Assembly (NCBI RefSeq): GCF_004295345.1
Contig: NZ_CP036200.1
Location: 3,969,501-4,033,500, forward strand
Direction of reading: 5' to 3'
Origin: Shewanella maritima
GTDB lineage: Bacteria; Pseudomonadota; Gammaproteobacteria; Enterobacterales; Shewanellaceae
DNA: 64,000 nucleotides
Shown: positions 1-64,000 of the stretch, piece after piece
How the letters are laid out: every line of letters begins with the position of its first letter
Position numbering within the stretch: position 1 is the stretch's first letter
Notes under the pieces: generated by a model
The model's input: the letters and a program-made list of their open reading frames with translations, nothing else
Database searches by the model: none
What the model was told of the DNA's origin: nothing
Position numbers and translations under genes: made by a program

Positions 1-521
1 AAGCGGCTCCTGGTCACCACTTCCAAATTGCCATTAAGCAAGAGTTAGAGGGCGTACCTGAGTTCCAACGTTTCAAGGGGTACACCGCCTTTGAAGAAGG
101 TTGGGCGCTTTATGCTGAATACCTTGGTATTGAAATGGGTTTATTTACCGATCCATATCAGTACTTCGGCAAGCTTTCTGATGAAATGCTACGTGCAATG
201 CGCCTGGTTGTTGATACAGGCTTACACGCAAAGGGCTGGAGCCGTGAGCAGGCGATTCAATATATGAAGGATAACTCACCGATGGCTGAGTCTGATATCA
301 AGGCTGAAGTCGAGCGCTATATGGCTATCCCAGGGCAAGCACTTTCATACAAGGTTGGGCAATTAACCATCTTGAAGCTTCGTGAGCAAGCAGAGCAACA
401 GTTAGGAGATAAGTTCGACCTGAAGGGCTTCCATGACCAAATCCTGACAACAGGATCTTTGCCAATGGCGGTCATGGAGCAAAAGGTTTCTGATTGGATC
501 AAGGCTGAGCAAGCTAAATAA
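1..521 (+). CDS. DUF885 family protein, C-terminal part
   Basis: The reading frame is open from the first bases (codons start at position 3) to a stop at 521, so about 172 C-terminal residues are present. It contains PGHHFQ near the start and EGWALYAE about 30 residues later, both typical of the DUF885 family of predicted zinc-dependent peptidase-like proteins. The rest is helical with no membrane segment. Members are often exported lipoproteins, but the N-terminus lies outside the window, so location cannot be judged. The internal ATG at 135 is not the true start, because the conserved motifs lie upstream of it. The family is clear; the substrate is unknown. Confidence 0.85.
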   Translation, partial: AAPGHHFQIAIKQELEGVPEFQRFKGYTAFEEGWALYAEYLGIEMGLFTDPYQYFGKLSDEMLRAMRLVVDTGLHAKGWSREQAIQYMKDNSPMAESDIKAEVERYMAIPGQALSYKVGQLTILKLREQAEQQLGDKFDLKGFHDQILTTGSLPMAVMEQKVSDWIKAEQAK

Positions 522-661
522 AGTAAATTTAAGCACTGGCACTTGTCATTAAGTTGTCATGATGTCAGTGTTTATTGTTGATGAGTAGAAATTAGCAAAT
601 AACAGGCTGGTCAAAAAGATTGGCCGACAATTGACTGAGTGATAAATAACAGGAGCTCGAC

Positions 662-940
662 ATGGTACAAGCCACTGCTAGACATTTACTGGTAGATTCA
701 GAAGCACAATGTGAGGCACTGAAAACTGAAATCGCCAACGGCGCGGATTTTGCGGATGTAGCTAAAGCCCACTCATCTTGCCCATCTGGTGCGCAAGGTG
801 GTGACCTAGGCTCGTTTGGCCCCGGTATGATGGTTAAAGAGTTTGACGAGGTTGTGTTTAGTGCGCCGCTGAATGTGGTTCAAGGGCCAGTTAAAACTCA
901 GTTTGGCTATCACTTACTAGAAGTGACTAGCCGCGGTTAG
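662..940 (+). CDS. ppiC: Parvulin-type peptidyl-prolyl isomerase PpiC
   Basis: A 92-residue single-domain parvulin, the usual size for cytoplasmic PpiC. It catalyses cis-trans isomerisation of peptide bonds before proline. The sequence starts with ARHLLV, carries the GGDLGSFGPG segment in the middle and ends with FGYHLLEV, the conserved parvulin core with its C-terminal histidine. There is no signal peptide or membrane segment. An aggagc ribosome-binding site lies just before the ATG. It is transcribed alone, with its own terminator at 959. Confidence 0.93.
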   Translation: MVQATARHLLVDSEAQCEALKTEIANGADFADVAKAHSSCPSGAQGGDLGSFGPGMMVKEFDEVVFSAPLNVVQGPVKTQFGYHLLEVTSRG

Positions 941-958
941 CTGTTACCTTCTATTGAG

Positions 959-984
959 AAGGCGACTTTAGGTCGCCTTTTTTA
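959..984 (+). terminator. Rho-independent terminator of ppiC
   Basis: Stem aaggcgac / gtcgcctt with a five-base loop, followed by a run of T, starting 18 bases after the ppiC stop. Confidence 0.85.
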
Positions 985-1028
985 TTGCCTAATTTCATGA
1001 GTTTTACACCATTCCAGGAGGAGGCTAA

Positions 1029-1565
1029 ATGGAAATAGCCCTATATACCGACAGGTTAAAAATACGCAATTTGCAAGCAAGTGATTGGCCCTTTGTACTC
1101 GCAATTCAAACTAACCCTAGTGTTAACCAATACATAAGGGATGTTGAAGATGAACAAACGATTAGGCGTAAGTTTGAGCAGCGCCTAGAGCTACCAGAGT
1201 TTGACAGTGGTGAATGGTTCTCCTTGGCAATTGAGCGTATCGGCACCCGCGAGCTTGTCGGCATTACAGGCTTTTGCTGTGCTTGCTCGCAAAGTCAGCG
1301 TGCTGAAGTCGGTTATGTTATTGCACCTGAGTTTCAAGGTCTTGGTTTCGCTAGCGAAAGTCTCGAAGCTGTGATTGATTGGGGGGCACACCAATTTAGC
1401 ATTCGTAAGTTTGTCGCTCATTGTGCAGCAGCTAACCTTGAATCACAACGGGTACTACAAAAGTCAGGTTTTATGCAAGAAGGATTACTCAAGCAACATA
1501 CTGTGGTCAATGGTAAAGCACATGATGATGTGTGTTTTGGTTTACTTTCAAAGCAACGTGTTTAA
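1029..1565 (+). CDS. GNAT family N-acetyltransferase (RimJ/RimL type)
   Basis: A 178-residue protein with the RimJ/RimL-like GNAT layout. LYTDRLKIRNLQASDW at the N-terminus is the usual first strand, EVGYVIAPEFQGLGFASES holds the acetyl-CoA-binding loop, and SQRVLQKSGFMQEG is the conserved late motif. It should transfer an acetyl group from acetyl-CoA to an amine, either a protein N-terminus or a small molecule; the substrate cannot be told. A strong aggagg ribosome-binding site precedes the ATG. It stands alone between ppiC and feoAB. Confidence 0.85.
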   Translation: MEIALYTDRLKIRNLQASDWPFVLAIQTNPSVNQYIRDVEDEQTIRRKFEQRLELPEFDSGEWFSLAIERIGTRELVGITGFCCACSQSQRAEVGYVIAPEFQGLGFASESLEAVIDWGAHQFSIRKFVAHCAAANLESQRVLQKSGFMQEGLLKQHTVVNGKAHDDVCFGLLSKQRV

Positions 1566-1697
1566 GAAGCTTCAAACAACTCGGTAGACGAAGTATCAAG
1601 CGAGTTAACCCCGTGCCTAACAAATGCTAACACAATGTAAATCTTGGCAGCAGCGCTAGGATGTTGGCGATATTTATCACATAATGCAAAACATAAG

Positions 1698-1712
1698 TGA
1701 AAACTATTCTCG
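1698..1712. promoter_or_regulatory. Candidate Fur box upstream of feoAB
   Basis: TGAAAACTATTCTCG agrees with the 7-1-7 Fur consensus TGATAATNATTATCA at 10 of 14 positions and lies about 93 bases before the feoA start. Fur control of feo is well known in Gammaproteobacteria. The match alone is moderate. Confidence 0.45.
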
Positions 1713-1804
1713 TTTCGATGCCAAAGTTTGATCCAAGTTTAGTTTTTTCAATGTACCCACATATAGAATATGTCAGTCAAAAAAGAAGTTAAGGTGAAAG
1801 CTTG

Positions 1805-2044
1805 ATGAAACTCAGTGAACTCAATCCTGGAGATCGCGCCACAATTGCTGAAATAGGGCAATTGTCACTTCCGCAAACGGTGAAACGTAAACTTTTATCT
1901 ATGGGCATTACACCAAATACCCAGTTTTCTTTAATTCGTCGTGCACCTATGGGCTCAGGGCTAGAGCTAGACTTGCGTGGAAGCAAATTATGTATGCGCC
2001 GTGATCTTGCTGATATCATCGAGGTTGAAGTTATCAATGACTAA
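1805..2044 (+). CDS. feoA: Ferrous iron transport protein FeoA
   Basis: A 79-residue SH3-like FeoA domain protein, a cytoplasmic accessory factor for the FeoB iron(II) permease. MKLSELNPGDRATI and the later LSMGITPNTQF are typical of the family. I chose the ATG at 1805 rather than the in-frame TTG just before it, because aaggtg sits at a good distance. The stop overlaps the feoB start by 8 bases, indicating translational coupling. A candidate Fur box lies upstream. No feoC is seen after feoB. Confidence 0.95.
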   Translation: MKLSELNPGDRATIAEIGQLSLPQTVKRKLLSMGITPNTQFSLIRRAPMGSGLELDLRGSKLCMRRDLADIIEVEVIND

Positions 2045-4346
2045 ACAATTCCACTGCGTCACAATCGGTAACCCAAATGCGGGTAAATCTACGCTATTTA
2101 ATGCGCTAACAGGCTCTAATCAAAAAGTCGGTAACTGGTCAGGTGTAACGGTAGAAAAGAAAACCGGTCAGTTTACGCTTAATGACACCGAAGTACATCT
2201 AACTGATCTTCCTGGTATTTATGATTTGCTGCCAGCGGGTAGCACTTGTGATTGCTCGCTAGATGAGCAAATTGCGCAGCAGTATATTGCTGAGCAACGT
2301 ATCGATGGCATTATCAATTTAGTTGACGCAACCAATATTGAGCGTCACTTGTACTTAACCGTGCAGCTGCGTGAGCTGGGTATTCCGCTGGTTGTGGTAC
2401 TGAACAAAATCGACGCTGCTAAAAAGCTAGGTATTACGGTTGATGTTGAAGCGATGGCAAGCAAATTGGGTTGCCCAGTTATTGCTGTTTGCGCCCGCGA
2501 TGAGAGCGACATTAAGCGCGTTCAAGTTCAGGTCGCCCAATTGCTTAACGGTGAAGTTAGCGAAGAGCCTTTATTGCTGGACTATTTACCGTCAATTGAG
2601 CGCAGTGTTACTGCGTTAAAAGAATATTCGTTAGCAAATCAGTTAGGTGAACTCAGCCGTGGCCGCGCACTGGCAATGTTGGGTAATGGCCACGGTTGTG
2701 GTAGTTGCGCAAATACTGCGATGAAAGAAGTCGTAAGTCGCTGCACCACAGATTGTGAGCAAGAAGGTGACAATATCGAAGTCATGGTTGCCACAACCCG
2801 TTTTGATTTTGTGCAGCAGGTGTATCAAGGTGCGGTAGATGCGAAAGAGCATGTTTCTGCCAGTGACAGACTGGATAGCATAGTGCTTCACCCAGTTCTC
2901 GGGGTGCCAATCTTCTTATTCGTTATGTACCTCATGTTTATGTTCAGCATCAATGTGGGTAGCTCGTTTATTGATTTCTTTGATATTACGGCGGGCGCAT
3001 TATTCGTTGATCATCTTGGCGCTGCGATGACATCCCTTGGTAGCCCTGACTGGCTGGTTACCATTATCGCCGGTGGTGTCGGTCAAGGTATTCAAACCGT
3101 AGCAACCTTTATTCCGGTTATTGCCGCTTTGTTCTTGGCATTGTCAGTACTTGAAGCCTCAGGCTATATGTCGCGCGCAGCTTTCGTGGTTGACGGCCTA
3201 ATGCGCCGCATTGGCCTACCGGGTAAAGCATTTGTACCTATGATTGTCGGCTTTGGTTGCTCAGTGCCTGCGATTATGGCGACGCGTACTTTAGGAAGTG
3301 AGCGCGAGCGCATTGTAACCGGCATGATGGCACCATTTATGTCATGTGGTGCACGCTTACCTGTATATGCATTATTTGCTGCCGCGTTTTTCCCTGAATC
3401 AGGTCAAAATCTGGTGTTCTTGCTATACATCATAGGTATTTTAGCGGCAATTGGCACAGGGTTGATGCTGCGCAACACCTTGCTACCAGGCTCAAGCAGT
3501 GCGGTAGTGATGGAATTGCCAAGCTACGAAAAGCCTAAATTTAAAACAGTAATGGGCAACACGGGTAAGAAAACCAAGAGCTTTATTTTTGGCGCAGGTA
3601 AAACCATTGTTATTGTTGTGACCCTACTTAACTTTATCAATTCAATCGGCACAGATGGCAGTTTTGGCCATGAAGACAGTAAAGAGTCGGTGCTGAGCGT
3701 AGCGAGTCAACAAGTGACGCCATTATTCGCTCCTATGGGGGTTGAGCAAGACAACTGGCCAGCGACAGTCGGTATTATTACTGGCATATTCGCCAAAGAG
3801 GCTGTGGTAGGCACCCTAAATAGCTTATACAGTGACCCAGCTGACGCCGAAGAAGAGCTTGCACCGCTAGGTGAATCATTCAGTGAAGCGCTAGCTACTA
3901 TCCCTGAGAACCTATTCGGTATTGCACCAGAAGATCCATTGTCATTAGATGTTGGCGATATAGAAACCATTGACTCAGCTGCCGATGAGCTTGAGGTTGA
4001 TGCGTCTACTTTCAGTGCTCTAAAAGCCGGTTTTACCACTACTATTGCCGCATTCGCGTACTTGTTATTTGTACTGCTATACACTCCTTGCGTAGCCGCT
4101 ATGGGCGCATTAGTTGGTGAGTTTGGTATGAAATGGGCACGTTTTGCCGCGCTATGGACATTCGGTTTAGCTTACGGCAGTGCTACCGTGGTTTATCAAG
4201 TCGGTACCTTTGCTGCGCATCCAATGCAATCAAGTTTATGGGTTGGCGGGTTTGTAATTGCACTAGTGGTATTTTACCAGTGGTTGAAAAAGCAAGGTCG
4301 CAAGGCGCAGCAGATTATTCCGGGTGTTAGAGTGGTTACCGAGTAA
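2037..4346 (+). CDS. feoB: Ferrous iron transport protein FeoB
   Basis: A 769-residue inner-membrane iron(II) transporter. The N-terminal G domain has the P-loop GNPNAGKST at about residues 10-18, DLPG (G3) and NKID (G4). The membrane part has the two Gate-like halves expected of FeoB, with segments such as VPMIVGFGCSVPAIMATRT and SCGARLPVYA. The start at 2037 overlaps feoA; an upstream in-frame ATG lies inside feoA and is unlikely. Between the G domain and the first membrane helix there is a cysteine cluster, C221-x2-C224-x11-C236-x3-C240, next to GHG. Length is normal for the family (750-780 residues). Confidence 0.97.
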   Translation: MTKQFHCVTIGNPNAGKSTLFNALTGSNQKVGNWSGVTVEKKTGQFTLNDTEVHLTDLPGIYDLLPAGSTCDCSLDEQIAQQYIAEQRIDGIINLVDATNIERHLYLTVQLRELGIPLVVVLNKIDAAKKLGITVDVEAMASKLGCPVIAVCARDESDIKRVQVQVAQLLNGEVSEEPLLLDYLPSIERSVTALKEYSLANQLGELSRGRALAMLGNGHGCGSCANTAMKEVVSRCTTDCEQEGDNIEVMVATTRFDFVQQVYQGAVDAKEHVSASDRLDSIVLHPVLGVPIFLFVMYLMFMFSINVGSSFIDFFDITAGALFVDHLGAAMTSLGSPDWLVTIIAGGVGQGIQTVATFIPVIAALFLALSVLEASGYMSRAAFVVDGLMRRIGLPGKAFVPMIVGFGCSVPAIMATRTLGSERERIVTGMMAPFMSCGARLPVYALFAAAFFPESGQNLVFLLYIIGILAAIGTGLMLRNTLLPGSSSAVVMELPSYEKPKFKTVMGNTGKKTKSFIFGAGKTIVIVVTLLNFINSIGTDGSFGHEDSKESVLSVASQQVTPLFAPMGVEQDNWPATVGIITGIFAKEAVVGTLNSLYSDPADAEEELAPLGESFSEALATIPENLFGIAPEDPLSLDVGDIETIDSAADELEVDASTFSALKAGFTTTIAAFAYLLFVLLYTPCVAAMGALVGEFGMKWARFAALWTFGLAYGSATVVYQVGTFAAHPMQSSLWVGGFVIALVVFYQWLKKQGRKAQQIIPGVRVVTE

Positions 4347-4374
4347 TCTTCAGCGGTTTTAGTGAGTGAATGAG

Positions 4375-4401
4375 CCCGGCAAATGCCGGGTTTATTTTTA
4401 T
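4375..4401 (+). terminator. Terminator of feoAB
   Basis: Perfect stem cccggc-aaat-gccggg followed by a T-rich stretch, 28 bases after the feoB stop. Confidence 0.85.
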
Positions 4402-4520
4402 TTGCTCAAAAAAGCTGCGTCCTTGCGCAAAATAATGTATAGGGTAGTTGTAAGTGAGTATGATCTATAGGATCATCTGTCTTTCGTAAATATTACTATT
4501 GAGTGCCAAAGAGGAAATCC

Positions 4521-6188
4521 ATGAGCCATATGGACACTGAAGTACGCCCAAGCAACTTCATTCGAAATATCATCGACGAAGACCTAAACAGTGGTAAGCA
4601 CACTAGCGTGCACACTCGTTTTCCGCCAGAGCCAAACGGTTACTTGCACATAGGTCATGCTAAGTCGATTTGTCTAAACTTTGGCATCGCAAAGGATTAT
4701 CAGGGCCAGTGTAACTTACGTTTTGATGATACCAACCCAGAGAAAGAAGACATTGATTACGTTAACTCAATTCAAGAAGACGTGAAGTGGCTTGGTTTTA
4801 ACTGGACGGGTGATATTTGCTATTCATCAAACTATTTTGATCAACTGCACCAATATGCGGTTGAGCTGATTAACAAAGGCTTGGCGTATGTTTGCTTCCT
4901 AAATGCAGAGCAAACCCGTGAATACCGTGGCACACTAACCGAGCCAGGCAAGCCAAGCCCATACCGTGACACTAGTGTTGAAGAAAACCTAAGCCTGTTT
5001 GAAAAAATGCGCCTAGGTGAATTCAAAGAAGGTGAGTGCGCCCTTAGAGCTAAGATTGATATGGCATCGCCATTTATGTGCATGCGCGATCCGGTGATTT
5101 ATCGTATTCGCTTTGCACATCACCATCAAACTGGCGACAAGTGGTGCATTTATCCAATGTACGACTTTACTCACTGTATTTCGGATGCGATTGAAAACAT
5201 CACTCACTCGCTATGTACGCTTGAGTTTCAGGATAACCGCCGCTTATACGACTGGGTGTTAGATCACCTTGATGATTTCCAAGCGCCTAACCGTACCCGT
5301 CAGTACGAATTCTCGCGCTTGAATCTCGAATACACACTAATGTCAAAGCGCAAGCTAAACGACCTCGTTGAGCGCGACATCGTTAGCGGTTGGGATGACC
5401 CGCGTATGCCGACGATTGCCGGTTTGCGTCGCCGTGGTTACACACCAGCTTCGATTCGTGAGTTCTGCCAGCGCATTGGTATTACAAAACAAGAGAACAT
5501 GGTTGAAGTGGCCATGCTTGAAGCTTGTATTCGTGAAGACTTAAATGAAAATGCACCGCGCGCTATGGCCGTGCTTAATCCAATTAAACTTGTGATTGAG
5601 AACTATCCAAGTGAGCAACCTGAAATTATCAACGCGCCTGCACACCCAAATAAGGAAGAGATGGGCAAGCGTGAGTTAGCATTTGGTAAGGAAATATACA
5701 TCGATGCAGATGATTTCAGAGAAGAAGCCAACAAGAAATATAAGCGCCTAGTATTAGGTAAAGAGGTTCGCCTACGTAATGCTTATGTTATTAAGGCTGA
5801 GCGCTTTGAAACTGACGGTGAAGGTAACGTTACTACGGTTTATTGTAGCTATGACAATGAAACCTTAGGTAAGAACCCTGCTGATGGTCGCAAGGTTAAA
5901 GGTGTGATCCATTGGGTTGATGCAAGCACTGCTAAACCTGCTGAGTTCCGCATCTACAATCGTCTATTTAGCCAAGCTAATCCAGCTGAGTTTGATACAG
6001 TAGATGAGGCGCTAAATCCAGAGTCATTAGTGGTTAAACAAGGTGTTGTTGAAGCAAGCCTTGTTAATTCACCAGCAGAAAAAGCCTACCAGTTTGAGCG
6101 TGAAGGATACTTCTGCGCTGATAACAAAGACTCTAAAGCTGATAGCCTAGTATTTAACATGACGGTTGCGCTGCGCGAGTCATTTTAA
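4521..6188 (+). CDS. glnS: Glutaminyl-tRNA synthetase
   Basis: A class I aminoacyl-tRNA synthetase of 555 residues (E. coli GlnS has 554). It charges tRNA-Gln with glutamine in the cytoplasm. [16 protein letters not shown] holds the HIGH motif at about residue 35-42 and LMSKRKL is the KMSKS-type loop at about residue 270. The C-terminal half has the two beta-barrel anticodon-binding domains. I chose the ATG at 4521, with agagga upstream, over the GTG at 4503. It is a single-gene unit with a terminator at 6216. Confidence 0.97.
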
Positions 6189-6215
6189 TCTAGCCTTAAC
6201 TGTTCTTTGATGTCC

Positions 6216-6246
6216 AAAAGCCTGCTATTGCTAGCAGGCTTTTTTG
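6216..6246 (+). terminator. Terminator of glnS
   Basis: Stem agcctgcta / tagcaggct with a T run of six, 28 bases after the glnS stop. The A run on the other side lets it also serve the convergent TonB receptor gene. Confidence 0.85.
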
Positions 6247-6295
6247 TGTCTTAGGTTTGGCTATTTCTTTTATGCTCCAAACATAAAACAATAAG

Positions 6296-8302
6296 CTAGA
6301 AGGTGTAGTCTAATTTTACCCAAGCTGTGCGCCCAGGTTCGTTGACTTTAAACAAAGGTTCACTGCCCGGAATGTCGTTCCCCGCACCTGAGCGGCTAAT
6401 ATGCTCTGAGTAGGTGATGTCAAAGATATTTTCGATACCAAAGCTAATTAACACAGCATTGCCATGTTTCCACGAGCCATTGAGCGCGAGCGTACCAAAA
6501 CCACTCGACTCAGATAAATCTTGCCCAGAAATATTACCTTGACCAATCGACACGCGATCTTGCGCTGCTACTAAACGCCAGAATAAACCTGCAGTCCAGT
6601 TATCGTTTTCATAGTTAATCGAAATACGACCTTCAAGTGGTGAAACCTGACCTAAGGCGACATCTTGAGTGTCGTTATGACCATGACTATAGCTGACTGT
6701 GGTTTGCGTGGACCAGTTATCGTTAAGCGGGTAGTTCAAGGCTGCCTCGCCACCCCAAATGGTGGCATCTACATTGTAAGCGACAGTTTTGTCAAAGTTA
6801 GCATCTATCAAGATGTAGTCTTGTACCTTGCCAAAGTAAACTGAGGCAGAAAACTCGATGTCATTTTGGTAAATCCAGCCTAAATCGATTTGCGAGGTTT
6901 TCTCTGCTTCTAAATCAAACGCTTTTTGAGATAAACCTGCGCTAGATGCTTTCATTATCTCCCAGTAGTCGGGCATGCGCTGCGAGTGTCCACCGCCGAT
7001 GTAGTACTGGCTATGGTTTCGGTTGTATTCGTAACGAGCAAAGCCGCTGATTAAGGTGTCATCTCGCTTACCTTTTTGGGCAACAAATAATTCTGTTTGC
7101 CACTGATCCACTCGTAAACCACTCATCAACTTACTTGATGATTTTTCGGTAGCATCAAGCTTAAAATCTGACTCAATGAATACACCTAGGTTGTTGTATT
7201 GCAGGTTATCGTTAAAGGGTTTATTGAGTAAGTCATCTAAGCCATGGTCAGCAGTTGGGTCAATAGAGCGGCCTTTATGTTTACTAAACATATAGTCAGT
7301 GCCCAAGGTTGCATTCCAGTCGTCAGTTATACTCATATCAAGCCATAGATGACCGCCGGCTGTCGCGCGCCGTACATTGACGCCAGAATTTTTACCCTGG
7401 TCAAACTGATCCATGATGTGGTCGTTTTCATTGGCATAAACTTGAAACTCAGTATTAGTGAATAGGTCGCCATCTAGTACAAATTGACTAAGTAAGGTGA
7501 AATTTTCATTGTTTATTTCGCGGGCTTTGTTAGCTCGGTCGGCATATTCTGCGCTGCCGTCGGATGTACCATAGGCAATCTCTAACAGAGTATCTTCATC
7601 TGGGGTCCACCCAAGCGCTAAATTGAAGTTACTGCGATCGTAACTGGATTGAATCTTATTACCGTCGCCATCACTGTAATGATCGCTTTGTGATTTGTTG
7701 GCATCAAAGTCGATATAGTGATTCTCATCACCGCCAGATAGCTCAACTAAATAGTCTTGTCTACCGAAGCTACCTGCAGTGGCACTGGCTCTGCCAGTTA
7801 CGTCACTTTCGGTGAATTGCTGACGCTCCTTTTCAAACAGCACGGTGCCCGCTGATCCAACAGGGCCGTATTTTACGGTTTGTGGCCCTTTGATCACGCT
7901 AATATTGTCGTAAGATTCAGGGGAAATATAGGCGGTAGGGGGGTCCATACGTCCGCCGCAGGTGCCATAAACATGCTGACCATCATCTACAATACTAACC
8001 CGTGAACCCCCGAGTCCTCGAAGGCTTGGGTCACCACCTGCGCCGCCTTTACGCCCAACGCTAAAGCCCGGAATTGTTTTTAAATAGCCTGAGCCATCAT
8101 AAGCGGGTAAGGGCAGGCGGGGTTTCTTGGGATCTGTGTTGACCTTGCTTGGCTCGCGCATGACTTCACCAGTCACCACGATATAGTCATCGCATGCCTG
8201 AGTATCAAACTGTTTTTGTTCAGCGGCAGTTGCGTAGATTGCAGTTAGGTTTGTTAGTGCGACTGTGACAAATGTCGCAATCAAAGTTTTGTTTAGGTTC
8301 AT
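6296..8302 (-). CDS. TonB-dependent copper receptor (OprC/NosA type)
   Basis: A 668-residue outer-membrane receptor. Residues 1-26 form a signal peptide ending near YATAAEQ. DDYIVVTGE is a TonB-box-like stretch. The plug domain follows, with DPSLRGLGGSRVSIVDDGQ and VIKGPQTVKYGP, and then the beta-barrel, ending in the C-terminal phenylalanine usual for outer-membrane proteins (KLDYTF). The plug region fits the TonB-dependent copper receptor family, known from Pseudomonas OprC and NosA. It probably takes up copper or a copper complex using TonB energy. It is a single gene; palindromes of CRP type lie 85-115 bases upstream. Confidence 0.85.
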   Translation of the reverse strand: MNLNKTLIATFVTVALTNLTAIYATAAEQKQFDTQACDDYIVVTGEVMREPSKVNTDPKKPRLPLPAYDGSGYLKTIPGFSVGRKGGAGGDPSLRGLGGSRVSIVDDGQHVYGTCGGRMDPPTAYISPESYDNISVIKGPQTVKYGPVGSAGTVLFEKERQQFTESDVTGRASATAGSFGRQDYLVELSGGDENHYIDFDANKSQSDHYSDGDGNKIQSSYDRSNFNLALGWTPDEDTLLEIAYGTSDGSAEYADRANKAREINNENFTLLSQFVLDGDLFTNTEFQVYANENDHIMDQFDQGKNSGVNVRRATAGGHLWLDMSITDDWNATLGTDYMFSKHKGRSIDPTADHGLDDLLNKPFNDNLQYNNLGVFIESDFKLDATEKSSSKLMSGLRVDQWQTELFVAQKGKRDDTLISGFARYEYNRNHSQYYIGGGHSQRMPDYWEIMKASSAGLSQKAFDLEAEKTSQIDLGWIYQNDIEFSASVYFGKVQDYILIDANFDKTVAYNVDATIWGGEAALNYPLNDNWSTQTTVSYSHGHNDTQDVALGQVSPLEGRISINYENDNWTAGLFWRLVAAQDRVSIGQGNISGQDLSESSGFGTLALNGSWKHGNAVLISFGIENIFDITYSEHISRSGAGNDIPGSEPLFKVNEPGRTAWVKLDYTF

Positions 8303-8385
8303 CCTGAGCGTCCTACTTCTTTATTCTGACGCCTTTTTCTCAAACTTCCTTAATACCGCCAAGCTATTAACATCATAGTGCGACA

Positions 8386-8417
8386 ATGTGTCACATGCGC
8401 GCGTGATTTTCGTCACG
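8386..8417. promoter_or_regulatory. Two palindromes upstream of the TonB receptor
   Basis: An 11-base perfect palindrome atgtgtcacat (8386-8396) is followed by CGTGA-ttttcg-TCACG (8402-8417). The second has the spacing of a CRP/FNR-family site (TGTGA-N6-TCACA) with perfect dyad symmetry. The regulator is inferred, not shown. Confidence 0.4.
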
Positions 8418-8457
8418 ATAAACCATACATATAACAAAGGTCTCGCAGTTAGCATAT

Positions 8458-8486
8458 AAAAAAGCGAGCCTATAGCTCGCTTTTAG
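8458..8486 (-). terminator. Terminator of the Yip1-like gene
   Basis: Stem aaaagcgagc / gctcgctttt with loop ctata; on the minus strand it ends in a T run. It lies about 175 bases after the stop of the Yip1-like gene. The rest of the gap between the TonB receptor and this gene holds only three short tcaacgttc-like repeats (about 8587-8640). Confidence 0.75.
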
Positions 8487-8661
8487 TTTGGTTGTTAAAC
8501 GGGTTGTTCTGTATGAGTGCTTTAAATTAGCTCTTAAAGTTGTCGGGGTTAGTTTCACTTAATTGTCGAGCTGCTCAGCGTTTCAGTGTTCAACGTTCCA
8601 TTATTCTCCGCTTAATAGGTCAACGTTCTATTGTTCAACGGCAAAGGTTTGGCGCTTAAAG

Positions 8662-9258
8662 TTACTGCATCATAGGACCAAAACCTAAACTCCACAGAAT
8701 AACGCTTGATGCCATTAGCGCTACCAGTAATACTAAGCCTGCAGTTACTACTGAACTCGCGTAAATAAAGCCTTTTTCTTCAGGTATGTTCATAATAATC
8801 GGTACCCCTGCGTAAAGCAGATACACAGAGTAGGCGAGCCCCGCTAAGCCAACTAGCATAATAAACCAAAGCACAGGGTATAAAGCTGCGAAACCAACCA
8901 TAAATAATGGTGTAGCCGTATAGGACGCGAGCTCTAATGCTTGGGTGAAAGTTGGGTTGGCATCAAAGGTTTTGCCCATCCAAAATGCGAGATATGCCAA
9001 CGCCATCACGCCACCGATGAGGCCAAAATACATACCTACTGACATGAACATAGCGCTTTGACTGGTTAAGTAGAGAGGATCGCCCGCACCTGGATTCCAA
9101 CCGATATGTGCAGTTGCTATGTATGAGCACACAGCAGGGATGAGAGCAATAAGTAACACATGGCTTAAACTGCTGCGCAGTGCTTCATGGTTACGTTCAA
9201 TTGTTTGCCACTCTTGTTTTGGATGAGTGTATAGCCCCATTAAGTGATTCAAAATCAT
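8662..9258 (-). CDS. Yip1 family inner-membrane protein
   Basis: A 198-residue integral membrane protein with about five hydrophobic helices. The N-terminal part, LMGLYTHPKQEWQTI, matches the start of bacterial Yip1-domain proteins, in which a short amphipathic lead containing a P-x-x-x-W pattern precedes the helices. The function of the bacterial family is unknown. The ATG has aaggat upstream at a good distance. It is a single gene with its own terminator. The 417 bases between it and miaE hold promoters for both directions but no other feature that I can identify. Confidence 0.75.
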   Translation of the reverse strand: MILNHLMGLYTHPKQEWQTIERNHEALRSSLSHVLLIALIPAVCSYIATAHIGWNPGAGDPLYLTSQSAMFMSVGMYFGLIGGVMALAYLAFWMGKTFDANPTFTQALELASYTATPLFMVGFAALYPVLWFIMLVGLAGLAYSVYLLYAGVPIIMNIPEEKGFIYASSVVTAGLVLLVALMASSVILWSLGFGPMMQ

Positions 9259-9675
9259 TATAATTATCCTTGTTTAGCAAAATATGACTAGCTCGCCAAA
9301 CAACGACGAACTGACCGCAGCATGTCAATCGCCTTAATCAGTCCCACAGGTACTTATTAAAAATGGGTGGTGATTGCAGTTTGTCAGTGACTGGTTGTAA
9401 GTCATTTTAAATCTGCGCTCTTAATTGTTGAGCTACCTAACCCCACTTTAAGTACTTACTCTATAACGCTAGAGTTTATCCACTTAAGGTGATTGTGCAC
9501 CCTTTTATCATTGCTATTTGGCATTCTTGCCTAGCAAATAACCCCAAAGTTAAAAAGGTGTTAAGTTATTTATTGAACAAATATGTCTGTTCGTCAAGTG
9601 TAATCCCTGATTAAACCTACTTAATGATGGTGATAGCAGTTACAATATCCGCAGTATTTTTAATATTCTGTAGTT

Positions 9676-10446
9676 ATGAAAGAACTGTTATCGCCTATTA
9701 ATCAATTCCTTGGCTGTGAAACTCCAGATAGTTGGATCAGGCTCGCGGCATCTCGAGATAAGTTAAATGATTTGCTAATCGACCATTGCAACTGCGAGTT
9801 GAAAGCCGCCCAGACTGCGATATTTTTAACCCGTAAATATGCTGTCGATAAACAAAGTGGCGAGCGCTTACTTGTATGGTCACAGCCTTATGCTGACTTT
9901 GTTTATAACAAGCAGGCAGATATCGCATCATTTATTGCCAATAGTGGTAAAAAGAATGAGCTCGCAGGTCAGCTAACGAGTAATGGTCAACTCGCTATAG
10001 CTGATGATCTAATCGATAAAATGGTGCGTTTGGTGAAAGAGGAGTTTCATCACTTTGAGCAGGTGCTGGAAATAATGCACAAACGGGGTATTCTCTACGA
10101 GAACCGCCGTGCAGGTCGTTATGCCAAAGGCTTAATGAAACATGTTCGCACTTTTGAGCCTCATGCATTAGTCGATAAACTCATTATCGGTGCGTTTATT
10201 GAAGCACGTTCGTGTGAACGTTTTGCTAAGTTAGCACCGTTTTTGGATGACGAGTTAGCGCGCTTTTACACTTCACTGCTGCGTTCAGAAGCCAGACATT
10301 ACCAGGATTATTTAACGCTTGCTCAAGCTGTCTCGCCTGAGAATATTGATGAGCGGGTGGCGTATTTCAAAGATGTTGAGTCGCAACTGATCCTTAGCCC
10401 TGACGAGGCGTTTTGTTTTCACAGTGGCGTGCCTATTGGTGCATAA
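9676..10446 (+). CDS. miaE: tRNA 2-methylthio-N6-isopentenyladenosine hydroxylase MiaE
   Basis: A 256-residue ferritin-like di-iron monooxygenase that hydroxylates the ms2i6A37 base of tRNA. The iron ligands fit the usual pattern: a first Glu in the CELKAAQTA helix, EEFHHFEQVLE (ExxH) around residue 120, a Glu in EARSCERF, and SEARHYQDY. There is no signal peptide. The stop lies only 3 bases from the stop of the convergent lpxH gene, so there is no room for a terminator between them. Confidence 0.92.
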   Translation: MKELLSPINQFLGCETPDSWIRLAASRDKLNDLLIDHCNCELKAAQTAIFLTRKYAVDKQSGERLLVWSQPYADFVYNKQADIASFIANSGKKNELAGQLTSNGQLAIADDLIDKMVRLVKEEFHHFEQVLEIMHKRGILYENRRAGRYAKGLMKHVRTFEPHALVDKLIIGAFIEARSCERFAKLAPFLDDELARFYTSLLRSEARHYQDYLTLAQAVSPENIDERVAYFKDVESQLILSPDEAFCFHSGVPIGA

Positions 10447-10449
10447 AAA

Positions 10450-11169
10450 TCAAGCTGGCATTAAAGGGAGGTTTTGCAGCTTCACGCCAGCCTCATCAAC
10501 AACAAGTACGCTGCCTTGGTCGTACCAATCTCCCACAACAATGCGGCAATTGCCATCGGCTTGAGTATGGATATTTGGGCGATGAGTATGGCCGTGGATC
10601 ATCTGCACGCTATCAGTCTTAGCAAATAAGGCGTCGACCGCGCTTTGTTCCACATCCATGATTTGATAGCTTTTGCGCTGATTATCTTTAACGCTTTTGC
10701 CACGAATATTCGCTGCGATATTAAGACGCTTCTGTTTCGGTAAGCAAGCATATAACCACCTAAACAGACCAATACTACGAAACTTGCGAAATCTCTGGTA
10801 TGCCTTGTCTAAGGTGCATAGGCTGTCACCGTGAAGTACTACCGTAGGTTTACCGTAAAGGCTGATTTTGTGCACTTCGGGCAAGATTTGCATGTCAGCA
10901 AGTTTGCAATATTGTTTGCCGAGCATGAAGTCACGGTTACCGTGAATGAAGTAAACAGGTGTTTTTTTGGCTGCAGCAGCTATATGGCGCGCAATATCGA
11001 GTGCAAAGGGCGGGGCGATATCATCTCCAACCCAAACTTCGAACAAGTCTCCTATGATGTATAGCGAATCTACATCATCAAGTCCTGATTGTAGGAAGTG
11101 AATAAAGGCGTTGGAGATGTCAGGGCGATCTTCACTTAAATGAAGATCGCCTATAAAAACTGTACTCAC
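10450..11169 (-). CDS. lpxH: UDP-2,3-diacylglucosamine diphosphatase LpxH
   Basis: A 239-residue calcineurin-like phosphoesterase that makes lipid X from UDP-2,3-diacylglucosamine in lipid A synthesis, acting at the inner face of the inner membrane. The metal motifs are all present: IGDLHL at the N-terminus, [24 protein letters not shown] and HGHTHRP. It follows ppiB by only 3 bases on the same strand, so the two form one transcription unit, as in many Gammaproteobacteria. Confidence 0.95.
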
Positions 11170-11172
11170 AGA

Positions 11173-11667
11173 TTATTCTGCAACAGTGACACTTTCGATA
11201 ACAACAGCTTCTAATGGTACATCCTGGTGCATACCATAATTACCTGTGCTAACACCTTTAATCTTCTCAACAATGTCCATACCAGCGCTTACTTTACCAA
11301 ATACACAGTAGCCCCAACCTTGAGTTGACTCATTCTTGAAGTCAAGGAAGGTGTTGTTGCTAACGTTGATGAAGAATTGTGCTGTCGCAGAATGTGGGTC
11401 TGAGGTACGCGCCATTGCGATAGTACCAATTTCGTTAGACAGACCATTGTTTGCTTCGTTTTTGATGGTTGCGTTAGTGGTTTTCTGAGTCATGTCAGAT
11501 GTGAAACCACCACCTTGGATCATGAAACCATCGATAACACGGTGGAAGATAGTGCCGTCAAAGAAACCGTCGTTAACGTACTTCATGAAGTTTTCAACAG
11601 TGATAGGGGCTTTTTCAGCGTTAAGCTCTAACGTAATATCGCCGTGGTTGGTGTGTAGTGTGATCAT
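11173..11667 (-). CDS. ppiB: Cyclophilin-type peptidyl-prolyl isomerase PpiB
   Basis: A cytoplasmic cyclophilin of 164 residues. The catalytic region is present ([13 protein letters not shown], with the active-site Arg in FHRV), as are ATAQFFIN and GYCVFGKV. Two in-frame ATGs occur, at 11673 and 11667. The second (MITLHTN) is better spaced from the aagg ribosome-binding site and matches family starts, so I chose it. It is the first gene of the ppiB-lpxH unit. Confidence 0.94.
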
Positions 11668-11816
11668 GGTCATTACCTTGCGTTGATCTAAAATCGTGGC
11701 GGGATTTTAACTTATCTAAATTGCTTCATAAAGTGTTGTATTCAAAACACCTAAGGTCATGCTAGACTCAGCGACTGTTTATATACCTTTATTAATAGTT
11801 CCAAAGAGAAGTATCA

Positions 11817-13196
11817 ATGTTGAAGATTTACAATAGCGTTACCCGCGAAAAGCAAGAGTTTAAACCTATTAATCCCGGCAAAGTCGGCATGTATGTTTGC
11901 GGTGTAACCATTTACGATTTGTGTCACATTGGCCACGGTCGTACCTTTGTATCTTTCGACATGATTGTCCGTTACCTGCGTTACATAGGCTATGACGTTA
12001 ACTTCCAACGTAACATTACCGATGTTGATGATAAGATCATTAAGCGTGCTGCTGAAAACAACGAATCTTGCGAAGCATTAACTGAACGCCTAATTGGTGA
12101 AATGCATGCGGATTTTGATGCTCTAAATATGGTGCGTCCTAGCTTCGAGCCACGCGCAACTTTACATATTGCAGAAATTATCGAGCTGGTTGAGCGACTG
12201 ATTGAACGTGAGCACGCTTATGTGGCTGATAATGGTGACGTATTGTTTAGCGTTACCTCTTATGCTGACTACGGTAAGCTTTCAGGTCAAAACCTTGAGC
12301 AACTGCAAGCGGGTGCGCGTGTCGACGTTGAAGAATCAAAACGCAACCCAATGGACTTTGTACTGTGGAAAATGTCTAAACCGGGCGAGCCAACGTGGGA
12401 ATCACCATGGGGCCTAGGCCGTCCTGGCTGGCACATTGAATGTTCAGCGATGAATAGCAAGCATTTAGGTAATCATTTTGATATTCATGGCGGTGGCTCT
12501 GACTTACAGTTCCCACACCATGAGAATGAAATCGCGCAATCTTGCTGTGCCCACGACACCCAGTACGTTAACTACTGGATGCACACCGGCATGGTGATGG
12601 TTGACCGTGAAAAGATGTCAAAGTCTTTAGGTAACTTCTTTACCATTCGCGACGTGCTACAGCACTATGATGCTGAGACTGTGCGTTACTTCCTGCTGTC
12701 AGGCCATTATCGTAGTCAGCTGAACTACTCTGAAGATAACTTGAAGCAGTCGCGCGCGGCACTTGAGCGTATCTACACAGCGCTTAAAGACCTCAACTTA
12801 ACCGTTGAAGCAGCCGATGCAACTGAATTTGTCGCTAAATTCAAAGAAGCGATGAATGATGACTTCAACACGCCTGAAGCGTACTCAGTGCTGTTTGATA
12901 TGGTCCGTGAGATTAACCGTCTTAAAGGTACTGACATGGCAGCAGCCTCGGCGCTTGGTGTTAGCTTAAAAGCGCTTTGTGACGTGCTAGGTATCGCAAG
13001 TCAAGATGTCGATGCTTTCTTTAAAGGTGAAGGTAGTGATGATGAAGTGGCGGAGATTGAAGCGTTAATTGTTGAACGTAACCGCGCCCGTGCTGAAAAA
13101 GATTGGGCGGCAGCGGATGTAGCACGTGATCGTTTAAATGAGCTAGGTGTTATTTTAGAAGATGGCGCAAGCGGTACTACTTGGCGTAAAAAGTAA
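11817..13196 (+). CDS. cysS: Cysteinyl-tRNA synthetase
   Basis: A 459-residue class I synthetase (E. coli has 461). It charges tRNA-Cys. [17 protein letters not shown] contains the zinc-ligand cysteine and the HIGH motif, HIECSAM and HHENEIAQS supply further zinc ligands, and [11 protein letters not shown] is the KMSKS loop at about residue 268. The C-terminal DALR and anticodon-binding domains are complete. It is divergent from ppiB-lpxH and has its own terminator. Confidence 0.97.
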
Positions 13197-13227
13197 TTAA
13201 CTTAAACGCGCAAGCAAGCTGATTAAC

Positions 13228-13256
13228 AAACGGCAACCAAAGTGGTTGCCGTTTTT
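13228..13256 (+). terminator. Terminator of cysS
   Basis: Stem aaacggcaacc / ggttgccgttt with a short loop and T run, about 30 bases after the cysS stop. Confidence 0.88.
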
Positions 13257-13363
13257 GTTTCAACCCCTAAACCACCAACTTCGGTAGGTGGTTACCATCG
13301 AATAGGCTTTGCCTGTAATTTCTAATGTTCATCAGATCAGGTAACTTTCTTAAATTTGCTCAC

Positions 13364-13455
13364 GTTGCATTGAAATTTAAAGCACGTCGTGAACACTTCC
13401 TTGTGGACTCGATGAAAACATCCATGTTTTGAACGGCTTTAAATGTCATTGCAAC
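13364..13455. repeat. Imperfect inverted repeat with an inner hairpin
   Basis: The 20-base arm at 13364-13383 is the reverse complement of 13436-13455 at 18 of 20 positions. Inside lies a second hairpin, aaaacat-cc-atgtttt (13415-13430). No gene overlaps. The composition resembles intergenic repeats I associate with Shewanella chromosomes, but copy number cannot be shown from one window. The rest of the gap between cysS and folD holds a small hairpin (accacc/ggtggt near 13275-13295) and nothing else that I recognise. Confidence 0.6.
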
Positions 13456-13554
13456 TACATGCTTTAACTTTGGCTGTTTAGGCTAGGCTTCCTTCTAGGG
13501 AGTTAACACAAAGCCTAGTTGGCTAATACTTTATTCTGTTCAAACAAAATGCAT

Positions 13555-13580
13555 AAAAAAGCCTACAACTAGGTAGGCTT
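13555..13580 (-). terminator. Terminator of folD
   Basis: Read on the minus strand, aagcctac / gtaggctt forms a stem followed by TTTTTT, 31 bases past the folD stop. Confidence 0.8.
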
Positions 13581-13610
13581 CATCATTCTGGAATACGAGT
13601 CGCTAGACGC

Positions 13611-14465
13611 TTAGTCGTGGTATTCTTCAGCTGCGTACAGCGTATTCTCTAATAAGCTTGCGATTGTCATAGGACCAACGCCGCCGGGTACAGGTGTAAT
13701 ATGGGCTGCACGCTCAGCTGCTGCTTGATATTCGACATCACCAACTAGGCTGCCATCTTCTAGGCGGTTGATCCCCACGTCAATGACGATAGCACCTGGT
13801 TTTATCCACTCTCCTGGAATAAACCCTGGTTTACCTACTGCAACTACGACCAAGTCAGCTTGACGAACTTTAGACTCTAAGTCTTTGGTGAAGCGGTGAC
13901 AGGTGGTAGTTGTGCAGCCAGCCAGTAGTAGCTCAAGCGTCATTGGGCGACCAACAATGTTTGATGCGCCAACAATAGTTGCATCTAGACCGTAGGTATC
14001 GATACCGGTAGAGCGAATAAGTGTCATGATACCTTTTGGCGTGCATGAGCGTAGCACAGGAATACGCTGGGCAAGGCGGCCAACATTGTATGGGTGGAAG
14101 CCGTCTACATCTTTATCTGGGCGAATACGTTCAATAACTTTTGAATCTTCAATATGCTCAGGCAGTGGCAGTTGCACTAAAATACCGTCGATACTAGGGT
14201 CATCGTTGCACTGGTCAATCAGAGCTAACAGCTCTTCTTCTGTGGTAGTGGTTTCAAGGTCGAACGACTTTGATTCAAAACCAACTTCTTCACATGCGCG
14301 GCGCTTGCTACCTACGTACACTTGAGATGCAGGGTCGCTTCCCACTAAGATTACCGCTAAGCCTGGTACACGTTGACCATTTTGTTTGCGCTCGGCGACT
14401 TGTTGTTTAAGATTGCTGCGAATTGATTGGGCGATTGCCTTGCCATCAATAATTTGAGCTGTCAT
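13611..14465 (-). CDS. folD: Bifunctional methylenetetrahydrofolate dehydrogenase/cyclohydrolase FolD
   Basis: A 284-residue cytoplasmic enzyme (E. coli 288). It oxidises 5,10-methylene-THF with NADP and opens the methenyl form to 10-formyl-[17 protein letters not shown] contains the catalytic Lys (Y-x3-K), QLPLPEHI and [14 protein letters not shown] are signature segments, and [10 protein letters not shown] and [12 protein letters not shown] complete the cofactor site. It is divergent from the tRNA operon and is a single gene with a terminator. Confidence 0.96.
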
Positions 14466-14668
14466 AACAGTAGGAGTTCCTTTACATGCGAGCCTAGAAG
14501 AAGGTTTAGGCCGTGAGTGATTTTTTCGGGCGCTATTCTAACAGGCAAGGCGATTAGTGTCATTGCTCAAGCTTAACGCTATATAGAAATATTCTATTCA
14601 TAAATGGGGGATAATCTGACAGAACCGCTGTTAAAATCGTCATATAACTAATATCATCAAAAAAACCG

Positions 14669-14697
14669 TTGACGAGGACAAAGTGACTCGCTAATAT
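14669..14697 (+). promoter_or_regulatory. Sigma-70 promoter of the tRNA operon
   Basis: TTGACG, a 17-base spacer and TAATAT, followed by a GC-rich discriminator gcgcccc. This is the arrangement of a strong, stringently controlled stable-RNA promoter. It lies about 150 bases before the intact tRNA-Pro. Confidence 0.85.
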
Positions 14698-14751
14698 GCG
14701 CCCCGTTCTCAAGCAACACGGTTAATTTAGAATTATTGTTTGAAACACTCT

Positions 14752-14815
14752 CGGTGATTAGCGCAGCCCAACAGCGCATCACGGCTCTTAGTGAAGAGCG
14801 GAGCAGAGGGGAACC
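14752..14815 (+). pseudogene. Decayed or truncated tRNA-Pro copy
   Basis: The first 31 bases nearly match the intact tRNA-Pro that starts 98 bases later, and gagcagaggg matches its anticodon-stem 3' side. The anticodon loop, T arm and acceptor 3' side are not preserved, so it cannot fold as a tRNA. Bases before both copies are also shared (actctcggtg). Confidence 0.65.
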
Positions 14816-14849
14816 CTCGTTATGAGACTCAAAATGTTAGGCAAACTCT

Positions 14850-14926
14850 CGGTGATTAGCGCAGCCCGGTAGCGCATCTGCTTTGGGAGCAGAGGGTCAG
14901 AGGTTCGAATCCTCTATCACCGACCA
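14850..14926 (+). tRNA. tRNA-Pro (anticodon TGG)
   Basis: A 77-base cloverleaf with acceptor arms CGGTGAT/ATCACCG, anticodon loop ctTTGGGag giving TGG, T arm with GGTTCGAATCC, and encoded CCA. First intact tRNA of a three-tRNA operon. Confidence 0.96.
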
Positions 14927-15017
14927 AATTTAAATTATTGGCTATCATAAGATAGCGAGTAGTAGTGAGCAGGTAAGCTCACATAGCCAGACAGGAACAG
15001 CATTGACGCTGTGCCAT

Positions 15018-15094
15018 GCGCCCGTAGCTCAGTTGGATAGAGCATCCGCCTTCTAAGCGGATGGTCGCAGGTTCGAATCCTGCCGGGCGTACCA
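15018..15094 (+). tRNA. tRNA-Arg (anticodon TCT)
   Basis: A 77-base cloverleaf with acceptor arms GCGCCCG/CGGGCGT (the last pair a G-T), anticodon stem CCGCC-ttctaag-GGCGG-like with TCT, T loop GTTCGAATC, and encoded CCA. Confidence 0.96.
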
Positions 15095-15101
15095 TTTTTG
15101 T

Positions 15102-15178
15102 GGTGACTGTAGCTCAGTTGGTAGAGTCCCGGATTGTGATTCCGGTTGTCGCGGGTTCAATCCCCGTCAGTCACCCCA
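15102..15178 (+). tRNA. tRNA-His (anticodon GTG)
   Basis: Acceptor arms GTGACTG/CAGTCAC with the additional encoded G at -1 that marks tRNA-His, anticodon loop ttGTGat, and encoded CCA. It is seven bases after tRNA-Arg. Confidence 0.96.
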
Positions 15179-15234
15179 CTCATTCCCCTCAAGATTTTGA
15201 GGAAGTTGATTGCGAAAAAATCGCCAATCAATAG

Positions 15235-15260
15235 AAAAGCGACCTTAGGTCGCTTTTTTT
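15235..15260 (+). terminator. Terminator of the tRNA operon
   Basis: Stem aaaagcgacc / ggtcgctttt with loop tta, then a T run of eight bases, 57 bases after tRNA-His. Confidence 0.88.
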
Positions 15261-15483
15261 ATGCCTGAAATCCCACTATTGATGCTCGACTCTATTAAAA
15301 ACGGTGGCTATAATGTCGCGTCTTGATAAATAACCATTAGAGTTGCTAGTTCCATTAAGCGTCTTTATTCTTTCTCGCTATGTTGGACACCCTAGTCAAA
15401 ATCAATGATCAAGAAACGAATAATTAAATAGTTGAACCAATCGACTATTAGAAAGGACGTTAGACATATTTCGAGGTAAAACA

Positions 15484-16788
15484 ATGCAAGTTTCTGTTGA
15501 AACAACTCAAGGCCTAGAGCGTCGCCTTACTATTTCTGTTCCTGCGGAACAAATTGAGAAATTAGTAAAAGACAGTTTATCACGTGAAGCTAAGCGTGCT
15601 CGTCTTCCGGGTTTCCGTCCTGGTAAAGTACCTGTATCTGTAATCAACAAGCGTTACGGTGCTGCTATCCGTCAAGATGTGACTGGTGAAGTAATGCAAC
15701 GCAACTTTGTTGAAGCAATCATGGCTGAGAAATTAAACCCAGCAGGTGCGCCAACTTTTGCTCCAGGTAAAGTAGAAGGTGAAAACTTTGAGTTTGTCGC
15801 TACTTTCGAAATCTACCCAGAAGTAGAACTAACTGGTCTAGACGCAATTGAAGTTGAGCAACCTCAAGCTGAAGTAAACGATGCTGACGTTGACAACATG
15901 ATCGAAACGCTACGTAAGCAACACGCGACTTATGAAGTTGCTGAGCGCGAAGCTGCTGAAGGTGACAAAGTTAAAGTTAACTTCGTAGGTAGCGTAGACG
16001 GTGAAGAGTTTGAAGGCGGCAAAGCTGAAGACTTCGAACTACAACTAGGTAGCAACCGTATGATCCCTGGTTTCGAAACTGGTATCCAAGGTCACAAAGC
16101 TGGTGAAGAGTTCGAAATCGAAGTTAACTTCCCAGAAGACTACCACGCTGAAAACCTAAAAGGTAAAGCTGCTAAGTTCGTTATCACATTAAACGAAGTT
16201 CAAGCTGCTAACCTACCAGAAGTTAACGATGAGTTTGCTTCACTATTTGGTATCGCTGAAGGCGGTTTAGACGCGCTTAAAGCTGAAATCCGTAAGAACA
16301 TGACTCGTGAACTTGAACAAGCGTTAAAAGCTAACGTAAAAGAGCAAGTTATCACAGGTCTTTTAGCTGCTAACGAAATCGAAATCCCTAAAGCACTAAT
16401 TGACGGTGAAGTGAACGTACTTCGTCAACAAGCAATGCAGCGTTTCGGTGGCCAAACTGAAAACATGCCTGAGTTACCAGCTGACTTATTCACTGAGCAA
16501 GCAGAGCGTCGCGTTAAAGTAGGCTTGCTACTTGGCGAAGTTATCAAAGCTAACAAGCTAGAAGCTGAAGATGAGCGTGTACAAACACTAATCACTTCTA
16601 TGGCTTCAGCTTACGAAGATCCAAGTGAAGTTGTTGAGTACTACAACGGCAATAAAGAACTAATGCAAAACATGCGTAATGTTGCATTAGAAGAGCAAGC
16701 TGTTGAAGAGCTACTAAAATCTGCAAAAGTTACAACTAAAGACGTTGAATTTGAAGATTTTATGAACAAGGCGCAAGCTCAGCAGTAA
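15484..16788 (+). CDS. tig: Trigger factor
   Basis: A 434-residue ribosome-associated chaperone and prolyl isomerase (E. coli 432). The ribosome-binding signature GFRPGKVP is at about residues 43-50, the FKBP-like domain spans about residues 150-245, and the long helical C-terminal arms follow. Codon use is strongly biased, as expected of a highly expressed gene. It has gaggt just before the ATG and a tataat box at 15309. It opens the tig-clpP-clpX-lon block. Confidence 0.97.
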
Positions 16789-16823
16789 GCATAGCTTGAC
16801 TTAAATGGCACTTAGCCATTTAT

Positions 16824-16863
16824 AATGGCTCGTATGAGGCTCCTCATGCGGGCCATTTTTATT
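16824..16863 (+). terminator. Hairpin between tig and clpP
   Basis: aatggc(t)cgtatgagg pairs with cctcatgcggg(c)catt, followed by a T-rich run. It lies 15-75 bases before clpP and could be a terminator or a partial attenuator. Confidence 0.6.
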
Positions 16864-16878
16864 TTAGGGAATTGAATA

Positions 16879-17490
16879 ATGCATAAAGCGCCAGAATCAG
16901 TTTTAAATGCTCTTGTACCTATGGTGGTTGAACAAACAGCTAAAGGTGAGCGTTCTTACGATATCTATTCTCGCCTGTTAAAAGAACGTGTCATTTTCTT
17001 AGTTGGTCAAGTGGAAGAGCACATGGCTAATTTAATCGTGGCGCAGCTATTGTTCTTAGAGTCAGAAAGCCCAGATAAAGATATTTACCTATACATCAAC
17101 TCACCTGGTGGTTCAGTTACTGCTGGTATGGCAATTTATGACACTATGAAGTTCATTAAGCCAAATGTGAGCACGGTATGTATTGGTCAAGCAGCAAGTA
17201 TGGGTGCATTCCTACTAGCTGGCGGTGAAAAGGGCAAGCGTCATTGTTTACCTAATTCACGAGTGATGATCCATCAGCCACTTGGTGGCTTCCAAGGTCA
17301 AGCGTCTGATATTCAAATCCACGCACAAGAAATCCTTGGTATTAAGAATAAATTGAATCAAATGTTAGCTGATCATACAGGGCAGCCGCTTGAAGTTGTT
17401 GAACGTGATACTGACCGTGACAACTTTATGAGCGCTGAACAAGCCGTTGAGTACGGTTTGGTTGACTCAGTGTTAACAACGCGTGGCTAA
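16879..17490 (+). CDS. clpP: ATP-dependent Clp protease proteolytic subunit ClpP
   Basis: A 203-residue serine protease subunit forming the double heptamer that works with ClpX or ClpA. The catalytic Ser is in GQAASMGAF, the His in MIHQPLGG, and the Asp is the one in the DRD segment near residue 183. The short N-terminal part includes a probable propeptide. It precedes clpX as in most Proteobacteria. A gaattg-type leader precedes the ATG. Confidence 0.97.
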
Positions 17491-17615
17491 ACATTGCTGA
17501 TCTTTAGGCTACATTAGGTTATTGTGTAGCAATTCAATTTGTAGCCTATGCTTTGTAGTAAGACACAAAAGTCAAAGCATAAGATGTAGCGCAGGCTGCC
17601 AACAGAGGTAAAATA

Positions 17616-18893
17616 ATGGGCGATAACAAAAATAACGGTGACAGCGGTAAGCTGCTGTACTGCTCTTTTTGCGGAAAAAGTCAGCACGAAGTAAGAAAAC
17701 TGATTGCTGGCCCATCGGTATATGTATGTGATGAATGTGTCGAGTTATGTAACGACATTATTCGTGAAGAAATCAAAGAGATTTCTCCAAAACAAGACGA
17801 CAATAAATTGCCAACGCCTCACGAGCTTCGTGAGCACCTTGATGATTATGTCATTGGTCAAGATAAAGCCAAAAAAGTGCTTTCGGTTGCGGTTTACAAC
17901 CATTATAAACGGTTACGTAACGGTACCCCTAAAGACGGCATCGAATTAGGTAAGAGTAACATCTTGCTTATTGGCCCTACAGGTAGTGGTAAAACGCTAC
18001 TTGCTGAGACATTAGCGCGCTCATTAAATGTGCCGTTCACCATGGCTGATGCGACTACGCTAACTGAAGCCGGTTACGTTGGTGAAGACGTTGAGAACAT
18101 CATCCAAAAACTACTGCAGAAGTGTGATTACGACGTAGAGAAAGCAGAGCGCGGTATCGTTTACATTGATGAAATCGATAAAATTAGCCGTAAGTCTGAC
18201 AACCCATCGATTACTCGTGATGTTTCAGGTGAGGGCGTGCAGCAAGCTCTACTTAAATTAATTGAGGGCACTGTAGCATCTGTGCCGCCTCAAGGTGGTC
18301 GTAAGCATCCTCAGCAAGAGTTCTTGCAAGTCGATACTTCGAAAATCCTATTCATCTGTGGTGGTGCATTTGCTGGCCTAGAGAAGGTGATTGAGCAGCG
18401 TGCTCATGTAGGCACTGGTATCGGTTTTGGCGCTGAAGTCAAAGGTGAAGATGACAAAGAAACGATTTCACAAACGCTAGGTAAAGTTGAACCAGGTGAT
18501 TTAGTTAAGTTTGGTCTTATTCCTGAATTTATCGGCCGCCTACCTGTAGTTGCTACACTTACTGAGTTAGATGAAGCTGCACTGGTGCAAATTCTGTCTC
18601 AGCCTAAAAACGCACTAACTAAGCAGTATGCTGCTTTGTTTGAGATGGAAGAGGTTGAGTTAGAGTTCCGCGAAGATGCGCTTAAAGCGATTGCTAATAA
18701 GGCGATGGTACGTAAAACAGGTGCCCGTGGTTTGCGCTCAATTGTAGAGAGCATTTTGCTTGATACCATGTACGACCTACCGTCAGTTGAAGGTGTTGTT
18801 AAAGCGGTTGTTGATGAGTCAGTTGTTAAAGGTGAGTCAGATCCAATCTTGATTTACGAAAACAACGAGCAACAAGCGGCGTCAGGCGATTAA
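17616..18893 (+). CDS. clpX: ATP-dependent Clp protease ATP-binding subunit ClpX
   Basis: A 425-residue AAA+ unfoldase. The N-terminal zinc domain has C-x2-C (CSFCGKS) and C-x2-C (CDECVELC). Walker A is [11 protein letters not shown] near residue 120, the pore loop is GYVGED, Walker B is [10 protein letters not shown], and the Arg finger lies in the sensor region. It recognises tagged substrates and feeds them to ClpP. A 125-base gap with a hairpin separates it from clpP. Confidence 0.97.
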
Positions 18894-18925
18894 TTAATCA
18901 TCTGTTAGCACCGCAAAAATTAAAT

Positions 18926-18951
18926 AAGGAGTCCAATGGGCTCCTTTTTTC
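18926..18951 (+). terminator. Terminator of clpX
   Basis: Stem aggagtcc / gggctcct (one G-T pair) with a run of six T, 32 bases after clpX. It ends just before the lon heat-shock promoter. Confidence 0.8.
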
Positions 18952-18960
18952 GTATTGACC

Positions 18961-18988
18961 ATTGAAACTTTCAACACTGCCCCAATAT
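18961..18988 (+). promoter_or_regulatory. Sigma-32 (heat shock) promoter of lon
   Basis: ATTGAAA, a 12-base gap and CCCCAATAT closely follow the RpoH consensus CTTGAAA-N(11-15)-CCCCATnTA. It lies 56-84 bases before the lon start. lon is a known RpoH-regulon gene. Confidence 0.8.
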
Positions 18989-19044
18989 ACTCAGGTATAA
19001 GCTTTTTTATATGCCTTTTCATCTTCATCAAACGGAATCGAGCC

Positions 19045-21396
19045 ATGACACAAGAGCGTGAAGCGCAGATCGAACTCCCCGTATTACCACTGAGAGACGT
19101 AGTGGTCTATCCCCATATGGTAATTCCACTTTTCGTCGGAAGGGAAAAATCAATCCGTTGTTTAGAATCAGCAATGGAGCAAGACAAACAAATTCTTCTC
19201 GTCGCCCAGCGCGATGCAGATCTTGACGAGCCGACTAAAGACGACATTTTCGAAATCGGCACCGTTGCCTCAATCTTACAATTGCTCAAACTGCCTGACG
19301 GCACTGTAAAGGTGTTAGTCGAAGGTGGTCAGCGCGCTAAGATCGGCCAGTATACCCAAGATGAAGACTTCTTCGTCGCTAAGGCCGAATACTTAACTTC
19401 AACGCCACTTACTGACAAGGAAGAAGAAGTCCTTGTTCGCAGCGCAATTGGGCAGTTTGAAGGTTACATTAAGCTAAACAAGAAGATCCCACCTGAAGTG
19501 CTAACTTCGCTAACGGGTATCGAAGAAGCTGCGCGCCTAGCCGACACTATGGCCGCGCACATGCCGCTAAAGCTTGAAGACAAACAGTCTGTGCTTGAGA
19601 TGGTCAACGTTGGCGAGCGCCTTGAGTATTTGATGGCGATGATGGAAGCGGAAATCGACTTACTGCAAGTTGAAAAACGCATTCGTAGCCGCGTTAAAAA
19701 GCAAATGGAAAAGAGCCAGCGCGAGTACTATTTGAATGAGCAAATGAAGGCTATTCAAAAAGAGCTTGGCGACATTGACGAAAGCCATGATGAATTTGAA
19801 GTACTGGCCAAAAAGATTGAAGACGCAGGCATGCCGGCAGATGCCAAAGAAAAAGCCAGTGCTGAACTAAATAAACTAAAAATGATGTCACCGATGTCGG
19901 CAGAAGCTACCGTTGTGCGTAGTTATGTAGACTGGATGACGTCAGTACCTTGGAAGCAGCGCTCTAAAATCAAGCGTGATTTATCGAAAGCGCAAGATGT
20001 GCTTGATACTGATCACCATGGGTTAGAGAAAGTTAAAGAGCGCATTCTTGAATACCTAGCGGTACAAAGCCGAGTTAAGCAGCTCAAAGGGCCAATTCTT
20101 TGTTTAGTGGGACCACCAGGTGTGGGTAAAACCTCGCTGGGTCAGTCTATTGCAAAAGCAACTGGCCGTAAGTATGTGCGCGTAGCTTTAGGTGGTGTGC
20201 GTGATGAAGCGGAAATCCGCGGTCATCGCCGTACTTATATTGGCTCTATGCCAGGCAAGGTTATCCAAAAAATGTCGAAAGTGGGCGTTAAAAACCCATT
20301 ATTCCTATTGGATGAAATCGACAAAATGAGCTCAGATATGCGCGGCGACCCATCGTCGGCATTACTTGAAGTACTAGATCCTGAGCAAAATGCAGCGTTT
20401 AACGATCATTATCTGGAAGTTGATTATGACTTGTCAGATGTGATGTTCGTCGCTACGTCTAACTCAATGGATATTCCAGGGCCACTGCTAGACCGTATGG
20501 AGGTCATTCGTCTATCGGGTTATACCGAAGATGAGAAACTTAATATTGCGAAGCAACACTTATTGCCTAAGCAGGTTGAGCGCAATGGTCTAAAAGCCAA
20601 AGAAATTAGTGTGGATGACGGTGCTATCTTAGGCATTATCCGCTACTACACTCGCGAAGCGGGCGTACGTTCATTAGAGCGTGAGTTGTCTAAGATTTGC
20701 CGTAAAGTGGTTAAACAGATTCTGCTTGATAAATCGGTTAAGTCTGTTGAAGTCAACGCCGACAACCTTAAGTCATTCCTTGGCGTGCAGCGCCATGATT
20801 TTGGTAAAGCAGACTCAAATAACCAGATTGGTCAGGTTACTGGCCTTGCCTGGACACAAGTCGGTGGCGACTTACTAACGATTGAAGCTACATCAGTTGC
20901 CGGTAAAGGCAAGCTTGCTTATACAGGTTCGCTTGGTGATGTTATGCAAGAGTCGATTCAAGCTGCGATGACAGTGGTTCGCGCCCGTGCAGATCAACTT
21001 GGTATTAACAGCGACTTCTATGAAAAGCGTGATATTCACGTGCATGTTCCAGAAGGTGCGACTCCAAAAGATGGTCCATCAGCAGGCGCAGCTATGTGCA
21101 CTGCATTAGTGTCTAGCTTAACGGGTAATCCAGTGCGTAGTGACGTTGCCATGACAGGTGAAATCACTTTGCGCGGTGAAGTACTACCAATTGGCGGCTT
21201 AAAAGAGAAACTGTTAGCAGCGCATCGCGGCGGCATTAAACATGTGCTTATTCCTAAAGAGAACGAGCGAGACCTGGAAGAAATTCCAGCAAATGTGATT
21301 GCCGACTTGCAAATCCATGCGGTACGCTGGGTTGATGAAGTGCTCAAATTAGCCTTAGAAAGACCTGTAGAAGGTTTTGAAGTGGTTAAAAAGTAG
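19045..21396 (+). CDS. lon: ATP-dependent protease Lon
   Basis: A 783-residue cytoplasmic protease (E. coli 784). The N-terminal LON domain ([20 protein letters not shown]) is followed by a coiled region, Walker [12 protein letters not shown] near residue 355, Walker [10 protein letters not shown], and the protease domain with catalytic Ser in [10 protein letters not shown] and Lys in [10 protein letters not shown] chose the ATG at 19045: the in-frame TTG 90 bases upstream would overlap the sigma-32 promoter. Confidence 0.97.
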
Positions 21397-21655
21397 CTAA
21401 ATAGTGAAAAAAAGTGCTCTATATCCGAAAAAAACTGCAAAAAAGGGCTTAACAAACCGCAATCCTGTGGTAGCCTAGGTTTTGTGGAGAGTCAGTCACA
21501 CCAAGCCCTTTGGCGTGATTGACTTCGAGCTGTATCCAATTTTATTTGGTTTCATATTTGGCTAGGACAGATACCTAGCTTTTTTAAAAAGCCTCCGCCG
21601 ACCGCTCTAAACACGGAAATGGTTACGGCGCTACAATAACATTCAAGGGGAAGAC

Positions 21656-21928
21656 ATGAACAAATCTGAACTAATCGAGAAAATCGCTACTGGTGCTGAC
21701 ATTTCTAAAGCTGCAGCTGGCCGTGCATTAGATTCTTTTATCGCTGCTGTGACTGAAGGTCTTAAAGAAGGCGAAAAAATTTCTCTAGTTGGTTTCGGTA
21801 CTTTTGAAGTTCGTCAACGTGCAGAGCGCACTGGACGTAACCCACAAACTGGTAAAGAAATTAAGATTGCTGCTGCGAACATTCCTGCGTTCAAAGCTGG
21901 TAAAGCGCTTAAAGACGCTGTTAACTAA
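21656..21928 (+). CDS. hupB: DNA-binding protein HU-beta
   Basis: A 90-residue histone-like protein that bends and compacts [14 protein letters not shown] at the start and [18 protein letters not shown] in the DNA-binding arm are diagnostic. Its position after lon is that of hupB. It has an aagggg ribosome-binding site and its own terminator. The 259-base gap from lon contains its promoter region; I see no clear single promoter there. Confidence 0.96.
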
Positions 21929-21967
21929 GAATTAGTTAGCGTTGCCTTTGTAAGGCACTCGTAAGAT

Positions 21968-21993
21968 AAGCACTGCAATAGCAGTGCTTTTTA
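21968..21993 (+). terminator. Terminator of hupB
   Basis: Perfect nine-base stem aagcactgc / gcagtgctt with loop aata and T run, 40 bases after the hupB stop. Confidence 0.9.
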
Positions 21994-22067
21994 CGACAAG
22001 CAATACCATTTGAGGTATTGGGAGTGACAGTAAAGCCAAAGCTTTTTGAAACTCTAAAGTAATTACA

Positions 22068-22110
22068 AAAAAAGGCGCATCCAAACTGTGATGCGTCTTT
22101 TTATTTTTAT
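22068..22110 (+). terminator. Second hairpin before ppiD
   Basis: gacgcatc-like stem (ggcgcatcc / gtgatgcgtc) followed by ttttta. It stands 25 bases before ppiD, so it either backs up the hupB terminator or limits ppiD transcription. Confidence 0.6.
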
Positions 22111-22134
22111 CCATCGCAACTAGCGAGAATTCTG

Positions 22135-24006
22135 ATGTTAGAAAAAATTCGTGAAGGCTCACAAGGTATTATCGCTAAGTCGATCTTAGTCCTTGTTATC
22201 CTTTCATTTGCATTTGCTGGTGTGAGTAGCTATCTAGGCTCAAACACGGGTACTCCAGCGGCTATCGTCAATGGTGACGAAATTACCAATGAACAATTAG
22301 AGCAATCTCTGCAAAATGAAGTAGGTCGCTTACAACAACAATTTGGTGAAATGTTTGATGCCCTAAGTGCTGATGAAAGCTACATGGCCGGGATCAGAAA
22401 AGACGTTCTAGAACGTTTAGTTGCCGAGAAATTAGTTGACCAAGCCGCTGCCGAGCTTGGTTTACGCGTATCTGATGAACAGATTAAACAAGCGATTGTT
22501 AACGAGCCTGCATTCCACACCGATGGTCAGTTCGATAACGAGCGCTATTTAGCAGTACTGCGTCAACTTGGTTACCAAACTGCTGCATTTAGAAACATGA
22601 TGCGCGTTGACATGACACGTCGTCAGCTAGTGATGGCATTATTGGGTAGTGAGTTTGTTCTACCGGGTGAAGCTAACGAGCTTGCTGAGCTTCAAGGTCA
22701 AACTCGTGATATTCGCTACCTAACGGTCGATGCTACGCCGTTTGTTGCTGAGGCGAATGTATCTGATGAAGAAGCCAATGAATACTATGAAGCAAACCTA
22801 GTTCGCTTTAGCAGCCCAGAAATGGTGAGCCTTGAGTACGTTGAGTTAAACGCTGCAGATATGGCTAACACTGAAGCGGTTAGCGATGAAGAAGCACGTA
22901 CTTTCTATGATGAGAACCAGCAGCAATATCGCACTGCTGAGAAGCGTCTAGCTGCGCATATTCTTATCAACGACTCTGGTGATGAAGATGCAGATAGAGC
23001 ACGCGGTGAAGCTGCATTAGCTAAACTTGCTGCTGGCGAGAGCTTTGAAGCTGTAGCTAAGTCAGACTCTGATGATCAGTTCAGCGCTGAGCAAGGTGGC
23101 GAGCTAGATTGGTTCGAGCCTGGTGTAATGGAAGGTGAGTTCGATACTGCACTGTTTGCCCTTGAAAAAGGCGCGACTTCAGATCTTGTTAAAACCAGCT
23201 TTGGTTACCACATCGTTAAGTTTGTTGATGTACAAGAAGGCGGTGTACAAAGCTTTGAAGATGCGAAAGCTGAGATTTTAGCTGAGCTGCAAGAAAAGAA
23301 AGCACTAGATGTGTTCTTTGGTCTGCAGTCACAACTTGCTGACACTAGCTATGAAATTCCTGATACGTTAGCTGAAACGTCAGAAGCGGTGAATGTACCT
23401 GTTAAGACTACCGAGCTATTTAGCCGTAACAACGTACCTGCACCGTTTAACACTGCAGATTTCATCCGCGCAGCGTTTTCAGAGCAAGTGATCAGTGATG
23501 GCATGAACAGTGACGTTGTTGAGCTAGGTCCAAACCATGTAGTCGTTGTACGCTTAAAAGAGCACAAAGCTGCAGGCACTATGGATTTCGCCGAAGTGAA
23601 AGATGGTATTGTTGCACGTCTTAAGCAAGACAAAGCAAACCAGGTTGCTAAAGTTAAAGCGACTGAGTTTATGGTTGCCCTTAAAGATGGTGGCAGCGTT
23701 GACGTTGAGCTTACGACAGTGACTGCATTGCCTCGTTTCACTCAAGAAACAGACCCAGCGATTGTAGATAAAGCATTTAAGATGCCTAAACCTGCTGAAG
23801 GCGGCGTATCGATTGATACTGCAGAGCTTGCACAAGGTTATGCTGTTGTGTTGGTTGATGCTGTTAATGCAGCTACTGGCATTACTGACGAGCTTGTAGC
23901 AGGCCTTAAGCAACGTTTAGAGTCACAGTTTAGCCAAGCCGATTACTTATCTGTGATTGGTGCTCTGAAAGCTAAGGCGACAGTCGAATACCCAGTTGCC
24001 GAGTAG
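22135..24006 (+). CDS. ppiD: Periplasmic folding chaperone PpiD
   Basis: A 623-residue inner-membrane-anchored periplasmic chaperone (E. coli 623). A short cytoplasmic lead is followed by one membrane helix (ILVLVILSFAFAGVSSYLG, about residues 17-35), a SurA-like N-terminal region, one parvulin domain (AEKRLAAHILI to TSFGYHIVKF, about residues 267-362) and a C-terminal domain. It helps outer-membrane and secreted proteins fold near the Sec translocon. It sits after hupB as in E. coli. Confidence 0.96.
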   Translation: MLEKIREGSQGIIAKSILVLVILSFAFAGVSSYLGSNTGTPAAIVNGDEITNEQLEQSLQNEVGRLQQQFGEMFDALSADESYMAGIRKDVLERLVAEKLVDQAAAELGLRVSDEQIKQAIVNEPAFHTDGQFDNERYLAVLRQLGYQTAAFRNMMRVDMTRRQLVMALLGSEFVLPGEANELAELQGQTRDIRYLTVDATPFVAEANVSDEEANEYYEANLVRFSSPEMVSLEYVELNAADMANTEAVSDEEARTFYDENQQQYRTAEKRLAAHILINDSGDEDADRARGEAALAKLAAGESFEAVAKSDSDDQFSAEQGGELDWFEPGVMEGEFDTALFALEKGATSDLVKTSFGYHIVKFVDVQEGGVQSFEDAKAEILAELQEKKALDVFFGLQSQLADTSYEIPDTLAETSEAVNVPVKTTELFSRNNVPAPFNTADFIRAAFSEQVISDGMNSDVVELGPNHVVVVRLKEHKAAGTMDFAEVKDGIVARLKQDKANQVAKVKATEFMVALKDGGSVDVELTTVTALPRFTQETDPAIVDKAFKMPKPAEGGVSIDTAELAQGYAVVLVDAVNAATGITDELVAGLKQRLESQFSQADYLSVIGALKAKATVEYPVAE

Positions 24007-24107
24007 TTGCTAAAGTAACTAAGCACTAGTTAAGAAATAGCTAAAACTGAATAGCTCAAGCCAAGGGGTTGTTTAAGCCCTTAGAACAAAGAGATTCAGT
24101 TAAAAAT

Positions 24108-24149
24108 AAACCCTCATTGCTCCTTATAGTTGAGCATTGAGGGTTTTTT
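24108..24149 (+). terminator. Terminator of ppiD
   Basis: A 15-base stem with one mismatch (aaaccctcat.. / ..ttgagggttt) and a T run, about 100 bases after ppiD. Confidence 0.85.
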
Positions 24150-24235
24150 ATTGGAGTCAATTTGTTATTTGACTGAAGCAAAACGTTAACTAGAGCTTTT
24201 TATTTACCAAAGACTTTAGTTACCAAACAACTGAG

Positions 24236-25132
24236 TTAAGTAAAACTCTGGGTTGCCTCAATGAGCTGTGAACGCAGCCATTTTTGCGCGGGATCATGAT
24301 GATGCTTTTTAAGCCAGATCAAATAGTTGGTGATGGGCTTGCACGGAAACGGCGGCGGTAAAAGTTGCAAGTTTAGTTGTGACTGAAACTGCCTTGCTAA
24401 AAACTCAGGTATTGCGGTGATTAACTCAGTTTGGCTGCACAGTAACATATTACTGAATAGCGAGCGTCCATGATAAGCCACTTTACGTTGGCTCAAGTCG
24501 ATATTGGTAAAGTGGTGTAGGCTACGTAAATGCTGACGGGTGCGCTCGAGTACTGCGTGAGACTCACTATTAAATTGCTTTTGACTAATGCTCTGTTGTA
24601 CACGTGGGTGGTCTTGGCTACAAACAATCACAAAATCACTATCAAATAACTGACAGCTTTCTACTGCAGAGCTATTGGGTGGCATGATATCAATCATGGC
24701 ATCAAAACGTTGCGAGTTCAGGCCATCTAATAGTGCTTCATCTGTATCTGGCTGGTCAAAAATCTCAATGTTGTGGGGTTTTAGCTCACTAAATTTATTG
24801 AGTAGCAACCAGTGCATATGCTCTGGCGCGGTAATGACAAACTTATGCTGCCCCTGGTCTGGGTCAAACTCACTCATGTTATGCAGAGTATCGTCTAATT
24901 GTGCCAGTGGCAGTTTAATTTGCTCATAAAGGCTTTGGGCAAATCGCGTTGGTGCAATGCCGCGACCTTGACGGATGAACAACTCTTGTCCAAGGTCCTG
25001 TTTAAGTTTTGCAATACTTGTACTGATTGTTGATTGATTAGTGTTGAGCTGCTCTGCAGCGCGGCTGAAGCTGCCACTAGACATCACCGCGCTAAATACG
25101 CCAAGTTGGTTGAGTGTCGGTTTTTGTGTCAT
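24236..25132 (-). CDS. LysR family transcriptional regulator
   Basis: About 298 residues. The N-terminal winged helix-turn-helix is clear (LGVFSAVMSSGSFSRAAEQL, then STISTSIAKLKQDLGQELF), followed by the LysR co-inducer domain. It is divergent from the alkylsulfatase gene across a 214-base gap containing ATCGTAAA-type inverted repeats, so it most likely controls that gene and itself. I chose the ATG at 25132, with aggtgg upstream, over a GTG 12 bases earlier. Confidence 0.9.
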   Translation of the reverse strand: MTQKPTLNQLGVFSAVMSSGSFSRAAEQLNTNQSTISTSIAKLKQDLGQELFIRQGRGIAPTRFAQSLYEQIKLPLAQLDDTLHNMSEFDPDQGQHKFVITAPEHMHWLLLNKFSELKPHNIEIFDQPDTDEALLDGLNSQRFDAMIDIMPPNSSAVESCQLFDSDFVIVCSQDHPRVQQSISQKQFNSESHAVLERTRQHLRSLHHFTNIDLSQRKVAYHGRSLFSNMLLCSQTELITAIPEFLARQFQSQLNLQLLPPPFPCKPITNYLIWLKKHHHDPAQKWLRSQLIEATQSFT

Positions 25133-25242
25133 CTCTTGTCCCACCTTTCATCTACGCTGGCTTTGCCTTCCGTGCACCACATAATTCGCAAGGGCTAGTC
25201 ACTACAAGCCAAGCGACTAAGTCATTCTGCGCTGCAAAGTGT

Positions 25243-25290
25243 TATCGTAAATTCGATACTTAATTATCGTAAAGCCTAGTTTTTTACGAT
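25243..25290. promoter_or_regulatory. Probable LysR operator cluster
   Basis: TATCG-taaatt-CGATA (25243-25258) is followed by ATCGTAAA (25266-25273) and its inverted copy TTTACGAT (25283-25290). Four copies of one half-site between divergent regulator and target genes fit a LysR recognition plus activation site. Confidence 0.65.
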
Positions 25291-25346
25291 GTTAATGGCG
25301 ATTAATCTATTAATCAACAAATGATGTCACCCGTTGGGAGCAAATT

Positions 25347-27317
25347 ATGATTAGTCAATTTAAACCATTAAGCCTAGGTCTTGCGGTATCAGTAGCCTTA
25401 TTTACTTCAGGTTATGCACTTGCAACACCTACTACTCAGGCGCAATCTACTCTTGGGCAAGAGCTGCAAACCAGCGCGGCGGCTCAGTATCAAAATATTC
25501 AGCTAGAGCAACGTTACACGTCTTCAACCTTGTTTGAGCATGAATCAAACCTATTTTGGGGTGAAGGTAAGCGTATTAAGGTTTTATCAACGACTGGTGA
25601 AACCTTAGCTTACACCCAGGAATCAGACCATGTGCATCCGGCTTTGACTAAACACGGTCGCAAGATGGCGCAAGCCATCATCAAAGTTGACCATAATGTT
25701 TACCTTGGCTACGGCTTTGGTCTAGATACGCCTGTAATGATTGAAGGCGATGATGGCATCATCATCGTTGATCCGGGTGAGTCTGTACAAATGGCTGAAG
25801 TGGTTAAGCAGCAATTCAGACAGATCACCAACAAACCAGTAAAAGCGATTATTTATTCGCACAACCATATCGACCATATTTCTGGTGTTCGTGCTTGGGC
25901 GACAGATGAGCAAGTCGCATCAGGTGAAATCAAAATCATTGCACAAGAAGGCTTAACAGCGGCAGTGGCTAACTGGTCATCAAACCTTGGTACTTTGTTT
26001 GGTCATCGCACGTCTTACACTGGTGCTAAGCATGTGGAAGAGGGGGAACACGGCACGGTCAATGACGGCTTAGGTCCGCGCTTTATGCAAGGCGATATCT
26101 CGTTCATTGAGCCAAACGTGACTCTGAAAGACCGTCTCGACATTACGATTGCCGGTGTGCCAATGCAGATTGTTAACGTACCGTCTGAAACTAAAGATGA
26201 AGTCGTCGTTTATCTGCCAGAGCAAAAAATTCTTCATGCAGCAGAAGTATTGCAAGGTGAGAATTTCCCTAACTTGCACACCATTCGAGGCACCAAATTC
26301 CGCGACCCATCGATGTGGTTTAAAGGTATTGATGTAATGCGTCAGTTCGACACTGAAGTGATGATTAACTCTCATGGTCGTCCGGTTGAAGGTAAAGCGG
26401 CAGTAGATAATGTACTCACGGCATACCGTGATGCGATTCAATTTACTCATGACCAAACAATCCGCTACATGAATAAAGGGATGACACCTGATGAGTTAGT
26501 TGAAGTAGTGAAATTGCCTAAGCATCTAGCAAGTCACCCTTGGTTAGGTGAGCACTATGGCACAGTCGCACACGCTGTTAGACAGATCTATGTAGGTTAC
26601 AACGGATTCTTCGAAGGCGACCCTTGGCAACTAGAGCCGATGGCATATGAGCAGCGAGCAAAAGCTTTTGTTGAAATCATGGGCGGTCGTGACAACATTC
26701 TTAAAACCGCAAAAGCTGCAATTGAAGCTGATAACTTCACTTTTGCTGCAGAAATCTTGTCTTACCCAATTACGGTCAACAAACAAGACATGCAAGCTCG
26801 CGAGTTAAAAGCTGACGCATATAAAGCTTGGGCTGCTGCGCAGGTGAATATTAACTGGCGTAACTGGGCGCTTAATGCTGCAGCTGAGCTAGAAGGTACA
26901 CGTGATTTCTCTAACATGATTAGCTTTGCATCAGTCGATGTATTAACTGCGCTGCCTAGCAAGCAGATTTTCGACATGATGACATCAACGTTAGTGGCAG
27001 AGAAAACCCTTGATGTAAATATGGCGATGAGCTATCAGTTTATCGACACCAAAGAGGCGTTTACGCTGGAAATTCGTAACGGCATTGTGCAGTTACACGA
27101 GCAGGCGTTAGACAGCGCTGACGTTAAGATTGAAACAAGTCGAGCTGTACTTAATCAAATCTTGATGGCTGGACCAAATGCGCAGAAGGTGATTGCTGAG
27201 AAAATGGTTGCTGACGAGTTTGGCTTTGCTCAAGGTGAAATGAAAGACTTCGGTCGATTCATGAGCTACTTTGACACGCCAATGACGCCAGAGCAATTAA
27301 TGCTAATCGTCCGCTAA
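25347..27317 (+). CDS. Secreted alkyl/aryl sulfatase, metallo-beta-lactamase fold
   Basis: A 656-residue enzyme of the SdsA1/BDS1 alkylsulfatase family, which cleaves sulfate from alkyl sulfates such as dodecyl sulfate. A signal peptide covers about residues 1-26 (cleavage near ALA-TP). The zinc motif HNHIDH (H-x-H-x-D-H) is at about residues 171-176. Further conserved segments are KILHAAEVLQGENFPNLH, the family-specific alpha-helical dimerisation region, and a C-terminal SCP2-like domain thought to bind the alkyl chain. It should act in the periplasm or outside. The divergent LysR gene is the likely regulator. Confidence 0.93.
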   Translation: MISQFKPLSLGLAVSVALFTSGYALATPTTQAQSTLGQELQTSAAAQYQNIQLEQRYTSSTLFEHESNLFWGEGKRIKVLSTTGETLAYTQESDHVHPALTKHGRKMAQAIIKVDHNVYLGYGFGLDTPVMIEGDDGIIIVDPGESVQMAEVVKQQFRQITNKPVKAIIYSHNHIDHISGVRAWATDEQVASGEIKIIAQEGLTAAVANWSSNLGTLFGHRTSYTGAKHVEEGEHGTVNDGLGPRFMQGDISFIEPNVTLKDRLDITIAGVPMQIVNVPSETKDEVVVYLPEQKILHAAEVLQGENFPNLHTIRGTKFRDPSMWFKGIDVMRQFDTEVMINSHGRPVEGKAAVDNVLTAYRDAIQFTHDQTIRYMNKGMTPDELVEVVKLPKHLASHPWLGEHYGTVAHAVRQIYVGYNGFFEGDPWQLEPMAYEQRAKAFVEIMGGRDNILKTAKAAIEADNFTFAAEILSYPITVNKQDMQARELKADAYKAWAAAQVNINWRNWALNAAAELEGTRDFSNMISFASVDVLTALPSKQIFDMMTSTLVAEKTLDVNMAMSYQFIDTKEAFTLEIRNGIVQLHEQALDSADVKIETSRAVLNQILMAGPNAQKVIAEKMVADEFGFAQGEMKDFGRFMSYFDTPMTPEQLMLIVR

Positions 27318-27340
27318 TACAGGTCGATGAGTAATACTTC

Positions 27341-27361
27341 AAAGGGGCATTTTGCCCCTTT
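27341..27361 (+). terminator. Hairpin after the alkylsulfatase gene
   Basis: Stem aaaggggca / tgccccttt with loop ttt. The T run is short, so termination may be partial. Confidence 0.6.
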
Positions 27362-27410
27362 GATAGTTTCTCTAAATTAATGAATTGCTGTTTTTGAAGA
27401 GGTCAGATTT

Positions 27411-28040
27411 ATGAGCAAATATCTTAAAACAATAGCCACTTCAGCATTGAGCGCAGGCATCATGCTAATTGCGTCAGCTAGTGTGAGTTCAAGTGCTATT
27501 GCTTGCGGCGTGCACCAGCAAACTGGTTTTTCATTAAGTAGTGAACCAGGCTCGCTTACTGTGCTTGCTAATATCGTTAAAGCTCGAAAAAATGGAACGC
27601 TAGTTGAAACAGGAATGCCTGCCGAAACAGGAACGCGAGTCGAAGCCGAGATGCTTAACAAAGGTAAGCTTGATGCCAATGCATTAAATCTTGCTGATAG
27701 TGGCATAAGCGTGCGCTTATTTGAGCCAATTCAAGGCCGTTATCTAGATGTTAGTATCCGCAGTGGTGAGCTTACTTATCGCTTGAGTCAGCACCAGCAT
27801 CAGTTAAACAGTGACGATGCTGCGGCAAAGGCAAGTCAATTGTCATCACGTTGGTCGAGTCGCGCTCAGTTGCAGTCACAGGCTAAAGTCACTGTGATCA
27901 CTGAGTTAAGCGTATTGCAAGCAATTGCTTCGCGTCAGCTTAGTTGGCAGCAAGTTGATGAGCTAGGTTTGATGACCATCAATGGTGAGCAAGATGCTCA
28001 GGAGAAGTATCAGGCTTTATTGGCAAAATCATCGATTTAA
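27411..28040 (+). CDS. Secreted protein of unknown function
   Basis: A 209-residue protein I do not recognise. Residues 1-30 form a signal peptide ending in SSAIA before the only cysteine (CGVHQQTGF), so it could be a soluble periplasmic protein or, less likely, a lipoprotein. A central ETGMPAETGTRVEAEM stretch looks like a degenerate short repeat. The C-terminal half is rich in Gln and Ser (LSQHQHQL, SQLSSRWSSRAQLQSQ). It lies 93 bases after the alkylsulfatase gene on the same strand, so it may be co-transcribed by readthrough of the weak hairpin. Confidence 0.7.
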   Translation: MSKYLKTIATSALSAGIMLIASASVSSSAIACGVHQQTGFSLSSEPGSLTVLANIVKARKNGTLVETGMPAETGTRVEAEMLNKGKLDANALNLADSGISVRLFEPIQGRYLDVSIRSGELTYRLSQHQHQLNSDDAAAKASQLSSRWSSRAQLQSQAKVTVITELSVLQAIASRQLSWQQVDELGLMTINGEQDAQEKYQALLAKSSI

Positions 28041-28236
28041 CCATTAGGGTGGTTCACATTCCTCATTTGCTATTGGCACTTTGACAATAATACTCCGTCA
28101 CCAGCACTTTGTTATTCACTGTCTACTGCTTGCTTTGCGCCACTCCTGTTCGAACGATAACTACGCATCTAACAGTGCCAATTACACTAAGTTTAATGTT
28201 AGATTAGCTGCATGAAATCAGTTTCAAGGATATGCA

Positions 28237-29214
28237 GTGGCCTCACTCGAAACCCAATTTGAACCCGCTTTAGCCTATATTGACGATAACCTAGATAAGC
28301 CAGTTGATATTAGGTTACTCTCGCGCCTAGCTAACATTCCTAAGTGCCATTTTAATATCTTGTTTTACGCTTTATTTCACACCCAGGTTGAAGATTATAT
28401 TGCGCTGTTAAGGCTATTGGATGTAGCGCAGAAACTTGCTTTCGAGCCAAGTCTAACCAATGCTCAAATTGCTAGTGAGGCAGGTTATCAAGATGAAAAG
28501 TGTTTTGAACAAGCCTTTGTTAAAGCGATAAGTCAAAGCGTTAGCGATTTTCGAGCAAAGCCTGATTGGGCAAGTTTTTTTGCGCGTCAGCAACCCTTAG
28601 AAACGCTTAAAAATGGTCATCAAGCATATGACTACAGTGCTGAGATAAATGTGGTTGAATTAGAACAACTCTCATTGGTTGCTATTCGCCATCAAGGCCC
28701 GTCAGAGTTTGTTGCTCAAACCGTTAATGCCATGGTTGCCTGGCGTAAACAACATCAGGTTTTGCCGCCACTGAGTCGTACATTTAATTTTTGCTATCAA
28801 ATGCCGTTAGTTCATAGCGACGCTTATCAGGTGGATATCGCCGCGAGTATCACTGCCGAGCAAAGTGAACGTTTGCAGCGCGAACCGCAGTTTTCATCAA
28901 TGGCAGATTATGAGTTAGCCTCGCTAGTTGAGCGCAATATTGATATCACCGCGCCGTTTTTCAAAAGCAGTATTCCAGTAACAAGAGCTGTAGCAATTGA
29001 TCATGTTTGGGATGACTCTCTGCCGCAATTGTTGCACGGCAAGATTGCTTGTTTGTATAAAGAGGCAACTAAGTACAGCCAATTGGCAAACTTGCCTTTA
29101 CTGATTGAGAAGCAGCTAATTGAGAGGCAGCTAATTGAGCGGCAGCTTGCTCCGGTTGAGCCGAGTCAGTCTGTTGCTCAGCAGCTAGTTCGCATTATGC
29201 TACCAATTCTCTAG
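28237..29214 (+). CDS. AraC-type regulator with GyrI-like ligand domain
   Basis: A 325-residue protein. Residues 1-110 form an AraC/XylS DNA-binding domain (ALAYIDDNLDKPVDIRLLSR, then ASEAGYQDEKCFEQAF). From about residue 135 a GyrI-like effector domain follows, starting VELEQLSLVAIRHQGP, the usual entry strand of small-molecule-binding GyrI domains. I chose the GTG start because aagga lies six bases upstream. The C-terminus contains three copies of a QLIE(K/R) unit. Targets are unknown. The 196-base gap before it holds nothing that I recognise. Confidence 0.85.
   Translation: MASLETQFEPALAYIDDNLDKPVDIRLLSRLANIPKCHFNILFYALFHTQVEDYIALLRLLDVAQKLAFEPSLTNAQIASEAGYQDEKCFEQAFVKAISQSVSDFRAKPDWASFFARQQPLETLKNGHQAYDYSAEINVVELEQLSLVAIRHQGPSEFVAQTVNAMVAWRKQHQVLPPLSRTFNFCYQMPLVHSDAYQVDIAASITAEQSERLQREPQFSSMADYELASLVERNIDITAPFFKSSIPVTRAVAIDHVWDDSLPQLLHGKIACLYKEATKYSQLANLPLLIEKQLIERQLIERQLAPVEPSQSVAQQLVRIMLPIL
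29104..29148 (+). repeat. Three 15-base tandem repeats inside the GyrI-like gene
   Basis: attgagaagcagcta, attgagaggcagcta and attgagcggcagctt follow directly on one another and stay in frame, giving repeated IEKQL/IERQL near the protein end. Confidence 0.85.
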
Positions 29215-29286
29215 GGGGGCTTTTTCCCAAAGTGTTTTTGTCTTAGGCAGTTTTGCCTAGGGGACTTTAGTCTTAGACACTTTAAT

Positions 29287-30518
29287 CTAGGGAGAGATAG
29301 GGCGCATCATCTCGGCACATAACCATGCCATATAGGTTGCCCAGGCGTAGCCGAATACCGAAAACAAAATAGCCACTGGTGCCAACGAGCGGTGAAATGC
29401 AAGTGCAACCACAGGCGATGAAGCTGCGCCGCCAATACAACATTGACTGCTAAGCGCCATGTAGGCGATCGGTGCGCGCATTATTAGCCCTGCAATGACC
29501 ACAAATGCGATATGAATACTTAGCCAGATGAATCCCAGTAAAAAGTAGATAGGGAAGTCATCTATCATGGCGAGATCCATCTGCAATCCCATATTGGCAA
29601 TGAGAAAGTACAGCATAATACTGGCAACTTTAGATGCGCCAGCGTGTTCCAGGTTACGTAGCCTAGTTGTCGATAGCAGCAGCGATAGGGTAGTTACACT
29701 AATTACCACCCAGAAAAACTCAGAGGTCAAACTGAATTTACTCAAGTGTGGGTAATGGTTGGCAATAAACGGCGCTAGTTTATCTGCGCAGTAATGACTT
29801 ATACCAGTCATCCCAAAAGCTACTGCGAAGATATAGATGTAGTGATTAAGCTCAGGAATCACACTGGCTTTAGGCGCTTGCAGTTCAGTTTTATTGATCA
29901 GTCGTTGTAGGCTTTGAGTGTCTAGTTTGAGCTGATGGTCAAGGCGATTACTGTGCTTTGACAAGGTAAGTAGGATTGACATCCAAATAGCTGAGAACAA
30001 CACATTCACCGAAATCATAATAGCAAAAATGCCGTCATCAACTTGATAAACCTGCTTCATTGCCAGTTGGTTTGCAGTGCCCCTACCCAGTTACCTGCAA
30101 GAGTTGCCATGCCTTTCCAGGCAGCGCCTGCACCTTGCCACTGCAAGTGCTCTGGCGCGATATGAGACATTATCCATAGGGTTAATGGGCCACCAATAAT
30201 GACCCCAAAACTACCAATTAGAAACAAGGCAACAATCTTAGGCCCAAGCAGTAAGATAGCTTTTAAATCAACGCTAATAATTAACAAGGTCAAGCAGGCT
30301 GGCATTAAATAGTTGGATGACACTTGATTGAGTGAGCTGTTTGAGCTGTCGACTACTTCGAAGGTATTTAGCAGTGAAGGTAGGACATAACACACCACCA
30401 TCACAGGAAAGATTTTAAAGAACTTGACTAGGTATGGATGAGTGGACTTACTGGCGTAAAAAACTGCGCCAATTAAGGCTGCGAGTAAGCCAACAATAAT
30501 AGGGTCTTGTGTAATCAC
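29287..30518 (-). pseudogene. DUF819 family membrane permease, frameshifted
   Basis: Two adjacent minus-strand frames (30518-30057 and 30060-29287) together encode one DUF819/YjcL-like membrane protein of about 410 residues with many helices. The first part ends WKGMATLAGNWVGA and then runs out of frame. The second starts in the middle of the family's ANQLAMKQVY segment. Adding one G to the GGGG run at 30080-30083 (CCCC on the plus strand) restores continuous coding. The gene overlaps the upstream LysR gene by 4 bases, so the two are co-transcribed. DUF819 proteins are predicted transporters of unknown substrate. The frameshift may be a sequencing error or real inactivation. Confidence 0.85.
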
Positions 30519-31420
30519 GATATATCGTTTGTTTCGTTAATGGCTTCTTGCTGGCAAAAGCGGATAAATTGTTCAAGCAATTCAGATTTTGCCTCGTCGT
30601 CACGAGTAATCGACCAGTATTTACGCTTAAAGTCCCAATTATTGACTTTTAGCTCAACTAACTCACCGCGTTTAATCTCTTCTTTCACTGCGATGTAAGG
30701 TAGCACGCTGACGCCAATACCTGTGCCGATAGCACGTTTTATCGCGCCCATGGTGTTCATTGACAGCTCTTGGTTAATGGTAATTTTTGCGCTGCGAAGC
30801 AGTTGAATATTACGCAGTCTTGATACTGAAATCGTTTCGTCCATCACCCACAGTTCTTGCGAAAGCAGCTCTGGCGTGATGTTTTCTGACACAAGCGGAC
30901 TATCGCAGCTGGTGACAATACACAGTCTATCTTCAATCCAGTGCTCATGAGCCAAGTTTTTAAGTCCAGGTTTGGCATCGACAAAGCCCAAATCAAGCTC
31001 TCTTTCGGAAACCATTTTCTCTACATCAATGCTGTGATGTATGTGTAGCTTAATATCAACCGATGGGTGACGCTTTTTGAACTGAGGGATCTTGCGCGAT
31101 AGCACATAGTTGCCTGCGGTTTTACTACACCCCACTTTTATGCTGCCACTGATGGTTTGCCCCTTGGCAAACATTTGCTCAATTTGCGAGCCTTTGGATA
31201 ACATCTCATTGGCGTAGGGCAGCATAACTGCACCATTGTCATTTATCGTTAGGCCATTACTGTTACGCTCAAACAACCGACAGCCAAGAAACCCTTCAAG
31301 CTCTTTTAATGCCATGCTTACCGCAGGTACCGAAAGGTGCAAGCTTTTGGCTGCTTTTGATATTTGGCCGTGTTGGTGAATAGCTTTAAATATTGAAAGT
31401 TGTTTCAGTGTCAGTTTCAT
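30515..31420 (-). CDS. LysR family regulator, IfcR-like
   Basis: A 301-residue LysR protein with an N-terminal helix-turn-helix (QLSIFKAIHQHGQISKAAKS, then VPAVSMALKELEGFLGCRLF) and a periplasmic-binding-like effector domain. It lies next to a porin gene and a divergent flavocytochrome c gene. I recall the same trio (ifcR, ifcO, ifcA) described at the iron(III)-induced flavocytochrome locus of Shewanella frigidimarina; the identity here is inferred from context. It overlaps the start of the DUF819 gene by 4 bases. Confidence 0.88.
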   Translation of the reverse strand: MKLTLKQLSIFKAIHQHGQISKAAKSLHLSVPAVSMALKELEGFLGCRLFERNSNGLTINDNGAVMLPYANEMLSKGSQIEQMFAKGQTISGSIKVGCSKTAGNYVLSRKIPQFKKRHPSVDIKLHIHHSIDVEKMVSERELDLGFVDAKPGLKNLAHEHWIEDRLCIVTSCDSPLVSENITPELLSQELWVMDETISVSRLRNIQLLRSAKITINQELSMNTMGAIKRAIGTGIGVSVLPYIAVKEEIKRGELVELKVNNWDFKRKYWSITRDDEAKSELLEQFIRFCQQEAINETNDIS

Positions 31421-31547
31421 GGGCTGTATGGCTAACTTTATGAGTTGTTAATATTTTAGCGCTAAGGTGCAGTCAAACTGTAATTGGATGTGGATTTTTG
31501 TAATCCAGGTCATTAAACGTAAATAAACTAAGGCTTTGGTACTATTC

Positions 31548-31586
31548 GTGACAGAAAGTAGTGACAAAAAGTAGTAACAGAAAGAC
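31548..31586. repeat. Three 13-base tandem repeats
   Basis: gtgacagaaagta, gtgacaaaaagta and gtaacagaaagac lie end to end between the LysR and porin genes. They come upstream of the LysR gene and just past the porin terminator. Confidence 0.8.
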
Positions 31587-31609
31587 TTGCCGCCAAGCAG
31601 CAAGTCTTT
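31581..31609 (-). terminator. Terminator of the porin gene
   Basis: Stem aaagacttgc / gcaagtcttt with a nine-base loop, 34 bases after the porin stop on the minus strand. The T tract after it is interrupted. Confidence 0.6.
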
Positions 31610-31642
31610 AAGCACTGAAATGGCTGAGGTTATAGACTTAGT

Positions 31643-32716
31643 TTAGAAGTCGTAACGTACGCCAACAGTGAAGATTTTGTCGTCTTTTAGCTCAATCATA
31701 TTGCCTGTGTTGGTATCACGATATTCACCGTCATATTGAGCATAGTGACCAAATATCATGGTCGATTTCGCAATACGGTAGTCTGCACCAATCACCAATG
31801 AGTTAATGTCTACGTCGGTTGCATTGTTATATTGGGTACTAGTCGTTGCGGTATTGTTTTTGAAGTACTTACCAAAACCTGCTTCATCTTTACCGATTTC
31901 AGCTTTAAGGTTAACGCCATTAAGGTTGTAAACTGCGCTAAAGAAGTAAGAGTTACCTTCTTTAGTTTCAACGGTTTGACTTTTAGTATTTTGGAACAAA
32001 CCACCGAGCTTTAGCTGACCAATTTTGTACTGGGCAACACCACGGTATGCGTCCACGCCGCCAATTGTGTTATAAGCTGCAGCGAAGTAGTACGGTTGCT
32101 TTTTAAGCTTTTTGTCACCGCCAACCAAGCTCACAGCATATTGCTTTTCATTTACATCAGTACGAGCGCCGTTGTCATCATATTCTGCGTAGTTATCATC
32201 CATCAAGTAGGTGGCATTAATGGTAATAAGATCAGCAATTTTTGGTGAGTAATAGGTAATGCCGTCTGCTTTGCGGTCTTGACCTGCGATCATACGGTTG
32301 TAAGCAGCGTTGGTTAAAGCAAATGCTTCAGCAGTGCCTTTTGATGTTTTCATCACAGTGTCGTTGCGACCAATTAAGACCGTACCTGCATCAGATTTTA
32401 ATCCAACATAGGTGTTACGCGGTTTAAATACCTTGCTGTCACCTTCTAAGTGCGCGCTATTTACTTGAAATTCCATGCGATATAGCACTTCTAAACCATC
32501 GGAGATTTTTTCGCTGCCTTTGACACCAAGACGCGAGAAGTTGTTTTCTAATATAGTTCCCGACTTACCATTTTGTGTAGTAAAGCCATTGTCAGAATTG
32601 GTGACCGCAATTTCCATACGGCCATAGATTTGTGGTGAGTCTGCCATTGCTGCGCCTGAAAAAGCGCTTAGTGCTCCAATTACTGCAATCGCTACTCGAT
32701 TAATTGACTTGTTCAT
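31643..32716 (-). CDS. Outer-membrane porin (general porin family), IfcO-like
   Basis: A 357-residue beta-barrel porin. Signal peptide residues 1-25 end at SGAAMA-DSP. Alternating hydrophobic strands run throughout, with porin signatures SRLGVKGSEKISDGLEVLYRMEFQ and YVGLKSDAGTVLIGRNDT, and the C-terminus ends GVRYDF with the outer-membrane terminal Phe. I chose the ATG at 32716, six bases after ggag; earlier in-frame starts overlap that site. It is divergent from the flavocytochrome gene over a 369-base gap, suggesting that it lets the reductase's substrate into the periplasm. Confidence 0.9.
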   Translation of the reverse strand: MNKSINRVAIAVIGALSAFSGAAMADSPQIYGRMEIAVTNSDNGFTTQNGKSGTILENNFSRLGVKGSEKISDGLEVLYRMEFQVNSAHLEGDSKVFKPRNTYVGLKSDAGTVLIGRNDTVMKTSKGTAEAFALTNAAYNRMIAGQDRKADGITYYSPKIADLITINATYLMDDNYAEYDDNGARTDVNEKQYAVSLVGGDKKLKKQPYYFAAAYNTIGGVDAYRGVAQYKIGQLKLGGLFQNTKSQTVETKEGNSYFFSAVYNLNGVNLKAEIGKDEAGFGKYFKNNTATTSTQYNNATDVDINSLVIGADYRIAKSTMIFGHYAQYDGEYRDTNTGNMIELKDDKIFTVGVRYDF

Positions 32717-32915
32717 ACTCATCTCCACTTTGAAAAATTGGATTACCCCTTAATGAGGATCCTTTTGTTTTAAGTCTTGTGTTTTGCATCAACGGCAAGA
32801 GAAATGGTTTTCCTTAGCGCTTTTGGGCTTATCACTGATGACAGGAAGCTCGATGCGTTTGTTGGGGTAAATGTTAGAGATGTATGGAAAAAATATTTTG
32901 AACATGTGTCACACG

Positions 32916-32937
32916 AAAACGGATATCGTACCGTTTT
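32916..32937. promoter_or_regulatory. Inverted repeat between porin and flavocytochrome genes
   Basis: AAAACGG-atatcgta-CCGTTTT, a perfect 7-base dyad in the divergent promoter region, is a candidate operator for the neighbouring LysR regulator. Confidence 0.5.
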
Positions 32938-32981
32938 AAGGATATTTTAAGACTGTTTCATAAAAGCTGAACCACAAGGCG

Positions 32982-33000
32982 AATGTGATTTACACCCAAG
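32982..33000. promoter_or_regulatory. Weak CRP-like half site before the flavocytochrome gene
   Basis: AATGTGATTTACACCCAAG keeps the left half of the CRP consensus (TGTGA) but not the right. It lies about 90 bases before the start codon. CRP is the main activator of anaerobic respiration in Shewanella, which makes the position suggestive. Confidence 0.3.
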
Positions 33001-33085
33001 TTTTGATACTCCTTTGTGAGTAACCTTTCCGCCATCGAAGAACAATAAAACTAATTTTATTTTGATGAGCAAAGGAACACACAAT

Positions 33086-34861
33086 ATGAGAAAAGCATAC
33101 TTAGTGTCAGCAATTGCCGCCGTACTGTTATCAGGTGGTGCAATGGCGAAAGACGTTAACCTAGCTAAATTCCACAGCGATATGGGCGACTGCCAATCGT
33201 GTCACGTTGAAGGCAAGCTAAAAGATATTAATAAGACAATTACTGACAGCCAAACTCACGAAAACGCGCAGTGCCGTGATTGTCATGGCGGTTATAGCGA
33301 GCTTGCGAATGACAAACTGCATTTTGACCCGCACACATCTCACCTTGGCGAAATCAACTGTACTTCTTGTCATACAGCTCACGCTAAGCCTGAGTTGACC
33401 TGTAACAACTGCCATAACTTCGAAATGGAAATGCCATTTGCTAATAGCAAAGCGAAGAAAAAGTGGGACGGTGACTGGAACCAAGAACAAATTCGTAAAG
33501 CAATTGAGCGCGGCCCTGTTGAAACCGTTGATGTGATTGTTGTTGGTGGTGGTTCAGCTGGTTTTAATGCTGCAATCAGTGCCAAAGAGGCTGGCGCCAA
33601 CGTAGTGCTATTTGAAAAGGCACCTTACACAGGTGGTAACTCAATGCTAGCTGCTGGTGGTATCAACGCAGTAGGTACACCACAACAGAAGAAGAAAGGC
33701 ATTGAAGATAAGGTTAAATGGTACGCTGAAGATGCAATGAAAGGTGGTCGTTACCAAAATGACCCTAAACTTGTGCAAATTCTTGCTGAAGAATCAGCTG
33801 AGGCTGTGGCTTGGTTAGAGTCTTTAGGCGCCAACATGGATGACTTGAAACGTTCAGGTGGTGCACGTGTTGAGCGTACTCACCGTCCATCTGGCGGCGC
33901 ATCTGTAGGCCCACACATTATCGATACTTTGCGTAAAGCGGCAGACAAACGTGATATCCCTGTACGCGTTAACTCTCGCGTTGAGAAAATTGTGTTAAAC
34001 GACGATAAGTCTATTGCGGGTGTTGTTGTTCACGGTCGCCACTCTGGCTACAACATGGTAGCTGCTGACTCTGTAGTACTTGCGACAGGCGGCTACGGTA
34101 TGAATAAGCAAATGGTTGCTTACTACCGCCCAACAATGAAAGACATGACAAGTTCTAACAACGTAACTGCAACCGGTGACGGTGTGTTACTTGCCAAAGA
34201 AATTGGCGCGTCGATGACTGATATTGACTGGGTACAAGCCCACCCAACTATTGGTAAAGACAGTCGTATTCTTATCTCTGAAACCGTACGTGGTGTAGGC
34301 GCAATCATGGTGAACACTGATGGTCAGCGCTTTATCAGTGAGCTAACCACCCGTGACCGTGCATCTGACGCTATCTTGAAGCAAAAAGATCAATATGCTT
34401 GGTTAGTGTTTGATGAGCAGCTAGTTAAGAAGAAAAAGATGGTACGTGGTTATGAGCACTTAGGCATGCTAAGCAAAGCCAACACTATCGAAGAGCTAGC
34501 TAAAATCACTAACATGAAAGACTTACCGAAAACCGCTGCTGCATACAACAAGTATCAAGCTGCGGGTAAAGATGAAGCTTTTGGTCGTGAAGACATGCCG
34601 CTGAACTTAAGTAAGCCTCCGTACTACGCAGTGAAAGTGGCTCCTGGTATTCACCACACTATGGGCGGTGTCGCAGTTGATACTGACGCTAACGTATTAA
34701 ACCTACAAAGCTGGAAAATGGACGGTTTATACGCTGCAGGTGAGGTAACGGGTGGTTTACACGGTTACAACCGCTTAGGTGGCAACGCCATTGCAGATAC
34801 TGTGGTATTTGGCCGTAAAGCCGGTGAAAACGCCGCTAAGTTCGCACTAGAGAAGAAGTAA
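33086..34861 (+). CDS. Periplasmic tetraheme flavocytochrome c reductase (Fcc3/IfcA family)
   Basis: A 591-residue protein with a signal peptide of 21 residues (cleaved after AMA). The N-terminal cytochrome domain has four heme motifs: CQSCH (36-40), CRDCH (63-67), CTSCH (92-96) and CNNCH (106-110). The FAD domain starts near residue 148 with VIVVGGGSAGFNAA. After removing the signal, residues match Fcc3 numbering almost exactly: H365 (H386), E378 (E399), R402 (R423), H504 (H523) and R544 (R563) are kept, but M236, M375 and T377 are Ser257, Leu396 and Ser398. It should accept electrons from the CymA pool and reduce a C=C bond in the periplasm. Fumarate is possible but not certain. The ATG at 33086 has aaagga upstream. 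Confidence 0.93.
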   Translation: MRKAYLVSAIAAVLLSGGAMAKDVNLAKFHSDMGDCQSCHVEGKLKDINKTITDSQTHENAQCRDCHGGYSELANDKLHFDPHTSHLGEINCTSCHTAHAKPELTCNNCHNFEMEMPFANSKAKKKWDGDWNQEQIRKAIERGPVETVDVIVVGGGSAGFNAAISAKEAGANVVLFEKAPYTGGNSMLAAGGINAVGTPQQKKKGIEDKVKWYAEDAMKGGRYQNDPKLVQILAEESAEAVAWLESLGANMDDLKRSGGARVERTHRPSGGASVGPHIIDTLRKAADKRDIPVRVNSRVEKIVLNDDKSIAGVVVHGRHSGYNMVAADSVVLATGGYGMNKQMVAYYRPTMKDMTSSNNVTATGDGVLLAKEIGASMTDIDWVQAHPTIGKDSRILISETVRGVGAIMVNTDGQRFISELTTRDRASDAILKQKDQYAWLVFDEQLVKKKKMVRGYEHLGMLSKANTIEELAKITNMKDLPKTAAAYNKYQAAGKDEAFGREDMPLNLSKPPYYAVKVAPGIHHTMGGVAVDTDANVLNLQSWKMDGLYAAGEVTGGLHGYNRLGGNAIADTVVFGRKAGENAAKFALEKK

Positions 34862-35019
34862 GCTCGGAAACGAGTGTAAAGGTTTAACGATAGGGCTGGC
34901 ACTGTTTATCTATCCCTATACAAATGGTGTCAGCCAAATCGTTATACAAAATGAGTTACAGTCTCAAACTAAAACTAAAACCTACAATGGATTGTAGTGT
35001 CACATCGTTTTTAACCTGG

Positions 35020-35185
35020 TAATACCAATTGGGACAAATAAGTGATCAGAGATTACGCAGATAAAATTGCTTAGAACAAGGCGGAAATTGCAGCTAGCTA
35101 GTTGTTCTACCTACAAAATTTCTAACGAAGTTATAAGCGATTTTAGCCAGCAAGAATGAGCACATTCTTGTGCTAATTGGTATAA
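35020..35185. repeat. MITE-like nested palindrome
   Basis: An intergenic element of about 165 bases with 9-base ends in inverted orientation (ataccaatt 35022-35030, aattggtat 35175-35183). Further nested arms are taaaattgctta / taagcgatttta (35062-35073 and 35134-35145, one mismatch), agaacaa / ttgttct (35073-35079 and 35102-35108), and a terminal hairpin caagaatg / cattcttg (35151-35170). It has no coding potential. The remainder of the 550-base gap holds an opening stretch after the flavocytochrome gene and no other gene. Confidence 0.7.
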
Positions 35186-35411
35186 CCGGTTTTGGTTAAG
35201 TTGAGTCTTCATCTACTTAGCTTAACCTGCTCCCAAAAGGGCCAGCCTCATCAGCTGGCGCTTTTTCCTCAAGAGTTTCACCCATACATATATTCCTGCA
35301 AAGCCAGAACTCATCATTCTGGCTTTTTACAGTATTGATAACTTATTAACGTTGGTAGATACTGCTAATTATTTTATATCAATAACTTATGTTTATAACT
35401 AGGGGTGTTTG

Positions 35412-35858
35412 ATGGGCGTGGAATCAAGTGATTTATCTGCTCTTGTTGAGGCTGTAGAGAGTTTATCTAAATGGATGACATACATAACCATTTTTCTTTG
35501 TTGGACGTATTTTTCGGTTGTTTTTGCCATGCTGAAGAAATCGTTCTTTGGTAAAGACTGTGTTCCTGCGGAGCTTGAGGATGCAGATGTATTGGTTGAG
35601 CAGGCTGAATATGAAAAGCTGTTTCGAAATTGCCGTAGACTATTAAAAAAACGGCCTAATAATGCTGAGGCACATTGGTATATAGGCTTATGTTATTACC
35701 ATAAATCTAGATATGAGAAAGCAAAAGAGTATTTTTTAAAGACAATAAAGCTAAATCCACATTGGCAACAAAGTGTCGATGTTTATCTAGACTATATTGA
35801 ATCTGCAAAAAATGAGATGGCTGAGTCCAAAGAATCGTTAGAAAAGTTTATTATTTAG
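35412..35858 (+). CDS. Small membrane-anchored TPR protein
   Basis: A 148-residue protein. One membrane helix at about residues 22-42 (MTYITIFLCWTYFSVVFAML) is followed by a cytoplasmic or periplasmic region with at least one tetratricopeptide unit (AEHWYIGLCYYHKSRY-type pattern, about residues 90-122) that reads A-x-W-Y-x-G-L-x-Y. TPR units mediate protein contacts; no specific role can be given. I chose the ATG at 35412, with agggg upstream, over an in-frame TTG. It is AT-rich and its codon use differs from the neighbouring genes, suggesting a late arrival. Confidence 0.7.
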   Translation: MGVESSDLSALVEAVESLSKWMTYITIFLCWTYFSVVFAMLKKSFFGKDCVPAELEDADVLVEQAEYEKLFRNCRRLLKKRPNNAEAHWYIGLCYYHKSRYEKAKEYFLKTIKLNPHWQQSVDVYLDYIESAKNEMAESKESLEKFII

Positions 35859-35921
35859 ATGTGTTTTACTTAACTGAAGTCATTTAGTTGAGCCTATGCG
35901 CTTCTCTGACCAACAAGCAAT

Positions 35922-35950
35922 AAAAAACCAAGTGCAAGCACTTGGTTTTT
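35922..35950. terminator. Bidirectional terminator between the TPR gene and fabV
   Basis: Stem aaaaccaagtg / cacttggtttt with A and T runs on both sides, usable by both convergent genes. Confidence 0.85.
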
Positions 35951-35969
35951 GTATTCATAACACTCAGCT

Positions 35970-37172
35970 TTACAGCGAAATTACGTCGAAATCCACTTCT
36001 GGGTTAACGTCAGCTTCGTAATCAACACCTTCTACACCAAAGCCGAATAAGCGTAGGAACTCTTCTTTGTATTCTACGTAATCGGTTAGTTCACTTAGGT
36101 TTTCAGTGTTCACTTGTGGCCATAGGTCGCGGCAATGTTGCTGAATATTATCGCGCAGCTCCCAGTCATCAAGGCGTAGGCGGTTGCTATCATCAACCTC
36201 TGCCGCTTGACCGTCACCGCGGTATAAGCGCTCATTGAACATGCGATAGATTTGCTCCATACAACCTTCGTGTAGGCCTTCTTCGCGCATCTTCTTAAAT
36301 ACCATCGCAATGTACAGTGGCATAACAGGAATAGCCGAGCTTGCTTGAGTGACAACACTCTTAAGAACAGCAACATTTGCACTGCCGCCAGTTTGGCTTA
36401 GTTTGTCGTTTAACGCATTTGCGGCACGGTCTAAGTCCATTTTGGCTTTGCCTAGTGCGCCGTGCCAGTAGATTGGCCAGGTAATTTCAGTGCCGATGTA
36501 GCTGTAAGCAACGGTTTTACAGTTGTCGGTTAATACGCCAGCATCGCTTAGGGCTGACATCCATAATTCCCAATCCTGGCCGCCCATTACGGTAACGGTA
36601 TCGGCAATTTCTTGCTCCGTTGCAGGCTCAACAGAGGTTTCGATAATTGTATCTTTGTTGGTGTCTACCGCTGTTGCTGTGTACTTATCACCAATTGGTT
36701 TTAGTGATGAGCGGATCAATTCACCTGAGTCAGGCATTTTACGCACTGGCGATGCTAGTGAGTACACCACCATATCAACTTGACCTAGGTCTTGTTTGAT
36801 TAGCTCAATAACCTTGTCTTTGGCTTCATGGCTGAATGCATCACAGTTGATGCTTTTAGAATATAGGCCGTCAGCTTTTGCAAACTTGTCGAAGTAAGCT
36901 GAGTTATACCAACCAGCTGTGCCTGGCTTTTTCTCTGTGCCAGGTTTTTCAAAGAACACACCGATAGTCGCTGCATCGCTGCCGTATGCCGCAGCAATAC
37001 GAGAAGAAAGACCATAGCCACTAGATGAGCCGATAACCAGTACTTTCTTAGGGCCGTTAGCGATTTTGCCTTTCGCTTTGGTGGTTTCAATTTGTTGTTT
37101 AACGTTGGCTTCACAGCCTAATGGATGCGTTGTGGTACAAATAAAGCCACGAATGCGAGGTTTAATAATCAT
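35970..37172 (-). CDS. fabV: Trans-2-enoyl-ACP/CoA reductase FabV
   Basis: A 400-residue NADH-dependent enoyl-ACP reductase, the last step of each fatty-acid elongation cycle, of the large SDR type known to resist triclosan. [20 protein letters not shown] opens the protein, [17 protein letters not shown] binds NADH, and the catalytic Tyr-x8-Lys is in the segment [21 protein letters not shown] chose the ATG at 37172: the 14-residue in-frame extension upstream is not part of the family. It lies downstream of sapF on the same strand. Confidence 0.96.
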
Positions 37173-37278
37173 AGTTTTTAGTGTTCCCGTTAAAATTGGC
37201 TCTAGGTTAAGCAATTAGTGACATAAATGGCACTAATTTTTGATTTTTCAAGCCGTTTCCATCAGTGGTTGGAGCAGT

Positions 37279-38063
37279 TTAGCGGCTTTGTAAGCGCTGG
37301 GTTTGCTCAAAAATAAGCTTTTGGGTGTACTCGTGCTGAGGATTGGTAAAAAGCTGCTCTGTTGGCGCTTTCTCGACTAGCTCGCCATTTTTTAGCACCA
37401 TCACTTTATCGCTAATATGACGAATAATGCTGAGGTTATGCGATACGAAAATGTATGACAGACCTAGGTCTTTTTGCAGCTTAAGTAGTAGATTAATAAT
37501 TTGTGAGCGCACCGATAAATCCAGTGCGGTTAATGCTTCGTCGGCAATGATGATTTTAGGGTTGAGCATCAATGCTCTTGCTACCGCAACGCGCTGCTTT
37601 TGTCCTTCGGAAATCATGTGCGGGTAGAAGTCGGCATGCTCTGGTAGCAATCCTACTTTACGCAGGGTTTCGATAACCTGCTTGCGGCGCTCAGCCACAT
37701 TGAGCTCAGTATTAAACCTCAGTGGCTCATCAAGTAAATCACCAATCGTGAGTTTTGGGTTGAGTGATGTATTTGGGTCTTGGAAGATCATCCGAATTAG
37801 GCGGCAGCGCTGCTTGAGATCGCGCGAGCCTAAAGATTCATCTTCAAATACAATTTCACCACTGGTGCGCTGCTCAGCGCCAACTAAAATACGCGCCAGC
37901 GTGCTTTTACCTGAGCCTACTTCCCTACGATGGCGAGCGTTTCACCGCGACCAAGCTCGAAAGAGATTGGCTCAAGTGCCTGGTAGTGCTGGCGTTTAAA
38001 CCACTTAAACCCAGTGCAAAACTGTTTGCTAAGGTTAGTGACTTTAAGTAAGGGGCTGGTCAT
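37279..38063 (-). pseudogene. sapF: Peptide transport ATP-binding protein SapF, frameshifted
   Basis: An ABC ATPase of the SapABCDF importer. The frame opens at 38063 (MTSPLLKVTNLSKQF), overlaps the end of sapD by 20 bases, and runs to LGRGETLAIVG, where it hits a stop inside Walker A. The rest continues in the next frame from G-E-V-G-S-G-K-S-T to the stop at 37279, including SEGQKQRVAVARAL and IIADEALTALD. One G added to the GGG run at 37923-37925 (CCC on plus) gives 261 residues, the normal SapF length. Without it there is no Walker A and the transporter would lose this subunit. Confidence 0.88.
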
Positions 38064-39054
38064 ATTCATCACGCTCATTGTTTAACGGATAATGGCAGGC
38101 AAAGTAGCGATCTTTTTGATGGCTTAAGTAAGGTTGCTGCACACACTTGCGCTGGGCTTCAGGGCAGCGCGGCCCTAATCGGCATCCTGCGGGTAAATGG
38201 TGCAAAGATGCAGATGAACCTGGCAAGCTAGGAAGTAAAGCTTTATGGCGCATTTTACCTGTATGCTCTGGTAAATTCTTAAGTAGCGCATAGGTGTATG
38301 GATGGTATGGCTGGTCAACGATGGCTTGTGTTGGGCCAGACTCCATGACCTGACCACTATAAAGTACGGTTAGCTTGTCGCACCATTTAGTCAGCGTTTC
38401 CAGCTCATGGCTGATCAATAAAATTGACACATCTTGCAGTTGGTTTAGCTGTGACAGTAAGCGATAAATCTGTGCCTGCATACTGACTTCCATGGAGTTG
38501 GTAGGCTCGTCGGCAATCAGCAGTTTAGGGCGGTTAGCAACTGCCATAGCAATCATGACCTTTTGACATTCGCCGTCCGATAACTCCCAAGGGAAGCTGT
38601 TCATCAACTTCTTAGTGTGTTTAATGCCGACTTTATGTAGCCATTTTTCAGCGGTCTGCTGTACATCCTTGCTGCGTTTCCAAAAGGGCAGAGCTTTATT
38701 GGGTTTGATAGCCTCTAGTAACTGGCTGCCAACACTGCGAATGGGATCAAGGCTGGCAACTGGGTCTTGAAATATCATGGCGATTTCGCTGCCCATTAAC
38801 ATGCGGCGCTCTTTTGAGCTCATATCCATGAGATTGTTGCCATTCCACATCATGCGATCAGCTTTAATGCGCCAGTTAGGGCTGAGCACACCAAGGATCG
38901 CTTTAGCGAGAAGGGTGCGCCCTGAGCCAGATTCGCCCACAAGTCCATGTACCTCACCATTGTTTAAGGTTAGGCTAACTTTTTCGAGCACTTTTACCAC
39001 ACCTTCGTCGGTATCTAGCTCAATGGTTAAGTTGCGAATATCCAGTAGTGGCAT
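38044..39054 (-). CDS. sapD: Peptide transport ATP-binding protein SapD
   Basis: A 336-residue ABC ATPase of the oligopeptide/nickel type. LLDIRNLTIELDTDEGVV opens the protein, Walker A is GESGSGRTLLA (Arg in place of the usual Lys, as known in SapD), the signature region is LSDGECQKVMIA, and Walker B is LLIADEPTNSME. The C-terminal cysteine-containing extension (CRLGPRCPEAQRKC) is usual for this subfamily. It is the fourth gene of sapABCDF and overlaps sapF. Confidence 0.94.
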   Translation of the reverse strand: MPLLDIRNLTIELDTDEGVVKVLEKVSLTLNNGEVHGLVGESGSGRTLLAKAILGVLSPNWRIKADRMMWNGNNLMDMSSKERRMLMGSEIAMIFQDPVASLDPIRSVGSQLLEAIKPNKALPFWKRSKDVQQTAEKWLHKVGIKHTKKLMNSFPWELSDGECQKVMIAMAVANRPKLLIADEPTNSMEVSMQAQIYRLLSQLNQLQDVSILLISHELETLTKWCDKLTVLYSGQVMESGPTQAIVDQPYHPYTYALLKNLPEHTGKMRHKALLPSLPGSSASLHHLPAGCRLGPRCPEAQRKCVQQPYLSHQKDRYFACHYPLNNERDEYDQPLT

Positions 39055-39056
39055 AA

Positions 39057-39947
39057 CTAGTTTCTTTTAGGTGCCAGCGCCGAGCGAAGCCCGTCACCAA
39101 CCAGGTTAATGGATAATACGGTAATTAAAATCGCAGCCCCTGGAATGGTAATCGTCCAAGGAGCCAGTAACAGGTTATCTAATCCTTGTGCCATCATTGC
39201 TCCCCATTCAGGGCTTGGTGCTTGAGCGCCGAGGCTTAAAAAGCCCAACGCGGCAACATCCAAAATCGCCGCTGAGATTGCCATTGTGACTTGAATAATT
39301 AGTACGTCCCAAACGTTGGGCATAATCACATACCAAAATATTTCAAAAGTATTGGCACCATCTAACCTTGCTGCGGTGACGTACTCTTTTTGTAGTTCAT
39401 CATGGACCGCCTGATGAATTGCGCGGATAAACTGCGGCACGAGTGCGATTCCCACAGCCCAAAACACATTGGTTAACCCTGGTCCCATTACAGCAACGAC
39501 CAGTATCGCCATCAGAAGTGATGGAATAGACAATAGTGCATCAAACAGGTGGCCTAAAATACTCGACTTAAGCCCGGTCATCATGCCTGAAATAGCACCA
39601 ATAATGGAGCCTATAGTGAGTGATACCAATACTATGAGTAACGACATACCAAAGGTTAGCTGCACACCGTGTAATACGCGGCTAAAAATATCGCGACCTA
39701 AATCATCCGTTCCAAAAAAGAACTCTACTGAGCCTGTTTGGTCCCACGATGGTGGCATCAAAATAGCATGTGAGTGCTGCGCTTCAGGAGAGTATGGCGC
39801 AATGAATGGCGCAAGTATGGTTAGTAGAACAAGAAACCCAACAATCCATAAGCCAACCAGTGCAAATGGGTTGTCAACGAAGGCTTGCCAAATGCGCCCG
39901 AGTGGCGTCATCTTGCGCTCTTCATGGAGTTGACTAATTAGACGCAT
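39057..39947 (-). CDS. sapC: Peptide transport permease SapC
   Basis: A 296-residue inner-membrane permease of the ABC importer with about six helices, a DppC-like N-terminal region (PLGRIWQAFVDNPFALVGLW) and the EAA loop (VTAARLDGANTFEIFWYVIMPN). It pairs with SapB to form the channel. It overlaps the end of sapB by 14 bases and ends 2 bases before sapD. Confidence 0.95.
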   Translation of the reverse strand: MRLISQLHEERKMTPLGRIWQAFVDNPFALVGLWIVGFLVLLTILAPFIAPYSPEAQHSHAILMPPSWDQTGSVEFFFGTDDLGRDIFSRVLHGVQLTFGMSLLIVLVSLTIGSIIGAISGMMTGLKSSILGHLFDALLSIPSLLMAILVVAVMGPGLTNVFWAVGIALVPQFIRAIHQAVHDELQKEYVTAARLDGANTFEIFWYVIMPNVWDVLIIQVTMAISAAILDVAALGFLSLGAQAPSPEWGAMMAQGLDNLLLAPWTITIPGAAILITVLSINLVGDGLRSALAPKRN

Positions 39948-40965
39948 ACAACTCCTTTCGACTTACAGGGTTAATCGCCGCATGGATAAACTCAATCAAA
40001 ATGCTCATAGCAATAATCAGTAGCGATACCGACAAAATGCCTGCCTGAATGACAGTATAATCACGCTGATAAATACCAGAAATGAGCCAGTTGCCAACCC
40101 CAGGCCAGGAGAAAATCATCTCAACAATAATGCCGTAACTGGCAAAGGTGCCTAGCATGAGACCAATACTCTTGAGTACCGGAATGAGCGCATTGGGCAG
40201 CGCATGGCGAATAAGAATGCGTGATGTTCGTAAGCCTCGCGCCTCGGCTGCGCGAATGTAGGGTTGCTCCATCACGGTTTTCAGCGCCTGACGGGTGATA
40301 CGCGTTACCATAGTGAAGGGCAGTACCGCTAAGGTGATAGCGGGCAAAATGAGATGCATCACTGCATCTTTAAATGCCGCCATTGCATAGTTGCTATCTA
40401 GCAATAAGGTGTCGATAAGCATGATGCCGGTGACTGGCGGAATATCGTAAAGCAAGTTGATTTGCCCCGACGTTGGCAGCCAATTAAGGTTAACGCCAAA
40501 CCAGAGTAGCAGGGTTAAACCTAACCAAAACACCGGCACTGAGTAGCCGGTTAAAGTAAGGGTTAAAATCAATCTTTGCAGTAATTTGTTTTTGGTCAGT
40601 GCGGCGAACATACCCAGCGGTACGCCAAACACCATGGCAATGAGGCCGGCAACAAAAGCAAGCTCAAACGAAGCGGGTAGCACGCTAATTAGCTCAGCTG
40701 CTACATCTTGTTGTGAGTTAACCGACACTCCAAGGTTGCCAGAAAGTCGCTGGGAAATGTAAGCGATAAATTGGTTTAAACTGCCGCTTTCTAGTTGGTA
40801 GTCATGGGTTATTTGCTCAAGCTGCACGGCATTAGGTGCAGTGATACCGCTTAATGCAGTTGGCTTTTCGACAGGAAACAAGCCAGTAGCTACAAACAAC
40901 ACGCCGAGCAATACTAGCGAAGTCGCGAAAAACAAATTGATGCGTCTAAACAAATAACGCCACAT
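39934..40965 (-). CDS. sapB: Peptide transport permease SapB
   Basis: A 343-residue inner-membrane permease with six hydrophobic helices and the DppB-type EAA loop (YIRAAEARGLRTSRILIRHALPN). It starts one base inside the sapA stop (TAATG), so translation is coupled. With SapC it forms the membrane channel of the Sap importer, linked in other bacteria to antimicrobial-peptide resistance and to potassium uptake. Confidence 0.95.
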   Translation of the reverse strand: MWRYLFRRINLFFATSLVLLGVLFVATGLFPVEKPTALSGITAPNAVQLEQITHDYQLESGSLNQFIAYISQRLSGNLGVSVNSQQDVAAELISVLPASFELAFVAGLIAMVFGVPLGMFAALTKNKLLQRLILTLTLTGYSVPVFWLGLTLLLWFGVNLNWLPTSGQINLLYDIPPVTGIMLIDTLLLDSNYAMAAFKDAVMHLILPAITLAVLPFTMVTRITRQALKTVMEQPYIRAAEARGLRTSRILIRHALPNALIPVLKSIGLMLGTFASYGIIVEMIFSWPGVGNWLISGIYQRDYTVIQAGILSVSLLIIAMSILIEFIHAAINPVSRKELYASN

Positions 40966-42626
40966 TACTGCTGTTCCTCCTCAAGACGCTGTTCCTCTAC
41001 AATGTCCTGCTCTTGCACCATGAGCTGCTTAGCATTGGCAAACGAAATGCCGCCATAAGGTCTTATCTGTAAATTAGTGATGCTTTTGTTGTGTAGCACC
41101 ATTTTTTGCGCGTGAGCAATAGGAACAATCGGTACTCTATCTGCAATAATCGCTTCGGCTGACTGAAAGTAAACTTTTCGGTCTGGCTGCTTGGTTAGGC
41201 TGCTTGCCAGTGATAGCAGGTGATCAAAGCCATTGTCACACCAGCGTGAATAGTTGTTATTAGAGCGCAGGGCGCTGCAGCTCAGTACTGGGCTAAAGAA
41301 GTTATCTGGGTCGTTATTGTCAGCGTTCCAACCAATCAGCACGGAATCATAGTTAGCCTCGCTGAGTTTTTGGGTAAACACGCTCCAGTCATAGCTGATG
41401 ATGTTAGTGCTAACGCCAATTTGGGCCAGATCTTCTTGCATTAATTCTGCCATCTTAACTGCATTGGGATTGTAGGCTCGTGCCACAGGCATTGCCCAAA
41501 TATCGATGCTAAGTTGTTTAACGTTGGCTTCATCTAGTAATGCTTTGGCTTTTTGCGGGTTGTACTCATTGGGCTCATAAATTTTTGAGTAAGCCCAGGA
41601 TGCAGGTGGCAGCAAGCCGGTCGCTTCAACTGCGGTGTTGTTGTATACCAAATCGAGGATTTTTTGTTTATCAATTGCGTGGGATAACGCTTGTCTCACA
41701 CGTAAATCATCAAACGGCGGCTTTTGGGTGTTAAACGCCCAAAACGCCACATTGAGTCCTGGCGAGCTATCTACGCGAATATCTTGTTGCTGTTTTAACA
41801 CTGCAAGCTCAGCAGGTTTTGGCAGCGCGGAGACATTACAGTCACCAGTGATTAGCTTGGTTAGTCTCGCGGTGCTATTTGTGGTGATGTCATACACCAG
41901 TTGCTCGGCAGCGACCTTCTCACCCCAAAAACTCACATGGGGCTTAAAGCGAATATGATCGTTTTTAACGTATTTATGTAATTTGTACGGTCCTGTGCCA
42001 ATGGCGAAAAAATCGAGCTCTTCGGCGCGCTGATTATCCAGTAGGTATTGACCATATTCAGCGGACAGAATCACCGCAAAATCGGTGGCAAGGTTAAACA
42101 AAAAGCTGGCATCGCTGCGATTTAGATGAAACACCACCTCAAAGTCGTTCACTTTTTCAATGCGGCTGACTAAGCCAGATAAATTAATACTTTGAAAATA
42201 AGGGTAGCCAGTGCGGCTCACATCATGAAAAGGGTGGTTGTAGTCGATAACACGCTCAAAAGAGAACAATACGTCATCGGCATTGAAGTAACGGCTAGGT
42301 GAGAAATGATTGTTGTCATGAAAGGTGACATTTTCTCTTAACCAGAAGCGGTAACTGAGGCCGTCATCTGACACTTGCCAGCGCGTAGCTAGCTCGCTTT
42401 CAAACTCTTTAGTTGTTGCGCTGTAGCCAATTAAACGGTTATAGATTTGATGTGAAGTGGCATCAATCGTTGTACCTGAGGTCACTAACTGGGGGTTAAA
42501 GCTCTCTGGGTTACCTTCACTGCAATAAACAATACCCGTAGGAAGTTGTGGTTCACTACAGCCAGATGTCAGCATCAGGCCGGCAGATGAAATAAAAAAC
42601 AACCAAGGTTTGAATAGCTTTAGCAT
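40965..42626 (-). CDS. sapA: Peptide transport periplasmic protein SapA (lipoprotein)
   Basis: A 553-residue solute-binding protein of family 5. Residues 1-23 form a lipoprotein signal ending LTSGC. The mature part starts SEPQLPTGIVYCSEGNPESF and holds family segments such as GTGPYKLHKY and VRQALSHAIDKQKIL. The last 20 residues are rich in Glu and Gln. It is the first gene of the sapABCDF operon. E. coli SapA is a soluble periplasmic protein, so the lipid anchor is worth noting. Confidence 0.93.
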   Translation of the reverse strand: MLKLFKPWLFFISSAGLMLTSGCSEPQLPTGIVYCSEGNPESFNPQLVTSGTTIDATSHQIYNRLIGYSATTKEFESELATRWQVSDDGLSYRFWLRENVTFHDNNHFSPSRYFNADDVLFSFERVIDYNHPFHDVSRTGYPYFQSINLSGLVSRIEKVNDFEVVFHLNRSDASFLFNLATDFAVILSAEYGQYLLDNQRAEELDFFAIGTGPYKLHKYVKNDHIRFKPHVSFWGEKVAAEQLVYDITTNSTARLTKLITGDCNVSALPKPAELAVLKQQQDIRVDSSPGLNVAFWAFNTQKPPFDDLRVRQALSHAIDKQKILDLVYNNTAVEATGLLPPASWAYSKIYEPNEYNPQKAKALLDEANVKQLSIDIWAMPVARAYNPNAVKMAELMQEDLAQIGVSTNIISYDWSVFTQKLSEANYDSVLIGWNADNNDPDNFFSPVLSCSALRSNNNYSRWCDNGFDHLLSLASSLTKQPDRKVYFQSAEAIIADRVPIVPIAHAQKMVLHNKSITNLQIRPYGGISFANAKQLMVQEQDIVEEQRLEEEQQ

Positions 42627-42755
42627 GCGCGTGCGTTTTGTATACGTTAAGGCAGTTATTCTAACAGTGTAAACAACATAGGGGCAATTGCCCCCATATT
42701 AATTTGCTTATTGCTGTTAAAAGCTGCAGTTGTGTAATGTTATAGATAGTGACAG

Positions 42756-43835
42756 TTATGCTTTATCTAGCAAGTTGTATTTTTTCAAAATACCCCGCAG
42801 TTGGTGGTAACTTAGCCCCAGTAACTCAGCAGTTTTCTTTTGATTAAATTGTCCTTCAGCTAAGGCTTGTTGCAGTAAGCTTATTTCTTGTTGCTCTGTG
42901 TGCTCTTTAAAGTTCAGCGGGAAGCTAACTGCTGCTGGCGCTTGTTGTTTTTCGCTTGGCTCTTGAGTTGTTGCAGCCGGTTCGTTGGTTTCTGTTACTG
43001 CAACTGGCACTTGCGCTTGGCGCTCAATGGTTTTAACGCGTTTTTTAGGTCGATATGGTGAGGCAAAAGGGTCGAGGACGATGTTTTGGATCTCTTGCCC
43101 TTCTGAGCCTTCACGGTAAACGCTGCGTTCAACGACGTTTTTAAGCTCACGAATATTGCCAGGCCACGAGTGGATCATTAGCTGCTCAGTGGCGAGCGGG
43201 CTAAATCCGCCAAAAAAGTCTAATCCAAGTTGACGTGCCATATTGATTGCGAAGTATTCGGCAAGCTCCATAATATCTTCGGTGCGATTACGCAGCGGCG
43301 GCAAGGTGATCACATCAAAAGCTAGGCGGTCGAGTAAGTCAGCACGAAACTCACCATTTTCAGCTAGTGACGGCAAGTCTTCGTTAGCGGCGCAAATAAG
43401 GCGCACGTCAGTTTGCACTGTTTTGCTGCCGCCAACACGTTCAAACTCTCCGTATTCGATTACCCGAAGTAGCTTTTCTTGGATCAAACCAGACGTGTTT
43501 GCTAATTCATCTAAAAATAACGTGCCGCCATCAGCGCGCTCAAAGCGGCCTTCGTGTTTACCTTTAGCCCCCGTAAACGCACCTGATTCATGACCAAATA
43601 GCTCACTTTCAAGTAAGTTTTCGCTTAATGATGAACAGTTCAGCTTGATAAAACTTTGATCCCATCTTGCTGATAAATAATGTAGTCTTTCTGCTATTAG
43701 CTCTTTACCCGTACCACGTTCACCAATAATCAGAACGGGTTTAGACAGAGGGGCAATCTTTGACACATGCTCTAGTACTTCCAATAGAGCATTGGACTGG
43801 CCGATGAGGTTATCTTGTTGAAATTGTTTACTCAC
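42756..43835 (-). CDS. pspF: Psp operon transcriptional activator PspF
   Basis: A 359-residue sigma-54 enhancer-binding protein without an N-terminal receiver domain, as is normal for PspF, which PspA holds inactive. Walker A is GERGTGKE, the GAFTGA loop is in HESGAFTGAKGKHEGRFE, Walker B is GGTLFLDELA, and the C-terminal Fis-type helix-turn-helix reads NQKKTAELLGLSYHQLRGIL. A Pro/Ala/Glu-rich linker lies between. It is divergent from pspABC and shares its control region. Confidence 0.95.
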   Translation of the reverse strand: MSKQFQQDNLIGQSNALLEVLEHVSKIAPLSKPVLIIGERGTGKELIAERLHYLSARWDQSFIKLNCSSLSENLLESELFGHESGAFTGAKGKHEGRFERADGGTLFLDELANTSGLIQEKLLRVIEYGEFERVGGSKTVQTDVRLICAANEDLPSLAENGEFRADLLDRLAFDVITLPPLRNRTEDIMELAEYFAINMARQLGLDFFGGFSPLATEQLMIHSWPGNIRELKNVVERSVYREGSEGQEIQNIVLDPFASPYRPKKRVKTIERQAQVPVAVTETNEPAATTQEPSEKQQAPAAVSFPLNFKEHTEQQEISLLQQALAEGQFNQKKTAELLGLSYHQLRGILKKYNLLDKA

Positions 43836-43953
43836 TGGGTGTTAGTCTTTTACGCTAATAAGTGGTGAAAATCATAATAGATGGCTAACCGTACAATTGA
43901 AAGAAAAACTTTAAATATCACCTAACATGTTGATTTTAATTAAATACTAAAAC

Positions 43954-43972
43954 TTGGCACGGTTAATGAATT
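43954..43972 (+). promoter_or_regulatory. Sigma-54-type promoter of pspA
   Basis: TTGGCACGGTTAATGAATT has the -24 TGGCACG element exactly and the correct 10-base distance to the -12 dinucleotide, which is GA here (E. coli pspA has GT, the consensus is GC). It lies 38 bases before the pspA start and downstream of a region where PspF would bind. Confidence 0.75.
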
Positions 43973-44009
43973 AAGTTTTACGACATCAACATAACCTGAG
44001 GAACTTATT

Positions 44010-44693
44010 ATGGGAATCTTTTCTCGCTTTGCAGATATCGTAAATTCAAATATCAGCGCTTTACTCGATAAGGCTGAAGATCCAGAAAAAATGGTTCGCC
44101 TTATCATCCAAGAAATGGAAGACACCTTAGTTGAAGTACGCTCAACTTCAGCAAAAGTGTTAGCTGAAAAGAAAGAACTACTGCGCCGCATTGGTAAAGT
44201 GCAACAGCAGGTTCAAGACTGGCAAGCAAAAGCTGAACTAGCACTGTCGAAAGACCGTGAAGATTTAGCAAAAGCGGCACTAATGGAAAAGCAAAAAACC
44301 GTAACCTTGCTTGAAACATTAGAAATGGAGCTACAAGTAGTTGAAGAGCATATCACGCGTCTAAAAGACGAAGTTGCACAACTACAAGAGAAGCTAAATG
44401 ATGCGCGTGCTCGTCAAAAGACCATCATTATGCGTAATCAAACTGCGACTTCGCGCCTTGAAGTAAAAAAGCAGCTTGATTCAAGCAAAATTGATGATGC
44501 GATGCTTAAGTTTGAGCAATATGAGCGCCGCGTTGAAGGTTTAGAAGCGCAAGTTGAGTCTTACGATGTAGGTAAGAAGAACACCTTAGCCGATGAGTTT
44601 GCTGCATTAGAAGCTGAAGACTCTATCAATGACGAGTTGGCAGCACTTAAAGCCAAGGTGAAATCTAAAAAATCAACTAAAACTGAAGCTTAA
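44010..44693 (+). CDS. pspA: Phage shock protein A
   Basis: A 227-residue coiled-coil protein (E. coli 222) of the ESCRT-III-like PspA/Vipp1 family. It opens MGIFSRFADIVNSNISALLDKAEDPEKMVRLIIQEMED, an amphipathic membrane-binding helix and first hairpin, then continues as long charged helices. It binds PspF to repress the operon and, on membrane stress, moves to the inner membrane to stabilise it. First gene of the operon, with gaggaa upstream. Confidence 0.97.
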   Translation: MGIFSRFADIVNSNISALLDKAEDPEKMVRLIIQEMEDTLVEVRSTSAKVLAEKKELLRRIGKVQQQVQDWQAKAELALSKDREDLAKAALMEKQKTVTLLETLEMELQVVEEHITRLKDEVAQLQEKLNDARARQKTIIMRNQTATSRLEVKKQLDSSKIDDAMLKFEQYERRVEGLEAQVESYDVGKKNTLADEFAALEAEDSINDELAALKAKVKSKKSTKTEA

Positions 44694-44710
44694 TTTTTTC
44701 GAGGTGAGTT

Positions 44711-44950
44711 ATGGATCTGGATCTACTTATTGCCCCAATTATCATTTTTCTAGTAGTTGTGGCGCCAATTTGGTTGATTCTTCATTATCGCAGTAAGCGA
44801 CAAGTGAGCCAGGGACTCACAGAGGAAGAATTTGCACAGTTAAACGAGCTAATTGACCAAGCAGATAAAATGGGTCAACGCATTGAGACATTAGAAGCGA
44901 TTCTAGATTCTGAGTCTCCAGAGTGGAGGGCAAAACATGAGCACAACTAA
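44711..44950 (+). CDS. pspB: Phage shock protein B
   Basis: A 79-residue inner-membrane protein with one N-terminal helix (LLIAPIIIFLVVVAPIWLIL) and a helical, acidic cytoplasmic tail with EEEFAQLNELIDQADKMGQRI-like leucine spacing. It works with PspC as the membrane stress sensor. Its end overlaps pspC by 14 bases. Confidence 0.95.
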   Translation: MDLDLLIAPIIIFLVVVAPIWLILHYRSKRQVSQGLTEEEFAQLNELIDQADKMGQRIETLEAILDSESPEWRAKHEHN

Positions 44951-45329
44951 TGGTAGAACACTCTACCGTAACCCGACATCAGGGAAGATTGCCGGTGTTT
45001 GCGCAGGTATTGCTGACTACTTCAACTTTGAAACCTGGTTAGTGCGCGTATTAGCTGTTTCTATCTTCTTATTAGGTGGTTCGGGCTTTGTATTTATCAT
45101 CTATATTGCATTGTGGATGATACTTGATACCAAACCCTCTGAGGCGCAGCCAAAGCAAGCTTCAGATATCGAGTTAAAAAAGAAGGTATGGCAAGCTGGT
45201 GAACCAGCAAAAAAAGCACTGTTTGATGTTAATCGTAATTTCAGACAGTTGGAGATCCGCCTACAAAGATTAGAGCGACATGTCACCTCAGACAACTTTG
45301 ATCTAAAACGGCAAATCGACAATCTATAG
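44937..45329 (+). CDS. pspC: Phage shock protein C
   Basis: A 130-residue inner-membrane protein with the PspC signature TLYRNPTSGKIAGVCAGIAD and YFNFETWLVRVLAV, a membrane helix (VSIFLLGGSGFVFIIYIALWM region), and a charged C-terminal tail with a leucine-heptad stretch. It pairs with PspB to switch PspA off PspF. No pspD or pspE follows; ycjX comes next. Confidence 0.95.
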   Translation: MSTTNGRTLYRNPTSGKIAGVCAGIADYFNFETWLVRVLAVSIFLLGGSGFVFIIYIALWMILDTKPSEAQPKQASDIELKKKVWQAGEPAKKALFDVNRNFRQLEIRLQRLERHVTSDNFDLKRQIDNL

Positions 45330-45339
45330 TCATTCTAAT

Positions 45340-45366
45340 GGGCGGTTTATCCGCCCTTTGTTTTTA
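45340..45366 (+). terminator. Terminator between pspC and ycjX
   Basis: Perfect stem gggcgg-tttat-ccgccc followed by tttgttttt. It ends only 12 bases before ycjX, so ycjX-ycjF would be expressed by readthrough or from another promoter. Confidence 0.8.
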
Positions 45367-45377
45367 TAGGTATCTTA

Positions 45378-46805
45378 ATGAGTCTGCTTGACCGTTCGCT
45401 AAATAAACTGACTGCTCAAACTCAATCTCTTATCAATCGCACCACAGACCGCCATGTTCGCCTTGCGGTGACAGGCCTTTCTGGCGCAGGAAAAACTGCA
45501 TTTATTACTGGCCTTGTCAATCAAATGCTTAATAGCTGTGGCCCCTCACAAAATAAGCTACCGCTTTGGCAAGTCAGTCGTGAGTCACGACTGCTTGGGG
45601 TTAAGAAAACCCTGCAGCCAGATTTAGGTATTGCTAGCTTTGATTATCATGGCGCGCTAACCAGTTTGCAATCAGATACCCCTTTATGGCCAGCATCGAC
45701 CCGCAATATTACTGAGCTGCGTTTAGCTATTCGCTATCGCCCAGAGCAAGGCGTATTAGCCAAGCTAACCGATACCGCGACTTTGTATGTTGACATTATT
45801 GATTATCCAGGCGAATGGTTGCTTGATTTACCTATGATGCAACTAAGCTTTAGTCAGTGGTGTTTATCCCAGGCTAGCCGCACTGAGCTGCTTAAGCAAA
45901 GCGAGTATTATGAAGCCTTTAGCAAGCAGGCAAGTCAATTACCACTTAATGAGCAGGCAGATGAACAAGTGTTGAAGCAGCTTGCCGAGTTGTATCAAAC
46001 TTTGCTGGTGGATCTGGTGCGAAACAAAGGCTTTTATAATGCGCAGCCAGGAAGAATGCTATTACCGGGAGAGTTTGAAAACACACCATTACTCGCCTTT
46101 GTTCCATTGTTAGCGTTAAGCGATAGCGAGCATCAAAAGGCTAATGAATACGCTAGCGACAGCTATTACCAAGTGCTTAAGCAGCGATATCAGGAATACG
46201 TATCACAGGTGGTGAAACCGTTTTATCAAGATTATTTTTCAAAGTTTGACCGCCAAGTGGTCTTGGTCAATTGCTTGAGCGCGTTAAATAAAGGTCGTGG
46301 TCAATTTGATGATATGGGACAGGCGCTTAACCACATTTTACAAAGTTTCCAGTTTGGTCAATCGAGCCTATTACGGCGTTTGTTTTCACCCAAAATTGAT
46401 AAGTTACTTTTTTGCGCCAGTCAGGTGGATAGAGTGACGCGCGATCAACAAGGTAATCTGCTCAAGCTTCTCAATGACATGCTAAAACAGAGCCATCACC
46501 TAGCGACATTTGAGGGCTGTGATGTCGAAACCATGGCGATTAGCGCCATTAAGGCCACTAAACATGGCATGGTGAAAACCGCAAATGGTCAACAAGAAGT
46601 GGTGAATGGATTCACTAGAGATAACCAAAGTTTGACAGTGTATCCGGGCGAGGTGCCAAGTCGGTTACCTAAGACTGACTTTTGGCAACAGCAAGGTTTC
46701 AACTTTACTGAGTTTAACCCGCAGCCTGCTAGTAGTGATGGTCACTTTGATCACATTCGTCTTGATCATTTACTTGAGTACCTGCTCGGCGACAAGTTGT
46801 TATAG
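45378..46805 (+). CDS. ycjX: YcjX-like P-loop NTPase
   Basis: A 475-residue protein of the DUF463/YcjX family, commonly found beside psp genes and thought to belong to the same stress response. Walker A is AVTGLSGAGKTAFITGL at about residues 32-45, and DIIDYPGEWLLDLPMM and LFCASQVDRVTRDQ are further conserved segments. It is cytoplasmic or membrane-associated, with GTPase or ATPase activity expected but the exact role unknown. It is 8 bases before ycjF. Confidence 0.92.
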   Translation: MSLLDRSLNKLTAQTQSLINRTTDRHVRLAVTGLSGAGKTAFITGLVNQMLNSCGPSQNKLPLWQVSRESRLLGVKKTLQPDLGIASFDYHGALTSLQSDTPLWPASTRNITELRLAIRYRPEQGVLAKLTDTATLYVDIIDYPGEWLLDLPMMQLSFSQWCLSQASRTELLKQSEYYEAFSKQASQLPLNEQADEQVLKQLAELYQTLLVDLVRNKGFYNAQPGRMLLPGEFENTPLLAFVPLLALSDSEHQKANEYASDSYYQVLKQRYQEYVSQVVKPFYQDYFSKFDRQVVLVNCLSALNKGRGQFDDMGQALNHILQSFQFGQSSLLRRLFSPKIDKLLFCASQVDRVTRDQQGNLLKLLNDMLKQSHHLATFEGCDVETMAISAIKATKHGMVKTANGQQEVVNGFTRDNQSLTVYPGEVPSRLPKTDFWQQQGFNFTEFNPQPASSDGHFDHIRLDHLLEYLLGDKLL

Positions 46806-46813
46806 GTGTAGCG

Positions 46814-47959
46814 ATGATTAAAAAACAACAAGTATTTGAGTCCAATGACCAGGTCATTTTAGATGAGGCTGAAACTAAAGCTAAAGCCTCTCCAAATTCA
46901 GTCACAGAGAGCAAAAGTCATTTGATGTCTGATGAAGCTGCTGACACTAATCACAGCTTAAAGCCGCAACAAGCATTTACTGGCGATGAGTTTGTCAGTG
47001 AGCAGCAACTTATTGAAACACTAGATAAGCACATCCCTCCTGGAGTGGTGACGCCAGTAAAGGGCGTATCTAAACTAACTAAATTAACCTTATTGAGCTT
47101 ACTCAGTTTAGTCGTGGTGCAAACGGTATTGGCGCTCGTTACGGCAGCTTCACAAAGCCCTTGGTTGTTTGGCTTTTATGCTTTTGTACTCGCAATTGTC
47201 TCAGCCTGGGCGGGAAGGGGAGCCTTGATTGAGTATCGCAAGCTAAAACAGCTACGTGATATCGACCAACATCAACAAGTTGCGCAGCGTTTATCGCAAA
47301 GCGTACAAACTGGCGAAGCAGATAAGTTTATTAATAAATTACTTAAGCAATATGGCCAGTCTGCTGCGGTAAGCAAATATGCCTCAAGTATTTCCGCGGA
47401 GCATAATGATGCGGAAAAACTCGCGTTATTTGAATCAGTAGTAGTTGAAGAACGAGATGCCAAAGCATCTAAAGTGGTGAGCCGCTTTGCTGCAGAAGCC
47501 GCTGTATTGTTAGCTGCAAGCCCCCTTGCAGCGCTAGATATGGCAATTATTTTGTGGCGCAACCAGAAAATGATCAGTCAAATCGCGCAAATCTATGGCA
47601 TAGAGTTAGGCTACTGGAGCCGTATTAAGCTTATTCGCGCCATTGTGACGAACATTATTTACGCGGGTGCCAGCGAAGTTGTCACCGATTTGGGCACGCA
47701 AATGATGTCAATGGAAGTCACTGGTAAGTTATCTACACGAGTAGCGCAGGGCATAGGTGGCGGCTTGCTTACCGCGCGTTTAGGCTATCAAGCAATGGGC
47801 TTGTGTAGACCGGTAGCGTTTAGCGAAAACAAAAGACCCAAGCTGCGTAAGGTTTATCAGCAATTGCTTTCTGAACTTAAAGCTTTTACCAAAGAGAGTT
47901 TATCTGCCACGAGCTCCGTGGATAACAAGCAGCCTGATAGCGATAAGCTGGCGCGCTAG
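46814..47959 (+). CDS. ycjF: YcjF-like inner-membrane protein
   Basis: A 381-residue membrane protein (DUF697). The N-terminal 90 residues are polar and acidic; two hydrophobic segments follow (LLSLLSLVVVQTVLALV and WLFGFYAFVLAIVSAWA), then the conserved region FAAEAAVLLAASPLAALDMAIILWRNQKM. YcjF partners with YcjX in the Psp-linked response. The 330 bases after the gene hold no gene or clear signal apart from a weak cccc/gggg hairpin near 48033. Confidence 0.92.
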   Translation: MIKKQQVFESNDQVILDEAETKAKASPNSVTESKSHLMSDEAADTNHSLKPQQAFTGDEFVSEQQLIETLDKHIPPGVVTPVKGVSKLTKLTLLSLLSLVVVQTVLALVTAASQSPWLFGFYAFVLAIVSAWAGRGALIEYRKLKQLRDIDQHQQVAQRLSQSVQTGEADKFINKLLKQYGQSAAVSKYASSISAEHNDAEKLALFESVVVEERDAKASKVVSRFAAEAAVLLAASPLAALDMAIILWRNQKMISQIAQIYGIELGYWSRIKLIRAIVTNIIYAGASEVVTDLGTQMMSMEVTGKLSTRVAQGIGGGLLTARLGYQAMGLCRPVAFSENKRPKLRKVYQQLLSELKAFTKESLSATSSVDNKQPDSDKLAR

Positions 47960-48289
47960 CTTAGCTTTCCATATATGGCTGCTTTAATAATTTGCAACTC
48001 AAGATGATAACTTAAGCCAGTTAGACTAGGCCCCTTTTGTGGGGTAAAGCAAAGCAACCTTATTTGGAAGGTAGGTTCTTTATCTTTTTTAGTTTGGAGT
48101 GCGGTAATTTGCACTTTCAAAAATGTCGTCTAACTTTAGTTGCTGCTGGCTTGTATTAGTGTTTGCTTAATATAACGCTTTTCAGTTCAGCTCACTCACT
48201 TTGGCTCAAAATTATCGAGCTATAAAAATTGCACCGCTCAGGGATAAGGATTACAGAGCAGTGTTAACTAAAGGATATTAGGAGACATA

Positions 48290-48670
48290 ATGAAATCACT
48301 TTTGATCACTAGTGCGCTGGCTTTAGCTTTAAGCTGCGCGATGACTTATACGGCCAGCGTTCAAGCAGGCTTAGAGAAACAAGCAACTCAATCTACGCAA
48401 CTCAAAAAATCAGCTCAAGCAGCAGTGCCTGCCAATGCCAGCAAAGAGATGAAGTCTGCAGTTAACGATGCAAAGCTTGCATCAGTGAATATCAATAAGG
48501 CTAGTGTCGCCCAGTTGCAAACGCTAAAAGGGATTGGGGAAGCGAAAGCCAAAGCGATTGTTGAGTATCGTAAAGCTCACGGTAAGTTTAAGAGTAAGCA
48601 AGAACTCACGCAGGTGAAAGGTATAGGTGAGAAACTCATCGCCCAAAATGCCCAGCGCATCAGTTTGTAG
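48290..48670 (+). CDS. ComEA-like secreted helix-hairpin-helix protein
   Basis: A 126-residue protein with a signal peptide (about residues 1-27, ending SVQAG) and a C-terminal pair of helix-hairpin-helix units (NINKASVAQLQTLKGIGEAK and VKGIGEKLIAQNAQRISL) typical of ComEA, which binds incoming DNA during competence. In Gram-negative bacteria such short periplasmic forms pull DNA through the outer membrane. No other competence gene is near, so the role here is by family. A ggaga site precedes the ATG. Confidence 0.85.
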   Translation: MKSLLITSALALALSCAMTYTASVQAGLEKQATQSTQLKKSAQAAVPANASKEMKSAVNDAKLASVNINKASVAQLQTLKGIGEAKAKAIVEYRKAHGKFKSKQELTQVKGIGEKLIAQNAQRISL

Positions 48671-48714
48671 CTTGCATATGCGTTAAGCTAAGCAAATTAT
48701 ATTTGCCAACAAGT

Positions 48715-48746
48715 AAAAAACCGAAGCATATCGCTTCGGTTTTTTT
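48715..48746. terminator. Bidirectional terminator between the comEA-like gene and yciK
   Basis: Stem aaccgaagc / gcttcggtt with A run before and T run after, 49 bases after comEA and 50 bases past yciK on the other strand. Confidence 0.85.
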
Positions 48747-48794
48747 ATGTTTTGTACATTTAATTTAGCGCTAAATGCAGCAGGAGAATATGCG

Positions 48795-49532
48795 TTACTG
48801 AGCGCTTAGCGCCTCACCGTTAACCGCTTTTGAGTCATCTGCCATCAAGTACAAGTAAGTACGCATAATGTCTTCTGGTGTTTTTAGTGCCATCGGATCT
48901 TCAGCTGGGTAAGCTTTAGCGCGCATTTCGGTGCGGGTTGCGCCTGGGTTGATGCTGTTAACGCGAACCGAGGTTTCATCACATTCATCAGCAAGTACTT
49001 GCATCATGCCTTCTGTGGCAAATTTAGAGAAACTATATGGCCCCCAAAATGCACGGCCTTTACGGCCAACACCACTTGAGGTGAAGATAATTGATGCATT
49101 TGGCGCTTTACGCAGCACTGGCAGTAATGCTTTGGTCATAATGGCAGGCGCTGTGACATTGACCTTCATAATATCTTCTAGTGACTTAGCATCTAGATGC
49201 TCAAATGGCCCAAGCGCACCTAGCAGTGAGGCGTTATGCAATACGCCGTCTAAATGGCCGAATTGCTCCTCAATTGTTTCAGCCATATCTTTATAATTTT
49301 GCTCAGTTGCGCCTTTTAAATCGAGCGGAATAATTGCCGGTTGTGGTGAGCCTTGAGCGATGATTTGGTCGTAGACAGTTTCAAGCTTTTTCACTGTTTT
49401 ACCTAGCAAGATAACCGTTGCACCATATTTGGCATAACTCAGCGCAGCGGCTTTACCAATACCGTCGCCAGCGCCAGTTACTAGGATCGTTTTATTAATT
49501 AACAAATCTTTTGTTGCTTGAAATTCCAACAT
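48795..49532 (-). CDS. yciK: YciK family short-chain oxidoreductase
   Basis: A 245-residue SDR close to E. coli YciK. The NAD(P) site is TGAGDGIGKAAA, followed by LHNASLLGALGP, the active-site region SIIFTSSGVGRKGRAFWGPYSFSKF with the Tyr-x3-Lys, and INPGATRTEMRA. The substrate is not established for the family. Either the TTG at 49538 or the ATG at 49532 could be the start. The family does not decide it; I used the ATG. Confidence 0.9.
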   Translation of the reverse strand: MLEFQATKDLLINKTILVTGAGDGIGKAAALSYAKYGATVILLGKTVKKLETVYDQIIAQGSPQPAIIPLDLKGATEQNYKDMAETIEEQFGHLDGVLHNASLLGALGPFEHLDAKSLEDIMKVNVTAPAIMTKALLPVLRKAPNASIIFTSSGVGRKGRAFWGPYSFSKFATEGMMQVLADECDETSVRVNSINPGATRTEMRAKAYPAEDPMALKTPEDIMRTYLYLMADDSKAVNGEALSAQ

Positions 49533-49791
49533 CTTCAAATCATTCCTAAGGGCTCAAAAGCCCATCAAATCTATATTTACAATGGCGATAAACAACTGTT
49601 TAAAACAAATGACTGATAAAAAAGCACAGCAAGCCGGTTCTTATGTAACAAACTTGTAGCTAAGTCGCTAATTTTGCGTTAACTTGAGTGCTAATAAGGA
49701 TAAAAATATGTCCTTTTGGTCATAGAGTTGCACTATTGTGACCAATTTTTTGGGGAAACAAAACAATTACAACAAGATTTGGGGAAAAAAG

Positions 49792-52295
49792 ATGAAAAGA
49801 CTCATGTTGGGTGTTGCAATAACATCTGCTCTTGGACTCACAGCCTGCTCAGAAGACAGTTTCAACAAAGCAAGAAATAATACTGAAACCTTAGTGCCTT
49901 CTTCTCACATGGTGTTCGATCCTGCCAATAGTGAACTACCCGTTCCAAATGACCTACTTTTTAACGGCACCACTGATGGCACGATTAACATGCCAGGTGA
50001 AGATGGTACCGATTACCTTGACCCTTTACTCGCAATTGGTGCGCTTGACGGTTGGTCGACAACTTCTCCAATCTCTATTGAATTGGACTTAGCCGACAAT
50101 AACGGTACGCCATTAACACTGAGCAAAGCCTCAGTTGAACAGCCTGGTGCCGTGCGTATGTTTGAAGCAACCGTTGGCGGTCCATTATCAACAGACCCTG
50201 AGTGTACCGGCGCTCTGAGTGTGTCAGCGTGTAAAGTTGGCGCCGAGCTGCAGTTTGGCGTTGATTTTGTGACGCAAGCTGTGGGCGACACCATTGCCGT
50301 TATTCCACTAAAAGCGCTTAAACCAAATCAATCTTATATCTATGCGACGACGCGCTTAATTGAAGATTCGCTTGGCCGCGCAATTGAGCCATCAACGACC
50401 TATAACTTGTTGAAGCTTGATATCGATACTAAGCCCTTGAAACGCCAGATCAGTTGTTCTTACAAGGTCTAGTAAACAGTTACGAAAAGGGCATGGCTGC
50501 AGCGCATGGTGTTGATGCTGCATCTATTACTTACGCTGGTTTATTTACCACGCAAGCAGTGGCAGATGTGTATGAAACCACTAAGTTGCTAATGGCTGGC
50601 GATCCACGTTATACACCTTCATTTGTTCAACCTCCGATGCCGATGGACAACGGCTTTGGTGGCGTGGTTACCGTGGCGCAAGCTGCAGGTTTATCACCAA
50701 CTGATGGTCTAGCATATGTATTGTCGGATCTTGCTGATGTGTATACAGCGAAAATCAATCTACCAATTTATGGTGATTGTTCATCGACTGACTGTGTTAT
50801 CCCGATTGTAGATGGTGCGCCAACTGCACCAAATGGTCGTTGGATGGCGCGTGGTGATAGCCCAATTGCCGTTTTGTCAGCGCTTGAAGCAGGCACATTG
50901 TCACAGTCAAACTTCATCCAGCAAGCGTCGGGTTATGGTATCGACCCAAGTGAGGCACTTACCAACCCAGCAGTGTTAGTCGGTTATGAATGGCAATTAG
51001 ATGACGGTAATCCAGTCGATGCAACTAAGCATCTGACTAAATTCAACCCAGTAGCTAAAGTGACTCACTACGAAGAAGTGAATGTACTTATCTCTATGCC
51101 AAATGCAGCTAAGGTTGAGGCGTTCAATACAGCTAATAGCCTGCAATTTACTGCACCTACAAACGGCTGGCCTGCAACCATCGCAATGCACGGTTTAGGC
51201 GGCGGTAAAGAAATGTCTCTAGCCTATGCGGGTATGTATGCAGCAGCAGGTATAGCGACAATTGCTATTGATATGCCGCTTCATGGCGAGCGCTCTTATG
51301 ATGCTAATGGCGACGGCATTTATGAAATGTCTGCAACGTCACCAGAGTTTGCTGCAAGTATTGGTAAAGAAGCTGAGTTTGCTAATGGTAACCCACTAGT
51401 ATTCGTCAATATCGCAAGTACGCTGACTGTACGTGATAACTTCCGCCAAGCAACAATGGATCACTTAGGCCTACGTTTATTATTAACAGGTCTGTATCAG
51501 CAACTAGCGCAAGCCGGTGCGCCGCAGATGTTTGATATCGGTAAAGTTAGCCTGCAAGGTCTTAGCTTAGGTGCAATTGTTGGCTCGACAACTTCTACCT
51601 ATGCAAGTACTGGTCTAGTTGACCCTGCGACGGGTACTGCACTGCCAAATGCATACGCAGTTAATGCGGCATCATTAGTTGCTCCTTCTGGTGGCCTTGC
51701 AGGTACGTTCGTCGGTTCAGAGACCTTCGGTCCTATCCTTTATCAAACCGTTTTAGGCACTGCAGAGTTCCAAGCTTTGGTTGATGAAGCGAATACTGCC
51801 GGTTATCAACCAGGCACACCTGAGTACGAAGCCTTGGTTAACGCAGTGTATGCTGGCTTTATCCCATCATTTGCACTTGCAGTGCAAACTGCGGTAGATG
51901 GTGCAGATCCAATTAACCATGCAACTCAGTTAGCGGCAACTAACCTTCCTGTTCACTTAATTGAAGTAGTGGGTGATGCAACTAACCTACCAGATCAAGT
52001 TCTACCTAATCGCGTAGAAGGCTTCCCGCTATCTGGTACTGAGCCATTAATTTCAGGCTTAGGCTTAGGTTGTGCTGATAGCACTGCTGCAGGTTCAAGC
52101 GCAGTACGCTTTGCAAAAGGTCACCATAGTTCACTGGTTAGCCCAAGTGAAATCCCTGGTGTCACAGATGGCAAAGCTGAAGCAGCTACCATCGAAATGC
52201 AGCAGCAAGTTTCACGCTTCGCGCAAACTGCTGGCTTAGGTTCAGCGACGGTTGTGGTAAGCGATACTAGCGTGCTTCAAAGTTGTGGCGGTTAA
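49792..52295 (+). pseudogene. VolA/Pla-1-type extracellular lipase (lipoprotein), frameshifted
   Basis: A surface lipase of about 834 residues split over two frames (49792-50472 and 50454-52295). A lipoprotein signal (LGLTAC) opens it, followed by the N-terminal domain (MVFDPANSELPVPNDLLF) and a C-terminal alpha/beta hydrolase with HGLGGGKEMSLAY and the nucleophile elbow QGLSLGAIVG (G-x-S-x-G). The first frame runs to IDTKPLKRQ and then off; adding one C to CCC at 50434-50436 gives KPLETPDQLFLQGL and joins the two parts. Vibrio VolA cleaves lysophosphatidylcholine at the cell surface; the family includes Pla-1/cef lipases. The break may be a sequencing error. Confidence 0.88.
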
Positions 52296-52315
52296 TGCGT
52301 AGAACACAATAATCA

Positions 52316-52343
52316 AAAGCCCAGCTATGCTGGGCTTTTTCGT
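52316..52343 (+). terminator. Terminator of the lipase gene
   Basis: Stem aaagcccagc / gctgggcttt with loop tat and T run, 20 bases after the stop. Confidence 0.88.
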
Positions 52344-52458
52344 GTCTAGGGTACTATTTTGTTGCAAAACGTATCCATTATTTATGTCCCTAGTGATAGC
52401 TGCTAGTATGTCGGCTGGTTCAGATATTAGAAATGATTATTAGTTAACGGAGTCAAGT

Positions 52459-53469
52459 TTGGAATTTTTATCAGAGTACGGCATGTTTCTCGCGAAAGCC
52501 GTGACTGTAGTGGTAGCTATATTAGCGGTAGTCATTGTGACTTTAGCATCAAGTATTAAGCAAAAGTCTGATAAGGGCGAATTGAAGCTCACTGATGTAT
52601 CAGAGCAGCTTGAAGAGTTAACTGATGGCTTGAAAGAAGAGTTATTAACTAAGAAGCAATTCAAGGCGTACCAAAAACAGCGTAAGGAAGAGCAAAAAGC
52701 GCAAGATAAGCAGGAAGAAGCACGCAAGAAACTGTTTGTGGTCGATTTTAAAGGCAGTATTGATGCTCACGAAGTGGCATCGTTGCGTGAAGAAGTTACG
52801 GCTATTTTGACCATTGCCGACAAAGACGACGAAGTTCTGGTTAATGTAGAAAGTGGTGGTGGCATGGTGCACGGCTATGGTCTTGCTTCAAGTCAGCTTG
52901 ACCGTTTGCGTAGTGCTGATATTCCACTGTCGATTTGTATTGATAAAGTAGCAGCATCTGGCGGCTATATGATGGCTTGTGTGGCTAACAAGGTTTATTC
53001 AGCGCCGTTTGCCATTGTTGGTTCTATTGGTGTGGTTGCTCAGTTGCCCAACTTTAACCGCTTATTGAAAAAGCATGATATTGACTATGAGCAGCACACA
53101 GCGGGTGATTTTAAACGCACCTTAACGGTATTTGGTGAGAATACAGATGAAGGTCGCGGCAAATTCCAGCAAGAGCTTGAAGAAACCCACGTGCTGTTTA
53201 AAGAGTTTGTGGGTAAATACCGCCCTGATATGGACATTGCCAAAGTGGCTACTGGTGAGCATTGGTATGGTCAGCAAGCAATTGAGCTTGGCCTTGTGGA
53301 TGAAATTGCAACCAGTGACGACTTATTGCTTAAATTTGCAAAAACACATCAAGTGCTGCGCATCAAATATCAAACTAAAAAGAAGCTGGCAGATAAGATT
53401 GCTCATGGAGCATCGTTAAGTATCAATGCCATTTTCAATCGACTCGCAGAGCGTAATAACACGCTTTAA
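52459..53469 (+). CDS. sohB: Inner-membrane S49 peptidase SohB
   Basis: A 336-residue signal-peptide-peptidase-like serine protease (E. coli SohB 349). One N-terminal membrane helix (AVTVVVAILAVVIVTLASS, about residues 14-32) is followed by a charged coiled region, then the peptidase core with the nucleophile Ser in KVAASGGYMMAC and the Lys in TAGDFKRTL. It starts with TTG, preceded by a ggag site. The active site would face the periplasm. Confidence 0.93.
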   Translation: MEFLSEYGMFLAKAVTVVVAILAVVIVTLASSIKQKSDKGELKLTDVSEQLEELTDGLKEELLTKKQFKAYQKQRKEEQKAQDKQEEARKKLFVVDFKGSIDAHEVASLREEVTAILTIADKDDEVLVNVESGGGMVHGYGLASSQLDRLRSADIPLSICIDKVAASGGYMMACVANKVYSAPFAIVGSIGVVAQLPNFNRLLKKHDIDYEQHTAGDFKRTLTVFGENTDEGRGKFQQELEETHVLFKEFVGKYRPDMDIAKVATGEHWYGQQAIELGLVDEIATSDDLLLKFAKTHQVLRIKYQTKKKLADKIAHGASLSINAIFNRLAERNNTL

Positions 53470-53493
53470 GTCTGAATGTGCTGTTTACCTACT

Positions 53494-53520
53494 TTAGGCT
53501 GAGCTTGCTCAGCCTAGTTT
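53494..53520 (+). terminator. Hairpin between sohB and the AraC-type gene
   Basis: Near-perfect palindrome taggctgagc-tt-gctcagccta followed by a short T stretch, 14 bases before the next gene. Termination may be partial. Confidence 0.6.
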
Positions 53521-53533
53521 CAAGGAACTATTC

Positions 53534-54550
53534 ATGCCTGTACCCGCCGGATATCAAGCGAATAAAATGCTTGGCGATCAATGTTATCCCGCATTTGAGC
53601 TTCGAAATCTGATGCAGTTTATTCAAACCGAGCTTGGTGAGAGTGCTGTACTTGATGTATATCAGCAAATTGGTTTAGGCGTTGCTGAGCTTAACAGTGT
53701 GCATTTTGTCTATGTATGGCAAGTTGAGTATGCCCTTGAAGCACTGAGAACCTTGAGTAAAGATACTGATATTGGCGCTAGGCTTGGTGCAGCCAATACT
53801 GTTGAAAGTTTAGATGTACTGTTGCCACATTTGCGCGGGTTTACCCGTTTAAACGAGTGCCTTGGTTTTGCACTCAAGCACCCAGAGCTTGTGGGCAGTT
53901 TTAGCGACTATGTTGTTAGAGTCGAGCAAGGTAAGCTTTGGTGTCGCTGGTTAAACACGGGCAAGGCGGATACCGAGACATTTGCGTTTCAGTTTCAGCA
54001 CTCTGTGTGCTCGTTGCTTTCACTGGCGCGCCAGCTTGTTGATGTGCCCATCGAGTTGACCGATATTCATTTAGCCCAGCAAGAATTAGAGCATCACTTT
54101 CTTAAGGATTATACAGGGGCGAGGGTGCAGCATGGTTGTGAGTTTTTTGAGTGGGCTGTCGCGCTGAACACCCTAGATACGCCGCTTAATTATGACTTTA
54201 ATGCTTCGCCGGATAAATCAGCAGCTTCGCTTGAGCCATCACTTATCGACGAGGTGCTCTATTTAATTAAGGGCAATATTAGTGCGATACCTGCGCTAGG
54301 TGAAGCAGCGACTGAGTTGCACATGAGCGATCGAAGTTTAAGGCGCAAGCTAGCTCAAGCTGGTAGCAGTTACCAGAAGTTAGTTGACCTAGCCAGAAGC
54401 CAGCAAGCGATAAAACTCATTCTTGAAGATAAACTCACGGTAGAGCAAATCGCTGAACTGCTTGGCTATAGTGACCCTAGCCATTTTCGTCAAAGCTTCA
54501 AACACTGGCTCGGATTACCGCCTGGGCACTTCTTGAGACTAAACTCGTAA
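53534..54550 (+). CDS. AraC family transcriptional regulator
   Basis: A 338-residue regulator with a long N-terminal domain of the arabinose-binding/OruR type (CYPAFELRNLMQFIQTELGE) and a C-terminal AraC DNA-binding domain with two helix-turn-helix motifs (PALGEAATELHMSDRSLRRK and VEQIAELLGYSDPSHFRQSF). The ligand and targets are unknown. The gene is convergent with the diheme lipoprotein gene, which is 98 bases away. Confidence 0.9.
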   Translation: MPVPAGYQANKMLGDQCYPAFELRNLMQFIQTELGESAVLDVYQQIGLGVAELNSVHFVYVWQVEYALEALRTLSKDTDIGARLGAANTVESLDVLLPHLRGFTRLNECLGFALKHPELVGSFSDYVVRVEQGKLWCRWLNTGKADTETFAFQFQHSVCSLLSLARQLVDVPIELTDIHLAQQELEHHFLKDYTGARVQHGCEFFEWAVALNTLDTPLNYDFNASPDKSAASLEPSLIDEVLYLIKGNISAIPALGEAATELHMSDRSLRRKLAQAGSSYQKLVDLARSQQAIKLILEDKLTVEQIAELLGYSDPSHFRQSFKHWLGLPPGHFLRLNS

Positions 54551-54648
54551 ACACACCTTTGTTATCTGAAAACATAGCGCTTAATGGTAGCAGCACAGCG
54601 CTTTATGTCAGCAGCAAGACGCTGTTAGTGCCATGCTACTACAAATCA

Positions 54649-55863
54649 CTAACCATCAACGCAGCTGCCCAGTGACGGCGACAAACTGTCTATCCAACGC
54701 TCAATTAAGTCAACGCCTTCTGTATGCACGATTTCACGTCCTAGGGGCGGCATTTTATCTTTAGGTTCAGACAACACCTGGCGGTTATGAACAATAGAGC
54801 GCTTACCATTGCCGGGTACTATGTCATAAGCTAGCCCATCTGGGCCGCCATCCCAGCCTGGAGGTTGTTTGCAAATGCCATATTCAAAGCTTGTATGATC
54901 AACATCAAAGCCCAGTCGCAAGCCTGAGATGCTGGCAAACCCTGTTGGGTTGTGACAGTGGGCGCAGTTAACATCTAGGTAGCCTTTTGCGCGACTACTT
55001 AGCGAGGCTGACTCATCATCTAGTCCGTAAGCTTGCGCGACTTGCGCTATGTCAGGAAGCATCTCGAGCAGGCCAGTTTGTTGCCAGTGTAGTAACTGGT
55101 TTTCCTGATTGCTCCCAAGACTCATATTGAGCAAATGTGCTTTTAAGCCAATAGGGATGATTTTACTTTGCTCGCCCAGAGAAGATTGATGACAAATCTT
55201 ACATTCAGCTTTACTGGGAATATGGTAGTCAAAACTAAGTTGTTGGCCTTGATGGTTCATGGTGTGGCTGACATTTGCGCCAGCGACAGTTAGATTGGCC
55301 TGAGTTTGTTCTTGATTCCATTGATATGCCAGTGCTTGCCAACCTGAATCGCGATGAATAAGCAGCCTGGTTTCGATTTTGACCTCATTGTCTGCACCTA
55401 GTTTTTGGGTGTCGAAAGGGAGGGCGAAGGTCTTAACGAGTACTGTGCCTTGGGGCATGTCAAATACTGAGTTAGGCGAATATTGCATGCTTTGCCCGTC
55501 TGGTACAAAGATAAAGCGATATTTGCTGGCGTAATTGGAAAATAGCTCAGTAGTGAGCTTGTAGGCGAGCCCAGGTGCGTTAGGTGCCTTGGTCACTTCA
55601 ATGGGGCTTGCAAATAATCCATAGCCTGCAAGACTGTCGCAGTCTTCTTGCATCAGCGCTTGCCAGTTAACGCTAGTCGCATTCACATCACACAGGCTGT
55701 TATTGCCACTACCGGTGCCGCCGCTATTGTCACCCGCACTGTTGTCTGGCGGTGAGACGGCGCTTGGCGTGTCAGCAGTACCATCGCCTCCTCCGCCACA
55801 CCCTGTGAGTACAATTGAGAGGGTGACTAAAAGGGTAAAACGAGTTAGCTGAAGGTTTTGCAT
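54649..55863 (-). CDS. SO2930 family diheme c-type lipoprotein
   Basis: A 404-residue exported lipoprotein (signal ends VLTGC at residue 22) with a Gly/Ser/Asn-rich linker to about residue 58. The mature domain matches the family I know as SO2930-type diheme c cytochromes (TIGR03806). The heme motifs are CKICH (221-225) and CAHCH (300-304), with GYLDVNCAHCHNPTG around the second. Function is unknown; family members usually sit next to a parallel beta-helix protein, as here. It is a paralogue of the C-terminal half of the next gene upstream. A 138-base gap with a terminator-like hairpin separates them. Confidence 0.88.
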   Translation of the reverse strand: MQNLQLTRFTLLVTLSIVLTGCGGGGDGTADTPSAVSPPDNSAGDNSGGTGSGNNSLCDVNATSVNWQALMQEDCDSLAGYGLFASPIEVTKAPNAPGLAYKLTTELFSNYASKYRFIFVPDGQSMQYSPNSVFDMPQGTVLVKTFALPFDTQKLGADNEVKIETRLLIHRDSGWQALAYQWNQEQTQANLTVAGANVSHTMNHQGQQLSFDYHIPSKAECKICHQSSLGEQSKIIPIGLKAHLLNMSLGSNQENQLLHWQQTGLLEMLPDIAQVAQAYGLDDESASLSSRAKGYLDVNCAHCHNPTGFASISGLRLGFDVDHTSFEYGICKQPPGWDGGPDGLAYDIVPGNGKRSIVHNRQVLSEPKDKMPPLGREIVHTEGVDLIERWIDSLSPSLGSCVDG

Positions 55864-55928
55864 ATATTGATCCCTAAGGCATCAAGCTGAGGAAATGGGT
55901 TAGGTGGTTAAATCACTGCAACTAAATA

Positions 55929-55971
55929 AAAGCAGCCGCCAAGTTTGTTGGGATAAACAAGGCGGCTGCGA
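55929..55971 (-). terminator. Terminator of the beta-helix/diheme gene
   Basis: Read on the minus strand, gcagccgcc / ggcggctgc forms a stem with a 20-base loop that can pair further, followed by TTTT. Confidence 0.7.
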
Positions 55972-56001
55972 ACACTTATGTCAGCTCAAGTGTGATTTAT
56001 T

Positions 56002-58650
56002 TTATTGCGGTGAGCATGACGCCGCTGGTAGGCGTTTAATCCACTCAGCAATGAGCGCTACGCCTTCTTCATGAGATAGGCTGCGGCCAATCTCTGGCAT
56101 GCGATCACCCGGGTCATTGCTTGCCATACGGAAGTGTAAAATCGACTCCTCTGGGCTGCCCGGCACGATATCAAACCCTAAACTGCCGCCGCCGTATGCA
56201 ACTGGTGACTTACAGGTACCGTGAGAGAAACCAGCATCCTCGTCATAAGCTCTAAAGTATTCAAGCTTAAGACCTGTGTTGGATGCATTACCCTCTGGGC
56301 GGTGACAGTGAGCACAGTTGATATCTAGGTAACCTTTAGCTGTGTTCATTAACTCTGCATCTGACATAGAGGCGTAATCAAGCATAGTGTCATCGAGGAA
56401 CTCAGGTACTTTATCTACTGTATCTAGCGCAGGTACACCGTCTAAAATCCCATGAGCTTGCCATTTACTCAGCTGATTCATGCTGCCATCGCTATAGGCA
56501 TATGTGCGATTTAAATGACGCGCTTTTGGCCCTAGCGGCATAAACACAGCATTGCTGTCTTCATTGGCTTTGAACTGATGACACTGCTTACATTGGTTCA
56601 TGCTAGGAACCACGTAATCAAAGTCAAAAGTTTCGCCTTTGTGCGTGAGTGTTTTACCTTGAATCGCACCGGCTTTTGCCAGCATGGCATCTGACTTTTC
56701 AGCATTCCAAACATAAGGCAATGCGCTCCAGCCTGTTTCACGGCGGATAAGCAAGCGAGTTTCAATTAAATCTTCGTTAGCAAAACCGCGATTATTGGTA
56801 TTTACAGGTAACGCAAATGTTTTACTAATGACGGTGCCAACTGGGAAGTCAAATGCCTCGTTTGCGTCAAAGCTCGCTTTTTGGCCATCAGGTACGTATA
56901 CAAAACGATACTTAGATGCATGATCGGTAAATAGCGGACTATTCAAATCATACGGTAGGCCACCTGAGTTTGGCGCGGCAGTTGGATTGCTCGCATCGGC
57001 AAACAGGTTGTAGTCTGACAATTTCGGGCAGTTTGCCCCAGTCAGTGCTGACCAGTTAACTTCGCTACCGGTCGTTTCACAAAGGCTTAGGTCGCCATCG
57101 CCCTCTAGGCCACCTTCACCTTCACCAATGGTGCCGCCACCGCCAATAAGTACGCCACCATCACAGCCTTCGGTATCATCATCAACGCCGCAACCAAAGA
57201 TCTCCTCTCCGAAGGTAACGGTATGAACAGGTAGGCTAACTTGCGAGCAGTTCATGATTTCTGCTTGCTTTGCCTCATACAAGGTATCAGGCACGTTCAT
57301 GTCAGTATTACTGTTGGCAAACAGGCGACCATAACTTACATCACCATTGTTTTGCGCACAGACATTCTCGCTACCATCTTGCGCAAATGGCATTTCTTGT
57401 AGGCCAAGGTAAGCGGCAGTGCCGTTATTGGAAAGCATTTCTCCTAGACCGTCATACAAGATGCCTGGCATGCTGCCGTGGGTAAACAGGTAAGCTTTAA
57501 TCACATCTTCAATCAAATAGCCTTTTGGCTTGCTGCCATAGTTCTCGATTTTATTGTCATGGATAAAGATATTACGCGGCGTTGGGCGCCAGCCATCTTC
57601 AATGGCTTGACCTGGTTGGCCATAGTTACCGACAAAGGTGCTAATATCAGGCTCAGCAATAAAGAAACTTGAAACGGTTAGACCAACCGTATCGTGGTTA
57701 GTTATTTCGTTGTTGAAGATCTCAACATCATCAGTCGATAGTACAATTACGCCTGTTCCCGGTGGCACAATGTGTACCCCTGCAGGGTTTGACGACGCGT
57801 TAGCAAAGTTCAAGGTGTTGTTATCGTAAACCTTGTTATTAAATATCCGGACGCTTGAGCCGTATCTATGGTTGTTAATCGGTAGATCAAAAATCAAGAT
57901 ACCGCCGGTATTGCCCATGGCTTCGTTGTCGTAAACATCGGCGTACTTTGAGTTCTCAATTTCAATGCCGGCGACGTTTTCTTTGGCGATATTACGTCTA
58001 ACGACTATGTACTCAGATTGACCCACATAGATACCGGCATCAGCACTACCACGTACATAGGTGTCTTCAATAAGGATATTTTGACATTCAACTGGGTAGA
58101 GACCATACGCGCCATTGTCTTGATCAAGCTCACCTTCCCAAATTGTAGCTAGGCGGCGCAGAATAATGCCATTGGTATTTTTAAGCTTGATACCGTTGTT
58201 TTTCGCTTCGTTTACCGATAAGTCTTGAATGATGATATTAACTGCGTTTTGCACAAAGATACCATCACCAGAGTTTGCCTCGGAGAAGTCTAAAATCGTC
58301 TCATCCTGACCATAACCCATAATGGTAATGTTTTTCGCAAAGGTACCATCACCGTCGACATCACCGTCAAACAGTAAGGTTGACTCAATCTTGAAGTTAC
58401 CTTTTGGCAGTACGATAACATCGCCTGACTGGGCGTTAATCAATGCTTCTTGAATACTGATGGTGAGGTTGTCGCCAGGGTCAACCATAATTGCACCTTC
58501 AGGGAAAGTTGGACCCGATACTGGTGGCTGAACCACAGGGGTGTCCACTTTGGGCGTATCGTCATCATCTGAGCCACAACCTGTCAGCCCCACACTGACA
58601 GCCGTGGCAACCATGGTAGGTATTAGCCAGGCTAATTTATTGTTGAACAT
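56002..58650 (-). CDS. Parallel beta-helix protein fused to a diheme c domain (lipoprotein)
   Basis: An 882-residue exported lipoprotein (signal ends VGLTGC at residue 25). Residues about 45-450 form a parallel beta-helix of the TIGR03805 type with repeated N-x-G-I and N-x-I patterns (for example NNGIKLKNTNGIILRR and SEYIVVRRN). An acidic Gly-rich linker lies near residues 490-540. The C-terminal part is a SO2930-type diheme cytochrome with CKQCH (687-691) and CAHCH (779-783). In the two-gene form known elsewhere these domains are separate proteins; here they are fused, with a free paralogue downstream. The substrate and acceptor are unknown. A good CRP-like site lies upstream. Confidence 0.88.
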   Translation of the reverse strand: MFNNKLAWLIPTMVATAVSVGLTGCGSDDDDTPKVDTPVVQPPVSGPTFPEGAIMVDPGDNLTISIQEALINAQSGDVIVLPKGNFKIESTLLFDGDVDGDGTFAKNITIMGYGQDETILDFSEANSGDGIFVQNAVNIIIQDLSVNEAKNNGIKLKNTNGIILRRLATIWEGELDQDNGAYGLYPVECQNILIEDTYVRGSADAGIYVGQSEYIVVRRNIAKENVAGIEIENSKYADVYDNEAMGNTGGILIFDLPINNHRYGSSVRIFNNKVYDNNTLNFANASSNPAGVHIVPPGTGVIVLSTDDVEIFNNEITNHDTVGLTVSSFFIAEPDISTFVGNYGQPGQAIEDGWRPTPRNIFIHDNKIENYGSKPKGYLIEDVIKAYLFTHGSMPGILYDGLGEMLSNNGTAAYLGLQEMPFAQDGSENVCAQNNGDVSYGRLFANSNTDMNVPDTLYEAKQAEIMNCSQVSLPVHTVTFGEEIFGCGVDDDTEGCDGGVLIGGGGTIGEGEGGLEGDGDLSLCETTGSEVNWSALTGANCPKLSDYNLFADASNPTAAPNSGGLPYDLNSPLFTDHASKYRFVYVPDGQKASFDANEAFDFPVGTVISKTFALPVNTNNRGFANEDLIETRLLIRRETGWSALPYVWNAEKSDAMLAKAGAIQGKTLTHKGETFDFDYVVPSMNQCKQCHQFKANEDSNAVFMPLGPKARHLNRTYAYSDGSMNQLSKWQAHGILDGVPALDTVDKVPEFLDDTMLDYASMSDAELMNTAKGYLDINCAHCHRPEGNASNTGLKLEYFRAYDEDAGFSHGTCKSPVAYGGGSLGFDIVPGSPEESILHFRMASNDPGDRMPEIGRSLSHEEGVALIAEWIKRLPAASCSPQ

Positions 58651-58776
58651 AGCATCTCCTGCTTTTTTATTATCTGCTATTTGTTTTTGCTTTAGTTTTT
58701 ATTTGTAGAGAGACAATGTTAAAGCTGCAGGCACAGGTAAATGCCATTTAACACTTAAGTAACAACATGCCTTGGG

Positions 58777-58796
58777 AATGTGATTTAGATCAATGT
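58777..58796. promoter_or_regulatory. CRP-like site upstream of the beta-helix/diheme gene
   Basis: AATGTGATTTAGATCAATG closely follows the CRP consensus AATGTGATCTAGATCACAT. It lies about 130 bases before the start codon on the minus strand. CRP control of cytochromes is usual in Shewanella. Confidence 0.6.
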
Positions 58797-58941
58797 GAAA
58801 AGTGGCCACACTTTTTGTAAGGGTTGTGTGTCAGGAGGTAAATGTCAGGCGAATATGTGAGGGGAGCTTGCAAGATCGTAGTGGGCTCGAGGGGGAAACA
58901 TGGGTGACGTGCCGCGTTTGTCAAACTTCTGATAGTCAAAC

Positions 58942-58970
58942 AAAAAGCCGACCTTTGTAGGTCGGCTTTG
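58942..58970 (-). terminator. Terminator of the DUF3083-like gene
   Basis: Stem aaagccgacc / ggtcggcttt; on the minus strand a T run follows. It lies about 100 bases after the stop at 59071. A smaller hairpin, cttagcc/ggctaag, lies between at about 59029-59046. The rest of the 420-base gap holds the CRP-like site and no gene. Confidence 0.8.
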
Positions 58971-59070
58971 AAGATAATCACAACGCTCTTATCGCGACTA
59001 ACGTATTACTACAAACTTGTCGCGACTAGCTTAGCCTACAGGCTAAGTTGCCCGCTATTGCACCATTACT

Positions 59071-60138
59071 TTAAGCTTTGTAACTTAAGTGCTGGTGGAA
59101 ACGTACAGTTAAGTCGATGTGCTCTTTGTCGAAATCAAATTCGCCAATAAATTTGCGCAGAGCATCTTCAACCTGATTCATAAAGCGGCCATAACCTTCA
59201 TCAATCACGTCATCCTTACCCGCTACAATCACAAAACGTAACGCTTCAACGAGCTGGCTACCGTCCCAATGACAAACCGGGTCAGGGTTGTTGTCAGCTG
59301 GATCAAAACCAATCATTTGCAATTCGTCAGTGCTAGTTAGTTCATCGTATTTACTGTTACGAACTAACGGGAATTTATCATTGGCTATCACAGCCACACG
59401 ATTAAGCTGTTTTGACTTGGCTGCTTCTACAAATTTATCGCTCACTAGCTGATAGCTTTCGTTATAGTCAGTGACGTTATCGGTGACGAATTGACGCTTG
59501 ATTTTACGGTCAACTGGTAGGGTAATCATCACATAGTTGAGACTGCTAACACTTTCAGGTAGCTGGCATTCTCTGCGTTGATAACGACTGTTGAGCTTTC
59601 TAAGCTTGTAAGCGTACGTTTCTTTACGTCCTTTATTTTTGGCGAAGAAATCATAAGAGATATGTTGGTGATCTCGGATTTTAGTCGCAAGCTGCACAGT
59701 TGGTAGCTCTGCCATCAGTGCTTTAGTAAATTGCTGGATTTTCGCGTGGAAGCGCGCAGCATTGTTACGTAAGTCTTCACCCGTTGATAAAAACACAACT
59801 TTGAGCTTTTTAGCGCGATGATTTGGCGTGGTATATAAACGGTTTGCCTCATGGTGCGCCGGGTTGTAAAACAACCTGAGCTGCTCAGGGGTTGAGAAGT
59901 AGTATGAGTCAGTATGAAAACGCACTACTGGCAATTTATCGCTTGCCACAACGTGGACATTGTAGAGCTCAAATTCTTCGGCTTTGCTAAATACTAGGTT
60001 GCTGAATTCACGGTAACAGTCATCAATACTTTTATAGTGACTCAAAAATTCATCGGTAAGTGGGAAGCCAACGGTAATGTACTGATTCTTTCGCGCCGTG
60101 GTCGGTAAATAGACTTTCTTTTGACGACTGACTGACAT
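59071..60138 (-). CDS. DUF3083-like protein of unknown function with internal duplication
   Basis: A 355-residue cytoplasmic protein without signal or membrane segment. The family appears to be DUF3083, seen mainly in Shewanella. It is built from two related halves: residues about 20-175 (VHVVASDKLPVVRF, STPEQLRLFYNPA, RDHQHISYDF) and about 205-355 (VAVIANDKFPLVRN, STDELQMIGFDPA, RFHQHLSYKA). No catalytic pattern is visible. It is basic at the N-terminus and in the linker between the halves. It is transcribed alone, with its own terminator. Confidence 0.8.
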   Translation of the reverse strand: MSVSRQKKVYLPTTARKNQYITVGFPLTDEFLSHYKSIDDCYREFSNLVFSKAEEFELYNVHVVASDKLPVVRFHTDSYYFSTPEQLRLFYNPAHHEANRLYTTPNHRAKKLKVVFLSTGEDLRNNAARFHAKIQQFTKALMAELPTVQLATKIRDHQHISYDFFAKNKGRKETYAYKLRKLNSRYQRRECQLPESVSSLNYVMITLPVDRKIKRQFVTDNVTDYNESYQLVSDKFVEAAKSKQLNRVAVIANDKFPLVRNSKYDELTSTDELQMIGFDPADNNPDPVCHWDGSQLVEALRFVIVAGKDDVIDEGYGRFMNQVEDALRKFIGEFDFDKEHIDLTVRFHQHLSYKA

Positions 60139-60356
60139 GTTATTTCCTTTTAGTCGTGAGACCCTTGTACGTGAGGGTTAGCCGAAACATTGTGTAGCAA
60201 TATAAAAGCTAAGCGTATGTTACTGGATTAACCTTAAAATAATATGACTTTTGTAAAGATATTGACAACTTGATGACAAAATTGAAACTTGAATCACGGC
60301 CAAAATATAAGGCAAGTGACTCAAGCAAAGTAGGGGGAATTGCATACGACCTGAGC

Positions 60357-60935
60357 TTATTTAGCCTCAAGTACCTGCTCGATATAGGGCTGCATCCATT
60401 GGGTGATTTGCGGTTGAGCGCTGGCATTGGGGTGGATGCCATCGCGCTGCATTAAATCTTTGTTAGGTGCTATTTCTTGCATAAAAAATGGTGCCAGTGT
60501 TAGGTCATAATCATCAGCTAATTGATGATAAACCTGATTAAACATTTTAGCGTAACGCGGCCCATAGTTTGGCGGCACCATGATTTCGGTAAGTAATACC
60601 TCAGCACCTGCGTTAATTGAGGTATCAATGATTTTTGTAAGATTTGATTTCAGTTGTTTAGGGTTGAAGCCGCGCAGGCCATCATTTCCTCCAAGCTCAA
60701 CGACCACAAGGTCAACTTGGCTAGAGTCAAGCAGGCTAGGCAGTCTGCGCAATCCGCCTGCCGTTGTTTCGCCACTCACCGAGCCATTTATGACTTGATG
60801 TTGAGGTAGGTTTTGCTGTAACAAATATACCCAACCCTGATCTTCATCGATGCCGTATCCAGCACTTAAGCTATCACCTAAGATTAAAATCGTGGCAGCA
60901 TGGGTTGGAGCTATCAGGCTTAAGATGACAGCCAT
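60357..60935 (-). CDS. tesA: Acyl-CoA thioesterase I / lysophospholipase L1 TesA
   Basis: An SGNH hydrolase of about 190 residues, periplasmic in E. coli. Block I is LILGDSLSAGYG with the nucleophile Ser, GGNDGLRG holds the Asn block, and DGIHPNASAQ the Asp-x2-His. The start is uncertain: the ATG at 60935 gives a short signal without a positive charge. An in-frame ATT at 60956 would add KRLALA and make a normal signal peptide, but ATT is a rare start. It is divergent from ybbA, as in E. coli. Confidence 0.9.
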   Translation of the reverse strand: MAVILSLIAPTHAATILILGDSLSAGYGIDEDQGWVYLLQQNLPQHQVINGSVSGETTAGGLRRLPSLLDSSQVDLVVVELGGNDGLRGFNPKQLKSNLTKIIDTSINAGAEVLLTEIMVPPNYGPRYAKMFNQVYHQLADDYDLTLAPFFMQEIAPNKDLMQRDGIHPNASAQPQITQWMQPYIEQVLEAK

Positions 60936-60978
60936 AGCCAGCGCTAAACGCTTAATAGATAAAACAAAGAAGGATTGT

Positions 60979-61734
60979 ATGTCGACTAACAGTGAGTTAA
61001 TTGCAAGTGCCATTCGCGTTACTAACCTCAAAAAATCTGTAGAAACCCAAGAGGGAGAGCTTACTATCCTCAAGGGCATTAATATGGATGTCAAGCAAGG
61101 CGAGAGTGTGGCGATTCTCGGCCCTTCTGGTTCTGGCAAGTCAACTTTACTTGGGTTGCTTGCCGCCCTAGACACACCCACTGAAGGCGAGATTATGCTT
61201 GATGGTGTTGGGCTTTCTAACCTTAATGAAGAGCAAAAAGCCGCATTGCGTAAGCAAAAAGTCAGTTTCATTTTTCAATCTTTCATGCTGGTCGATACCC
61301 TAACCGCGCTGGAAAACGTGATGCTGCCGGCAGAGCTTGCAGGCGTTAACGATGCCAAAACTAAAGCTGAGCAAATGCTAGAGCGCGTTGGCTTAGGGCA
61401 CAGATTAACCCATTTACCGAAACAGCTCTCAGGTGGCGAGCAACAAAGGGTGGCAATTGCCCGCGCGTTTATTTGCGAGCCTAAGGTGTTATTTGCCGAT
61501 GAACCAACAGGTAACCTTGATAGCGCTAATGGCGATAAAATTGCCGATATGCTGTTTGCATTAAACCAGGAGTCTGACACCACTTTGGTACTGGTTACCC
61601 ATGATCTACATCTTGCCAAGCGTTGTGCTCGTCAGCTAACCATGGATAGCGGCGTGTTGACTGAAACAACCGAGTCTCAAGCAGCAAACGAGCAAGATAC
61701 GACAGGGCAAGCTGTTGCAGCGGAGGCGGTGTAA
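60979..61734 (+). CDS. ybbA: ABC transporter ATP-binding protein YbbA
   Basis: A 251-residue MacB/LolD-type ATPase. Walker A is LGPSGSGKSTLLG, the signature LSGGEQQRVAIARAF, and Walker B VLFADEPTGNLDS. The true start is the ATG at 60979, behind aagaagga; the longer open frame upstream lies over tesA. It supplies energy to YbbP. Its stop overlaps the ybbP start (TAATG). The E. coli tesA-ybbA-ybbP arrangement is kept. Confidence 0.95.
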   Translation: MSTNSELIASAIRVTNLKKSVETQEGELTILKGINMDVKQGESVAILGPSGSGKSTLLGLLAALDTPTEGEIMLDGVGLSNLNEEQKAALRKQKVSFIFQSFMLVDTLTALENVMLPAELAGVNDAKTKAEQMLERVGLGHRLTHLPKQLSGGEQQRVAIARAFICEPKVLFADEPTGNLDSANGDKIADMLFALNQESDTTLVLVTHDLHLAKRCARQLTMDSGVLTETTESQAANEQDTTGQAVAAEAV

Positions 61735-64000
61735 TGGCGTGGCAATTAGCATGGCGATTATTTAAACGTGAGCTAGCACAAGGGCAGTTAGTGTTGATTG
61801 TGCTGGCGATTACACTGGCGGTATTGTCTGTAAGCGGACTTGCTCGCGTGAGTGAGCGTTTGCAAGTGGCAATTAATGGCGAAGCGGCAAACTTTATCGC
61901 AGCTGACCGCATTATTAATTCTCCAATTGAAATTGACCCTAGCATTTTAACTAAAGCAACTGAGTTAGGTCTTGAGCATGTGACGAATATGGAGTTTAAC
62001 TCCATGGTTTATGCCGGCGATAACTTTCAGTTAGTGACGATTAAAGCAGTTGGAGATAAATACCCGCTTAAAGGCGCGATTGAACTTACTCAAGGTGAGA
62101 CGCAAGCTTTACCGGCTGAGCTAGAAGCCTGGTATGAGAACCGCCTTGGTGGCCTGTTAGGTTACCCACAACAAATCGAGCTAGGTGAAGTCAACTTTGC
62201 TATGAGCGAAGAGATCAGCCGTTTGCCAGACGGTGGATTTAACCCGTTTGCGTCTTCTCCTGTGTTGCTTATTCGCCTAGCCGATGTGGCTGCGACCGGT
62301 ATTATTCAGCCTGGTAGCCGCGTGACATATCGCTATCAGTTTAGTGGTGATGCCGAGGTGCTTGCAGAGTTTGAAACAGCCGTTAAGCCGATGCTAAATA
62401 ACTCGCAGCGCTGGGTAGATGTACAAAGTGGTGACTCACCTATCGCGAGCGCCGTTAAACGCGCTGAGCGCTTCTTATTACTGGCCAGTTTGTTGGGTAT
62501 TGCACTTGCCTGCGCCGCCATTGGTATTGCGGCGCAGCGTTATTGTCAGCGCCATTATGATGTGGTTGCCATGCTGAAAACCTTTGGTGCATCGGGCAAG
62601 CAAATCAGGCAGATTTTTGCCATGCACTTATTGTTGGTGACAGCCCTTGGTGTGGTGTTAGGTCTAATTGGTGGCTTCATTCTTGATAGTGTCATTAATG
62701 GGTTCTTGCCTGCAGAAATTGCTGCTTACTCGCCGCCTTATCTGCGCCCAGTGTTACTCGGCGTGACAACCGGCCTAATTAGCGCCTTTATGTTCTCTGC
62801 TTATCCGTTACTAAGGCTGTTGTCCATTCCGCCACTACGGGTGTTGCAAAATCAGCTTGAGGGTATTCAGGCAGGCATGTGGCTGCATCTGTTACTCAGC
62901 TTGTCAGCAATGGCGCTACTTGGGTATTTATACTCGCAAAGTTGGCCGCTCACTATGACGGTGGTATCGGCTGTGTTGCTGCTAGGCGCATTGTTGAGTG
63001 TGCTTGGCTTTGCACTTATCAGGCTTGGGCATGGTGTGGGCATGCGAACCACAAACCCATTGCAGCTAGCTTTGGCAGGGCTTAGACGCCGCGCACGGCA
63101 AAACGCTGTGCAGCTGGTTGGTTTTAGCAGTGCACTAGTATTGCTACTGACAATTCTTGCGCTGCGTCAGGACTTACTTAATGAGTGGCAAAAGCAGCTA
63201 CCAGAAAACGCCCCTAACTATTTTTTGGTTAATATTGCGCCGGAAGATACTCAGCCGCTCAACCAGTTTTTAGACTCGCATCAAATATTGGCCACCGATA
63301 TTTATCCAGTGATCCGCGGACGCTTAACCCATATCAATGGTGAAGAGCTTATTTCGCGCGAGCAAGAGAAAAACGGTGTTGAAGGACGTGTGGGGATCTC
63401 ACGTGAGCTTAATCTTACCTATAGAGAAACCTTACCGCCGAATAATGACATTGTTGAGGGTAAGTGGAATCAAGCTGATGATGAAGTGTCAGTCGAGTCA
63501 GAAGTCGCAGAACGTTTAGGCTTGAAGCTAGGTGATACTTTGACCTACAGTCTTGAAAATCAAAAAGTCGAAGTTAAAGTAGCAAGTTTCCGTCAAGTGC
63601 AGTGGGAAACCTTGCAGCCAAATTTCTTTATGATTTTCCGCCCTAAAGCCTTGCAGGATTTTTCATATACTTCGATGGCGAGCTTTCATTTAGACAATGC
63701 CAAGTTAGCTGCGCAGGGCAGTGAGCTGACTGCTAACCAGGTTGTATTGCAGCTTATTCAGCAATTCCCAACTATCTCTGTGATTGATGTTGGCGCTATG
63801 GTTGAGCAGTTACGGCAGATTATTGATCAGGTATCGTTGTCATTGTCTTTGGTATTGGCATTAGTATTACTGGCAAGTGCCTTAGTACTGATTGCGCAAA
63901 CTGAAGCTGGCATGGCAACACGTCAACGTGAGCTTGCTGTGCTGCGCACCTTTGGCGGCTCTGGCTGGCTGCTGCGCACCGCAACCGGATTTGAGTTTGC
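61734..64000 (+). CDS. ybbP: ABC transporter permease YbbP, N-terminal part
   Basis: An FtsX/MacB-type permease that runs off the window end; 755 residues are present without a stop. It opens MAWQLAWRLFKRELAQGQL, has a first membrane helix at about residues 18-38, a large periplasmic domain, an FtsX block (LLASLLGIALACAAIGIAAQ to LLVTALGVVLGLIGGF), and a second half starting near residue 440 with the same layout. With YbbA it forms a predicted export or extraction system of unknown substrate beside tesA. Confidence 0.93.
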   Translation, partial: MAWQLAWRLFKRELAQGQLVLIVLAITLAVLSVSGLARVSERLQVAINGEAANFIAADRIINSPIEIDPSILTKATELGLEHVTNMEFNSMVYAGDNFQLVTIKAVGDKYPLKGAIELTQGETQALPAELEAWYENRLGGLLGYPQQIELGEVNFAMSEEISRLPDGGFNPFASSPVLLIRLADVAATGIIQPGSRVTYRYQFSGDAEVLAEFETAVKPMLNNSQRWVDVQSGDSPIASAVKRAERFLLLASLLGIALACAAIGIAAQRYCQRHYDVVAMLKTFGASGKQIRQIFAMHLLLVTALGVVLGLIGGFILDSVINGFLPAEIAAYSPPYLRPVLLGVTTGLISAFMFSAYPLLRLLSIPPLRVLQNQLEGIQAGMWLHLLLSLSAMALLGYLYSQSWPLTMTVVSAVLLLGALLSVLGFALIRLGHGVGMRTTNPLQLALAGLRRRARQNAVQLVGFSSALVLLLTILALRQDLLNEWQKQLPENAPNYFLVNIAPEDTQPLNQFLDSHQILATDIYPVIRGRLTHINGEELISREQEKNGVEGRVGISRELNLTYRETLPPNNDIVEGKWNQADDEVSVESEVAERLGLKLGDTLTYSLENQKVEVKVASFRQVQWETLQPNFFMIFRPKALQDFSYTSMASFHLDNAKLAAQGSELTANQVVLQLIQQFPTISVIDVGAMVEQLRQIIDQVSLSLSLVLALVLLASALVLIAQTEAGMATRQRELAVLRTFGGSGWLLRTATGFEF

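Follow-up and report, generated by a model that had tools for sequence, protein, structure and literature searches.

The window, that is, the whole 64,000-nucleotide stretch of Shewanella maritima DNA that was analysed, harbors a flavocytochrome c gene, ifcA, whose frame runs uninterrupted from ATG to TAA, together with genes on the opposite strand for a porin, a regulator and a membrane protein (Table 1). The ifcA product scored 555.7 bits with the flavocytochrome c profile TIGR01813, whose cut-off is 285.45, and both an FAD_binding_2 and a Cytochrom_c3_2 domain were found in it. Its N-terminus, judged by eye, resembles a signal peptide of 21 residues, with the cleavage site likewise placed by eye. 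All four CXXCH motifs are invariant across a 27-row alignment (A2).

Table 1. Features of the ifcA locus (window positions)
Feature	Position	Strand	Evidence
ifcA: Ifc3-type tetrahaem flavocytochrome c, 591 aa	33086..34861	+	ORF, profile and structure-chain matches
Haem domain core, four CXXCH (residues 36-40, 63-67, 92-96, 106-110)	33191..33415	+	motif scan
Ser257 codon (= Fcc3 position 236)	33854..33856	+	alignment to Fcc3
Substrate-facing segment, Fcc3 369-383 (precursor 390-404), with R373/L375/S377/E378/R381	34253..34297	+	alignment, fixed-difference counts
Outer-membrane porin (Porin_4), divergent from ifcA, cassette member	31643..32728	-	domain match, locus comparison
LysR-family regulator, cassette member	30515..31420	-	domain match, locus comparison
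DUF819 membrane protein, ORFs 30057-30518 and 29287-30060	29287..30518	-	domain match; AspT/CitS-like transporter fold from a relative's model
ifcA/porin intergenic region, conserved blocks, candidate regulator site	32900..33030		nine aligned upstream regions

This arrangement recurs as a cassette. Among 32 loci of Shewanella and Ferrimonas, the genera in which gene contexts were examined, the LysR gene was found in 31, the porin gene in 30 and the transporter gene in 30, with all three in 29; the count excludes one locus (L013) whose contig ends 157 bases upstream of its ifcA. In the window the DUF819 gene is divided into two overlapping ORFs; the division falls near 30060-30085, where there is a run of G. 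The DUF819 gene adjoining LysR is a single ORF (403-436 aa) in 25 of 26 relatives, the exception (L026) being a draft, and either a true break or a sequencing error is possible in the window copy. The blocks conserved between porin and ifcA lie around GTCACA and AAGTTTTGATACTCCTTTGTGAGTAA and perhaps form a LysR site. CRP-like matches showed no excess over chance in the window (26 found, 31.8 expected), and matches to the FNR-like motif TTGATNNNNATCAA with up to two mismatches numbered 80 over the whole window against 42.5 expected, a count reached in none of 100 shuffles, which may reflect codon usage.

Among solved structures, the nearest chain was 1qo8, with 72% identity (404/560) over nearly the full length, while the FccA chain 1d4c showed 49% (276/559). 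The PDB title of 1qo8 describes an 'open conformation' structure of a flavocytochrome c3 fumarate reductase, and the paper with that wording in its title (Bamford 1999) is cited for Ifc3 in the accessible part of PMC4427408; from this citation and the matching title we infer that 1qo8 is Ifc3 (IfcA) of Shewanella frigidimarina NCIMB 400. An AlphaFold model of the window protein (mean pLDDT 81.6) likewise had 1qo8, the open form, as its top PDB match by E-value (rmsd 5.4, TM 0.77); Fcc3 entries rank after it by E-value yet overlay the model more closely (rmsd approximately 2.5, TM 0.88), as would be expected if the model represents the closed form. To keep the pocket columns out of the phylogeny, positions 232-240 and 361-386 were removed from the flavin part of 40 sequences. 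In the resulting tree, for which the tool flags several long branches (UrdA-like sequences, L003 and L066/L067), the window protein and 1qo8 fall in one clade (100/98) and nine Fcc sequences in another (98/99). As judged from its sequence, the ifcA product is intact and typical of the Ifc3 subfamily, of which a member from a related bacterium has already been crystallised.

Aligned to the Fcc3 chain 1qjd, the window protein carries S236, H365, L375, S377, E378, R381, R402, H504 and R544. The initial annotation had reported that H365, E378, R402, H504 and R544 are kept and that M236, M375 and T377 of Fcc3 are replaced by Ser, Leu and Ser; the alignment bears out both statements and adds R381, which had not been listed. 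The accompanying claim that mature numbering follows Fcc3 directly holds up to R402, beyond which the equivalents of H504 and R544 lie at mature positions 502 and 542 once the 21-residue signal is removed. H365, E378, R381, R402, H504 and R544 are the six critical residues according to an excerpt of PMC6242907; all are present in the window protein and, wherever a letter is available, they are invariant across the subfamily set. The window protein very probably catalyses C=C reduction.

The three substitutions are equally regular. S236 was found in 142 of 142 Ifc-type sequences with a letter at that position, and L375 and S377 each in 143 of 143; when the paired genes of the same genomes were compared, Ser/Arg/Leu/Ser occupied positions 236/373/375/377 in 30/30 Ifc genes and Met/Gly/Met/Thr in 30/30 FccA genes. 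Being fixed in Ifc-type genes and present in 1qo8, the triad is a subfamily signature and not a peculiarity of the window protein. The replacement at 377 retains the hydroxyl, and the available text of PMC4427408 gives 'serine or threonine' at a site that we take to be 377. Leu375 is shared by the SdhA and NadB of the same genome (both named by NCBIfam) and by all 12 of the more distant flavocytochromes; at position 236, SdhA has Phe and NadB has Glu (29-30% identity, with less sure columns). In the tree, sequences with the Ser/Leu/Ser set occupy two places, one comprising 15 Ifc sequences and the other four Desulfuromonadota-type sequences with Met/Leu/Thr-type sequences beside them; given these two places, the set may be ancestral or may have arisen twice.

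These comparisons bear directly on the earlier suggestion that the altered pocket points to a preferred unsaturated acid that is not fumarate, or at least to a different fit. Alignment with Fcc3, IfcA and UrdA, which had been proposed as part of the check, showed that the triad differs from Fcc3, but it is identical in 1qo8, and H365 is kept, unlike in UrdA. 1qo8 is deposited as a fumarate reductase, and Ifc3 is reviewed as one, with in vitro fumarate reduction reported, in the accessible part of PMC4427408; this comes near to the outcome that the initial annotation had itself named as contradicting the suggestion, namely close relatives with the same three residues proven to be fumarate reductases. 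The triad therefore gives no demonstration that fumarate has been abandoned, as far as residues can indicate, and it was rejected as sole proof of a non-fumarate substrate on account of 1qo8 and of L375 in SdhA and NadB. The idea that M236 is required for fumarate chemistry was rejected as well, the genome's SdhA having Phe there (approximately 30% identity, column less sure). What remains of the suggestion is that the substrate-facing part differs from Fcc3, in a manner both fixed in the subfamily and clustered.

The clustering was assessed by comparing 17 Fcc with 143 Ifc-type sequences (at least 58% identity to the window protein, with fragments included and exact duplicates removed; one Ifc-type row has no letter at 236), the protein search behind the collection having provided the best 120 of 711 proteins. 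Of 463 positions, 25 were fixed (at least 95%) and different between the two sets, and eight of these 25 lie within 369-383, where 0.8 would be expected. Only one of 20000 random placements gave any 15-residue window equally dense, a figure that describes clustering among related sequences and is no strict probability. With the paired set (30 + 30, full fixation; the genes of the 31st genome, G054, are partial and were excluded), 32 positions differed, including the same eight. An excerpt of PMC7921117 presents this segment as the region of greatest difference between Fcc3 and urocanate reductase. One of these eight changes, overlooked in the initial annotation, is G373 to Arg. It adds a positive charge close to the substrate helix, the model placing residue 373 in the loop that leads into the short helix 377-380, on which S377 and E378 lie. 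Lys or Arg occupies this site in 11 of 12 more distant sequences. By sequence comparison, the far end of the pocket differs from that of Fcc3, and does so at the level of an old subfamily.

An Ifc-type gene was present in at least 31 of 117 genus genomes (drawn from a larger group, counting best matches only, one of them partial). All 31 of these genomes also carry an FccA-type gene, 30 of them checked by residues, and the FccA gene of the window's own genome is an ordinary one (C1:2744797-2746548). The presence of a separate FccA-type gene in 31/31 genomes fits a distinct role for the Ifc proteins. The named Ifc-type loci are from Shewanella in 15 of 16 cases and from Ferrimonas in one; further Ifc-type genes are those of Desulfuromonadota and gut bacteria (P0108-P0113, P0098). 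No further Ifc-type loci were found in 368 other genomes of the class, either at an E-value of 1e-100 or with a family model on the same sample, nor in 146 genomes of one family of the class (E 1e-120, a search without a positive control). Among 394 genomes of the order, matches of at least 68% were confined to 13, every one of which belongs to the same family as the window.

Taken together, the clustered fixed substitutions, Arg373, the separate FccA in 31/31 genomes and the cassette raise the possibility that the gene was selected for an acceptor different from fumarate. One alternative is that Ifc proteins are respiratory reductases of a non-fumarate unsaturated acid with an extra or bulkier acidic group, such as aconitate, mesaconate, citraconate or itaconate. 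On this view, Ser236 and Leu375 would reshape the pocket, Arg373 would hold the additional group, and the LysR regulator, porin and transporter would be dedicated to this acid. We consider this alternative tentative and rather unlikely, because not only is Ifc3 itself classed as a fumarate reductase, but H365 and E378 are kept, whereas enzymes of known non-fumarate substrate (UrdA, Mrd) lose H365. In addition, P0115 and P0118, relatives that have M236 and T377, likewise carry L375 and Arg373, so some of the contrast may stem from Fcc having changed; the side chain of residue 373, which the model sets in a loop, may or may not point to the substrate, and the fold of the transporter does not reveal its specificity. 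The broader proposal that the Ifc subfamily of Shewanella, Ferrimonas and others is a distinct system for a non-fumarate di- or tricarboxylate, marked by the fixed Arg373 and by a cassette of porin, LysR regulator and a transporter of AspT/CitS fold or CitMHS type, is held with the same reserve.

Genome G060, which we take to be S. oneidensis MR-1-like, contains no whole Ifc3-type gene. Its Ifc3-type cassette is a scar (L150:4715-8125) consisting of a 3' remnant of the DUF819 gene, two IS256-family transposase ORFs (5323-6444 and 6441-7643) and the last approximately 90 residues of ifcA. Elsewhere in this genome (L145:8443-12446), a flavocytochrome of the group with F365 and G378 is encoded between porin and LysR genes. 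The name IfcA in MR-1 thus probably covers a subfamily other than Ifc3, and a warning is warranted that the Ifc3-type gene of such a genome is a remnant. SO1420 is a porin gene according to an excerpt of PMC3160321 and would be the porin of this second locus. In MR-1, FccA is given as the sole fumarate reductase (PMC3032769, in part) and IfcA as induced under Fe(III) reduction (PMC2559895, in part); we rejected these data as evidence on Ifc3, since G060 is without a whole Ifc3-type gene and its porin-side flavocytochrome has F365 and G378.

For Ifc3 itself, induction during Fe(III) respiration is stated in the title of Dobbin 1999, as given in the reference list of PMC4427408. This title is in keeping with the view that the protein mainly serves Fe(III) respiration by carrying electrons in the periplasm, with fumarate reduction as a side activity. 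We regard such a role as quite improbable: a mere carrier would have no use for the six catalytic residues, which are invariant in the subfamily set wherever a letter is available, and the genes conserved beside ifcA are those for porin, regulator and transporter. Our literature search, which covered a limited collection and makes no statement about what is in print, found no kinetics for Ifc3, for which an original kinetic paper exists; the excerpts of PMC10882135, PMC8944983 and PMC5953540 held nothing that altered the reading of the Ifc3-type gene.

Building on the identity, clade, residues and cassette observed here, we propose, with a probability of roughly 0.7, that ifcA encodes an Ifc3-type periplasmic flavocytochrome c that acts on fumarate or a close fumarate-like acid as acceptor, as part of a probably inducible cassette and beside FccA. 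Export, chemistry, electron route, regulation and substrate would then be as follows. The protein would be exported, and its four c-haems would take up electrons from the respiratory pool of the periplasm for delivery to FAD. Reduction of an unsaturated dicarboxylate would follow, with FAD N5 donating a hydride to its C=C bond and Arg402, recharged via Glu378 and Arg381, donating the proton. The acceptor would most likely be fumarate or a close fumarate-like acid. The cassette, in which ifcA has its own porin and LysR regulator as well as a membrane transporter of carboxylate type, is probably inducible, and ifcA would act beside the housekeeping FccA without replacing it. In short, the gene most likely specifies an inducible reductase of the periplasm that acts on fumarate or a closely related di- or tricarboxylate. 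The changed pocket residues are the mark of a known subfamily, and to take them for the sign of a solitary enzyme with a novel substrate would be a tempting over-reading; at the same time, the fixed signature, including Arg373, and the conserved cassette provide a testable frame for the purpose of Ifc3.

Compared with known systems, the window protein is closest to Ifc3 (1qo8), with which it shares the clade, the six catalytic residues and the S236/R373/L375/S377 signature defined in the present work; they differ at 28% of aligned positions. Fcc3 and FccA (1qjd, 1d4c) have the same domain plan, haems and six critical residues, but they are 45-49% identical to the window protein, which lies outside their separate clade and lacks their M236, G373, M375 and T377. 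A third Shewanella group (L065-L074) also consists of tetrahaem flavocytochromes, with porin and LysR neighbors in G060, but has F365 in 10/10 and G378 in 9/10 sequences, a pocket that is truly different. In the window's own genome, a Tat-like flavoprotein gene adjoins a small multihaem cytochrome gene (L003:1115-3018; C1:2191454-2193210), a layout resembling that of the two-gene methacrylate reductase, and its product is without H365 and E378 (alignment at approximately 30% identity). Methacrylate reductase (Mrd) itself has Trp at the H365 site and Val at the T377 site, where the window protein has His and Ser; the accessible part of PMC4427408 numbers these residues 311 and 324, and the correspondence to 365 and 377 is our mapping. 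Finally, UrdA (L075, which matches PDB 6t85 with 872 bits) shares the flavin domain fold and has Tyr365 and Ala378 in contrast to H365 and E378 of the window protein; an excerpt of PMC7921117 likewise describes UrdA with Tyr at 365 and with an FMN-bearing N-terminal domain in place of the haem domain.
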